Source of the DNA: an uncultured Bacteroidales bacterium
GTDB lineage: Bacteria; Bacteroidota; Bacteroidia; Bacteroidales; WCHB1-69
Direction: 5' to 3'
DNA length: 42,279 nucleotides
Assembly: GCA_905235135.1 (NCBI GenBank)
Contig: CAJOKR010000014.1
Span: 1-42,279, forward strand
Shown one piece after another: positions 1 through 42,279 of this stretch. Position 1 is the stretch's first letter. The number at the start of each line of letters is the position of its first letter. Made by a program: the position numbers and the translations under genes. The notes beneath the pieces are model-generated. The model saw only the letters and a list, made by a program, of their open reading frames with translations, was not told the DNA's origin and did no database searches.

Positions 1-214
1 TCTCACATGGTTGGGAGGAAAATAACGGCCGACGACCTTACTCGACACGCTGCAATGCCCCGCGCAGTCGGAGTCTTTGGAAGTTGATGCGTAAGCCCTG
101 CCCCACACCCCCGTGAGAGGTTGCTTATTTTGGAATCAACGTAATACATTGATTATGAATCCCATAACAGGGCCAACAATGCAGGTCTCCGTACCCTCCT
201 GTCCTTGCGGGGGT
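1..214. other. Left-edge stretch, no gene recognised
   Basis: One open frame on the plus strand enters from the left edge and stops at 85-87, and a minus-strand frame is open across roughly the first 100 bases. Neither matches a family I recognise. TCTCAC at 1-6 is the inverse of GTGAGA at 113-118, which could mark the end of a mobile element cut by the window edge, but there is not enough sequence to say so. The remaining short frames up to base 600 are broken and repeat-rich and I do not regard them as genes. Confidence 0.3.
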
Positions 215-401
215 GAGATTCCGCCGGCCCCTGACGTCGCCTGCGGAATGGTGCGCCGTGCAAGAGGGGTAAAAAGGGAAACAAGGGCGGCGGGGAGCGC
301 CTGCCGTTGCCGGGGACTGTCCGAAGCCGCCCTTGTTTACCCCCCCTGTCGCAACGGGCGAACCACCATTCCGCAGCGAACGGAGTGAGCGGCGGAATCT
401 C
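215..401. repeat. Large imperfect inverted repeat (about 187 nt)
   Basis: The left arm starts GAGATTCCGCC at 215 and the right arm ends with its complement GGCGGAATCTC at 401. Between them GCGGAATGGTGCGCC (244-258) is matched inversely by ACCATTCCGC (364-373), and ACAAGGGCGGC (about 281-291) by GCCGCCCTTGT (about 325-335). The terminal parts are themselves small hairpins (GATTCCGCC...GCGGAATGG). A shorter related hairpin lies at 18937-18969, so the end module is a dispersed repeat. No gene overlaps it. Transcribed, it would fold into one long stem. Confidence 0.7.
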
Positions 402-480
402 CAACGGCCAACTGTCAATTGCAAATGTTTTGCGGTTTTTCGATGGTCAACAACGGCAGTGGATTAACAGTGCTTATTTT

Positions 481-510
481 TGTAGAGACACAAAAATTTG
501 CATCCCTACA
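481..510. repeat. Divergent copy of the 30-nt palindromic element
   Basis: TGTAGAGACAC at the left and GCATCCCTACA at the right are imperfect complements around an 8-nt centre, with the same 11-8-11 layout as the perfect palindromes at 2064-2093 and 11142-11171. It is immediately followed by an 11-nt tandem repeat array. Confidence 0.6.
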
Positions 511-655
511 CCCAAGCCCTACCCAAGTAGTACCCAAGTACTTCGCAAGTCCAGGCAAGCCCTTTGACTTGCGTAAAGTATGCCTGCACTATGGGTAGGA
601 CTTGGGAAAGGCTTGGGAACGAGGGTGCTGGTAGGGTGCTGGGGGCTTGGGAAAC
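511..655. repeat. Facing arrays of 11-nt repeats
   Basis: The units CCCAAGCCCTA, CCCAAGTAGTA, CCCAAGTACTT and CGCAAGTCCAG follow each other with a period of 11 at 511-554. After a centre near 565-590 the complementary units GGGTAGGACTT, GGGAAAGGCTT and GGGAACGAGGG run at 593-625, and GGCTTGGG recurs near 644-651. The whole is an inverted repeat of short tandem repeats. Nothing coding overlaps it. Confidence 0.65.
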
Positions 656-730
656 AGTTTCTGCTAAATCTTGTGCTGGAATTTAACAATTCAACGTCGA
701 ATTGTTAAATCGAAATTCGCATTCCTTTGA

Positions 731-1492
731 AAGCTCCATCTAAAAAACTTATACGCAGAAAGGGAAATCGAACAAAATGCAACTACCGAGGAAATCTCGG
801 TAGTTCGATTTGAGGGAAACAGAAGGGTAACGAGACGGATTTTGCATTACAATTTAGATGCTATTCTGTCGGTAGGCTATCGCGTTAGTTCAAAAAACGC
901 CACAAAATTCCGCCAATGGGCGAATAGGGTTCTGAAAGAATACCTCCTTCGCGGTTACGCAGTCAACCAGCGGATTGAGAGATTGGAACAACGTGTCAGC
1001 AAAACCGAGGAACAAATAGTTCTCTTCGTCCGAACAGCACTACCTCCAAAAGAGGGTGTGTTTTACGACGGCCAGATCTTCGACGCCTACGCCTTCGCCT
1101 CCGACCTGATCCGCTCGGCCCGAGAACACATCATCCTTATAGACAACTACATCGACGACTCCGTGCTGCTGATGCTGGCAAAACGGGGAGAAAGTGTTTC
1201 GGCGGAGATTGTCACACGGCGCGTCACGGAAACGCTGAACCTTGACCTCGAACAACACAACCGACAGTACCCGCCCGTGGATGTGCACGAGTGCGACCGC
1301 TACCATGACCGCTTCCTCATCATTGACGACACGGTGTATCACCTTGGGGCATCGCTAAAAGACCTCGGGAAGAAGTTGTTTGCGTTCAGCAGAATGGAGA
1401 TGGGGGCGGAGGAGATAGTTGAAAAAATACATTTGAATTATCAGAACGTCCCGACAAACCGATACGGCAACAGCGCGTCCTCCCCGGCGTAG
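731..1492 (+). pseudogene. 5'-truncated RhuM-family (ORF6N/virulence RhuM) protein remnant
   Basis: The open frame runs from just after a stop at 728-730. It has the hallmark HYNLDAILSVGYRV and FRQWANRVLKEYLLRGYAV motifs of RhuM-type proteins, then a coiled linker (RIERLEQRV) and the usual C-terminal part of the Bacteroidota versions (GVFYDGQIFDAYAFASDLI; IILIDNYIDD; HDRFLIIDD). The N-terminal DNA-binding portion before KNLYAE is missing in frame. The only start codon near the conserved block is TTG at 842, which would omit conserved residues. The 3' end overlaps the convergent mpg gene by about 50 nt, and its last residues look like read-through. RhuM genes usually travel with mobile or restriction-modification loci; no partner is here. 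I read it as a decayed accessory gene. Confidence 0.75.
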
Positions 1493-2016
1493 TCCACGCC
1501 GATGCGGGGGGTGACGTGGATGGCGCTGTCCGGAACGAGCAGCCCGCGATCCTCAACCCATAGTTTTTCGCCGCAGAGCGATAGTCCGTTGTCGGCAACG
1601 GTGATGCCCAACAGTTTCGACACTTTCCCCGGCCCGATGCCGATGTCGGAGGTGAGCTTGTGCTTGCCCGTGCGGCGCAGCATCAGCTCCCCGCCATGGG
1701 TGGGCACGATGCCCCGGATGAGTACCGCGTCGGGAATGTCGGCGGCGTTGGTCACGAAGTTGAGCAGATGGTGCATCCCGTAGCAGAGATAGACGTATGC
1801 GACGCCTCCCTCACGATACATCATCTCGTTGCGTTTCGTACGCCGGCCCCCGAAGGCGTGCGACGCACGGTCGGCAGTGCCCTTGTAGGCCTCTGTCTCG
1901 CAAATCACACCGCCCGCGAGCTGTCCATCGACCCTCGTGAAGAGCGACTTCCCGATCAGGTCCCGCGCAACCGCCACCACATCGTCCGTGAGAAAATAGT
2001 CTTTCGTCAGTTTCAT
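1441..2016 (-). CDS. mpg: 3-methyladenine DNA glycosylase (Mpg/AAG family)
   Basis: A 191-residue protein of the AAG/Mpg family, which flips alkylated purines out of DNA and cleaves the N-glycosyl bond as the first step of base excision repair in the cytoplasm. The diagnostic ETEAY motif is at residues 40-44 and carries the catalytic glutamate; RASHAFGG, RNEMMYREGGVAYVYLCYGMH and the GPGKVSKLLGI segment follow in family order. The start MKLTKDYF is chosen because the upstream in-frame extension falls inside the promoter and palindrome. A -7 box (TATGTTTG, minus strand) lies only about 20 nt upstream, giving a very short leader. It converges on the RhuM remnant. Length is normal for the bacterial family. 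Confidence 0.93.
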   Translation of the reverse strand: MKLTKDYFLTDDVVAVARDLIGKSLFTRVDGQLAGGVICETEAYKGTADRASHAFGGRRTKRNEMMYREGGVAYVYLCYGMHHLLNFVTNAADIPDAVLIRGIVPTHGGELMLRRTGKHKLTSDIGIGPGKVSKLLGITVADNGLSLCGEKLWVEDRGLLVPDSAIHVTPRIGVDYAGEDALLPYRFVGTF

Positions 2017-2035
2017 TGCCGTTGGATTTCGGCGG

Positions 2036-2043
2036 CAAACATA
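2036..2043 (-). promoter_or_regulatory. -7 box of the mpg promoter
   Basis: On the minus strand TATGTTTG fits the Bacteroidota -7 consensus TAnnTTTG and is followed directly by CCGCC, a combination repeated at other promoters of this window. The start codon at 2016 is about 20 nt downstream. Confidence 0.65.
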
Positions 2044-2063
2044 CATAAATTTCGGACACGCCC

Positions 2064-2093
2064 TGTAGAGACGCACGGCCGTGCGTCTCTACA
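2064..2093. repeat. Perfect 30-nt palindrome (GTAGAGACGC element)
   Basis: Left arm TGTAGAGACGCAC pairs exactly with the right arm ending GTCTCTACA, so the element is self-complementary through its centre. A half copy (GTGCGTCTCTA) sits at 2101-2111. It lies between the end of the HHH gene and the mpg promoter. Other copies: 481-510 (divergent), 11142-11171, 13147-13174 (inside a gene) and 40257-40284 (degenerate). Confidence 0.85.
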
Positions 2094-2108
2094 TTGTGAC
2101 GTGCGTCT

Positions 2109-2795
2109 CTATGAAAACACCAGATACGGCCGCAATTTCTCAATGAGCTCGGGATAGGCATGGGTAATCTGCTGCAGCTCGTTGAGGTCGCGGATCGGGC
2201 CGTTTTTTTCGCGGTGACGCAGGATCAGCTTCGTGAGATACGCATCAATATAGGGATGCGACACTAACTCCTGATAGGTTGCCGTATTGACATTCAACTT
2301 CCTGATTTTCTGTTTGTTGATATAGAGATACGTCTTCAGTTTCACCGTGTCGATATTCTGCATCACATAGACCTCCTGCAGCTGCGAAAAGCTGTGAAAG
2401 CCACCGAGCTTGTCGCGGTATTCGACGAGTTTGGCGGCCCGTTTGCTCCCGAACTGCGGCACAGTGATCAAAGCGTCAGTGTCGCAGCTGTTGAGGTCGA
2501 GCTTGACAATGTCGTACATCGGCTGTCGCGACTGCGACTTGGACGGAGGAATCGTGTCGGAACGGATATGCGGGCGGTCGCCGTAGGTGCGTTGACGCGC
2601 AGCTACTATCGAATCGTCAAGGCGCTTCTGTTCCGCAGCAAACCGCTGGAACTGCGCCTCATACTGATGGACATCACAGGACGGCCTTGGATGAATGTCG
2701 CACAAGAAATAGTAGATGTTGCCCGCCGTCATGATAGTCAGCAGGAAGAGGGCCGCCGCCCATTCGCCCCTGGTGAAATGGAGTTTCGTTTTCAT
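2109..2795 (-). CDS. Membrane-anchored helix-hairpin-helix protein (ComEA-like)
   Basis: A 228-residue protein with one N-terminal membrane segment (about residues 12-33) and a hydrophilic linker rich in basic and glutamine residues. Two regions typical of helix-hairpin-helix DNA-binding proteins follow: KLDLNSCDTDALITVPQFG (about 98-116) and a second LNVNTATYQELVSHPYID block near 168-185. Such proteins bind double-stranded DNA without sequence preference; ComEA homologues act in DNA uptake. In Bacteroidota this architecture is common as a solitary gene and its role is not established. A TATCTTTG -7 box lies 58-70 nt upstream. It is divergent from hydE. Confidence 0.8.
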   Translation of the reverse strand: MKTKLHFTRGEWAAALFLLTIMTAGNIYYFLCDIHPRPSCDVHQYEAQFQRFAAEQKRLDDSIVAARQRTYGDRPHIRSDTIPPSKSQSRQPMYDIVKLDLNSCDTDALITVPQFGSKRAAKLVEYRDKLGGFHSFSQLQEVYVMQNIDTVKLKTYLYINKQKIRKLNVNTATYQELVSHPYIDAYLTKLILRHREKNGPIRDLNELQQITHAYPELIEKLRPYLVFS

Positions 2796-2859
2796 AATTC
2801 AATACAACCTCGTTAGTTTGTTATAAAAAAAACTTTGTTTTCGAATTAAAAAGAACTCG

Positions 2860-2867
2860 CAAAGATA
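2860..2867 (-). promoter_or_regulatory. -7 box of the HHH-protein promoter
   Basis: TATCTTTG on the minus strand, an exact TAnnTTTG match, gives a leader of roughly 60 nt before the start at 2795. Confidence 0.6.
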
Positions 2868-2959
2868 CAATCCTGAAATGGGGGTTGTCAAGAGGGTACA
2901 AAGATTTTTTACAAACAGCCAATTGTTAAATACAGCTTAATACTTTATTAATCTGCTAG

Positions 2960-2984
2960 TTGACGATTAAAAATGTTATTTTTG
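2960..2984 (+). promoter_or_regulatory. hydE promoter
   Basis: A TTGAC element at 2960-2964 and TATTTTTG at 2977-2984 form a Bacteroidota-type promoter. GCCGCC overlaps the end of the -7 box. The start codon at 3013 lies about 28 nt downstream. Confidence 0.7.
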
Positions 2985-3012
2985 CCGCCAAAACAGAATC
3001 ATATCATACAAT

Positions 3013-4089
3013 ATGGATATAGCAGAGATTCTCGAAAAGAATCGTTTAGAAAGAGAAGACATTGTGCGGTTGCTTGCCACTCAGGGCGCGGAAATGGAAC
3101 AGTTGTTTCGTAAAGCACTGGACGTCAAACTGTCGCGGTTGGACAACAAGGTGCACTTGCGCGGGCTAATCGAACTGAGCAACGTGTGCCGAAAGTCGTG
3201 CCTCTATTGCGGAGTGCGTCGCGACAACGACAAGGTTGAACGCTACATGCTTACGGAGGACGAGGTGGTGGAATGCGCCCGTCTCGCTCATCAGCTGAAT
3301 TACGGTTCCGTGGCCATCCAGAGCGGGGAGCGCAACGATCCCGAGTTTGTGGCGATGATCACCTGCCTCATCCACCGGATCAAGGAAATCGACAACGGCT
3401 CGCTCGGTATAACCCTCTCACTCGGGGAGCAGAGCGAGGAAACCTACCGTCAATGGTTCGAGGCCGGAGCGCACCGCTATTTGCTGCGTATCGAGTCATC
3501 GGACGAGGAACTCTACTACCGCATCCACCCCCGCAACGAGCGTCACGATTTCCACCGCCGCCTCGACTGCATCGACGCGCTGCTCGCCCTCGGCTACCAG
3601 ACGGGAACCGGTGTGATGGTGGGACTGCCGTTCCAAACCCTCGACATCCTGGCCGGTGATCTGCTCTTCTTCCGCGAGAAGGACGTGGCGATGGTGGGCA
3701 TGGGTCCCTACATCTCCCACCCTGACACACCGCTGTACCAGTACGCCGATCAAATTCCCGCTGCTGATGATCGGATGAATCTAACGCTCAAAATGATCGC
3801 CATCCTGCGGCTGATGATGCCGGAAATCAACATGGTGGCGGCCACCGCCAACCAGACAATCGACCCGCTCGGGCGCGAAAAGGCCATCCGCGCCGGCGCC
3901 AACGTCATCATGCCCAACCTCACCCCCAACGAATACCGCGAGGACTACCTCATCTACCCCGACAAGGCCTGCGTGGGCGACAAGCCCGAGGAGTGTTTCT
4001 CCTGCTTAGACATCCGGATGCGGGCCATCGGACACGAAATTCTGTACAAAGAATGGGGGGATTCCGTGGCGTTTACGAAAAAAATGTAA
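3013..4089 (+). CDS. hydE: [FeFe] hydrogenase maturase HydE (radical SAM)
   Basis: A 358-residue radical SAM enzyme. The [4Fe-4S]/SAM cluster motif CRKSCLYC supplies C59, C63 and C66 (CX3CX2C), followed by a TIM-barrel domain (SLGEQSEETY; GVMVGLPFQT; GMGPYISHPDTP) and a C-terminal BATS-like part (NMVAATANQTIDP ... GANVIMPNLTP). This arrangement and length fit HydE, which with HydG and HydF builds the H-cluster of [FeFe] hydrogenase. BioB and PylB are related but BioB lacks this C-terminal pattern. HydF, HydG and the hydrogenase are not in the window, so HydE is scattered from its partners, as is common in Bacteroidota. The stop codon overlaps the promoter of the next gene. Confidence 0.9.
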   Translation: MDIAEILEKNRLEREDIVRLLATQGAEMEQLFRKALDVKLSRLDNKVHLRGLIELSNVCRKSCLYCGVRRDNDKVERYMLTEDEVVECARLAHQLNYGSVAIQSGERNDPEFVAMITCLIHRIKEIDNGSLGITLSLGEQSEETYRQWFEAGAHRYLLRIESSDEELYYRIHPRNERHDFHRRLDCIDALLALGYQTGTGVMVGLPFQTLDILAGDLLFFREKDVAMVGMGPYISHPDTPLYQYADQIPAADDRMNLTLKMIAILRLMMPEINMVAATANQTIDPLGREKAIRAGANVIMPNLTPNEYREDYLIYPDKACVGDKPEECFSCLDIRMRAIGHEILYKEWGDSVAFTKKM

Positions 4090-4094
4090 TTTTG
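4087..4094 (+). promoter_or_regulatory. Promoter of the TPR-like gene, overlapping the hydE stop
   Basis: TAATTTTG is an exact TAnnTTTG match; its TAA is the hydE stop codon. It is followed by CCGCC. The start at 4113 is about 19 nt downstream, so the next gene probably has its own start of transcription despite its closeness to hydE. Confidence 0.6.
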
Positions 4095-4112
4095 CCGCCT
4101 AATTTCTGCCGA

Positions 4113-4724
4113 ATGGAAAAAATCTATTTCACCGATCTCGTACAGGCCGAGAAGGAGCTGGCGGGCGCGAAGCTGCGCGAGTGGCAGCGGAAGTATCCCG
4201 CATCCCCGCTGCTCAACATGTTCGCGCTGAAGGATCCCGCCGCGCGCATCCCTCACCGCAACCGCGTGCGGATGCTACTCACCCTGCCCGACAAACTACG
4301 CTTCGACCTGCTGCCGTTGGAGACCGCCCCCGTGGTGGAAGTGCGCGAGAAACCGCAACTCAACATTGTGGAAACCAAGGAGAAACACACCGGCGACCTC
4401 AACCCCATTTTCGTAAAACACCCCGCCCCGGACCACGATAACCGACAGGCGCTTATCGATCAGCTGATTGAAAAATTTTCCAAGGATGCTCCGAAAATCA
4501 TCTACTCGCCCGACACACACGATGCGGAAGCCGACTACGGGCAGGAGAGTTCCGTGGAGGATCAAAGCATTGTAAGTGTTTCATTGGCAAACATTTATGC
4601 AGACCAAGGATACTACGATCGTGCCATCCAAATGTTCGAAATATTGAAGTTGCATTTTCCCGAAAAAAATGCTATCTTTGCCGCCCGAATTGAAGAACTG
4701 AAAAAATTGATGTCTGAGGAGTGA
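4113..4724 (+). CDS. TPR-like protein of unknown function upstream of secG
   Basis: A 203-residue cytoplasmic protein with no signal peptide or membrane segment. The N-terminal third is basic (KLREWQRKYPASPLL). The C-terminal 60 residues contain one recognisable tetratricopeptide-like helix pair (VSLANIYADQGYYDRAIQMFEILKLHFPEK, about 150-180). The start MEKIYF is chosen because an earlier in-frame ATG falls inside hydE and upstream of the promoter. A TPR-like gene directly before secG is, as I recall, a recurring Bacteroidota arrangement, but I know of no assigned function. A promoter-like TATCTTTG followed by CCGCC occurs inside its end (4673-4680) and might serve secG. Confidence 0.7.
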   Translation: MEKIYFTDLVQAEKELAGAKLREWQRKYPASPLLNMFALKDPAARIPHRNRVRMLLTLPDKLRFDLLPLETAPVVEVREKPQLNIVETKEKHTGDLNPIFVKHPAPDHDNRQALIDQLIEKFSKDAPKIIYSPDTHDAEADYGQESSVEDQSIVSVSLANIYADQGYYDRAIQMFEILKLHFPEKNAIFAARIEELKKLMSEE

Positions 4725-4806
4725 TTTCTGGCACTGTTTTTGCAGAAATTCAGCTCGGAAATGAGAAAAAAAAGTAATAGATTCATAAACTAAAAAGTTA
4801 AAAGAG

Positions 4807-5097
4807 ATGTTTACATTGTGTGTAGTTTTAATCATTTTGGCAAGTATCGTACTGGCTTTCGTGGTGCTGATCCAAAACTCCAAGGGCGGCGGTCTCGCCT
4901 CTAACTTCGCCTCCTCCAACCAGGTGATGGGCGTGCGCAAAACCGCTGACGTGCTGGAGAAAACCACCTGGGGCCTCGCCGCCGGCATCATGATCCTCTG
5001 CTTCGTCTGCGCGTTCATGTCCAAGAGCGAGTACAACAGCATCCACGGCACCAGCAACACCCAAGTCGAGCAGACCACCGATGCAGCCGAGGAATAA
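4807..5097 (+). CDS. secG: Preprotein translocase subunit SecG
   Basis: A 96-residue inner-membrane protein with two membrane segments (about 3-22 and 54-73) separated by the glycine- and serine-rich loop QNSKGGGLASNFASSNQVMG characteristic of SecG. It assists SecYE in Sec-dependent export. The acidic C-terminal tail (QTTDAAEE) is longer than in E. coli, as usual in Bacteroidota. A purine-rich AAAAGAG lies just before the ATG. A strong rho-independent terminator follows at 5120-5160, separating it from tig. Confidence 0.93.
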   Translation: MFTLCVVLIILASIVLAFVVLIQNSKGGGLASNFASSNQVMGVRKTADVLEKTTWGLAAGIMILCFVCAFMSKSEYNSIHGTSNTQVEQTTDAAEE

Positions 5098-5119
5098 ACG
5101 ATTGTAGGAATATAGAGTT

Positions 5120-5160
5120 GAACATGCAGCGCCAGACGGTGTTGCGTGTTCTTTTTATTT
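5120..5160 (+). terminator. Rho-independent terminator after secG
   Basis: A 14-bp stem (GAACATGCAGCGCC with GGTGTTGCGTGTTC, allowing G-T pairs) around an AGAC loop is followed by TTTTTATTT. Confidence 0.85.
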
Positions 5161-5181
5161 GTAATATAAAATATTGTATCA

Positions 5182-6672
5182 ATGAATATCAAGCACGAAA
5201 ACGTTCCCGGCCAGATCCAGGAACTCACCATTGAAATCCAGAAAGCAGATTACGCTGAAAATGTCGATAAAGCGTTGAAGAAACAACGCCGCGAGGTGGC
5301 CGTCCCCGGCTTCCGCAAGGGCAACGCCCCCATGGGCATCGTCCAAAAGATGTACGGTAAGAACATCCTCGTGATGGAAATCGACCGTATGGTTAACGAG
5401 CAGATTGACAAGTTCTTCAAAGACAACGACATCAAGTTCATCTTTGAGCCCATGCCCGTGGAAGGCAAGTCTCAGGTCGATTTCGACAACCCCGACAACT
5501 TCTCGTTCGTTTATGAGTACGTGCTCCGTCCCGACGTGAACGTCGATTTCAGCACCATGCCCGCCGTCACCGATTTCACCATCATCCCCGGCGAAGAGGA
5601 AATTGACGGCCAGATCGACCAAATGCGCGAACGTCACGGCAAGTATGTCATGCCCGAGACCATCGAGGCAAACGACAGCATCTCAGCCGATTATGGCGGC
5701 GAAAAGGAAGCTTTCTTCTTCATCCGCGACCTCAACGACGACGCCAAGAAGGAATTCGTCGGCAAGAAGGTAGGCGACAAGGTCTCCATGGCCATGCGCA
5801 AAGCCTTCAGCTCCGATCCCTTCTTCGCCCGCGCTTTCGACCTCAAGGTGGATGAGCTCAACGCCGACAATCCCTACACCTACGAACTGACCATCAAGCG
5901 CATCGGCCGCATCGAGCCCGCCGAACTCAACGAGGATTTCTTCAAGATGGCCTTTCCCGACGGCAGCGTCACCGACGAAGCCACCATGCGCGAGACTGTC
6001 AAGAACCAGCTGGCCAACCAGTACAAGCCCGACACCGACCGCATGTTCATGGACCGCGCCATCCAGACCCTGCTCGACAACGTGAGCGTAGAGCTGCCCG
6101 ACGATTTCATGAAACGCTACATCCTGGCCGTGCAGAAGGATATGACCGAAGAGGCTTTGGAGAAAGAGTTCGACCGCTACAAAAACTCCTTCAAGTGGCA
6201 AATCATCGAGAACGCGCTGGTGGAAGGCGAGGATGTGAACGTCACCCGCGCTGACATCGAAGCCTACTTCCGCGACTACTTCGTGAAGAGCTACTTCGCC
6301 AACTTCAATGCCGACAGCGTGAAGGATCAGGTCGATAAGATTGTGGCCGACGCTATGAAGAATCAGGAGTATGTGAAGAACGCCTACGACCTGCTCTACG
6401 ACCAGAAACTGGTGGCCCTGATGCGCAAGAAAATGAACATCGAGCACAAAGAGGGCGACTTCAAGGCCTTCGTCGATGAGATTTCCGCGCAGCGCAAGGA
6501 GGAAAAGCCCGCTGAGGCTGGTGAGGAGAAGCCCAAGAAGACCACCAATCGCAAAACGACGGCCAAGAAGGCGGAGACCGCTGAGGAACCCGCTGCTGAG
6601 GCTGCTCCCGCCGAGGAAAAACCCAAGAAGACGAGAGCCAAATCCACCAAAGCTAAAACCGAAAAAGAGTAA
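5182..6672 (+). CDS. tig: Trigger factor with a long charged C-terminal tail
   Basis: A 496-residue ribosome-associated chaperone. The ribosome-docking signature GFRKGNAP begins at G43, matching the position in E. coli. The central part (about 150-235) corresponds to the FKBP-like domain but looks degenerate, and the helical C-terminal chaperone domain follows to about residue 440. The last 55-60 residues are a low-complexity tail of Lys, Glu, Ala, Pro and Thr with repeated EEKPKKT blocks; it makes the protein about 45 residues longer than usual Bacteroides homologues. Tig precedes clpP by 4 nt and clpX follows, the conserved bacterial tig-clpP-clpX order that couples folding to degradation. 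Confidence 0.95.
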
Positions 6673-6676
6673 TACA

Positions 6677-7351
6677 ATGAGAAGCGAATTTCAGAACTAT
6701 GCGCTTAAGCAGCATGGTATCAGCAGCTTGAAGATGGACCGCTACGTGTCCAGAACCAACGACTACATCACCCCGTACATCATCGAGGAGCGTCCGATGA
6801 ACATCACCCAGCTGGACGTGTTCTCCCGTTTGATGAAAGACCGCATCATCTTCATGGGCGTGCCGATTGACGACGACGTGGCCAACATCATCCAAGCGCA
6901 GCTCCTCTTCCTCGAATCGCAGGATTCCGAGCGCGACATCCAGATTTACATCAACAGCCCCGGAGGCGTGGTCTATGCCGGATTAGGCATCTACGACACG
7001 ATGCAGTATCTGAAGCCCGACGTCTCCACCATCTGCACGGGCATGGCCGCCTCGATGGCCGCTGTGCTGATGTGCGCTGGTGCCAAGGGCAAGCGTTTCG
7101 CCCTCCCCCACTCCCGCGTTATGATCCACCAACCCATGGGCGGTGCACAGGGACAGGCCTCCGACATCGAAATCGAGGCTCGCGAGATCCAGAAAATCAA
7201 GAAGGAACTCTACGAAATCATCGCCTACCACACGGGCAAGGACTACGAGCAGGTGTGGAAGGACAGCGACCGCGACTACTGGATGACCGCAGCCGAGGCC
7301 AAGGAGTACGGCATGATCGACCAAGTGCTGGGCCGCGACCAGAAAAAATAA
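6677..7351 (+). CDS. clpP: ATP-dependent Clp protease proteolytic subunit ClpP
   Basis: A 224-residue serine peptidase that forms the tetradecameric chamber fed by ClpX. The catalytic triad is visible: S126 in [10 protein letters not shown]151 in [10 protein letters not shown] and D200 in [13 protein letters not shown], with the canonical spacing. The glycine-rich [17 protein letters not shown] segment and the ending EYGMIDQVL are typical. The start MRSEFQNY lies 4 nt after the tig stop; a longer in-frame extension reads through the tig tail and is arginine and proline rich nonsense. The N-terminal region before [13 protein letters not shown] is longer than in E. coli, as in other Bacteroidota. 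A terminator follows. Confidence 0.96.
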
Positions 7352-7380
7352 CCGATATACCGGTTATCATGAATTGAAAC

Positions 7381-7415
7381 AACCGGCCTCCGGAAATGTC
7401 CGGGCGCCGGTTTTT
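7381..7415 (+). terminator. Terminator between clpP and clpX
   Basis: AACCGGC pairs with GCCGGTT around an inner stem CCGGA/TCCGG, followed by a T run. A second small inverted repeat (ATAACCG ... CGGTTAT) lies just upstream at about 7348-7367. clpX starts only 19 nt later, so termination may be partial or clpX may start within this region. Confidence 0.75.
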
Positions 7416-7433
7416 CTGTTATAAAACGAATCT

Positions 7434-8675
7434 ATGGCAAAAAAAAATAATTTTGACAGAACCTGCAGTTTTTGTGGCCGGGAGATTCCTGGAAACCAGT
7501 TCATTATCGGCGGTTTCAATGCGATGATTTGTAGCGACTGCCTCAACGCAGCGATGGACATCTACCACGACCATCAGTCGCAGACCGAGCGGGCGGAGCT
7601 TTCCGAAATCAAAATCAAACTTCTGAAGCCCAAGGAGATAAAGGCGAAATTGGACGACTACGTGATTGGGCAAGAGGAGGCCAAGAAGGTGTTGTCGGTG
7701 GCCGTCTATAACCACTACAAACGGCTGATGCAAGGCGTGGACAAGTCGGATCCGGATGTGGATATTGAGAAGTCCAACGTGCTGCTGATTGGTGAGACGG
7801 GAACGGGCAAGACACTGTTAGCCAAAACGATAGCTACCCTTTTGGACGTGCCGTTCTGCATCGCCGACGCCACGGTATTCACGCAGGCCGGCTACGTGGG
7901 CGAGGATGTGGAAAGTATCCTCACGCGATTGCTGCAAGCTTCCGATTACGACGTGAAGCGGGCTGAACGCGGCATCGTCTTCATCGACGAGATTGACAAG
8001 ATCGCCCGCAAAGGTTCTGAGAATCCGTCAATTACACGCGACGTATCGGGCGAGGGTGTGCAGCAGTCGTTGCTGAAGCTGTTGGAGGGTTCATTGGTGA
8101 ACGTTCCGCCGCAAGGAGGCCGGAAGCATCCCGAGCAGGAGTTCATCCAGGTGAACACGCGCAACATCCTGTTCATCGGCAGCGGCGCCTTCAACAACCT
8201 GTCGAACATCATCTGCGACCGCATGAACACGCACGCCATCGGCTACAACACCAAGAACATCAACTTCAACCCGCAGGAGGCGCTGAAGTACGTCAGTGCG
8301 CAGGATGTCAAGGATTTCGGGCTGATTCCCGAGCTTTGCGGCCGTTTCCCGGTCATCACCTCGCTGAACGCTTTGGATCGCGACGCTCTGAAACGCATCC
8401 TCACCGAGCCGAAAAACGCGCTAGTAAAGCAGTATATCGCGCTCTTCAAGATGGACGGCATCACGCTGAGTTTCACCGACGAGAGCCTGGATTACATCGT
8501 GGACAAGGCGGTGGAGCTGCAGTTAGGCGCCCGCGGCCTCCGCGCCATCGTCGAGAAAATCATGACCGATGCGATGTTCGAGTTCCCGAGCCTCAACAAG
8601 AAGAAAATCACGGTCGATAAGGCATACGCGCAGGAGAAGTTCGAGAGTTCGATTTTCTCGTTCAAGGATAAGTAA
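7434..8675 (+). CDS. clpX: ATP-dependent Clp protease ATP-binding subunit ClpX
   Basis: A 413-residue AAA+ unfoldase. An N-terminal zinc-binding domain with four cysteines (CSFCGREI ... ICSDC, about 12-45) recognises substrates and adaptors. The Walker A GETGTGKT starts at G120, Walker B is [10 protein letters not shown], and sensor 2 [10 protein letters not shown] is near the C-terminus. It unfolds tagged proteins and threads them into ClpP. It lies in the tig-clpP-clpX cluster with a terminator-like stem before it. All expected motifs are present and the length is normal. Confidence 0.97.
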
Positions 8676-8683
8676 AATTTTCG

Positions 8684-8691
8684 TACTTTTG
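8684..8691 (+). promoter_or_regulatory. Promoter of the riboswitch-receptor unit
   Basis: TACTTTTG, an exact TAnnTTTG match followed by CCGCC, lies 9 nt before the riboswitch, so the transcript starts essentially at the aptamer. Confidence 0.7.
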
Positions 8692-8700
8692 CCGCCGTTT

Positions 8701-8772
8701 TGAAAGGGGTGCCGAAAGGCTGAGATCAGACCCGTTGAACCTGATGCGGATAATGCCGCCGTAGGGAGTTTC
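8701..8772 (+). ncRNA. TPP riboswitch (THI element)
   Basis: The conserved THI-box segments occur in order: GGGGTGC, the GGCTGAGA pyrimidine-sensing loop (8718-8725), ACCC, GAACCTGATGCGGATAATGC and the closing CGTAGGGA. This is the thiamine pyrophosphate aptamer, which lowers downstream expression when TPP is plentiful. The next gene is a TonB-dependent receptor about 60 nt further on. The aptamer's 3' strand is followed by TTTCACAACG and a pyrimidine-rich stretch, with no clear terminator, so control of translation start is more likely than attenuation. Confidence 0.96.
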
Positions 8773-8831
8773 ACAACGTTTCTCTTCCCTCTTTCAGTGT
8801 GTTTAATTTATTAACCAAAACTGTTAGAGTT

Positions 8832-11117
8832 ATGTTTAAAAGTTTATTGTTTAAGGTTGAAGGTTTAAGGTTTCAGGCCGTTTGGGCCATTATAACCTTG
8901 ACTGGATTTATCTTCATGCCGGTCACGCTTTTCGCACAAAAGCCGGACACGGTGCAGCAGGGTACGGTGCAGGAGGTGACCATCGAATTTGTGAAGCCGA
9001 CGGTGACGACGGCCGCCAACGTGACCACCATCTCGATGCCACAGATTAAAGCACAGCAGGGCAACGGTAGCGTCAACAACCTCATCGAGATGATGCCCTC
9101 CATCACCACCACTTCCGATGCCGGTACAGGCTTGGGCGCCACCTACATGAGCATACGCGGCATCGACCAGACCCGAATCAACACCACCCTCAACGGGGTT
9201 ACCATCAACAACCCCGAATCGCACGGCTCGTGGCTGGTAAACCTGCCCGATATGGGCGCCTTCATCGGTCAGGTGAGCGTGCAGAACGGCTCCAACTCCA
9301 ACGATGGCAGCACGCTCTTCAGCACCCGTATCGACTTCGTGACCAAGGAGATTCCCGACAAGGCATACGCGGAGGTGCGAAGCGCTTACGGCTCTTTCAA
9401 CACTTTCCATAACATGGTGAACGCGGGGACCGGCCTCATCGGCAAACGCTTCTCCATGCTGGCCTCCTTCTCCGACATTCGCAGCGACGGCTACATCGAC
9501 TATTCGGGCGTGAAGCTCAACTCCGGCTTCCTGTCGGCGCAGTACCGGCTCCTTAATTTCAAGAAGAACAAGGATTACGGTACACTGAAATTCAACCTGC
9601 TCTTCGGCAGGGAAACTTCCGGACTGGCCTGGAACGGCGTGCCTTACGACAGTCTTGCCACCAACCGCACCTATAACCCTTGCGGCGAGTACTACGATGT
9701 AAACGGGGAGCGCCACTATTACGAGGATTCCAAGGACCACTACACCCAGATCTACTATCAGTTGGAATATTCGAAGGACTGGACTCGTCAGGGCGGGCTT
9801 CAGCACCACTCTCTTGAGGTAATGCCTTATCTGACACGCGGTTACGGTTATTACGAACAGTATAAGGACGACAAGAAAATCGCCAATTACGGTCTTGAGC
9901 CGTTGTATGACTCCATCAAGAAGGCGGATTTCATCACCCAGAAGTGGATGGACAACTATTTTTACGGATTACGTGCTCAATACATAGGTACCCAAGTGTT
10001 TAAGAACCATACCAACCAAGGTTTGCGCTGGGTTGTCGGTTTGGACAACAACAACTACGACGGTCTGCATTACGGCAAAATCATCTGGTCGCAGCCCAAC
10101 CGTGTGAAGGATTATCCCTGTGACTATCAATGGTATAACGGCACCGGTGAGAAGTTGCAGACCAAGGTGTTCGGTGGCCTCCGCTACTGGTATAAGGATT
10201 TCAGCGTCACGGCGGAACTGCAATATCGCCACATTAACTACATGATTGACGGTACGGATGACGACCGGATGGACATCACGCAACAGTATAAGTGGGATTT
10301 CGTGAATCCGAGAATCGCGCTGCACTATTTCCTGCAGGGCCCGAAGTTCAAGCACAGCTTTGACCTCTCCTTCACCACGGCCAACAACGATCCCACCCGC
10401 GACGACCTGACCGCCGCCCCTGACGATCGCAAACCCGTGCCGGAGACGCTTTACAACCTGGAATTCAGCTACTTGATCTACAACAGCAAGTTCTTCCTCA
10501 ACACCACGTTGTACGGCATGAACTACAAGAACCAGCTGGTGCGCACCGGCGAGTTAGACAAGACCGGCGATGCGCTGATGGCCAATGTGGAGAAGAGTTA
10601 CCGTGCCGGCATCGAGCTTTCCGCAGGTTACAAGCCCGTGCGTTTTTTCACTTGGCATATCAACGGTTGTTTCAGCATCAACCGGATTGTCGATTACGTC
10701 AACTATCTGGACGACTTGGACAACGGTGGACAGATCGTGCAACACCTCGGCAACACGCCCATCTCCTTCTCCCCGAGTGTCGTTTTGGGCAACGACTTCA
10801 CCTTCACGCCGCTCAAAGACTTCAACATCAGCTTCGTCACCAAGTTCGTCAGCAAGCAGTACATGGATAACTCTGGCGACGACACCTACTGCCTGAAGCC
10901 TTACAGCTACAGCAATCTGCGTCTCTCCTATACTTTCCATTTCAAATGTTTGAAGGATTTGGAGCTGTTCTGCTACGTGAACAACATCTTCAACGCCATG
11001 TATGAGAGCAACGCCTGGATTTACACCTACAGTTACGAAGGTGTGAAGGGATATGAGACGGGTTATTTCCCGCAATCCGGTATCAGCGCATTAGGCGGGG
11101 TTCGCGTGAAATTCTGA
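8832..11117 (+). CDS. TonB-dependent outer-membrane receptor under TPP control (probable thiamine uptake)
   Basis: A 761-residue receptor. After a signal peptide (about residues 1-33, ending FMPVTLFAQ) comes a plug domain (NNLIEMMPSITTTSDAG; YMSIRGIDQTRINTTLNGV) and a long aromatic beta-barrel ending in the terminal GGVRVKF. It uses TonB energy to import a ligand. The TPP riboswitch directly upstream makes thiamine or a precursor the likely ligand, as predicted for riboswitch-linked receptors of Bacteroidota; this is inference from context. The ATG at 8832 is preferred over GTG at 8799. The first codons cover an array of 7-nt repeats (8843-8877). No pnuT or thiamine pyrophosphokinase gene follows, unlike the three-gene thiamine locus of Bacteroides. 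Confidence 0.88.
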   Translation: MFKSLLFKVEGLRFQAVWAIITLTGFIFMPVTLFAQKPDTVQQGTVQEVTIEFVKPTVTTAANVTTISMPQIKAQQGNGSVNNLIEMMPSITTTSDAGTGLGATYMSIRGIDQTRINTTLNGVTINNPESHGSWLVNLPDMGAFIGQVSVQNGSNSNDGSTLFSTRIDFVTKEIPDKAYAEVRSAYGSFNTFHNMVNAGTGLIGKRFSMLASFSDIRSDGYIDYSGVKLNSGFLSAQYRLLNFKKNKDYGTLKFNLLFGRETSGLAWNGVPYDSLATNRTYNPCGEYYDVNGERHYYEDSKDHYTQIYYQLEYSKDWTRQGGLQHHSLEVMPYLTRGYGYYEQYKDDKKIANYGLEPLYDSIKKADFITQKWMDNYFYGLRAQYIGTQVFKNHTNQGLRWVVGLDNNNYDGLHYGKIIWSQPNRVKDYPCDYQWYNGTGEKLQTKVFGGLRYWYKDFSVTAELQYRHINYMIDGTDDDRMDITQQYKWDFVNPRIALHYFLQGPKFKHSFDLSFTTANNDPTRDDLTAAPDDRKPVPETLYNLEFSYLIYNSKFFLNTTLYGMNYKNQLVRTGELDKTGDALMANVEKSYRAGIELSAGYKPVRFFTWHINGCFSINRIVDYVNYLDDLDNGGQIVQHLGNTPISFSPSVVLGNDFTFTPLKDFNISFVTKFVSKQYMDNSGDDTYCLKPYSYSNLRLSYTFHFKCLKDLELFCYVNNIFNAMYESNAWIYTYSYEGVKGYETGYFPQSGISALGGVRVKF
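8843..8877 (+). repeat. Five 7-nt tandem repeats in the receptor's first codons
   Basis: TTTATTG, TTTAAGG, TTGAAGG, TTTAAGG, TTTCAGG follow without gaps. They encode residues 5-16 of the signal peptide region. Seven is not a multiple of three, so a change of one unit would throw the receptor out of frame. Confidence 0.75.
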
Positions 11118-11141
11118 TTTGAAAATACGACAATATGGCAT

Positions 11142-11171
11142 TGTAGAGACGCGGCGCGCCGCGTCTCTACA
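11142..11171. repeat. Perfect 30-nt palindrome between convergent genes
   Basis: TGTAGAGACGC and GCGTCTCTACA arms surround GGCGCGCC. It fills the 57-nt gap between the ends of the receptor gene (11117) and the alpha-2-macroglobulin gene (11175). It could act as a two-way terminator, although it has no T run. Confidence 0.85.
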
Positions 11172-11174
11172 CGT

Positions 11175-14100
11175 TTACCGAACCTTCACCCTGATTCCAG
11201 CCGAATGCGACTGGAATTCCGGCGCGTACATACATTCTATGTGGGTGATGCCGTTGCTGAAGTCGCCCGACTGGGTAGCGAATAGGGTGTATTCGAAAAC
11301 GTACTTGCCCTTCGGCATCCAGTCGATGAAGAAGTGGGTGGCCGCATCTTTGGTGGATTCGTAGTACCAGAGGCCGTCCTGGTATTTGTACTGCGAGAAG
11401 ACGTTGACCGGTTCGAATGTGGCAGCGCGCATGTCCTTGAGATGTACGAATTCCATGTCGCGATCCACGGTGATGACCACCCGCACACGCACCTTGTCGC
11501 CCTTCTGTAGCAGCTGTCCTTCCGTGATGGCCTTCAGCACCTCGCCCTTGTCGGTGTTTTCCACCTTGTAGAGCTGCTTCTCGATAACGAGGTTTTTGTC
11601 ATCGCTGCGGGTGATTTTGTCCAGATTCTCGAAATACTGCCAGTAGAGGCCGCCCCAGGCAGGTCCGTCGGTGCCCTTTTCGATGCGCACATTGGCCTTA
11701 TCGGCTGTGATTTCCTCCGCCGTCCACGACTTCTTGAAGTAGCCGGTACCCGCCTCGGTCTGTGTGCTTTCGTCGGGCAGAAGCACACTCCCGACAGTGA
11801 CCGCCACAGTCTTGTCTTCCGCCACGAGCGTCTGGTTCAGCAGCAGCGAATAGACGGCCTCGGTAGTCGATTTGGTGGTACCCCAATGCTGGGTCTGCTT
11901 CTGCTTGAGCAGCCAAAGCTGCATCTGCGCTAATGACTCCGCATCCTCGGGTGTAATCGTATGGAACGCCTCAATCAGCATCGCCTGCCGCTCCACGGGC
12001 TGTTCGTACCAGAACCATCCCCCACCCTGCTTCTTCCAGAACATCCCCATCTCTTCGTCGTGTTGGGCCATGCTCTTCAGGTAGGCCACAATCTTCTTCG
12101 CCACCTGCTGGTCGCCGTTGCGCCAAGCGGTGAGCGCAATCATGGCCTGGGTGTAGAAGGTTTCGTCTTTCCAGCCTTTCAATAAAGCCTTGTAACAAGT
12201 GTCGTAAGCGGCCTTGTACTTCGAATCCAGATTCTGTTTGTAGAAGCTGCGGGCGTAGAGGTAGTGCGTCTCATCGACGTAAGTATAGTGGTATTTCTTA
12301 CGGTCGAGATAGCGCTGGTACATCTGCGCGTCCATGTAGGAGACGGCATTACGGAGGGTGCTGTTGGCCACGTCCGTGCTGACACCGAGGGCTTTCAGGT
12401 GGCCGAAGCCCGCCACAATGTGCCGCGTGATGAAATCGCTGCTCTTGCCGCCGGAGAACCACGGCCAGCCGCCGTCGCCGTTTTGCGCCTGTTGCAGCTT
12501 CTTGAGCGTGGAAGCTTCCTCCTTGGCCATCCGTTTGAAGTCGAACATCGCGGCCAGTGCTTGCTTGTTGGCTCCTTCGCGTTGCGCATCGAGCACCCAC
12601 GGGGTCTCCTCCAGCACAACCTGTTTTAACTCCTGGTTTTTTTCCAAGGCGGAGCAGAAGGCATCGGGACTCTCCACCTGCCAGCGGTTGAAGACCTCCT
12701 CAATGACAGGGTTGGCCTTCAGGATATGCGTGGCGAGGGCGTTGGCATAGTAGCGGCTGAAGCGCTGCTCGTTGCATTCGTGCGGGTATTCCATCATGTA
12801 GGGCATCGCCTGGATGGCGTACCAGACGGGGTTGGGGGTGCATTCCACGGTGAGGCGGTAATGTTTGAGGGTTTTGTTGGCCGTTGCGCCAAAAGAATCC
12901 TGCAATTTGTTGAACGTAAACGTTTTCGAGCCTTTCCTTGAGATGTAGAACGGCATCGTTTCCGTCACCATCATACGGTTGGTGAGCACGGGGAGGGTTT
13001 TCTCCTCGCCGTCGCCGGCAATGTCCTGCGGATCGGTGTTGTGGGCGATAATGCGGTAGGTGATGACGGGAATGTCAGCGGGGACCACGATGCGGAAATG
13101 GATTTCGGAGGAGGTGTTGGCGGGAATTTCGTATTGTTGGTTGCCTGTAGAGACGCAATGCATTGCGTCTCTACTGTCCGAATCCGTAATGATCATCGCA
13201 ATCGGTTGGTTATTCACCGCATTGAACATCTGCAACGTCACGTATCCGCAAATGTTCCGGCCGCTGGTGTTGACGATTTTGGCGGAGAAGTCCATGGTGT
13301 CACCCTCGCGGAGGAAGCGCGGCGCGTTGGGCACAATCATCACGTCCTTAGCGGTCTGCACGAACTTCTCGAAGCGGCCGCACTGGAGGGCTTGGTTGTG
13401 CGCCACACCCTGCATTTTCCACTTGGTGAGCGCGTCGGGCATGGTGAAGCTGATGAAGACGTCGCCGTTCGCATCGGTGCGCAGCTGCGGGTAGAAGAAG
13501 GCGGTCTCGGCGAAGTTGGTGCGGATTTGCTCGGTGTTAACAATGGTCGCTTCTCCTGCACCAGCAGCCTTGGCATCCTTGGCAGCCCTGGCAGCCCTGG
13601 GAGAATTGGCGGCCATAGGAGCCACTTCGTTCATGTCGTAAGACACAGCCATCTCCTCTACCACTATATTATCTTCAACGATGTTTAACACGACTTCATC
13701 TTTCCCATAGTTATGCATACAGGCATACGGGGAGAAGTTCATCCAATTCTTAATCAATCCAATAGAATAGTACAAATAGAGGTTTCGGTAGTTGTGTTCG
13801 CTGAAACTTCTTGACCAAGAGAGCATACCGAAATCGCCACGAGCACTATTCCAAGGGGTGAAGAAACTCAAACTGTGATTGTTACGACTCCCCAGGGCAT
13901 CCAAAGCCATGTCATACATCGAGCACAAAAGCTCTGCGGAGACGGGCTTTCCGTCCTTGTCCATCAAACGGATTTGGTACTCCTCCTGACTGCCTGGCAG
14001 GGTTTTGTCGCGGAACCGCAGGAACTCGAAACGGATGTCTTTCCTATCGTCAGTGACAGGAACCAAACGGGATTCCTCCTCTCTTTTGTTTCGATTAACG

Positions 14101-17093
14101 CTCAAGAAAAAGACACTCAATCCTCCTAAATCCTTGGAAGTCACCGGATAGGTAATTGTGTACGTTTTGCCACGCAACGAAATCCATTTCGCATACACCT
14201 TTTCATTATGGGAGTATATCTCGCAAAGGACATTCGCCTCGGGCAAAATGCTACCTATTGTGATGGTCAGATTATCCCCAATATTGACAGAATGATCCAT
14301 CGTAAACCACAACGGCTTATAGGTACTGCATTTCGGACTTTCTTCACGATAAACATGCACGTAATCCTCTGATTCTATGCGATTTCCGTTATCATCTTCC
14401 GTATAGAGCAGCACCTTATAGTAACCATCAGGCAGCTTGATAAAATTAGGGAAGGAGAAATATGCAGCAGTATCCTTATTCACGCTGACAAAGCCTTTCT
14501 GCAACGAAACGGCCGGCCAATTCTGTTTCTTTATCTCATCATTAAAGGCAATCCATGGGAATTTTCGACGAATCAGATTCGAATCGGTAATCATGACATC
14601 AGTCGTCACATCCAACTCATACTTATAGGTATTGGGTGTTTGCAAACGAAAAATCTCATAGCCGACCGTGCCGCTCTGTGGCTTCCCTGCCGTATTGGTC
14701 AGCGAAATCCGATACTGGTTATCGGTTTTACCAACAACTATCTCATCTGGTAAATCACAAGAAAGTAATAAGTTACGACTACTAACATAGACCACCGTGC
14801 TGCCGCTGTGCGTTTCTCCATTGATATCGGTGACATCCACAGAGACCTCATAGCGATAGAGGGGGGTAAATCTACGCAACGTCATATCCTCCTCCGTGGG
14901 GAAAGAGATGCGGAAGGTGCCGTCCTCATCCGTTTGCAGCGTGCCGTGAGCCACCATTTGCGGTTCGGAAGTGGGATGCCACCAATAGCTACGCCACCAT
15001 GGGAAGGAGGTGTTGCGGGTCACACGGTAGCTCACCGTAGCCCCATCAAGGGGATAACCTGCCAACGCCATTGCAGTGCCCTTCACCATCACTTCCTGAC
15101 CGATAGAGAAGGTCTTCTCCGGGCTCTCTACTTCCACCTCAAAGACCGGCAGTTTATACTCCTCCACGGAAAACGTGTGGGTAAACGACTGATTGCTCAC
15201 GTATGCATATATATGGTACGTACCAGAACGACCTCCTTCGGGCAACGTAAATTCACCTGCAAGAGAGCCAAACTCGTTGGTTCTCAACTCAATTTCCTCC
15301 ACTTGTTGGAAATTTGCATCCTTCAACGAGACTTTAACCGGGGTATCGGCGAGCAAGACAACCTGGTCATCTTGGTAAACAAACTCGAAAATTCCTTTGA
15401 AATGGACCGTTTGGGTTGGTCTATAGAGCGAACGATCGGTAAAGAGGTGGGCGTAGATACGGTCCTTGGGGGTGCTGCGCTCCATACGCCACCAATTATA
15501 ACTATTTGACTGGATAAGCGTCTGCCCCTGCCAAGAGACCGCAATGCCATTGCAGCCCATATATCGTTCTTTTTTCAAATCGAAGAAACAGAACCCGTCT
15601 CCATCGGTGGTCTGGACCAAAGTCTGTTTACCGACAGTCATGATCACCTTGGCATTGTGCAACGGTTCGCCAGTCTGTCGGTTTAAGGCCAGAATCTCTA
15701 ACCCGCGCTCTGTTTTACGTGGCAAAATTGCAATATCGCTAACCTGGAAAAACATGTACTCCCGCGGAGTTTTGTCATTCCATTTTTCGCACGGCTGGTC
15801 AGAAACAAGCAGCCAGTATGCTCCCGCAGGCAATTCGGGAAGCATGTAGCCCCCCCCATGAGACATCAAATCCTGCATATCGGGAAGGTCCACCACTTCC
15901 TCATACTCCGGTTTTTGCTCGACCAAATATTTAAAAACTTTGTCGTAGGTCAGCGCAATTGAAGTGGGGGTGGCTTTCACCACTTTTACGTGTAACTGTT
16001 TGCAATTCGTGTAGTTGACGTGCCATAAGGTAGCAGAACCCGTGGGGAAAATCTGGTTTTCCGCAAACAAGGCGGAAACCGAGAGAGCACGTCCATTCAG
16101 TTCGCGAACAGACCGATCCGCCGCATCCCGATAGAAGGATTGTCCCGAAGCGGTGAGAGATATCTTCAGCCATGATTCCGCCTTTCGCAGGTCATCACGA
16201 TAGGTCTCATCCGTTACTTGCCCCTCATAATTCGATTTAGTTTTATACCGCTCCAAATATAAGCATCCGATTTTATAAGCAATCAATCCATAGCCGTCCA
16301 TCTGTTCGCGTTTTTGCGCCCATTTTTCCAGATGCTGGATGTACCAGTCGATGGAATTGTCAGGCGCCAGTCCCTGACTGCGCATGAAATCACAACGCCC
16401 GATTGTCAACATGGTGAGACCCATCTCATTATTTTGAGCGATATGATGTCGTGTAAGCTCTTGATATACAGAAAGTATCATCTGTAGTACAGACGATGAA
16501 TCCGTAATGGACAACGGCATTTTCAGAAATTGGTCATTATCCCAAAGGGCATCGCCAGAAACCGACCTATCGGGAAGCTCATCCATCAAATCCGACTCTA
16601 GGTAATCGATAACGCGGTAGGCCAGCACCTCGTACAACGTCTTGACTTGCAACTGCTTTTCCTTTTTCAGCAGCAGGACCGAATACTCCTTCGCATCGAC
16701 AGCTTGCAATTCTTTGGCATCTTTCAGCGACCGCAGGTACTCCTCGCGGGCGCGACGCTGGAAGGTTTTCGCATCCCACTCCTTGAAGTCTTTCGGAGTT
16801 TCATCGGCGACTTCCGTGCGCTGGCGGAAGCGGTAGCGGTTCTCGTTGTAATACTCATCGAGGTACTGCGCCAGGCAGCTGTGCCATATCGCGTTGGCGA
16901 CGGGATCTTTCTCCGTAGCCGCAATCTGCTCGTTGAGGATGCGGTAGGCGGAGTCCGCGCCGTCGTCGTATTTCTCGCAAAGATGGCGGATCTCGTCCCA
17001 TTTCTTGGCGATCGCCGCCGGGGACTGGGACTGTCCGGAGGCGGTGATGAGGGTGGTGATGACCATGGTGGCGGTGATTAGGGTTCGTTTCAT
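11175..17093 (-). CDS. Alpha-2-macroglobulin family protein with thioester motif
   Basis: A 1972-residue exported protein with a signal peptide (about 1-20) and no lipobox cysteine. An N-terminal helical region (to about 340) is followed by macroglobulin beta domains, including an MG2-like segment (DRSLYRPTQTVHFKG). A bait-like stretch and the A2M domain (YPQLRTDANGDVFISFTMPDALTKWKMQGVAH) come next, then the thioester motif CNEQ at C1440-Q1443 in HECNEQRFSRYYANALA, an alpha-helical thioester domain and a receptor-like C-terminus. Bacterial homologues trap proteases in the cell envelope. A ten-residue insertion at 1307-1316 (SRDAMHCVST) is encoded by the palindromic repeat at 13147-13174. Parts of the gene (13640-16620) are clearly AT-richer than the rest. 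The start at 17093 precedes a clear signal peptide. Confidence 0.93.
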   Translation of the reverse strand: MKRTLITATMVITTLITASGQSQSPAAIAKKWDEIRHLCEKYDDGADSAYRILNEQIAATEKDPVANAIWHSCLAQYLDEYYNENRYRFRQRTEVADETPKDFKEWDAKTFQRRAREEYLRSLKDAKELQAVDAKEYSVLLLKKEKQLQVKTLYEVLAYRVIDYLESDLMDELPDRSVSGDALWDNDQFLKMPLSITDSSSVLQMILSVYQELTRHHIAQNNEMGLTMLTIGRCDFMRSQGLAPDNSIDWYIQHLEKWAQKREQMDGYGLIAYKIGCLYLERYKTKSNYEGQVTDETYRDDLRKAESWLKISLTASGQSFYRDAADRSVRELNGRALSVSALFAENQIFPTGSATLWHVNYTNCKQLHVKVVKATPTSIALTYDKVFKYLVEQKPEYEEVVDLPDMQDLMSHGGGYMLPELPAGAYWLLVSDQPCEKWNDKTPREYMFFQVSDIAILPRKTERGLEILALNRQTGEPLHNAKVIMTVGKQTLVQTTDGDGFCFFDLKKERYMGCNGIAVSWQGQTLIQSNSYNWWRMERSTPKDRIYAHLFTDRSLYRPTQTVHFKGIFEFVYQDDQVVLLADTPVKVSLKDANFQQVEEIELRTNEFGSLAGEFTLPEGGRSGTYHIYAYVSNQSFTHTFSVEEYKLPVFEVEVESPEKTFSIGQEVMVKGTAMALAGYPLDGATVSYRVTRNTSFPWWRSYWWHPTSEPQMVAHGTLQTDEDGTFRISFPTEEDMTLRRFTPLYRYEVSVDVTDINGETHSGSTVVYVSSRNLLLSCDLPDEIVVGKTDNQYRISLTNTAGKPQSGTVGYEIFRLQTPNTYKYELDVTTDVMITDSNLIRRKFPWIAFNDEIKKQNWPAVSLQKGFVSVNKDTAAYFSFPNFIKLPDGYYKVLLYTEDDNGNRIESEDYVHVYREESPKCSTYKPLWFTMDHSVNIGDNLTITIGSILPEANVLCEIYSHNEKVYAKWISLRGKTYTITYPVTSKDLGGLSVFFLSVNRNKREEESRLVPVTDDRKDIRFEFLRFRDKTLPGSQEEYQIRLMDKDGKPVSAELLCSMYDMALDALGSRNNHSLSFFTPWNSARGDFGMLSWSRSFSEHNYRNLYLYYSIGLIKNWMNFSPYACMHNYGKDEVVLNIVEDNIVVEEMAVSYDMNEVAPMAANSPRAARAAKDAKAAGAGEATIVNTEQIRTNFAETAFFYPQLRTDANGDVFISFTMPDALTKWKMQGVAHNQALQCGRFEKFVQTAKDVMIVPNAPRFLREGDTMDFSAKIVNTSGRNICGYVTLQMFNAVNNQPIAMIITDSDSRDAMHCVSTGNQQYEIPANTSSEIHFRIVVPADIPVITYRIIAHNTDPQDIAGDGEEKTLPVLTNRMMVTETMPFYISRKGSKTFTFNKLQDSFGATANKTLKHYRLTVECTPNPVWYAIQAMPYMMEYPHECNEQRFSRYYANALATHILKANPVIEEVFNRWQVESPDAFCSALEKNQELKQVVLEETPWVLDAQREGANKQALAAMFDFKRMAKEEASTLKKLQQAQNGDGGWPWFSGGKSSDFITRHIVAGFGHLKALGVSTDVANSTLRNAVSYMDAQMYQRYLDRKKYHYTYVDETHYLYARSFYKQNLDSKYKAAYDTCYKALLKGWKDETFYTQAMIALTAWRNGDQQVAKKIVAYLKSMAQHDEEMGMFWKKQGGGWFWYEQPVERQAMLIEAFHTITPEDAESLAQMQLWLLKQKQTQHWGTTKSTTEAVYSLLLNQTLVAEDKTVAVTVGSVLLPDESTQTEAGTGYFKKSWTAEEITADKANVRIEKGTDGPAWGGLYWQYFENLDKITRSDDKNLVIEKQLYKVENTDKGEVLKAITEGQLLQKGDKVRVRVVITVDRDMEFVHLKDMRAATFEPVNVFSQYKYQDGLWYYESTKDAATHFFIDWMPKGKYVFEYTLFATQSGDFSNGITHIECMYAPEFQSHSAGIRVKVR
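13147..13174. repeat. Palindromic element inserted in frame inside the A2M gene
   Basis: A perfect 28-nt palindrome with the same GTAGAGACGC/GCGTCTCTAC arms as the intergenic copies and centre AATGCATT. With one flanking base on each side it makes ten codons and leaves the reading frame intact. It falls between the macroglobulin segment ending IAMIITD and the following QQYEIPANTSSEIHF. Confidence 0.9.
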
Positions 17094-17160
17094 ATCTTTG
17101 TGGGTTATCGGAACGCCTCTCCGAGGCTGCTCAAGAAAGTACTCTAATAGAATACATCGG

Positions 17161-17168
17161 CAAAAATA
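17161..17168 (-). promoter_or_regulatory. -7 box of the A2M promoter
   Basis: TATTTTTG on the minus strand, followed by CCG. A TTGTG element lies about 20 nt upstream. The leader to 17093 would be roughly 60 nt. Confidence 0.6.
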
Positions 17169-17332
17169 CAATTTCCGAAGACACAACGGGAATATGTTGG
17201 TTTAATTGTGTTTCCGCTTTATCGATTGTTCATAACTTAGTTTATGGAATGTTGATAACTCACCCACGAAGCCCTCGCAAAAATTCGGATATTTGCCGTT
17301 GCGAAAAAACAATTAACGATTCTGTGTAAGAT

Positions 17333-18913
17333 ATGGATAACGAAACGATTACAACAAACAAGCCTAACCGCACAATGTCATATAACCGCATCGACACGCT
17401 CCTGGGCACCACCGGCAAGCTCACCCCGCAAGCCGTGGAGTTCGAGGAGGCGGTGCTCGGCGCCCTGATGATCGACGACAACGCCGTGACCGAGGTGTTA
17501 GCCACACTGCGGCCGGAGATGTTCTATGTGGAGGCTAACCAACAGATATTCACTGCAATACGACAACTATTCTCGGCTTCGCAGCCCATTGACGTGCTTA
17601 CCGTCACGAACCAGCTGAAGAAAAACAAACAGCTGGAACTTTCCGGCGGTGCCTCCTACGTGGCGGGGTTGACCGGCCGGCTGAACTCCGCCGCCAACGT
17701 CGAGTACCACGCCCGTATCGTGATGGAAAAGTACATCCTGCGCGAGCTTATCCGGCAGTGCAATACCATCGTCACCGACTCCTACGACGAGAGTCGCGAT
17801 GTGCTGGAACTGCTCGACGAGGCCGAGACGAAGATTTTCTCCATCGTGGAGAGCAACCTCCACCGCGACAGCAAGGAATTGGGCGATGTGGTGAGCACTG
17901 CCCTCAACGAGCTGACGGAGATCCGTGAATCGCAAGAAGAACTGCAAGGCGTGCCGTGCGGCATCCGCGCCATCGACGAGAAAACCGGCGGCTGGCAGAA
18001 ATCCGACCTGGTGATTCTCGCCGCCCGTCCGGGTATGGGTAAGACCTCCTTCGTACTCTCCGTGGCCCGCAACGCCGCCATTGACTTCGACCAACCGATA
18101 GCGTTTTTCTCCTTGGAAATGTCAGCTACACAGCTGGTTCACCGTCTCTTCTCCATCGAGTCGGGCATCCCGTCCGACCACATCTCCAAGGGTACGCTCA
18201 GCGATGTGGAGTGGTCGAAGCTGTGGGAGAACGTCAGCAAGCTGAACAGCTCCAACCTCATCATCGACGACACGCCCGCGCTGTCGGTATTCGACCTCCG
18301 CGCCAAGTGCCGCCGACTGAAACACAAATACGACATCCAGATGGTTATCATCGACTACCTGCAGCTGATGCAGGCCGGCACCGACAACTCGAAGCACGGC
18401 GGCAACCGCGAGCAGGAAATCAGCTATATCTCCCGTTCCCTCAAGGCGTTGGCTAAAGAGCTGAACATTCCAGTCATCGCACTGTCACAGCTGAGCCGTG
18501 CCGTGGAGACCCGTGGAGGCTCCAAGCGCCCGCAACTGTCCGACCTGCGTGAGTCGGGTTCTATCGAGCAGGATGCCGACATGGTGCTCTTCATCTACCG
18601 TCCGGAGTACTACCATCTGGACACCTTCGAGGACAACACCCCATCGGACGGCATGGCCGAAATCATGTTCGAGAAGAACCGTCACGGTAGCACTGGCAAC
18701 GTGAAAGTGCGCTTCCAGAGCCAGTTCACGAAGTTCTGCGATGTCAGCGAAGGCAGTTTCGGCGAAGGCGGCAGCTATGTCTCCCCGGGCGCGGGCATCA
18801 CCCCTAACGAGAACTTCTCCACCCAATACTACGACAGCGCGGCCAACGGTGACGGCGGAATGGATGGAAATGACCCGTCACAGCAGGGATATGAGAACGA
18901 CTATGCGTTTTAG
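17333..18913 (+). CDS. dnaB: Replicative DNA helicase DnaB
   Basis: A 526-residue hexameric helicase. The N-terminal DnaB domain starts at LTPQAVEFEEAVLGALMIDD, and the RecA-like core carries Walker A RPGMGKTS (K237), Walker B MVIIDYLQLM, and the conserved SQLSRAVETR and LRESGSIEQDADMVLFIYRPEYY blocks. It unwinds the parental duplex at the fork and interacts with primase. The C-terminus is extended by a glycine, asparagine and serine rich tail of about 50 residues. It is divergent from the A2M gene across 239 nt. A weak -7-like ATATTTG lies near 17290. A short remnant of a second DnaB is found at 37122. Confidence 0.96.
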   Translation: MDNETITTNKPNRTMSYNRIDTLLGTTGKLTPQAVEFEEAVLGALMIDDNAVTEVLATLRPEMFYVEANQQIFTAIRQLFSASQPIDVLTVTNQLKKNKQLELSGGASYVAGLTGRLNSAANVEYHARIVMEKYILRELIRQCNTIVTDSYDESRDVLELLDEAETKIFSIVESNLHRDSKELGDVVSTALNELTEIRESQEELQGVPCGIRAIDEKTGGWQKSDLVILAARPGMGKTSFVLSVARNAAIDFDQPIAFFSLEMSATQLVHRLFSIESGIPSDHISKGTLSDVEWSKLWENVSKLNSSNLIIDDTPALSVFDLRAKCRRLKHKYDIQMVIIDYLQLMQAGTDNSKHGGNREQEISYISRSLKALAKELNIPVIALSQLSRAVETRGGSKRPQLSDLRESGSIEQDADMVLFIYRPEYYHLDTFEDNTPSDGMAEIMFEKNRHGSTGNVKVRFQSQFTKFCDVSEGSFGEGGSYVSPGAGITPNENFSTQYYDSAANGDGGMDGNDPSQQGYENDYAF

Positions 18914-18936
18914 TTAGTACATTCCTTAGCAAGTCT

Positions 18937-18969
18937 GAGATTCCGCCCTCCTGACGTCGGGTGGAATGG
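18937..18969. repeat. GATTCCGCC-type hairpin repeat after dnaB
   Basis: GAGATTCCGCC and GGGTGGAATGG form an imperfect stem around CTCCTGACGTC. The same motif, including CCTGACGTCG, occurs at 215-251. Confidence 0.65.
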
Positions 18970-18998
18970 AGGTGGGCTTAACGAAGATTATTAGTTTT

Positions 18999-19520
18999 AT
19001 GAAAAAGTTGAGTATGGAAGAGCTGGGGCGGGTGACCCCAGAGGAATACAAGAAACAGGCGAAGGCACCGGTGGTGTTAGTGTTAGATAACATCCGCAGC
19101 ATGCACAATGTGGGGTCGGCGTTCCGGACGTGCGACGCCTTCAACGTGGAAAAACTCTACCTATGCGGCATCACCGCCACCCCGCCGCAGAAGGAGATCG
19201 CCAAAACCGCGCTCGGCGCGACCGAGAGTGTGGACTGGGAGTACGCCGAGGATGTGGTGGTTCTTGCGGAACAGCTCAAAGCGGAAGGTTACGCCATCAT
19301 CCTCGTGGAACAGACGGACGGCTCGATAATGCTCCAGGACTTCGATTTCGCGCAGTACGGGAAGCTGGCGCTGTTCGTCGGCAACGAGGTCTTCGGCATC
19401 TCCGACGGACTGCTGCCGTTGTGTGACGCGGCGGTTGAGATTCCCCAGTTCGGCACGAAGCACTCGCTGAACGTGGCGGTGGCGACGGGAATTGTGCTGT
19501 GGGAGGCGACGAGGAAATAG
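18999..19520 (+). CDS. SpoU/TrmH-family RNA 2'-O-methyltransferase
   Basis: A 173-residue SPOUT enzyme that methylates ribose 2'-OH groups of tRNA or rRNA with S-adenosylmethionine. The three SpoU motifs are clear: NIRSMHNVGSAFRTCDAF (about 28-45), LFVGNEVFGIS (about 117-127) and IPQFGTKHSLNVAVATGIV (about 142-160). The deep-knot C-terminus ends after motif 3. The small size without an N-terminal substrate domain fits TrmL/TrmH-like members, but the target cannot be told from sequence. The start MKKLSMEELGRV is chosen over an ATG at 18966 that overlaps the repeat. Confidence 0.9.
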   Translation: MKKLSMEELGRVTPEEYKKQAKAPVVLVLDNIRSMHNVGSAFRTCDAFNVEKLYLCGITATPPQKEIAKTALGATESVDWEYAEDVVVLAEQLKAEGYAIILVEQTDGSIMLQDFDFAQYGKLALFVGNEVFGISDGLLPLCDAAVEIPQFGTKHSLNVAVATGIVLWEATRK

Positions 19521-19537
19521 GATAAAATTCAACGCTT

Positions 19538-20434
19538 ATGAAACTTTCGATAGATGATAAAATAACCGACAGACAACATTTCCTCTTCGGGATTGTGGCG
19601 TACTGGCTTTTCTGGATGGTATGGGACATGGTGGCCCAGTTTTTCAATCTGTTGGAGTTTGTGGTGAATCCCATACCCGTCGTCGTTGTCTCGAAATTCC
19701 TGAAGGTGGCGCTCTTTTTCTGGCTGTTCCGGAAGCCGTTCCTGTGGAATATCAAATGGTGGCATCTTCTCATCGTCGCGGTCGCTTTTGGTCTTACTTA
19801 CCTGATACAAAACCTGTTATTAGACTTTTACTGGAACCACAATTACGCAGACAACAGGATGGACCACGACATCACGATGGTGACCATGCGGAAGGTCAAG
19901 CTTTACGGCGAGATTCTCGTCTCCGCGGCCGTCGTCTCCTTCCTCTGGTGGTACTACAGCAGCGACGACGGCTCCAAGTCCGTAGCCGGGCCGACCGGGA
20001 TTGTGCGCAGTTTTTACGGCGGCATGCTGTTCTCCATGACATTTCGCCTACTGCTGAACACGGTGAATGACTTGGGCAGCACGTTTTGGTCGTTCACGAG
20101 TCACTACGTCTTACTCAGCCTCTTCTTTTATCCGCTCCTGCTGCTGGTCGGCGGCGTATTCGTCTATATGCTCTTCACGAAAATTTACCCAACGTTCTCG
20201 TTAGGGTTCTTGGTCGCCCTCATTGTGGTGAGCTTGTTTTGCGGGAAATTCCTGAACACTATGCTGTTGCGCTACCATCCCGATTTGTACACTATTCCAT
20301 ACGACGGAAATGATTACCATTTCCATTATTTCGCCACGGTTACCAATTTCTGCGACTTCGCATTTTTTATCGCCGCATTCTACCTGTACCGGAAGGAGCT
20401 GGACGGCAGCGTTAACGAACTGACAGAATCATGA
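19538..20434 (+). CDS. Multi-pass membrane protein of unknown function
   Basis: A 298-residue protein with about seven hydrophobic segments, starting near 20-45, 55-70, 76-95, 122-140, 155-175, 185-212 and 218-238, plus a last one near 268-285. It has many aromatic residues and no motif I recognise. It begins 17 nt after the methyltransferase stop, so it is probably co-transcribed with it. An inner-membrane location is inferred from hydrophobicity alone. Confidence 0.65.
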   Translation: MKLSIDDKITDRQHFLFGIVAYWLFWMVWDMVAQFFNLLEFVVNPIPVVVVSKFLKVALFFWLFRKPFLWNIKWWHLLIVAVAFGLTYLIQNLLLDFYWNHNYADNRMDHDITMVTMRKVKLYGEILVSAAVVSFLWWYYSSDDGSKSVAGPTGIVRSFYGGMLFSMTFRLLLNTVNDLGSTFWSFTSHYVLLSLFFYPLLLLVGGVFVYMLFTKIYPTFSLGFLVALIVVSLFCGKFLNTMLLRYHPDLYTIPYDGNDYHFHYFATVTNFCDFAFFIAAFYLYRKELDGSVNELTES

Positions 20435-20490
20435 AAAGTTCTGAGGATCGCCGAAGTGCCATGCACTTGTTGAGACTATCTATCGGGGCG

Positions 20491-20523
20491 TTTGTCGTTA
20501 CTATCTGAAAAATCGTATTTTCG
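20491..20523 (+). promoter_or_regulatory. Promoter upstream of the secreted two-part protein
   Basis: TTTG at 20491-20494 and TATTTTCG at 20516-20523 are separated by 21 nt, the usual Bacteroidota spacing; the -7 box has one mismatch. CCGC follows. Confidence 0.6.
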
Positions 20524-20546
20524 CCGCGCAAAAAAATCACCGACAA

Positions 20547-22109
20547 ATGAAAAAATTCACCCTTTCCACAACACCGCAGAGCATCACCCTTCTCGTGGCA
20601 CTTGCCTTCTGTCTCTTGTCAGCCATGACGGTTTCCGCCAACGGCGACCCTGTTGCCGTCCACTCGGCCATCACCCTCGCGCGCACCCCCGTGGCTGTGC
20701 ATATCCCCGAGGTGCAACTCCTCGACGAACACGTCACCTTCGTGCCTGACGGCCGCCACACGCGCGTCACCGTCCGCTACCTCCTGCGCAACACCTCCCG
20801 CAAGGACTTCCACCAGCTGCCCTACGGCTTCCCCATCGACTACTACGGCAGCGGGACGAGCCGTTGGACGCCGGACGGTTGGACCGAGAGCATCTACGAA
20901 GCCGGCTGGCGCGACGACTACGTACGGAATGTGGTATTCGAACTCGACGGGCGGCAGCTGACATGGCAATGTTCCAAAGACACGGTCATCCGACCCAAGG
21001 AGCGCTATATCCTGGAGTTCGAGATTGACGAAGAGCCCGACAGCGCGGGATTCTACTCCAAGAAACTGGAACAGAAGCTGCTCGCCAAATACGGTGACGA
21101 CATCTATGGTTACACGCTCCCCGTCTCGCGCCGCTGGTTCTACACCTACTTAGAGATTCCAGCGGGGCAGGTGGTCACCTTAGAGGTCAGCTACATGCTT
21201 GAACACACCTACGCCGAAGGTCTGTATCACTTTCATGCCGACTATTTCGAAAATCCACAGTGGGACTACTTCCACGACTGCATTTTCCAATACGACTTCA
21301 CACCTGCCGCCTACTGGGGCAACGGGAAGGCGTCACATTTCCTCGCCGAACTGGATGCCACAGCCATTGACATTATGGACACGTCCGAGATCCTGAAAAT
21401 GCACGAATACCGAAAATCCGTAGGCATAAAGGGGCTGCCGATGACCAAGCGAGGAAACGTCTGGCACTACGAGACACAAGACTTTGACCTGGCGGCCGCC
21501 GAGCCGTTCGTGTTGGATTTCTACCCCAAGCGCATCTCGCAGCCGGTGGCGCAAATCCTCAATCACCGCATCCCGTCGAACCGGTTTCAGATCATCGTCT
21601 CCGGCGTTGACCCGAAATACCCCTTGAAAAACGCCTTCGACGGAGACCCGGCCACCACCATGGTGCTGCGACCCGATGCAAACGACTCCCTCTACATCAC
21701 CATCCGCTTCACCGACACCACCTTCACGCCGCAGGGCATTCTGCTCCTCAACGGCTACTGCAAAAATCTGACGGCATGGCGCAACAACAGCCGCATCGGC
21801 AGCCTTCTGGCAACCGCAAGATGGGACAACATGAACTACATATCAACCCTGTATTCAGACTATGGGCCGAACCGGAAATGGGCACATCGCCGCTGTGCCG
21901 ACCAGCCCCAAGCATTCGACTGGCAATCGCTGGCCGACAACGCCGTGGTGGTGGGAATCCCCCATGAATACAGCTCCCACGTCACGGAGGTACATTTCGC
22001 CATCGGGTCCGTGGAGCACGGACAGAAATACGACGACCTCTGCATCTCCGAAATCCTCGTCATCGGCGGTCCCTGGCCGGAAATCAAATGGGAAAGAGAC
22101 GAAAAATAA
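20547..22109 (+). CDS. Secreted protein with DUF4424-like N-part and NADase-type glycan-binding-like C-part
   Basis: A 520-residue protein with a cleavable signal peptide (about 1-31, ending VSANG). Residues 40-330 resemble the beta-rich DUF4424-type layout: a statement of epitopes (VQLLDEHVTFVPDGRHTRVTVRYLLRN), a long middle with many aromatic residues, and a YFENPQWDYFHDCIFQYDF block. Residues 360-515 look like the discoidin-like NADase-type glycan-binding fold: NAFDGDPATTMV, then GILLLNGYCKNL and WRNNSRIG, ending in ISEILVIG. This suggests an envelope or periplasmic protein that binds a sugar, but no enzyme motif is seen and the assignment rests on motif memory only. Confidence 0.6.
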   Translation: MKKFTLSTTPQSITLLVALAFCLLSAMTVSANGDPVAVHSAITLARTPVAVHIPEVQLLDEHVTFVPDGRHTRVTVRYLLRNTSRKDFHQLPYGFPIDYYGSGTSRWTPDGWTESIYEAGWRDDYVRNVVFELDGRQLTWQCSKDTVIRPKERYILEFEIDEEPDSAGFYSKKLEQKLLAKYGDDIYGYTLPVSRRWFYTYLEIPAGQVVTLEVSYMLEHTYAEGLYHFHADYFENPQWDYFHDCIFQYDFTPAAYWGNGKASHFLAELDATAIDIMDTSEILKMHEYRKSVGIKGLPMTKRGNVWHYETQDFDLAAAEPFVLDFYPKRISQPVAQILNHRIPSNRFQIIVSGVDPKYPLKNAFDGDPATTMVLRPDANDSLYITIRFTDTTFTPQGILLLNGYCKNLTAWRNNSRIGSLLATARWDNMNYISTLYSDYGPNRKWAHRRCADQPQAFDWQSLADNAVVVGIPHEYSSHVTEVHFAIGSVEHGQKYDDLCISEILVIGGPWPEIKWERDEK

Positions 22110-22146
22110 TTTTTTTCACATCCAGTATATCATATCAAAAAAATTG

Positions 22147-22154
22147 TATCTTTG
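22147..22154 (+). promoter_or_regulatory. Promoter of the membrane protein-regulator-creD unit
   Basis: TATCTTTG is an exact -7 match 24 nt before the ATG at 22178. It overlaps the small palindrome TTTGCGGCGCAAA (22151-22163), which covers the expected transcription start and could be an operator. Confidence 0.6.
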
Positions 22155-22177
22155 CGGCGCAAAGTACTTTTAGAATT

Positions 22178-22819
22178 ATGAAAGAAAACGAGGTCAAACA
22201 GACATTGGACGACATCCGCGAAATGATGAGTAAATCATCTCGTTTCCAGGCGATTAGCGGATGGTCTATCATCGTGATAGGACTTTTGGCAGGGATCGCA
22301 TCGCTCATGGCGGCAGCCGTCATCGGCGTTGCGGACGTGCCCTTTTTCGACAATCTCCAGCGATATTCCACACTGAACACCCCCTTGAAGATCCGGATCG
22401 CGGCGCTCATCGCGCTCATCCTCTTCACCGTGTGTCTGATCATCGTCTTCGTCTTCGCCATCGTGAAATCGAAACGTCACAACCTCCCTTTCGCCTTTGA
22501 CAAACGGATGCGGCAGATGCTCCTCGACTTCTTCATCCCGCTCATCGCCGGCGGCCTCTTCAGCATGGCAATGGTGATGCAGCAACACTACGGCCTCACC
22601 TCGTCCATCATGCTGATGTTCTACGGCCTCGCGCTCATCAACTGCAGCCACTACACCTACCCTATCCTCCGTTGGCTCGGCTACACCGAACTCCTCATCG
22701 GCATCATCGACTGCTTCACGATGTCGCACGCGCTCCTCTTCTGGTTCCTCGGCTTCAGCGTGGCGCACATTCTTTTCGGAATCATCTATGTCCTTATGTT
22801 CGACCGTAAAAACGCATAG
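22178..22819 (+). CDS. Membrane protein of the winged-helix/CreD cassette
   Basis: A 213-residue protein with about six membrane segments (near 28-50, 70-98, 115-133, 138-155, 160-175 and 182-205) and short loops. I do not recognise a defined function. It overlaps nothing but ends 2 nt before the regulator gene, so the three genes form one unit. The same trio (membrane protein, small winged-helix regulator, CreD) recurs in other Bacteroidota from memory. The start MKENEVKQ follows the promoter; an earlier in-frame start would lie upstream of it. Confidence 0.7.
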   Translation: MKENEVKQTLDDIREMMSKSSRFQAISGWSIIVIGLLAGIASLMAAAVIGVADVPFFDNLQRYSTLNTPLKIRIAALIALILFTVCLIIVFVFAIVKSKRHNLPFAFDKRMRQMLLDFFIPLIAGGLFSMAMVMQQHYGLTSSIMLMFYGLALINCSHYTYPILRWLGYTELLIGIIDCFTMSHALLFWFLGFSVAHILFGIIYVLMFDRKNA

Positions 22820-22821
22820 TC

Positions 22822-23121
22822 ATGGCCATCCTTGAAGGACTGAACAAGGTTTTCGAGAACAAGGTGCGGTTGGGCATCATGTCGGTGCTGGCCGCCAATG
22901 GCTCCGCCGACTTCGCCGCACTGAAGTCGCTGCTCGACCTCACCGACGGCAACCTGGCAAGCCATACGCGCAGCTTAGAGGAGGCTGGCTACATCCGCAG
23001 CGAGAAGAAGTTCATCGGCCGCAAGCCCAACACCACCTACCTCATCACCGATGCCGGCCGCGCTGCCTTCGCCGCCCATATCGACGCCCTCGAGCGCTTC
23101 CTCAAGGATTGCCGCAGCTAA
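22822..23121 (+). CDS. Small winged-helix transcriptional regulator
   Basis: A 99-residue DNA-binding protein of the HTH_34 (winged-helix) type. The helix-turn-helix is visible as DFAALKSLLDLTDGNLASHTRSLEEAGYI (about 30-60), followed by the wing EKKFIGRKPNTTYLITDAG. It consists of the DNA-binding domain only, with no ligand or phosphorylation domain. It probably controls this cassette. It starts 2 nt after the membrane protein gene. Confidence 0.88.
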   Translation: MAILEGLNKVFENKVRLGIMSVLAANGSADFAALKSLLDLTDGNLASHTRSLEEAGYIRSEKKFIGRKPNTTYLITDAGRAAFAAHIDALERFLKDCRS

Positions 23122-23185
23122 TTTTTTTTGCTTATTCACTTTGTATTTCAAAGTACTTTTTTCACATATAATCCAAAAAAAAAAA

Positions 23186-24530
23186 ATGACAACAGAAACG
23201 ACAAACGCGGTGACGACACCGCAAGCAGAACAAAAGAAACCTGCCACGCATGACAGACCGAAAATGAAACGCAGCGACCGTATGCTGCTGAAACTCATCC
23301 TGATAGGATTATTGAGCGTAATCCTGCTGATCCCGCAGCAGCTCATCCTGCACATGGTGAGCGAACGCAACGCAACCTCGCGAGAGGCCGAAGAGGAGGT
23401 GGAGCAGATGTGGAGTGCCTCGCAACGGGTGATCGGCCCGGTGGTGCGCATCCCAGGCAAAAAGAACTTCAAACAGGTCTATCTCCTGCCCGAAGAACTG
23501 CGGGTGAAAGGCGACGTGCGGACCGAAAACCGGCACCGTGGCAACTTCGACGTGACCGTCTATACGGCAGACCTAACGCTCGACGGCAGTCTGCAGATGC
23601 CGAACCTCTCGGATTATGTGGACTCCATCTATGACCTTTCGAAGGCGGAGGTGCTGCTTTCGTTGAGCGACTTCCGAGGGCTGTCGGAGAACGTCGTGCT
23701 GCGGCTGAACGGGAAAGACTATCCGATGCGGTCCGACAAGGATGAGGAGTTGGGCTCGGTGCTCTGCTGCCGCATCCCCGTGGAGGAACTTCAGGATTCG
23801 GCATCGGCCTCCTATTCGGTGCGGCTACCCTTGAAAGGGTCGGAGTCGCTGATGTTCCTGCCGGTGGGCAACAGCACCTCCGTGGAGCTGACCTCCAACT
23901 GCGCCACGCCGAGCTTCCAAGGCAACTTCCTACCAGACGAGCGAACGGTGGCAGACAGCGGCTTTACGGCCACGTGGAAGGTACTTGCCCTCAACCGAGA
24001 TTTCGGGCAGTCGGTGACCCGCTGGTGCGAGTACGGCAACGAGGTTTCTCACAGCGTGAGCATGCACGACAACGAGTTCGGGGTGATGATGAAGGTGCCG
24101 GTGCTACAGTACCAGCAGACCACGCGCACCGTCAAATACGCCTACCTCTTCATCTTCCTCACCTTCGCCACGGTCTTTTTCGTGGAGTACCGCCACGCCG
24201 ATCCATCCCGTGCAGTACCTGCTCATCGGGACCGCGCTGTTGGTCTTCTACGCCCTGCTGCTCTCCTTCTGCGAACACATCCCGTTCTTCTGGTCCTACG
24301 TCATCGCCATGCTAATGACAGTCACGCTGATCACGGGCTATTTGGCGGGCATCCTGAAGATCCGCAAGACCGCGCTGATGGTGGGTGTCCTGTTGCTCGC
24401 GCTCTACATCTTCCTATATATACTGCTACAGATGGAAACCTACGCCCTGTTGTTCGGCAGCCTTGGCATCTTCGTGATTCTCGCGGTGCTGATGTACGCG
24501 TCACAGAAAGTGAAGTGGTACCGGGAATAG
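23186..24530 (+). pseudogene. creD: creD-like inner-membrane protein gene with a frameshift
   Basis: CreD/CreD-like proteins are inner-membrane proteins with a large periplasmic domain, linked in enterobacteria to envelope and beta-lactam or colicin responses. The first frame gives a membrane segment (MLLKLILIGLLSVILLIPQQ), a typical periplasmic part (IGPVVRIPG; VYLLPEELRVKGDV; SFQGNFLPDER; FGVMMKVPVLQYQQTTRTVKYAYLFIFLTF) and is lost after EYRHA. The rest of the family pattern, IHPVQYLLIGTALLVFYALLLSFCEHI, continues from 24201 in the next frame to the stop at 24530. One extra base (or loss of two) near 24197-24201 explains this. Both parts are well conserved, so the mutation is recent or a sequencing error. 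A 12-A run (23175-23186) directly precedes the coding sequence. Confidence 0.85.
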
Positions 24531-24545
24531 TTCCCTAAAAAATCG

Positions 24546-24553
24546 TATCTTTG
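24546..24553 (+). promoter_or_regulatory. hpt promoter
   Basis: TATCTTTG is an exact -7 match; CGCCGCC follows. The ATG at 24575 is 21 nt downstream. Confidence 0.7.
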
Positions 24554-24574
24554 CGCCGCCAAATTTTCAAGGAT

Positions 24575-25117
24575 ATGAGCGAAACTGTAACCCTTCTGGA
24601 CAAAACATTCGTCAAATACATCCCCTCGGAGGTAATTGACGAGGCCATCGCGAAGGTGGCGGCGGAAATCACCCTGGAATACCGCTACGACGACCCGATT
24701 ATGCTGATCACGCTGAACGGGGCCATCGTCTTCGCCGTCGATTTACTGAAACATCTGGACTTTCCCTGTCGCATCTCCTGCGTGAAGATTTCCTCCTACA
24801 GTGGCACCGAATCGACCGGCAACATCAACAGCCTCATCGGCCTCAACGAGGATGTGCGCGGCAAGCGCATCCTCATCTTGGAGGACATCGTCGACACGGG
24901 CAACACTTACGTCCACCTGAATCAGATGCTTATGGATGCCGGCGCGAAGGACGTGCGCATCGCCACTATGACGATGAAACCCGACGCCTACAAGGGCAAC
25001 CTGCCCGTCCATTACGTCGGTCTCAACATCCCCAACAAGTTCGTCGTCGGCCGCGGCCTCGACTACGACGGCTACGGCCGCAACCTTCCCGACATCTACC
25101 AAGTGGTTAATGATTAA
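24575..25117 (+). CDS. hpt: Hypoxanthine phosphoribosyltransferase
   Basis: A 180-residue purine-salvage enzyme that joins hypoxanthine (and guanine) to PRPP. The PRPP-binding loop ILILEDIVDTGNT has the acidic pair at E103 and D104; the flexible-loop SSYSGTEST segment and the C-terminal base-binding IPNKFVVGRGLDYDGYGRNLPDIY are also present. The start MSETVTL is set by the promoter. Length is typical. A repeat element and then adk follow. Confidence 0.94.
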   Translation: MSETVTLLDKTFVKYIPSEVIDEAIAKVAAEITLEYRYDDPIMLITLNGAIVFAVDLLKHLDFPCRISCVKISSYSGTESTGNINSLIGLNEDVRGKRILILEDIVDTGNTYVHLNQMLMDAGAKDVRIATMTMKPDAYKGNLPVHYVGLNIPNKFVVGRGLDYDGYGRNLPDIYQVVND

Positions 25118-25125
25118 TCCCTATT

Positions 25126-25183
25126 CCAAGAGGGCTGCAAGCCCGACACGTGCCAACCCAGGGTGAACGCAGTGAGTCCTGGG
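25126..25183 (+). repeat. Two-hairpin intergenic element before adk
   Basis: GGGCTGCAAGCCC (25132-25144) is a perfect hairpin; CCCAGG (25157-25162) and CCTGGG (25178-25183) form a second stem. A sister copy lies at 25813-25872 in the same orientation, with changed but still paired stems. Confidence 0.8.
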
Positions 25184-25212
25184 CCATCAAGAAACAACAA
25201 AAAACCTACAAT

Positions 25213-25782
25213 ATGATCAACATCGTCATGTTCGGTGCCCCCGGCAGCGGCAAAGGCACCCAGGCCAAGCAGATGGCCGAAAAATTCAACCTCGAACACG
25301 TCTCCACCGGCGACCTGTTCCGTTACGAAATCTCCCACAAGACCCCGCTGGGGCTCAAGGCGCAGGAGATCATCAATCGCGGCGACCTCTGTCCCGACGA
25401 CATCACCCTCGGGATGCTCCGCAACCACATCGAGAAACACGCCGACAGCAAGGGCTTCATCTTCGACGGCGTGCCGCGCACCATTAAGCAAGCCGAGATG
25501 CTCGACGACCCGACTTTCTTCACCAACCTTGACATCACCAAGGTCATCTACCTGAAGGTGGAAATGGAAGAGGTTCAGCGCCGTATTCTCAAACGCGCCG
25601 AAATCGAACAGCGCGCCGATGACACCCCCGCCACCGTCAAGGCCCGCGTGGAGAACTTCTTCGCCCAGACCATGCCCCTCGTGGACTACTACCGTAACCA
25701 GGGCAAACTGGTGGAAATCAACGGTATGCAAGACATCGAGCACGTGTTTGCGGACATCTGCAAAGTCGTCGAAACGCTATAA
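25213..25782 (+). CDS. adk: Adenylate kinase (short type)
   Basis: A 189-residue enzyme that balances ATP, ADP and AMP. Walker A GAPGSGKGT covers residues 8-16; STGDLFRYEI binds AMP; FDGVPRT replaces the more usual FDGFPRT. The region where long-type enzymes carry a zinc-binding LID is short, as in other Bacteroidota. The start MINIVMFG is used because the upstream in-frame extension crosses the repeat element. Confidence 0.95.
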   Translation: MINIVMFGAPGSGKGTQAKQMAEKFNLEHVSTGDLFRYEISHKTPLGLKAQEIINRGDLCPDDITLGMLRNHIEKHADSKGFIFDGVPRTIKQAEMLDDPTFFTNLDITKVIYLKVEMEEVQRRILKRAEIEQRADDTPATVKARVENFFAQTMPLVDYYRNQGKLVEINGMQDIEHVFADICKVVETL

Positions 25783-25784
25783 TA

Positions 25785-25812
25785 GACTTGAGACTTAGGA
25801 CTTAAGACTTTT
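25785..25812 (+). repeat. Four 7-nt tandem repeats after adk
   Basis: GACTTGA, GACTTAG, GACTTAA, GACTTTT follow without gaps, starting 2 nt after the adk stop and ending where the hairpin element at 25813 begins. Confidence 0.75.
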
Positions 25813-25872
25813 CCAAAAGGGCTGAAAGCCCGACGTATGTTAGCCTAGGGTGAGACGGAGTCGAGCCCTAGG
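25813..25872 (+). repeat. Two-hairpin intergenic element before dxr
   Basis: GGGCTGAAAGCCC (25819-25831) and the stem CCTAGGG/CCCTAGG repeat the layout of 25126-25183. In the second stem paired bases differ on both sides between the copies, so structure is conserved. Confidence 0.8.
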
Positions 25873-25888
25873 ACATTATAGAACCATC

Positions 25889-27052
25889 ATGAATAGAACA
25901 AACAACAACGAACCCCACCCCCGCCGCATCGCCGTCCTCGGCTCCACGGGGTCGATGGGCACGCAGGCGTTGGAGGTCATTGCGCTGCACCCCGACGTGC
26001 TACAATTAGAGGTCATCGCCGCCAACTCCAGCGCGGAACTGTTAATCCGGCAGGCGAAACTATACCATCCCAACATCGTGGTGGTGGTACAAGAGGCCGC
26101 GTATAAGATCGTGAAAGAGGCGCTTGCCGACGAAGACATAAAGGTCTTCTGCGGTGAAGAATCCCTGTGCGACGTCTGTGAGATGGACTGCGTCGATATG
26201 GTGCTATCGTGCATCGTGGGCATCGCGGGATTGCGCCCGGCTTATCGCACAGTGGCCTGCGGCACGCCCTTAGCCATCGCCAACAAGGAGACCCTCGTGG
26301 TCGCCGGCGAGCTCATCATGCGCACCGCCAAGGAGCACAACGCGCCAGTACTGCCCGTTGATTCGGAGCATTCGGCCATTTTCCAGTGCCTCGCGGGCGA
26401 GCAGTACAACCCCGTCGAGAAGCTGATTATCACCGCATCCGGTGGCGCTTTCCGAGGCTACACCAAGGAGCAGTTGGAGACCGTCACCCTGCAAAGTGCC
26501 CTGAAGCACCCCAACTGGAGCATGGGTCCGAAAGTGACCATCGACAGCGCGAGCCTGATGAACAAGGGCTTGGAGGTAATCGAGGCCAAGTGGCTGTTTA
26601 ACATGCCGTTGGAGAAAATCGACGTGCTGGTACACCCGCAGTCGGTCATCCATTCCATGGTTCAGTACGAGGACGGTTCCGTGAAGGCGCAGCTCGGCGT
26701 TCCCGACATGCGGTTGCCCATCCAGTACGCTCTCTCCTACCCCATCCGACTGTCCCTGCCCTACGAGCGTCTCGACTTCACCAAGTACAGCAATCTCACA
26801 TTCGAGAAACCTAACAAAGAGGTGTTCCCGTGTTTGGACATGGCCTACAAAGCCTCCGCTACCGGCGGCGGTATGCCCTGCGTGATGAACGCTGCCAACG
26901 AAGTCGCGGTCAAGCGGTTCATGCAGGAGGAGATCAAGTTCACCGACATCCCCCGCATCATCGAGCACGCCCTCGCCACCGCCCCGACCGTCAAGCCGAA
27001 AACCATCGAGGAGTACGTGGCGTTGGATGCGGAAACGCGCGCCCGCCTGTAG
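25889..27052 (+). CDS. dxr: 1-deoxy-D-xylulose 5-phosphate reductoisomerase
   Basis: A 387-residue enzyme that makes 2-C-methyl-D-erythritol 4-phosphate, the first committed step of the non-mevalonate isoprenoid pathway, with NADPH and a divalent metal. The NADPH loop is GSTGSMG at residues 18-24 (Met where Ile is commoner). The catalytic region carries LPVDSEHSAIFQCL, the loop TASGGAF and HPNWSMGPKVTIDSASLMNKGLEVIEA; the helical C-terminus includes MPCVMNAANEVAV. The start MNRTNN avoids an extension through the hairpin element. A hairpin array follows at 27127. Confidence 0.96.
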   Translation: MNRTNNNEPHPRRIAVLGSTGSMGTQALEVIALHPDVLQLEVIAANSSAELLIRQAKLYHPNIVVVVQEAAYKIVKEALADEDIKVFCGEESLCDVCEMDCVDMVLSCIVGIAGLRPAYRTVACGTPLAIANKETLVVAGELIMRTAKEHNAPVLPVDSEHSAIFQCLAGEQYNPVEKLIITASGGAFRGYTKEQLETVTLQSALKHPNWSMGPKVTIDSASLMNKGLEVIEAKWLFNMPLEKIDVLVHPQSVIHSMVQYEDGSVKAQLGVPDMRLPIQYALSYPIRLSLPYERLDFTKYSNLTFEKPNKEVFPCLDMAYKASATGGGMPCVMNAANEVAVKRFMQEEIKFTDIPRIIEHALATAPTVKPKTIEEYVALDAETRARL

Positions 27053-27126
27053 GGACACGATTCTCGCCCTGTTCCCCAATTAAACAGTAATCTGACGACA
27101 AGACCACTTATTATGAAAGACATCTT

Positions 27127-27310
27127 CCTTAAGCAGTCCCGGAGGGACAAAACGCACGAAGTGCTAATAACCCCACACAAGCAAAGCGCAGTGTGGGGCT
27201 CACCACACAAGGCGAAGCCGCAGTGTGGGGCGCGCGAAGTGCAATTAACCCCACTCAAGCGTAATGCAGTGTGGGGCCTGACACACAAGATGACAACCGC
27301 AGTGTGGGGG
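27127..27310 (+). repeat. Hairpin array 1, running into the lipoprotein gene
   Basis: It opens with CCTTAAGCAG, then stems TCCCGGAGGGA and GCACGAAGTGC. Four larger hairpins follow at 27171-27198, 27203-27228, 27249-27276 and 27282-27306, each with a stem like CCCCACAC/GTGTGGGG and an inner stem such as GGCGAAGCC. The last, divergent copy contains the ATG of the next gene. Confidence 0.85.
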
Positions 27311-27802
27311 CTCCTGATTCTTGCTGCCACGTTGCTCGTCGCCTGCGACCGAGGCAGCCATTCCATTACCGGAGACTACAGCTACAAGCTCTCCGGCGAG
27401 ATTAAGCTGACCGATGCCGACGGCGAGGTGACCTACCGGCTCCTCCACCGCGACGGGCAGATGAACATCCTGCGCGACAAATCGGAAAAGAACCGATATA
27501 TCATCACCATGAACGAGATGAACGGCGGATGCTTTACGATGGGGGCCAAGCTGGACGGCGACGACCTGCTCATCGACCGGCACGAATTCGCCACCAACAT
27601 CCTCTCCACCAGTAGTTTCCCCGACATTGACATCATCGACGAAGAGGACCCCACCATCGTCTATCACGTAACCGCCACTGGAAACGGCAAACGGAACGGT
27701 GACATCCTAGTAATCAAAGAGGAATGGCAAGGTGGCCAAAGTGGAAATCCGGGCGCCAGACTGTACGGTGCCGAAATGACCATCCTCGCAGAAAAGAATT
27801 AG
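27290..27802 (+). CDS. Small lipoprotein of unknown function
   Basis: A 170-residue protein with a lipoprotein signal (MTTAVWGLLILAATLLVAC; the lipobox is LVAC with C19), so it is exported and lipid-anchored. The mature part is rich in Asp, Glu, Gly and Ile and shows no motif I recognise (SGEIKLTDADGEVTYRLL; NEMNGGCFTMGAKLDGDDLLI). The start at 27290 is chosen because the extension to an ATG at 27113 only translates repeat sequence. The N-terminal AVWG is encoded by the repeat motif GCAGTGTGGGG. It ends 3 nt before the RND fusion-protein gene and is likely co-transcribed. Confidence 0.72.
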   Translation: MTTAVWGLLILAATLLVACDRGSHSITGDYSYKLSGEIKLTDADGEVTYRLLHRDGQMNILRDKSEKNRYIITMNEMNGGCFTMGAKLDGDDLLIDRHEFATNILSTSSFPDIDIIDEEDPTIVYHVTATGNGKRNGDILVIKEEWQGGQSGNPGARLYGAEMTILAEKN

Positions 27803-27805
27803 CGT

Positions 27806-28834
27806 ATGAAACGTTGTGTGACAATCCTAACGGCTGCAACGCTGATCCTCGCGGTGACAGCGTGCAAGAAGACGGCTCCCCCGCAGGAACGCACTGCCAT
27901 TCCCGTGCAGGTGATGGTGGTCGATACTGTGGCCGGCGGCATGACACGCACCTACGTTGGCGAAGTTGAGGAGAGCCTGTCAGTGTCGGCGAGTTTCCCA
28001 ATGGGCGGGCGCGTAGAGCGTGTGTATGTACACGAGGGCGACCGCGTGCGTGCGGGACAAATCCTCGCCACCGTCAACAGCAGCACCGCAGAGAATGCCT
28101 ACAACTCTGCCAAAGCCTCGTTAGAGCAGGCGGAAGATGCCTACAAACGGCTGAAGAAGGTGTATGACCAGGGCAGTCTGGCGGAAGTTAAATGGGTGGA
28201 GATGGAGACCAACTTGGAGAGAGCTCGCTCTATGGAGCAGATTGCCAAGAAACAGTTGGAAGACTGCACGTTACGGGCTCCTGTCGCGGGCGTAGTAGGT
28301 ACCTGCAATGCCAAAGCGGGCGCATCGTTGCTGCCGGGCGAACCTGCCGTCACCATCCTCGACATGGGCAGCGTCTCCGTCACCTTCTCCGTCCCCGAGA
28401 GCGAAATCAACACCGTGAACATCGGCGACAAAGCCTCCGTCAGCGTGGCTGCGCTCAACAACCGCATTCTCACCGGCCGCATCACCGACCGCAGCGTCAA
28501 CGCTTCCCGCGTGTCGCACAGCTACGAGGTGAAAATCGCCTTTCCCAACCCCGACCGCTCCCTGCTGCCCGGCATGGTTTGCAAAGTGCAGCTCGAACAG
28601 CCTGACGACCAAGGATTTGTCATCCCCGCCAAATGCGTCCAAACCCGTCCCGAAGGCCTCTCCGTCTGGGTGATGGAGAATGGCCGCGCTAAACACCGCC
28701 TCGTCACCTCCTCCGCCTTCATGGCCAACGGCGTCCTCATCTCCTCTGGGTTGCATCCCGGCGACACGGTCATCACCGCCGGCATGGATAAACTCTATAC
28801 TAATGCAGCATGCAGAATGCAGAATGTAGAATAA
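27806..28834 (+). CDS. RND efflux membrane fusion (adaptor) lipoprotein
   Basis: A 342-residue periplasmic adaptor of the AcrA/HlyD family. It has a lipoprotein signal ending LAVTAC (C20), a biotinyl-lipoyl half (ASFPMGGRVERVYVHEGDRVRAGQILATV), a coiled-coil hairpin (about 90-140), the returning lipoyl half (LRAPVAGVVGTCNAKAG) and beta-barrel segments (VTFSVPESEINTVNIGD; SYEVKIAFPNPDRSLLPGM). It links the pump to the outer-membrane channel. The last residues (AACRMQNVE) and the stop are encoded by a 7-nt repeat array (28805-28832), so the original C-terminus has been replaced or extended. Confidence 0.93.
   Translation: MKRCVTILTAATLILAVTACKKTAPPQERTAIPVQVMVVDTVAGGMTRTYVGEVEESLSVSASFPMGGRVERVYVHEGDRVRAGQILATVNSSTAENAYNSAKASLEQAEDAYKRLKKVYDQGSLAEVKWVEMETNLERARSMEQIAKKQLEDCTLRAPVAGVVGTCNAKAGASLLPGEPAVTILDMGSVSVTFSVPESEINTVNIGDKASVSVAALNNRILTGRITDRSVNASRVSHSYEVKIAFPNPDRSLLPGMVCKVQLEQPDDQGFVIPAKCVQTRPEGLSVWVMENGRAKHRLVTSSAFMANGVLISSGLHPGDTVITAGMDKLYTNAACRMQNVE
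28805..28832 (+). repeat. Four 7-nt repeats forming the 3' end of the adaptor gene
   Basis: GCAGCAT, GCAGAAT, GCAGAAT, GTAGAAT follow without gaps, and the TAA stop starts on the last base of the array. The hairpin element starts 12 nt later. Confidence 0.78.
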
Positions 28835-28843
28835 ATATAAACT

Positions 28844-28917
28844 CCTTAAGCAGCCTCGAAGAGGCAAAACGCGCGAAGCGCAATTAACCCCACACAAGGC
28901 GAAGCCGCAGTGTGGGG
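28844..28917 (+). repeat. Single hairpin element between adaptor and pump genes
   Basis: CCTTAAGCAG, then GCCTCGAAGAGGC, GCGCGAAGCGC and a CCCCACAC/GTGTGGGG hairpin with inner GGCGAAGCC. All three stems are intact although their bases differ from arrays 1 and 3. Confidence 0.85.
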
Positions 28918-28950
28918 CTGGTCATAAACGAAGAACAAGCATCAACGTAA

Positions 28951-31900
28951 ATGTCACAACGTCACCACATCCTCTCCGCCATGCGCAGCCACAAGATCAT
29001 CTTCTTCATTGTGGCGTGCTTGGTTGCGTTCGGAATTTTCGCGCTGACGAGGCTGAACAAGGACGAGTTTCCGCAGTTCACCATCCGGCAGGGCGTTGTG
29101 GCGGCGGTCTATCCCGGCGCGACGGCCCAAGAGGTCGAGGAGCAGGTGACCAAGCCGTTGGAGCGGTTTTTGTTCACCTACGCCGAAATCGACAAGGAGA
29201 AAACCTACTCGGTGACGGAAAACGGCATCGTGTATGTGTATGCCGAGCTGCGCGTGTCGGTGAGCGACAAGGACGGCGCGTGGTCGAAAATCCGGCACGG
29301 GCTGCAGCTATTCAAGAAAACCTCTTTGCCGGCGGGCGTTTTGGAGATTGTGGTGGTGGATGATTTCGGAAACACCTCCTCCATGCTGCTGACCGTGGAA
29401 TCGCCCGAACGAACCCCGCGCGAGCTGGAAGGCTACGCCGAGCGTCTCTGCGACCGACTGCGCTCAATTCCCGAAATGGGCAACATCAAGATTCTCGGGC
29501 AGCAGAACGAGGAAATCGCCGTATTAGTGGATCAGGAAAAATTAGCGGCTTACGGCATCAGCCAGCGGGCGCTTTTGGTGGAATTGGCCACGCAGGGCAT
29601 CCGCACTGTGGGCGGTAGCGTGGAGAACGAGGCTGGCGAGGCGCAAGTCCATATTTCCATACCGTATCAGTCTGAATATGAGATTGGTGAGCAGATTGTC
29701 TTCACCGACCCGATGGGACATCACGTGCGTCTTCGCGACATCGCCACAATCCAGCGTCGCTATGCCGAGCCCAAGAACTACATCAAATTCAACGGCACCT
29801 CTACCGTGCTGATTTCCATGGAGATGGCTCCTGGCAACAACATCGTGGCGTTCGGGAAAAAAGTTGAGAAGGAAATCGAAGCTTGTAAGAAAACGCTGCC
29901 TCCGGACGTCGATATGCACAAAATCACCAACCAACCCTACGTGGTCAACAAATCGGTGATGTCGTTCCTGCGCGACCTGCTCTTCTCCATCCTCGTGGTC
30001 ATCGCGGTGATGCTGCTGCTCTTCCCGCTGCGCACCGCGCTGGTCTCGGGTTCCAGCGTGCCCGTCTGCACCGCCGTCACCATGGGCCTGATGTATCTCT
30101 GCGGCATCGAGCTCAACACCGTCACCTTAGCCGCGCTCATCGTGGTGCTGGGTATGATCGTGGATGACTCGGTCATCGTCATCGACGGCTACACCGACAT
30201 GCTTCGTAACGGCTATTCGCGCTGGTACTCAGCGTTTAACAGCACAAAAGCGCTGTTCGTTCCGATGTCGTTGGCCACATTAGCCATTTCGGGCATGTTC
30301 TTCCCGATGACCCACATCATCACCGGTCCGTTGGGCGACTTCGTGCAGCTGTTCCCGTGGACCGTGGCCTTCGCGCTGGTTTGCTCCATCTTCTATGCCG
30401 TATGGGTAATCCCTTATTTGTCAACGGTTTTCATCAAACGAAACAAAGACGGCATCGCGCCGAACCGCTTTGAGGCGGCCCAAAACCGCTTCTTCGTGTT
30501 CCTGCAAGAGCAGTACGACCAGGTGCTGACCCACTGCTTCCGGCACCCCGCCATCGTCATTATGCTGGCCATCGGGGCCATCTCCCTCGGCGGATTCCTC
30601 TTCACCCGCCTGCAAATCCAGATGCTGCCGAAGGCCGACCGCAACTGTTTTGCCGTGGAAATGCATCTCGCAGACGGAAGCACGCTGGCGCAGACCGAGG
30701 CCATCGCCGACAGCATGGAACACGTGTTGCGTGCCGATCCGAGGGTGACCTCTGTCACCTCCTTCATCGGCTGCTCCTCGCCGCGTTTCCACGCCACTTA
30801 CGCCCCGCAGATGGCCCACAAAAACTACGCCCAGTTCATCGTCAACACCACCTCCGAGAAAAACACGCTGAAGCTCATCCGGGAGTACGGTCCGAAGTAC
30901 GAGTACCATTTCCCGAACGCCTACGTTCGCTTCAAACAGATTGACTATCAAGCGGTAAGCAACCCCGTGGAGGTACGTTTTTCCGGTGATGATTTCGATG
31001 CAATGAAATCCGCCGCCGACTCGTTGAAGCTCTTCTTGCACACGCTGCCGGAGCTCACATGGGTGCACTCCAACATGGACGAAACCTCACAGAACATCGG
31101 GGTCACGCTGAAGGGCGATGAAGCCACGCGCCTGGGAGTTACACAGAGCATGTTGTCGTTGTACCTCTCCTCCGCGCTCGGCGGGCAAAACCTCACCAAC
31201 GTCTGGGAGGGCGACTACAAGGTGCCGGTGACACTCTACACGCGGCAGGGCGGCGACACCCTCAACTACCAAGGGTTGGAGGACTTCCTGATTCCGACCT
31301 CCGTGCCCGGCACGTGGGTACCGCTTCGGCAGGTCGCCGATGTGAGCCCCGAATGGCACGATGCGGTCATCAACCGGCGAAACAGCATCCGCACCGTCAC
31401 CGTGGGCGCGGACCTCAACTTCGGCTACAGCCAGCCCGATGTGATGAAGAAAATTGACCGTTACGTCAACGAGGAGCTAAAGCCAAATATTCCTGACAAT
31501 GTGGAAGTTACTTACGGCGGTCTGACTGGCATCAACGGGATGGTGATCCCAGAAATCGCGCTCAGCTTCTTAGCCGCCGTGCTGGTACTCTTCGTCTTCC
31601 TGCTCTACCATTTCGGGCGATTGGACATCGTCTTCCTAACCCTTTCGGCCAGCCTGATTTGCGTTTTCGGCGCGTGCCTCGGGCTTTGGCTCTTTGGCCT
31701 CGACTTCAGCATCACAGCGGTTTTGGGCGTGGTCAGCCTGATCGGCATCATCGTACGCAACGCCATCATCATGTTCGAGTATGCCGAGGACCTGCGCCGC
31801 AACAAGCGCAAGAGTGCCCGCGAGGCCGCCTTTGAGGCCGGTCGACGCCGTATGCGCCCCATCTTCCTCACCTCCGCCACCACCGCATTGGGCGTGATGC

Positions 31901-32025
31901 CCATGATTATCGCCCACACCAACCTTTGGATGCCCATGGGCGTGGTGATATGCTTCGGCACGATTTTCTCGTTGCCGTTAGTGGTTACGGTGCTGCCAGT
32001 GGCATACTGGCAAATCTTTAAATAA
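28951..32025 (+). CDS. RND-family efflux pump permease (AcrB/HAE1 type)
   Basis: A 1024-residue inner-membrane proton-driven transporter. Residues 13-31 form the first membrane helix; the porter domain includes the PGATAQEVEEQVTKPLE block; the central helices contain LGMIVDDSVIVID with the proton-relay Asp pair at D405 and D406. The duplicated second half carries a porter domain and the closing helices (SLIGIIVRNAIIMFEYAEDL; LTSATTALGVMPMII). It exports small molecules through the adaptor and TolC partners encoded on either side. The substrate cannot be deduced. The gene order fusion protein, pump, channel is typical of Bacteroidota. Confidence 0.95.
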   Translation: MSQRHHILSAMRSHKIIFFIVACLVAFGIFALTRLNKDEFPQFTIRQGVVAAVYPGATAQEVEEQVTKPLERFLFTYAEIDKEKTYSVTENGIVYVYAELRVSVSDKDGAWSKIRHGLQLFKKTSLPAGVLEIVVVDDFGNTSSMLLTVESPERTPRELEGYAERLCDRLRSIPEMGNIKILGQQNEEIAVLVDQEKLAAYGISQRALLVELATQGIRTVGGSVENEAGEAQVHISIPYQSEYEIGEQIVFTDPMGHHVRLRDIATIQRRYAEPKNYIKFNGTSTVLISMEMAPGNNIVAFGKKVEKEIEACKKTLPPDVDMHKITNQPYVVNKSVMSFLRDLLFSILVVIAVMLLLFPLRTALVSGSSVPVCTAVTMGLMYLCGIELNTVTLAALIVVLGMIVDDSVIVIDGYTDMLRNGYSRWYSAFNSTKALFVPMSLATLAISGMFFPMTHIITGPLGDFVQLFPWTVAFALVCSIFYAVWVIPYLSTVFIKRNKDGIAPNRFEAAQNRFFVFLQEQYDQVLTHCFRHPAIVIMLAIGAISLGGFLFTRLQIQMLPKADRNCFAVEMHLADGSTLAQTEAIADSMEHVLRADPRVTSVTSFIGCSSPRFHATYAPQMAHKNYAQFIVNTTSEKNTLKLIREYGPKYEYHFPNAYVRFKQIDYQAVSNPVEVRFSGDDFDAMKSAADSLKLFLHTLPELTWVHSNMDETSQNIGVTLKGDEATRLGVTQSMLSLYLSSALGGQNLTNVWEGDYKVPVTLYTRQGGDTLNYQGLEDFLIPTSVPGTWVPLRQVADVSPEWHDAVINRRNSIRTVTVGADLNFGYSQPDVMKKIDRYVNEELKPNIPDNVEVTYGGLTGINGMVIPEIALSFLAAVLVLFVFLLYHFGRLDIVFLTLSASLICVFGACLGLWLFGLDFSITAVLGVVSLIGIIVRNAIIMFEYAEDLRRNKRKSAREAAFEAGRRRMRPIFLTSATTALGVMPMIIAHTNLWMPMGVVICFGTIFSLPLVVTVLPVAYWQIFK

Positions 32026-32026
32026 T

Positions 32027-32068
32027 GTAGAATGAAGAATGTAGAATGAAGAATGTAGAATGTAAAAT
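32027..32068 (+). repeat. Six 7-nt repeats after the pump gene
   Basis: GTAGAAT, GAAGAAT, GTAGAAT, GAAGAAT, GTAGAAT, GTAAAAT run without gaps, beginning 1 nt after the pump stop. They share GTAGAAT with the array at 28805. Confidence 0.8.
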
Positions 32069-32085
32069 AATTATGAATAAATATT

Positions 32086-32332
32086 CCTTAAGCAGCCCCG
32101 GAGGGGCAAAACGCACGGAGTGCAAATAACCCCACATAAGCGAAGCGCAATGTGGGGCGCACGGAGTGCAAATAACCCCACATAAGCGAAGCGCAATGTG
32201 GGGCGCACGGCCCACATAAGCGAAGCGCAATGTGGGGCGCACGGAGTGCAAATAACCCCACATAAGCGAAGCGCAATGTGGGGCGCACGGAGTGCAAATA
32301 ACCCCACACAAGGCGTAAGCCGCAGTGTGGGG
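32086..32332 (+). repeat. Hairpin array 3, five units, between pump and TolC genes
   Basis: It opens with CCTTAAGCAG, CCCCGGAGGGG and GCACGGAGTGC. Five large hairpins follow at 32130-32157, 32176-32203, 32211-32237, 32256-32283 and 32302-32332. Four have CCCCACAT/ATGTGGGG stems with inner GCGAAGCGC; the fifth has CCCCACAC/GTGTGGGG with inner GGCGTAAGCC. The unit is about 46 nt with a GCACGGAGTGC link; the third unit lost 13 nt of the link and one stem base. No gene lies in this 329-nt gap. Confidence 0.9.
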
Positions 32333-32354
32333 CCGGTGAATATGAACAACGAAT

Positions 32355-33701
32355 ATGTATAAGATACGAACCTTCATAGCGATACTACTCACGGCAGCGG
32401 GACTGGCACTCTCCGCGCAGACCCTCACGCTCGACAGCTGCAAGGCGTTGGCGTTGCAGAACAATCTGACGTTGAAAAACGCGGCGTTGGATGTGGCGGC
32501 GGCGCAGGAGGTCAAGAAGCAGGCATTTACGAAATATTTCCCCAATGTGAGTGCTATTGCGGGCGGCTATTACGCGGCGAAACCGCTGTTCGAGTACGGC
32601 ATCGACGACATCGAGAACGCCTCGGCCCGGCAGTTTCTGCACAACCTCTACTACGAGTACGGTGCGGCGATGGGGCTCCCCGATCGGATAACACTTTGCG
32701 AGAACGGGGTGATGGCGGGCGCGATGCTTGTGCAGCCGGTCTATATGGGCGGACAGATTGTGAACGGCAACAAACTTGCGAAGGTGGGCATCGAGGCCGC
32801 CGAACTGAAAGCACAACTTACCGAAGATCAAGTACTTCAGCAGGTGGAGGAATACTACTGGCTGATTATCTCCTTGGAAGAAAAGATGAAAACCTTGCAG
32901 CAGGCAAAGACCTTCTTGGACACGCTGGAACGCGATGTCACCACAGCATCCGAAGCTGGGTTGGTATCCAAGAATGATCCGCTGAAGGTGAAGCTCAAAT
33001 GGTACGAAATCCATGCCAATATCGAAAAGGTCCGAAACGGCATCTCGCTGGCCAGCGATGCGCTCTGCCAGTTGATTGGCCTGGAGCATCAAAACAGCCT
33101 GACCCTCACGGACACCATCGGGGAGATTTCAGCATGGCAGGCACAGTGGGCCGATCCATATTCCGCCGTACGAGGTCGCAAGGAAACGCAATTACTGGAT
33201 CTGCAGGTCAACGCCGAAGAGTTGAAGAAAAAGATGGCCTTAGGGGAGACCCTCCCGCATTTGACCGTCGGGGGAACAGCCTCCTACGGCAACCTCATCT
33301 TCGACCATTTCACCGCCAACGCATTAGCATTCGCCACGTTACAGGTGCCGCTGACGGGTTGGTGGGAAGCCTCGCACAAGCTGAAGCAACAGGACATTCT
33401 GATTCAGAAAGCGGAAAACGAACGCACCGACCTCATCCAAAAGATGAATCTGGAAACCATGCAGGCATGGAACAACGTCGATGACGCCTACAACCAATAC
33501 CAGCTGTCGGAATTGGCTCTGCAAGACGCGGAAGCCAACCTCCGGGACGTCAAAGCCGACTACAACGCCGGTCTCGTCCCCGTCTCCGATCTTCTCGAAG
33601 CCCAAACGCTCCTCCTCCAAGCCCAGAACCAGCGCACCGACGCCCTTATCGACCTGAAGATCAAGGCCGAACACTATAAGACCCTGACAAACGCCCACTA
33701 A
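32355..33701 (+). CDS. TolC-family outer-membrane efflux channel
   Basis: A 448-residue outer-membrane protein with a signal peptide (about 1-21, ending ALSAQ). The TolC fold is seen as two long helical repeats: LTLDSCKALALQNNLTLKNAALDVAAAQ near the start and a parallel second half with a long coiled region ending SELALQDAEANLRDVKADYNAGLVPVSDLLEAQTLLLQAQNQRTDALIDLKIK. It forms the exit duct for the RND pump. The start MYKIRTF follows hairpin array 3. Confidence 0.92.
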   Translation: MYKIRTFIAILLTAAGLALSAQTLTLDSCKALALQNNLTLKNAALDVAAAQEVKKQAFTKYFPNVSAIAGGYYAAKPLFEYGIDDIENASARQFLHNLYYEYGAAMGLPDRITLCENGVMAGAMLVQPVYMGGQIVNGNKLAKVGIEAAELKAQLTEDQVLQQVEEYYWLIISLEEKMKTLQQAKTFLDTLERDVTTASEAGLVSKNDPLKVKLKWYEIHANIEKVRNGISLASDALCQLIGLEHQNSLTLTDTIGEISAWQAQWADPYSAVRGRKETQLLDLQVNAEELKKKMALGETLPHLTVGGTASYGNLIFDHFTANALAFATLQVPLTGWWEASHKLKQQDILIQKAENERTDLIQKMNLETMQAWNNVDDAYNQYQLSELALQDAEANLRDVKADYNAGLVPVSDLLEAQTLLLQAQNQRTDALIDLKIKAEHYKTLTNAH

Positions 33702-33911
33702 ACTGATGGGTGCTGACAAGGACTATGCACAAGGGATGGCTGATATCAAGCGGCGTTTCCGCCTTGTCAACCCTTAACCTTAAACGTATATGCACTACGG
33801 CCAATATGTCAAAGAACGCCGAAATCCCCACACGGGCAGATTTCAATTTTGGGTATGCGGCATACCGGACGGAATTCAAGCGGCGAGTATGACGAATACG
33901 CCAAAAACTTT
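33702..33911. other. Non-coding gap after the efflux operon
   Basis: Short frames exist on both strands but none resembles a known protein or has a start signal. GACAAGG near 33715 and CCTTGTC near 33763 are complementary and enclose a smaller GCGG/CCGC hairpin, which could end the efflux transcript. Together with the orphan promoter copy at 33912 and the stretch to 34192, this makes a gap of about 490 bases without a convincing gene. Confidence 0.35.
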
Positions 33912-33947
33912 GCAAATATACACAAAAAAACGCCCTTTGTCAAGGGG
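33912..33947 (-). promoter_or_regulatory. Orphan promoter copy (minus strand)
   Basis: On the minus strand TTGACAAA and TATATTTG with 15 nt between, closely matching the YhcG-type gene promoter at 35342-35376 over about 35 bases. No recognisable gene follows it in the minus direction; the nearest open frame starts inside the -7 box and cannot be its product. Confidence 0.5.
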
Positions 33948-34192
33948 TAAATGCATTTTTAACAATTTTTAATGGCTTTCAGCCCCTGTTTTCCCCGTTT
34001 TCCGTTCCTATTTCACTCATTATCCGCCATTTCGGAGGATAAAGGCTGTAAATTGCTGGTTTCCAGCCGTCAACAGGTATCCTCTCCAAAAACACTTCAA
34101 CCTCCCTAAGCTTGCGGTTGATGGCTTCTGTACGAGTGCCTTGAAGTTGAAAAATTAGTAGGGGTCGATTACACATACAAGCGGAACGATTT

Positions 34193-35299
34193 CTAAAAAG
34201 AATCTTTTCGCTCGCCATACTCCTTCGCAATCATTATGGATCGGTTCAGCTTGTCGAGGAACCACTGTTTGTCTGGCAAAAAGGTCAGATATTGCGCGAC
34301 CTTGATGCGATCCTCGTCAAGCATGAGCAACTCAATGTGTTCTGTATTTCCCTCCCCGCAAAGCAGCAAACCTATCGGTGGGTTGTCACCTGGTTGCATA
34401 TCATGCTTCTGCAAGTATTTCAGATACAACTCCATTTGTCCCTTATCCTGAGGTTTGAACTTTCCCAGCTTACAGTCTATGGCAACAAGACATCTTATTT
34501 TGAAATGATAAAATAGAAGATCAAGCTTGTAGTCTGTTCCGTCGATGGTAAAACGTTTCTGCCTTTCGAGGAAAGCAAACCCTTGTCCGAGCTCCAGTAT
34601 GAATTGCTCTAACTGCAATGCAATAGCATCTTCAAGGCTTTTCTCGGAGTAAAAACTCTCAAGTCCTAAAAAGTCAAGCACGTAGGAGTTTTTCAGCACC
34701 ACATCGGGTTCAGCATGCAGGGGAGAGATGTTCTCAAGTGCTTTCACTATCTCTTCATCGGGCTTTGCGGCTATCAAAGAGCGTTCGTAGGTCATTTCGT
34801 TCTGTTTGTCTCTCAATTGCTGGACGCTCCAATGCTCGGCTATGCCCATTTGTTGGTAGAATAGTCGCTTGGTGGGGTCCTTTATGGTGATGAGTTCCAG
34901 GAAGTGGCTCCACGACAATGTTTGCGACAGCATCGCAAACATTTCACGTTCGCTGTAAACACGCGCCACTTTCATCATTCTTGTAAGGGCGGAATAAGTG
35001 TAACCTTTACCATAACGGGAGGTCAATCTTTGCGACAGTGTCGCAAGAATCTTCTTGCCGTATGCTGAATAGGTTCGGTAATCCATATCGTTGATGATGT
35101 ACTTGCCCACACTCCAGAACATCATACTGGCATGAGCATTGACATAAATAGCGACCTGTGACTTGGCTTTGTCGATAATAGCGGTCACACCGTTGTATAG
35201 ATGCTCGCTGACCGTTCCAAGAATGTGCGTGTCAACAATTCCTTTGGTTTCAGTTTTCAGGGTGGCCATCTTTTTTTCAACTTGAATGATGTCTGTCAT
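34193..35299 (-). CDS. YhcG-type PDDEXK nuclease domain protein (DUF1016)
   Basis: A 368-residue protein. The N-terminal DUF1016 part (SVGKYIINDMDYRTYSAYGKKILATLSQRL ... YTYSALTRMMKVARVY; SWSHFLELITIKD) is followed by a C-terminal PDDEXK-like nuclease core: D260 in YKLDLLFYH and D275-x-K277 in AIDCKLGKFKPQDKGQM. Family members occur beside type I restriction loci and mobile elements and are thought to act on DNA, but a role is not settled. The start MTDIIQVEK is chosen since the promoter (35342-35376) lies between it and the longer in-frame start. Base composition is AT-richer than the housekeeping genes, which fits acquisition by transfer. Confidence 0.85.
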   Translation of the reverse strand: MTDIIQVEKKMATLKTETKGIVDTHILGTVSEHLYNGVTAIIDKAKSQVAIYVNAHASMMFWSVGKYIINDMDYRTYSAYGKKILATLSQRLTSRYGKGYTYSALTRMMKVARVYSEREMFAMLSQTLSWSHFLELITIKDPTKRLFYQQMGIAEHWSVQQLRDKQNEMTYERSLIAAKPDEEIVKALENISPLHAEPDVVLKNSYVLDFLGLESFYSEKSLEDAIALQLEQFILELGQGFAFLERQKRFTIDGTDYKLDLLFYHFKIRCLVAIDCKLGKFKPQDKGQMELYLKYLQKHDMQPGDNPPIGLLLCGEGNTEHIELLMLDEDRIKVAQYLTFLPDKQWFLDKLNRSIMIAKEYGERKDSF

Positions 35300-35341
35300 T
35301 TGTACTTGTTTTTGATGATTATAACATAATATTTTTCGCTG

Positions 35342-35376
35342 GCAAATATACAACAAAATCGCCCGTTTGTCAAGGG
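35342..35376 (-). promoter_or_regulatory. Promoter of the YhcG-type gene
   Basis: Minus-strand TTGACAAA, then TATATTTG (35343-35350) followed by CC. The leader to 35299 is about 35 nt. A near-identical copy lies at 33912-33947. Confidence 0.65.
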
Positions 35377-35501
35377 TTTTGTGCGATTTTCGCAAGCCCT
35401 GGCAAACAGGCGGTTGTAAAATATTTTTCAAATTGCCAATTGTTAAATTCAAAAGAGGAGTTTTCGGAGAAAAAGGGGTATGCCGTCCGCAATTTCATAC
35501 C

Positions 35502-35849
35502 CTGGCTGTAATATTGGAACTAATATTTGGAACTAATGATGCAACTAATGGTGCAACCAATGATACAACTTCTAAAGATTATTTAATTGTCAATAAGCGT
35601 ATTATAGATAGAAGAGTGAAAAAGAAAGTGAGAGAAAGAATGACAGAGCAACAATTACGGGAGTGCATTGTTGAAGCTTGTTATGTGGAACATTCTGTTG
35701 AGGAACTGGCCAAACTGTTGAAAAAATCAGAGTCGCATACACGGAACAGATTCATCACCAATATGGTTGCTGACGGAATTCTTTTGCGAACTAAGCCAGA
35801 ACACTCTTCAGGTCAAACGTATATGACAAATCCAAAATTTGGTAAATAG
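35502..35849 (+). pseudogene. C-terminal remnant of an AlbA_2-family (schlafen/RecG-like) protein
   Basis: Only the end of the protein is present: a Thr-Asn repeat linker (GTNDATNGATNDTTS) and a winged-helix-like domain (ECIVEACYVEHSVEELAKLLKKSESHTRNRFITNMVADGILL). Proteins with an AlbA_2 N-domain, an ATPase-like middle and such degenerate TND or TTK repeats before a winged helix are common in Bacteroidota mobile regions. The N-terminal and middle domains are absent; the open frame upstream crosses the YhcG promoter and looks non-coding. Confidence 0.6.
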
Positions 35850-35866
35850 AATTGAAGTGTTGTTGA

Positions 35867-36238
35867 TACGGCATCCAGCACAACCGCTGCGCGGACGATG
35901 ACCTGATGATTCGTTTCGCGCACCACGACAGGGCGCTGATGGACTTCCTCGGTGTGGAAATCAAGACCGTTGAAAACTCATTGTTTGGCACGGTGCCAAT
36001 CCCCGCCAACGCCCTTATGTTGGGCGAAACGCAATACGCCATCAAGAAGAAGGACAACCGCGACAAAGGCCAGCGCCAGTTCTGCGGCTGCATCCTAAGC
36101 AAAGACATTGGAGAGCACAGCACCTGCCCACATTTGTGCGAGTATTGCTATGCGAATGCGAGCAAGGAGGTGGCAGTTGAGAATTATAGGAGACACGGAA
36201 TGAATCCGAAAGGAGAAACGATAACAGGGAAATGTTAA
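35867..36238 (+). pseudogene. C-terminal remnant of a DUF1848 protein
   Basis: Reading from 35867 gives YGIQHNRCADDDLMIRF, then QRQFCGCILSKDIGEHSTCPHLCEYCYANAS near the end, the cysteine-rich signature that closes DUF1848 proteins. These are probably iron-sulfur proteins of unknown function about 300 residues long; here only about the last 123 residues remain. There is no start codon at the break. It ends convergent with, and overlapping by 3 nt, the minus-strand gene at 36235. Confidence 0.72.
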
Positions 36239-36566
36239 GAATATAATTCTTCTATCTTCCTGCACTCGTTTTGGTAGTCATTTTCAGACATCATTCCTTG
36301 TTCAAATATATTTTGACCTACTTTTGTTGTTTATCCATGTTTTCCCACTCGTTATCAGAAATCCCTAAAATAATATCTATATCCGCTTGTTCGTATGGAA
36401 TAAATTTAATACCATCCATCCAATGTGTTTTTATATTCTGTTCTTTGAGAAATTGGGTATATGCTTTGTAATGATACCTGTAAATCTTAAAAACTTGGTC
36501 CAATTGTTCTTCTTCTTCACTCAAAGTATCTTTTTTTGCATCAAGCATAAAAAAAAACATAGACAT
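36235..36566 (-). pseudogene. Small SHOCT-like gene with a frameshift
   Basis: The first frame from an ATG at 36566 reads MSMFFFMLDAKKDTLSEEE ... SDNEWENMDKQQK and stops at 36318-36320. Restoring one A in the CAACAAAAG run joins it to VGQNIFEQGMMSENDYQNECRKIEELYS, which ends at 36235 and resembles the short SHOCT-type C-terminal motif (a G-x-[IM]-[ST]-E-x-[ED]-[FY] pattern). The join is inference, but both halves look coding. It follows the gene at 36574-36963 and is AT-rich. A TTG start at 36581 is possible. Confidence 0.5.
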
Positions 36567-36573
36567 CAACGTC

Positions 36574-36963
36574 CTAATCAAATACTTCGATTACTTTCAT
36601 GTGTTCTTTGTAGGCATCAAGCCATCCTGTTTCCCATTCTAATGAAATACCAATCTCAAAAATATGCACACGAACATAAATCCGTCTCTTGACAAGTTCG
36701 AGATTGTTGGCCGGGCGAGGCTGTCCAAACTCAAAGAATTCGCTTCCACGCAGTACATATACTTCCCATGTGGTATGAAGATATGCAGTATAGGAACAGC
36801 CAGGGCCATCCGAAAAAGAAAGGTCATCAATAGTAATATCTTCCACACCCTCCAGCTCTTGAATTGTCATGGGAAGTTTATTGTTTTCTTCATCAAGTAT
36901 GCGTTTCTTGACTTCTTCCAAATGTTTTTTCTCTTCTTGTTCTTGCAAAAACCAATTAAACAT
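36574..36963 (-). CDS. Unknown small protein of the degenerate island
   Basis: A 129-residue hydrophilic acidic protein (EEKKHLEEVKKRILDEENNKLPMTIQELEGVEDITIDDLSF), with no signal peptide or membrane segment. I do not recognise a family. The beta-rich end (TAYLHTTWEVYVLRGSEFFEFGQ; RIYVRVHIFEIGISLEWETGW) suggests a small mixed fold. The start MFNWFLQEQ is backed by a -7 box about 30 nt upstream. Its low GC content and its neighbours suggest an accessory gene, perhaps an immunity-type protein, but that is only a guess. Confidence 0.55.
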   Translation of the reverse strand: MFNWFLQEQEEKKHLEEVKKRILDEENNKLPMTIQELEGVEDITIDDLSFSDGPGCSYTAYLHTTWEVYVLRGSEFFEFGQPRPANNLELVKRRIYVRVHIFEIGISLEWETGWLDAYKEHMKVIEVFD

Positions 36964-36993
36964 TGCTGACTGTTTTATCACTAATACTATCGG

Positions 36994-37001
36994 CAAAACT
37001 A
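36994..37001 (-). promoter_or_regulatory. Promoter of the unknown small gene pair
   Basis: Minus-strand TAGTTTTG followed by CCG, about 31 nt before the start at 36963. Confidence 0.55.
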
Positions 37002-37121
37002 CAAAAAAAGCTGTCACATAATGCAACTGCTTTAATAAACTGATCAAACAACCGAAAATGCGATTTTGGTTTAGAGTGTCACGGTCTCGTCATCGAGGTT
37101 TGTGGACAGTCCGATGAGTGA

Positions 37122-37247
37122 GTCCATCTCATTCCCTCTGAAAACATGACTGAAATCATGGTGGAAAAGAACAGATTTGGTGGCACCGGCGATGTGCGCA
37201 TGCACTTTTACAATCATGCAACTTTAGAGATATATCAAACCATTCCA
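37122..37247 (+). pseudogene. Remnant of a second DnaB-type helicase (C-terminal piece)
   Basis: The frame reads VHLIPSENMTEIMVEKNRFGGTGDVRMHF. The resident DnaB has PSDGMAEIMFEKNRHGSTGNVKVRF at the matching place, so this is the last part of a DnaB core. It differs too much to be a recent copy of the window's dnaB and more likely comes from a phage or plasmid helicase. It is bounded by stop codons and has no other DnaB motif. Confidence 0.7.
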
Positions 37248-37265
37248 TGTTTCGGAAAAATGTCG

Positions 37266-37273
37266 TACTTTTG
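37266..37273 (+). promoter_or_regulatory. Promoter of the internally deleted AlbA_2 gene
   Basis: TACTTTTG followed by CCG, 65 nt before the ATG at 37338. Confidence 0.55.
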
Positions 37274-37337
37274 CCGATTCAAAATCTATAGTAGCAAGAA
37301 ATCGAACAGAATGAAAGACATCAAACATTGAATGCTC

Positions 37338-37645
37338 ATGAAACTACCAATCAACATAGAAGAACTGCTCGGCGGGAAGGCGGTGGAGAACGACCGCGTT
37401 GAGACTTCATAAAAGATTTCATAAAAGACTTCATAAAAGAAAATCGGACGCAAGTATCTGAACGTCAAGAGAAAATACTATTCATGATTGCAGATGACGA
37501 GACTCTGACTTCACAAAAGATTGCACAAAAGACAGGCGTGTCGCAACGCACAATATTAAGTGATCTAAACAAGTTACAAGCCATGGAAATTCTCGCCCGC
37601 GATGGTGGTCGAAAGGACGGCACTTGGGTGATTCTGACAACATAA
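37338..37645 (+). pseudogene. AlbA_2-family protein gene with a large internal deletion
   Basis: The first 22 residues (MKLPINIEELLGGKAVENDR) match the usual start of AlbA_2/schlafen-like ATP-binding proteins (LPINIEDLL...). After VETS the frame stops and, one frame over, the usual end follows: FIKDFIKDFIKEN, then a winged helix (ETLTSQKIAQKTGVSQRTILSDLNKLQAMEILARDGGRKDGTWVIL) to the stop at 37643-37645. About 350-400 residues are missing. The join lies in 12-nt repeats (TTCATAAAAGAY, about 37408-37443), which suggests deletion by slippage or recombination. The promoter and start are intact. Confidence 0.7.
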
Positions 37646-37702
37646 AACAAGCGTAAAATGCACTTAAGACGCGTATTGCGACCTGTTAAGACCTGTCTTC
37701 CT

Positions 37703-37756
37703 CCGGTCTAACACCGGTGTAAGTCCGGTGTAACTCCCATGAACTCCGATACAACT
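37703..37756 (+). repeat. Array of 11-nt repeats upstream of the M1 peptidase
   Basis: CCGGTCTAACA, CCGGTGTAAGT, CCGGTGTAACT, CCCATGAACT (10 nt) and CCGATACAACT follow each other. The period of 11 is the same as at 511-625, with different sequence. Confidence 0.7.
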
Positions 37757-37794
37757 CTATTCCAGAAAGCAAAACTTCGTATTGAAAAAAAGCA

Positions 37795-37802
37795 TATTTT
37801 TG
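37795..37802 (+). promoter_or_regulatory. Distal promoter P1 of the M1 peptidase
   Basis: TATTTTTG followed by CCACC. A perfect hairpin (AATATGCC/GGCATATT, 37808-37825) lies at the start of its transcript. Confidence 0.5.
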
Positions 37803-37840
37803 CCACCAATATGCCGAGGCATATTCACCTTCAATCCCGG

Positions 37841-37868
37841 CACCGCCAACCATTTGACGGTGTTTTTT
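37841..37868 (+). terminator. Possible weak terminator between two promoters
   Basis: CACCG (37841-37845) pairs with CGGTG (37858-37862), followed by six T. The stem is short. Confidence 0.35.
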
Positions 37869-37897
37869 GAGCCCGACTTGTGCCCCGCATATCTTTG
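37866..37897 (+). promoter_or_regulatory. Proximal promoter P2 of the M1 peptidase
   Basis: TTTG (37866-37869), 20 nt, then TATCTTTG (37890-37897): exact elements with ideal spacing. The start codon is 30 nt downstream. Confidence 0.75.
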
Positions 37898-37926
37898 ACA
37901 TGTATTAAAATGATTATCAATCTGAT

Positions 37927-40233
37927 ATGAAACAAATCACCCTCCTTCTCGCCGCCCTCATCACCCTGGCGGCAGCCAACGCCCAGCAACGCACGGACTC
38001 CGTGCATGTGGCGCACTACGACCTCAACCTCTCGGTCGTGGACTTCACCGGGCAAACCATCGACGGCTACACCGACCTCACCGTGGTGGCGAAAGTCAAC
38101 AACCTCACGCAGGTCCGACTCGACCTGAAGGCGCTGACCACTGACTCCGTGTTCGTCAACAATGCGGCAACCACCTTCTCGCACGTCGGGGAGTCTCTGC
38201 TCGTGAACATCCCGGCCATGCAGAACGGCGACACAGCCATCGTTCGTGTCCACTACCACGGAACGCCCGCCCACGACAGCTACTTCGGCGGGTTTTACTT
38301 CAACGGCCAGTATGCGTACAACTACGGGGTCGCGCTGAACGATGTCCCCCACGCCTACGGTCGCTGCTGGTTCCCTTGCTTGGACGAGTTCACCGACAAA
38401 TCGAGCTACAGCTTCCATATCCGCACGGAGGGCGACAAGCGCGGCATCTGCAACGGTCTGCTGACCGACTCGCTGCTGCTTTCGGATGGCACCAAGCTGT
38501 GGCACTGGCAGTTAGAGGAGCAAATTCCGACCTACTTGGCCTCTGTCGCGGTGAGTAATTTCAGTTGCTACGCCGATACATTCCACGGCATCGAGAAGGT
38601 AATCCCCATCGAAATCTACACCTCGCCATCGCTCCATCCCAACGTCGCCGCCTCCTTCATCCACCTCAAAGATGTGTTGCGCAAGTACGAGGAGAATTTC
38701 GGTCCATATCGCTGGCCGAGAGTCGGTTACGTATGCTTGCCCGCGAGTGGCGGTGCTATGGAGCACGCCTCCAACATCGCCCTGCCCAACGCGGCGGCCA
38801 GCGGTAGCCTCACGTACGAGGGCACCATCATGCACGAGCTCTTCCACCACTGGTTCGGCGACCTCATTACCTGCGAGCGTCCCGAAGAGATGTGGATCAA
38901 TGAGGGCTTCGCCGACTACTCCGAATCGATGATACAGGAATGGCTCTATAACACAGACACTTACAATGCATACGCCAGTCACATCAAAAGCGAGCACAAC
39001 AGCACGCTGATGAACCTCGCCAAGCAGGACGGTGGCCTCTACGCCCTCGACGACGTGCCGCAAGAGCACACCTACGGGATGCATTCCTACCAAAAAGGCG
39101 GCCAAGTCATCCACACCCTGCGCAGCTATATGGGCGATTCGCTGTTTTTCAGCAGTCTGACACAACTTTTGGCGCACTATGCCTACCAAAACATCAACTC
39201 ATACGAGTTTTTCACCTATCTGACACAGGTTTCGGGCATGAATCTGATGGATTTCTACGAAGATTGGGTACACCAGCCCGGCTTCCTGGACTTTGATGTG
39301 GAGGAAATCCACCCGCACGGCTGCGGGATTTTTTCCGTGAAAGTTCGCCAAAAAGGTTACGGCACCAACCATCTGGGCACCAACGTCCCTGTTGACGTGA
39401 CGTTAGTGTCCGAAAATATGGAGATGTACACCACTGAAAATCTGCTGGTTAGCGGCGACACGACCGACTTGATGGTACTTTCCCCGTTTACGCCGGCATT
39501 TGCCATCCTCGACTACCAAGGAAAGCTGAACGATGCCACCGTCGATGCTACCAAAAAGGTCACTGCAACGGGCAATGTAACGTTCTCCGACACCTACTGC
39601 AGCGCGAGTATCAACCAAATTGAGGACACGACACTGATACGCGTGGAGCACCACTATGTTGCCCCGACTGCCCCTGACCCGCTGCCCGAAGGCTACTACA
39701 AATTCTCTACAACTCACTACTGGTCAATAAACTACACCGGCGCACCGATTGACGGCGTATGGAAATTCAAACTGCTGAGAGGTGGCAACCAACCCGACGA
39801 ACATCTCCTTGACGGGGGCTACAGCTTCGACAACGTAAAGCTGATGTATCGTCCCGACGGCCACTCGGCATGGACCCCCGTGCCTTACTCCCACAGCGGC
39901 AGTCCCTACAGCGCGACCCTGACCACCCTGGACCTTCAGCCCGGGCAATACTGCTTCGCCGTCGCCGACGCGGGGGTCTCCGTAAACACTTTCGACGGCG
40001 TGCGGCTGAAAGTCTATCCCAACCCCGCAGGCAACACCCTCCATCTGTGGACCGATGCCACCAGGGCCGACAAAGCAATCCTTTTCGACTCGCTCGGACA
40101 GAAAGTCAAAACGTTGAAAATCAACAACGACCAACAAGACATCAACCTCAACGGGTTATCCGCGGGAAATTACGTCGTGGTGCTGTATCACAAAGGGGAA
40201 ACCATTGGCCGCACGATGTTCGTGAAGATGTAA
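37927..40233 (+). CDS. M1-family aminopeptidase with T9SS sorting domain
   Basis: A 768-residue exported zinc peptidase. After a signal peptide (about 1-19, ending ANAQ) comes the M1 N-terminal beta domain, the exopeptidase motif as GGAMEHASN (GAMEH instead of GAMEN), and the zinc site HELFHH (H303, E304, H307) with E326 of NEGFADY at the canonical spacing. The last 75 residues form a type A T9SS C-terminal domain (LKVYPNPAGNTLHL ... LSAGNYVVVLYHKGE ... FVKM). The protein should therefore cross the outer membrane by T9SS and be released or surface-bound, providing amino acids from peptides. The T9SS machinery itself is not in the window. It converges on cstA. Confidence 0.94.
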   Translation: MKQITLLLAALITLAAANAQQRTDSVHVAHYDLNLSVVDFTGQTIDGYTDLTVVAKVNNLTQVRLDLKALTTDSVFVNNAATTFSHVGESLLVNIPAMQNGDTAIVRVHYHGTPAHDSYFGGFYFNGQYAYNYGVALNDVPHAYGRCWFPCLDEFTDKSSYSFHIRTEGDKRGICNGLLTDSLLLSDGTKLWHWQLEEQIPTYLASVAVSNFSCYADTFHGIEKVIPIEIYTSPSLHPNVAASFIHLKDVLRKYEENFGPYRWPRVGYVCLPASGGAMEHASNIALPNAAASGSLTYEGTIMHELFHHWFGDLITCERPEEMWINEGFADYSESMIQEWLYNTDTYNAYASHIKSEHNSTLMNLAKQDGGLYALDDVPQEHTYGMHSYQKGGQVIHTLRSYMGDSLFFSSLTQLLAHYAYQNINSYEFFTYLTQVSGMNLMDFYEDWVHQPGFLDFDVEEIHPHGCGIFSVKVRQKGYGTNHLGTNVPVDVTLVSENMEMYTTENLLVSGDTTDLMVLSPFTPAFAILDYQGKLNDATVDATKKVTATGNVTFSDTYCSASINQIEDTTLIRVEHHYVAPTAPDPLPEGYYKFSTTHYWSINYTGAPIDGVWKFKLLRGGNQPDEHLLDGGYSFDNVKLMYRPDGHSAWTPVPYSHSGSPYSATLTTLDLQPGQYCFAVADAGVSVNTFDGVRLKVYPNPAGNTLHLWTDATRADKAILFDSLGQKVKTLKINNDQQDINLNGLSAGNYVVVLYHKGETIGRTMFVKM

Positions 40234-40235
40234 GA

Positions 40236-40285
40236 CGTGGGAGTTTGGATGCGGATTATAGAGATGCGGACAGTGCATCCCCACG
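40236..40285. terminator. Stem-loop between convergent M1 and cstA genes, with a degenerate palindrome copy
   Basis: CGTGG (40236-40240) and CCACG (40281-40285) close a stem that contains GGATGC/GCATCC. Within it TATAGAGATGC ... GCATCCCCAC (40257-40284) looks like a decayed copy of the 30-nt palindrome. Its place in the 53-nt gap suits a two-way terminator. Confidence 0.5.
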
Positions 40286-40286
40286 G

Positions 40287-41711
40287 TTATTCGCGCCCCC
40301 TGCGGAAGAACAGCACAGCGGTGCCTGCGGTGCAGACTGCGGCGAGGACATAGCCTAACGCACGCGGGATGAACACGCCGAGGAACGTGGGCGACACGAA
40401 GACGAAGCTCACCGTGACCATTGTCATGAAGAGGGCCGGAACCAGCGTCATCCAGTAGTACGGTTTCGTGTTGGCGCGGCGCAGATAGACCGTGACCGCC
40501 CACAGCGTGAACGCGGCAAGCAGCTGGTTGGCCCAGGAAAAATACTGCCAGATCACTTGGAATCCGGACGGCGAGGCGAGGCTGAAAATGAGCAGTCCGC
40601 CGGTGACCGCAAACAGCGGGACGGCAATCCACAGTCGTTTGCTGATGCTTCTCTGTTCGAGATGCATGAAGTCGGCCACGATGAGGCGGGCGGAACGCAG
40701 GGCGGTGTCGCCCGAGGTGACTGCCGCGCTGATGACGCCCAGAACCGTGATGACGGCGATGACCGCCGGGAACCACGTGTTGGCGATGTGGCCCACCATC
40801 GCAGGGCCGCTCTTGGCCTGTAGCTCAGGATCGGAATGGTAGAAGTAGGCCGCAGCCGCAGCCCAGATGAGGGCGACGATGCCTTCCACAATCATCGCGC
40901 CGTAGAAGATATGGCGGCCCTGACGCTCGTTGGTCATGCAACGGGCCACGAGGGTCGATTGCGTGGCGTGGAACCCCGACACCGCGCCGCAAGCGATGCT
41001 GATGAACATCATCGGGAAGATGGGGTTGGCGGCCGCCTGCGGGTGACGGTTCTGCAGACCGCTCCAGATTTCGGGGATTTCAGGATGGTAGATGGCGAAG
41101 GCGACCACGATGGCCACCGCCATGCCCATCAGCAGGAAACCGAAAACCGGATAGATGCGGCCGATGACCTTATCGATAGGCAACAATGTGGCTATCAGGT
41201 AGTAAGCAAGTATGATGACCACCCAGACATAGACGCTCATGTTGGGGGTGAACTGCGACTGCAGCAGCTGCGCGGGCGTGTTCACGAAGACCACCCCGAC
41301 CAGCACCATCAGCAGCACCATGAAGCCGCGCATGAACTGCTTGACCCCGTTGCCGAGGTACTTGCCGTGGGTCTCGGGCAGCGAGCAGCCGTTGTCGCGC
41401 AGCGAGATCATGCCCGACATGTAGTCGTGGACCGCGCCGCCGAAGATGCAGCCGAAGACGATCCAGAGGTAGGAGGCCGTGCCGAACTGCGCCCCCATGA
41501 TGGCGCCGCAGATAGGGCCCACGCCCGCGATGTTCAGGAACTGGATGAGGAAGAGCTTCCACGGCTTCATCGGCACGTAATCCACGCCGTCGGCCATCGT
41601 CTGCGCCGGCGTCGGCCGGTTCTCATCAATCCCGAAAACTCGTTCCACCAACTTCCCGTAGAACAGATACCCTAAAATGAGCAGTACTAATGCGATACAA
41701 AATGTTACCAT
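40287..41711 (-). CDS. cstA: CstA-family peptide/pyruvate transporter (short form)
   Basis: A 474-residue inner-membrane protein of the carbon-starvation CstA family with about thirteen hydrophobic segments. Family blocks are present: the start ILGYLFYGKLVERVFGID, then PMKPWKLFLIQFLNIAGVGPICGAIMGAQFGTASYLWIVFGCIFGGAVHDYMSGMISLR, and the later ACGAVSGFHATQSTLVARCM and VTSGDTALRSARLIVADFM. E. coli CstA and BtsT are about 700 residues; shorter members like this are frequent in anaerobes. Import of peptides or pyruvate is known for E. coli members; the substrate here is unknown. The 5' leader consists largely of 7-nt repeats. Confidence 0.92.
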   Translation of the reverse strand: MVTFCIALVLLILGYLFYGKLVERVFGIDENRPTPAQTMADGVDYVPMKPWKLFLIQFLNIAGVGPICGAIMGAQFGTASYLWIVFGCIFGGAVHDYMSGMISLRDNGCSLPETHGKYLGNGVKQFMRGFMVLLMVLVGVVFVNTPAQLLQSQFTPNMSVYVWVVIILAYYLIATLLPIDKVIGRIYPVFGFLLMGMAVAIVVAFAIYHPEIPEIWSGLQNRHPQAAANPIFPMMFISIACGAVSGFHATQSTLVARCMTNERQGRHIFYGAMIVEGIVALIWAAAAAYFYHSDPELQAKSGPAMVGHIANTWFPAVIAVITVLGVISAAVTSGDTALRSARLIVADFMHLEQRSISKRLWIAVPLFAVTGGLLIFSLASPSGFQVIWQYFSWANQLLAAFTLWAVTVYLRRANTKPYYWMTLVPALFMTMVTVSFVFVSPTFLGVFIPRALGYVLAAVCTAGTAVLFFRRGRE

Positions 41712-41717
41712 ATTTTG

Positions 41718-41780
41718 ACTTTTGACTTTTGCCTATTGCCTGTTGCCTGTTGCCTACTGCCTTTTGCCCACTGCCCAACA
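41718..41780 (-). repeat. Nine 7-nt repeats forming the cstA leader
   Basis: Read on the plus strand: GACTTTT twice, GCCTATT, GCCTGTT twice, GCCTACT, GCCTTTT, GCCCACT, GCCCAAC, 63 nt without gaps. The array starts 6 nt before the cstA start codon and ends about 10 nt from the -7 box, so it fills nearly the whole untranslated leader, including the ribosome-binding region. Confidence 0.85.
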
Positions 41781-41789
41781 AGCTGGCGG

Positions 41790-41797
41790 CAAAAATA
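41790..41797 (-). promoter_or_regulatory. cstA promoter
   Basis: TATTTTTG on the minus strand, followed by CCGCC. The predicted leader is about 70 nt. Confidence 0.7.
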
Positions 41798-41977
41798 CAA
41801 TTTTTTTCCAGTCGGTGATAGATTTCTTATATTTCAAGTTTCAGTATAAAAAATCAGACTTTTGTTGTTAAAAATACGACAAAGAGTGGTAAAAATAGCG
41901 ACAATTTTTTATCACGGGTGTTTGAATTTTTTACACTTTTGCAGGAGTAAAATGCAAGCAAAGACAACTTGAAAGAA

Positions 41978-42274
41978 ATGAGCGAAGAACCGTGTGAAAT
42001 CGTTGATGAATTAGCGTTGGAATCTGAAAAATGCATTCATGTCGGCGCGATAATCAAGGACAAATTGGACCTTGAAAGGAGGACTATCCGTTGGTTCTCC
42101 GAACAGATGAACTGCGACAGGAGCAACATGTACAAACTGCTGTCGCGAGCGCATCTGGATTCCAACTTCATCCTCAGAGCCTCCAAAGTGCTGGAGTACA
42201 ACTTCTTCAAGGACATCGCGGATTTGGTGGACGAGACCACGGCAAACTGCTGGGCCGACCTGTTCATATCTTAA
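41978..42274 (+). CDS. Small helix-turn-helix DNA-binding protein
   Basis: A 98-residue cytoplasmic protein. The segment IIKDKLDLERRTIRWFSEQMNCDRSNMYKLLSRAHLDSNFILRASKVLEYNFFKDIADLV resembles XRE-type helix-turn-helix proteins common in Bacteroidota, with the recognition helix around CDRSNMYKLLSR. It is divergent from cstA across about 266 AT-rich bases that hold the cstA promoter and, near 41933-41941, a weak ACACTTTTG box for this gene. The stop lies 5 nt before the window end, so downstream partners are not visible. A phage or plasmid origin is possible but not shown. Confidence 0.72.
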   Translation: MSEEPCEIVDELALESEKCIHVGAIIKDKLDLERRTIRWFSEQMNCDRSNMYKLLSRAHLDSNFILRASKVLEYNFFKDIADLVDETTANCWADLFIS

Positions 42275-42279
42275 ATTCA

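What the first reader, a model, noticed from the sequence alone, without database searches (positions are those of the whole stretch)
13147..13174. Palindromic element inserted in frame in alpha-2-macroglobulin
A perfect 28-nt palindrome of the family seen between genes (2064, 11142, divergent 481, decayed 40257) lies within this gene and adds ten residues (1307-1316) without breaking the frame. Its length with flanks is 30 nt, a multiple of three. This parallels the Rickettsia palindromic elements, which insert in genes and are translated; I know of no such case described for this group. An extra cysteine is introduced next to the thioester region.
Basis: partly seen in the sequence, partly recalled or inferred. 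Interest (0 to 1): 0.8.

Follow-up and report, generated by a model that had tools for sequence, protein, structure and literature searches.

The report
Mobile palindrome inside a macroglobulin gene
A 28-letter mobile DNA palindrome of a known bacterial type sits in frame inside a protease-inhibitor gene and adds ten residues to its reading frame; in related species the same spot is still occupied, but the middle of the palindrome has been swapped for other versions, which suggests such elements are overwritten in place.

Summary
GTAGAGACGC-AATGCATT-GCGTCTCTAC at 13147-13174 lies in frame in an intact 2003-aa alpha-2-macroglobulin ORF (residues 1338-1347), one of 125 exact copies in this genome. 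It is an insertion: of 28 orthologous loci covering the site, 14 carry it or a remnant, 13 are empty, one has an independent insertion. The Rickettsia comparison is fair as analogy, but the element is an already described kind: a 'double-foot' REP of the TnpA-REP subclass 2.4 / RAYT group 4 type (Quentin 2018), whose REPs also sit in frame inside their own transposase genes, as I found here. In-frame REPs in other genes are known too (Di Nocera 2013). Not found in print: at two coding sites the palindrome stays in place while its core changes among 5 and at least 8 types; arms keep 86-100% identity at fourfold positions against 52-58% elsewhere. One genome's abundant core fills all three coding sites examined in it. 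This suggests replacement in place; the mechanism is inferred.

The parts
13147..13174 (.). Double-foot REP palindrome GTAGAGACGC-AATGCATT-GCGTCTCTAC, in frame inside A2M (site A)
   Evidence: orthologue comparison
11175..17186 (-). Alpha-2-macroglobulin family protein, 2003 aa ORF (likely start Met32), with MG2, A2M and bMG10 domains
12765..12776 (-). Thioester-like CNEQ motif, aa 1471-1474, 124 residues after the insert
   Evidence: position; meaning of the motif recalled
12867..12890 (-). Site B of A2M (approximate): empty here, filled by REPs with other cores or by REP-like arrays in relatives
11143..11170 (.). REP copy just downstream of the A2M stop, core GGCGCGCC; same core at the matching place in G012
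2065..2092 (.). REP copy, core ACGGCCGT; no coding-like frame spans it
482..509 (.). Decayed REP copy (3 mismatches)

Best explanation
The palindrome is a copy of a double-foot REP (GTAG at one foot, CTAC at the other) mobilised by a REP-associated tyrosine transposase (RAYT / TnpA-REP) of the subclass 2.4 type. The genome encodes one such transposase at G000:C86, and that gene carries a REP (feet decayed) inside its own reading frame. A copy entered a tolerant stretch of A2M in the ancestor of the 14 sampled carriers. It was kept because its net length is a multiple of three and it is not read in the one phase that gives a stop (G-TAG). It has presumably been translated as about ten residues since. 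The palindrome at that place has later been overwritten by other core families active in each genome, while its position, frame and outer arms mostly stayed. Shown: the insertion, its age relative to the gene tree, the transposase association and the core turnover. Inferred: that the RAYT makes the insertions, that overwriting happens by hairpin exchange at the feet or by recombination over the shared arms, and that the peptide is near neutral.
For: 125 exact copies, most of those listed with self-palindromic cores. [quoted passage not shown] In RAYT loci fetched without regard to the palindrome, 19 of 30 ORFs (class search) and 5 of 30 (relatives; L239 is in both sets) hold an internal perfect palindrome of 20 nt or more. 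Control ORFs of the same loci: 6 palindromes in 142 ORFs, 2 of them the RAYT itself (L254, L285) missed by my filter, the other 4 in L275. Co-occurrence: 26 of 37 palindrome-bearing class genomes have the RAYT against 97 of 358 others, Fisher p 3e-7. The RAYT matches NCBIfam REP_Tyr_transpos (E 6e-10 and 9e-16) and, as a profile, PDB 4er8 TnpArep (E 6e-9). A2M site A: 14 loci with element or remnant, 13 empty, 1 independent, 2 not covering. Tree: the 13 carriers used form one clade, support 100/99 (24 of 30 rows used). Turnover: 5 core types at A2M site A, at least 8 in a second gene. Covariation score and percentage paired exceed all 500 shuffles at both sites. Fourfold third bases in the arms, decayed copies included: 275 of 321 pair comparisons identical in the second gene (13 species) and 145 of 145 in A2M (13 of 14 loci), against 52-58% in the rest of the genes. 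G003 has 68 GATTAATC copies, 13 of the 16 other genomes checked have none, and its A2M sites A and B and its second gene all carry GATTAATC.
Against: The RAYT proteins score below NCBIfam's curated cut-off (39 and 58 bits against 80) and had no Pfam hit at E 0.001; the published subclass 2.4 motifs fit loosely (6 of 8 NH[IFV]H, 8 of 8 WQ, 3 of 8 YIxNNP). 11 of 37 palindrome-bearing class genomes have no detected RAYT. In G000 the RAYT's own core is AAAATTTT, not the AATGCATT found in A2M. Internal and flanking cores of a RAYT locus often agree but not always (L237, L276, L277, L280). The core at the coding sites does not always agree within a genome (e.g. G002, G012, G020). Two of five pair measures are not exceptional for the second gene (pairs changed on both sides reached by 68 of 500 shuffles, further types by 71 of 500) and one for A2M (56 of 500). 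No clean empty-site pair was found, so the inserted length and target are not established. A2M of G020 and G006 is a mosaic, so part of the core scatter may come from recombination of the gene. Expression is not shown.
Confidence: 0.83

Rival explanations
1. Tolerant-loop hotspot: REPs inserted independently many times into the same A2M and second-gene loops, so different cores mean different insertions rather than replacement.
For: L037 shows an independent insertion in the same A2M loop in another phase, with its sister L041 empty. A2M site B has at least 6 states, including empty and arrays.
Against: In the second gene the palindrome or remnant is at the same aligned place and phase in 13 species with at least 8 cores. 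Independent events would be expected to scatter over positions and over the two open phases.
Confidence: 0.3
2. The palindrome is kept in the genes by selection on a DNA or RNA hairpin or on the peptide, and the core drifts by compensatory point mutation.
For: Covariation at both coding sites and arms conserved at synonymous positions. L027 and L030 have changed arms that still pair in part.
Against: Several site cores are sequences that are abundant elsewhere, e.g. GATTAATC with 68 copies in G003. The site is lost by central deletion in L025 and decayed in L023, L027, L301 and L307. Encoded peptides differ (RDAMHCVS, RDVPWRVS, RDAINRVS).
Confidence: 0.15
3. A Rickettsia-type palindromic element, i.e. 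the same family as RPE.
For: Both are dispersed palindromes read in frame inside genes.
Against: Di Nocera 2013 (sections 6 and 16 read) puts R. conorii RPE-4 and RPE-6 in the CGTC-tagged class, which has no associated transposase gene. This element has GTAG/CTAC feet and a RAYT.
Confidence: 0.03
4. Assembly artefact or chance palindrome.
For: The genome is a 118-contig assembly, 88% complete.
Against: Orthologous genes in 13 other fetched loci carry the element or its remnant at the same site; the shuffles gave none.
Confidence: 0.01

Closest known systems
Double-foot REP sequences of TnpA-REP subclass 2.4 (RAYT group 4), Quentin et al. 2018, PMC6006769
   Same: GTAG and CTAC feet; a HUH tyrosine transposase with similar motifs; [quoted passage not shown] Bacteroidetes and Cyanobacteria.
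   Different: The copy studied here is in an unrelated gene (A2M). The parts that I read do not describe the core changing at orthologous coding sites.
Intragenic GTAG REPs, Di Nocera et al. 2013, PMC3733652
   Same: REPs inside ORFs; different REPs at about the same site of recB in two Xanthomonas species.
   Different: Their GTAG families have an unpaired tag at one end; here both feet pair. The paper lists CGTC, not GTAG, repeats for Bacteroidetes.
Rickettsia palindromic elements (RPE); recalled, plus remarks in PMC3733652
   Same: Palindromes read in frame inside genes.
   Different: RPE-4 and RPE-6 are CGTC-tagged, without an associated transposase gene.
Small dispersed repeats of cyanobacteria (Elhai et al. 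2008); recalled, paper not held
   Same: Very short mobile repeats; the present element also occurs in Nostoc and Calothrix contigs.
   Different: Could not be compared.

Membership tests
[quoted passage not shown]
   GTAG...CTAC palindrome, 125 copies
Double-foot REP of TnpA-REP subclass 2.4 | Cognate tnpA-REP gene flanked by such REPs | tested here: met
   palindromes within 400 nt of 12 of 30 (class) and 11 of 30 (relatives) RAYT ORFs, e.g. L242, L237, L243; own L239 has a downstream copy with incomplete feet
Double-foot REP of TnpA-REP subclass 2.4 | REPs inserted in frame within the tnpA-REP gene between HuH and Y motifs | tested here: met
   internal palindromes in 19 of 30 and 5 of 30 RAYT ORFs; own copy L239 included
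Double-foot REP of TnpA-REP subclass 2.4 | Transposase motifs NH[IFV]H, WQ, YIxNNP (table passage of PMC6006769) | tested here: inconclusive
   of 8 full-length proteins aligned, 6 have NHIH or NHFH (2 have NHLH), 8 have WQ, 3 have YIxNNP exactly; the own copy has NHIH, WQ and YIENNVA
Double-foot REP of TnpA-REP subclass 2.4 | Placement in the published subclass tree | not tested
   the paper's sequences were not at hand
Double-foot REP of TnpA-REP subclass 2.4 | Transposase cuts and joins the REP | not testable with these tools
   biochemistry needed
GTAG REP in the sense of Di Nocera 2013 | GTAG tag unpaired at one end only | tested here: not met
   both ends pair
Rickettsia palindromic element | CGTC tag at one end, no associated tyrosine transposase gene | tested here: not met
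   GTAG/CTAC ends and RAYT association
Alpha-2-macroglobulin family (host gene) | MG2, A2M and bMG10 domains | tested here: met
   Pfam above cut-off for all three

The most novel reading that the evidence does not exclude
REP cassettes are exchanged in place: a RAYT or arm-based recombination swaps the hairpin core of an existing REP, even inside coding sequence, so that a genome's active REP family sweeps through old insertion sites and rewrites a few residues of host proteins each time.
Probability: 0.5. Interest if true: 0.65.

Novelty: new member of a known kind. Interest (0 to 1): 0.5.

Why it matters
The A2M copy adds a phylogenetically placed, in-frame REP in a non-transposase gene of Bacteroidota. 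The orthologous coding sites work as fixed recorders: because flanks and frame are held by the protein, they let one separate new insertion from replacement of an existing REP, a question about how REP families turn over. If replacement is right, mobile hairpins repeatedly rewrite short peptides in working proteins.

Tried and rejected
Literature search by the sequence itself gave 413 papers; the 20 listed looked like unrelated primer hits by title and were not opened. The Pfam Y1_Tnp model found 4 other transposases in the genome, none with GTAGAGACG in the 2-3.3 kb fetched round it; the cognate RAYT at C86 was not among them and came from the protein search. Of three borderline intragenic copies, L002 and L085 looked like antisense frames by eye and were dropped without further test; L013, L086, L094 and L098 lie within a few codons of the edge of a coding-like frame and were not resolved. 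Clean empty sites and target duplication: one loose pair only; 2 of 51 copies share a flanking dinucleotide, and T stands next to 70 of 102 ends. AlphaFold of the A2M fragment from a single sequence was poor (mean pLDDT 38.4); the insert falls in a stretch without helix or strand and below pLDDT 50, weak support for a loop, and no fold search was made. Solved-structure search for the fragment gave weak hits to TEP1 (E 0.002). The 22 'inside an ORF' rows among the far contigs were not checked as genes except the RAYTs. L310 and L311 of the second gene were dropped by my filter, leaving 28 of 30 loci. My first fourfold-site count used only rows with intact arms (9 of 13 and 8 of 14 loci), which favours the arms; I repeated it with decayed copies in (86% instead of 90% in the second gene, still 100% in A2M). 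The restricted co-occurrence used a rough hand list and is not relied on. My notebook gives 13 RAYT ORFs in 12 loci; the output shows 12 in 11.

Full report
Observation. The window holds a perfect 28-nt palindrome at 13147-13174. It is one of 4 places in the window matching GTAGAGACGC-N8-GCGTCTCTAC within 3 mismatches, where 100 shuffles give none. The genome has 125 exact copies and none of the pattern read backwards. The main cores among the copies listed (AAAATTTT, AATGCATT, ACGGCCGT, GGCGCGCC) are self-palindromic; a minority of copies have a mismatch. The copy lies in an uninterrupted 2003-aa ORF on the minus strand with MG2, A2M and bMG10 domains and supplies residues 1338-1347, SRDAMHCVST. 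By its letters the palindrome is open in two of the three phases on either strand; the third begins with TAG.

Orthologues. A protein search of 60 relatives (own genome included) found A2M in 49. Of the 30 loci fetched, 2 (L034, L035) do not cover the site. Fourteen carry the palindrome or a recognisable remnant at the site: L020-L032 and L038. Thirteen have no insert there: L033, L036, L039-L049. One, L037, has a different palindrome in the same loop in another phase, while its sister L041 is empty. In a tree of 24 of these proteins made without the two insert regions, the 13 carriers used form one clade with support 100/99, and empty genes lie outside it. So the ten residues are an old insertion, and the loop was hit a second time in another lineage. 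About 100 codons further on, site B is empty in six genomes (this one, G002, G009, G012, G014, G025), holds palindromes of several cores in others (G003, G027, G001, G013, decayed in G026 and G005), and holds in-frame arrays in three (G006, G020, G031).

What the element is. The 80 record titles shown name Bacteroidota, Cyanobacteria, Planctomycetes, Acidobacteria, Anaerolineae, Desulfamplus, Parcubacteria, Moranbacteria and others. Clustering the ORFs of all 118 gave one leading family, in 11 loci: a small HUH tyrosine transposase. Each of its 12 ORFs has the palindrome inside the stop-to-stop frame. [quoted passage not shown] L126 has it before the likely start, L203 near the C-terminus, L175 before HuH, and one L162 ORF is a fragment. 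To remove the selection bias I searched with transposase proteins instead. In 60 relatives, 34 genomes matched, including the own genome at C86; in the class sample, 123 of 395 matched. Of 30 transposase ORFs from each, 5 and 19 have an internal perfect palindrome of at least 20 nt, and 11 and 12 have one within 400 nt (L239 is in both sets). The loci are the best matches only, not all genomes with a match. Other ORFs of 200 aa or more in the same loci gave 6 palindromes in 142 ORFs; two of these are the transposase itself missed by my filter, four are in L275. Within a transposase locus, internal and flanking cores often agree (L242, L245, L243, L254) but not always (L237, L276, L277, L280). 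Palindrome and transposase co-occur across the same class sample: 26 of 37 palindrome-bearing genomes have the transposase against 97 of 358 others, Fisher p 3e-7. The protein matches NCBIfam REP-associated tyrosine transposase (E 6e-10 and 9e-16, below the curated cut-off) and, as a profile, PDB 4er8 TnpArep (E 6e-9). It had no Pfam hit at E 0.001.

Comparison with what is known. This is a described system. Quentin et al. 2018 (PMC6006769; section 13 whole and passages) define TnpA-REP subclass 2.4, to which RAYT group 4 is assigned, abundant in Cyanobacteria and Bacteroidetes. It has double-foot REPs and, uniquely, REPs inserted in frame within the tnpA genes, generally between HuH and Y. 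The subclass's motif letters fit the proteins here only in part (6 of 8 NH[IFV]H, 8 of 8 WQ, 3 of 8 YIxNNP), and I could not place them in the published tree. Di Nocera et al. 2013 (PMC3733652; sections 5, 6, 15, 16 and part of 17) report REPs inside genes of several species and note different REPs at about the same recB site in two Xanthomonas species. The A2M copy is therefore a new member of a known kind. It works like a Rickettsia palindromic element but is not one.

What appears to be new. Of the 51 copies examined out of 125 in this genome, two look truly mid-gene: A2M and the ORF in L093 at G000:C11 (a few others near frame edges were not resolved). The second has orthologues in 37 of 40 genus genomes. 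Of 28 aligned loci (30 fetched), 13 (L296-L308) carry the palindrome or a remnant at the same aligned place and phase, with at least 8 core types; L297 has two copies; 15 loci have none. At A2M site A there are 5 core types, counting the one with changed arms. Covariation of the two arms exceeds all 500 shuffles in score, in percentage paired and in cells changed on both sides at both sites; pairs changed on both sides were reached by 68 of 500 shuffles (second gene) and 1 of 500 (A2M), and further pair types by 71 and 56. Fourfold third bases in the arms, decayed copies included, are identical in 275 of 321 pair comparisons in the second gene (one copy from each of 13 species) and 145 of 145 in A2M (13 of 14 loci; L025 lacks the centre). 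In the rest of the genes it is 2786 of 4993 (9 rows) and 9141 of 15902 (8 rows). In G003 the GATTAATC core has 68 of its 145 copies; among 16 other genomes 13 have none. The three coding sites examined in G003 (A2M A and B, second gene) all carry that core, while orthologous sites in the other genomes carry other cores or none. In this genome both coding sites carry AATGCATT, which has 21 copies here. The simplest account is replacement of the palindrome in place by the family active in each genome. Against it: several genomes have different cores at the two genes, some A2M genes are recombinant mosaics, and repeated insertion also happens (L037, probably site B).

Mechanism, with what is shown and what is inferred. 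Shown: insertion, relative age, frame, transposase association and core turnover. Inferred: that the RAYT inserts the element as single-stranded hairpins; that in-frame copies in open phases survive selection; that the peptide is near neutral in a loop (the fold prediction was too poor to show this); and that exchange uses the shared feet and arms, by the transposase or by recombination. Flanks show no target duplication and a preference for T next to the feet, at 70 of 102 ends.

Limits of the print search. In searches of the open-licence library I saw the listings (6 to 20 titles each) and opened four papers: PMC3733652, PMC6006769, and by passages PMC2817692 and PMC12306157. None of what I saw reports core replacement at orthologous coding REP sites or a REP in A2M. 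Elhai et al. 2008 is not held. Absence elsewhere is not shown.

Noticed in passing
L030, L031, L032 (A2M site B): In-frame tandem arrays of decayed REP-like units encode repeats such as DAMNRNS, of different length in the three species.
   Followed up: partly
L031, L032 versus window A2M: A2M of G020 and G006 is 73-74% identical to ours up to aa 1436 and 92% after it, a sign of recombination inside the gene.
   Followed up: no
L027 and L030 site A: The palindrome there has another arm, GTGGCGAC..., which may be a GTGG-foot REP family.
   Followed up: no
L017 (G000:C6) and L016 (G000:C111): Other Y1 transposases of this genome lie beside different short repeats, without GTAGAGACG in the fetched stretch.
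   Followed up: no
G338:C22:35019-35569: Five copies of one imperfect palindrome clustered in 550 bases.
   Followed up: no
L285, L284 (RAYT ORFs): Internal palindromes there run to 52 and 44 nt, well beyond the 28-nt element.
   Followed up: no
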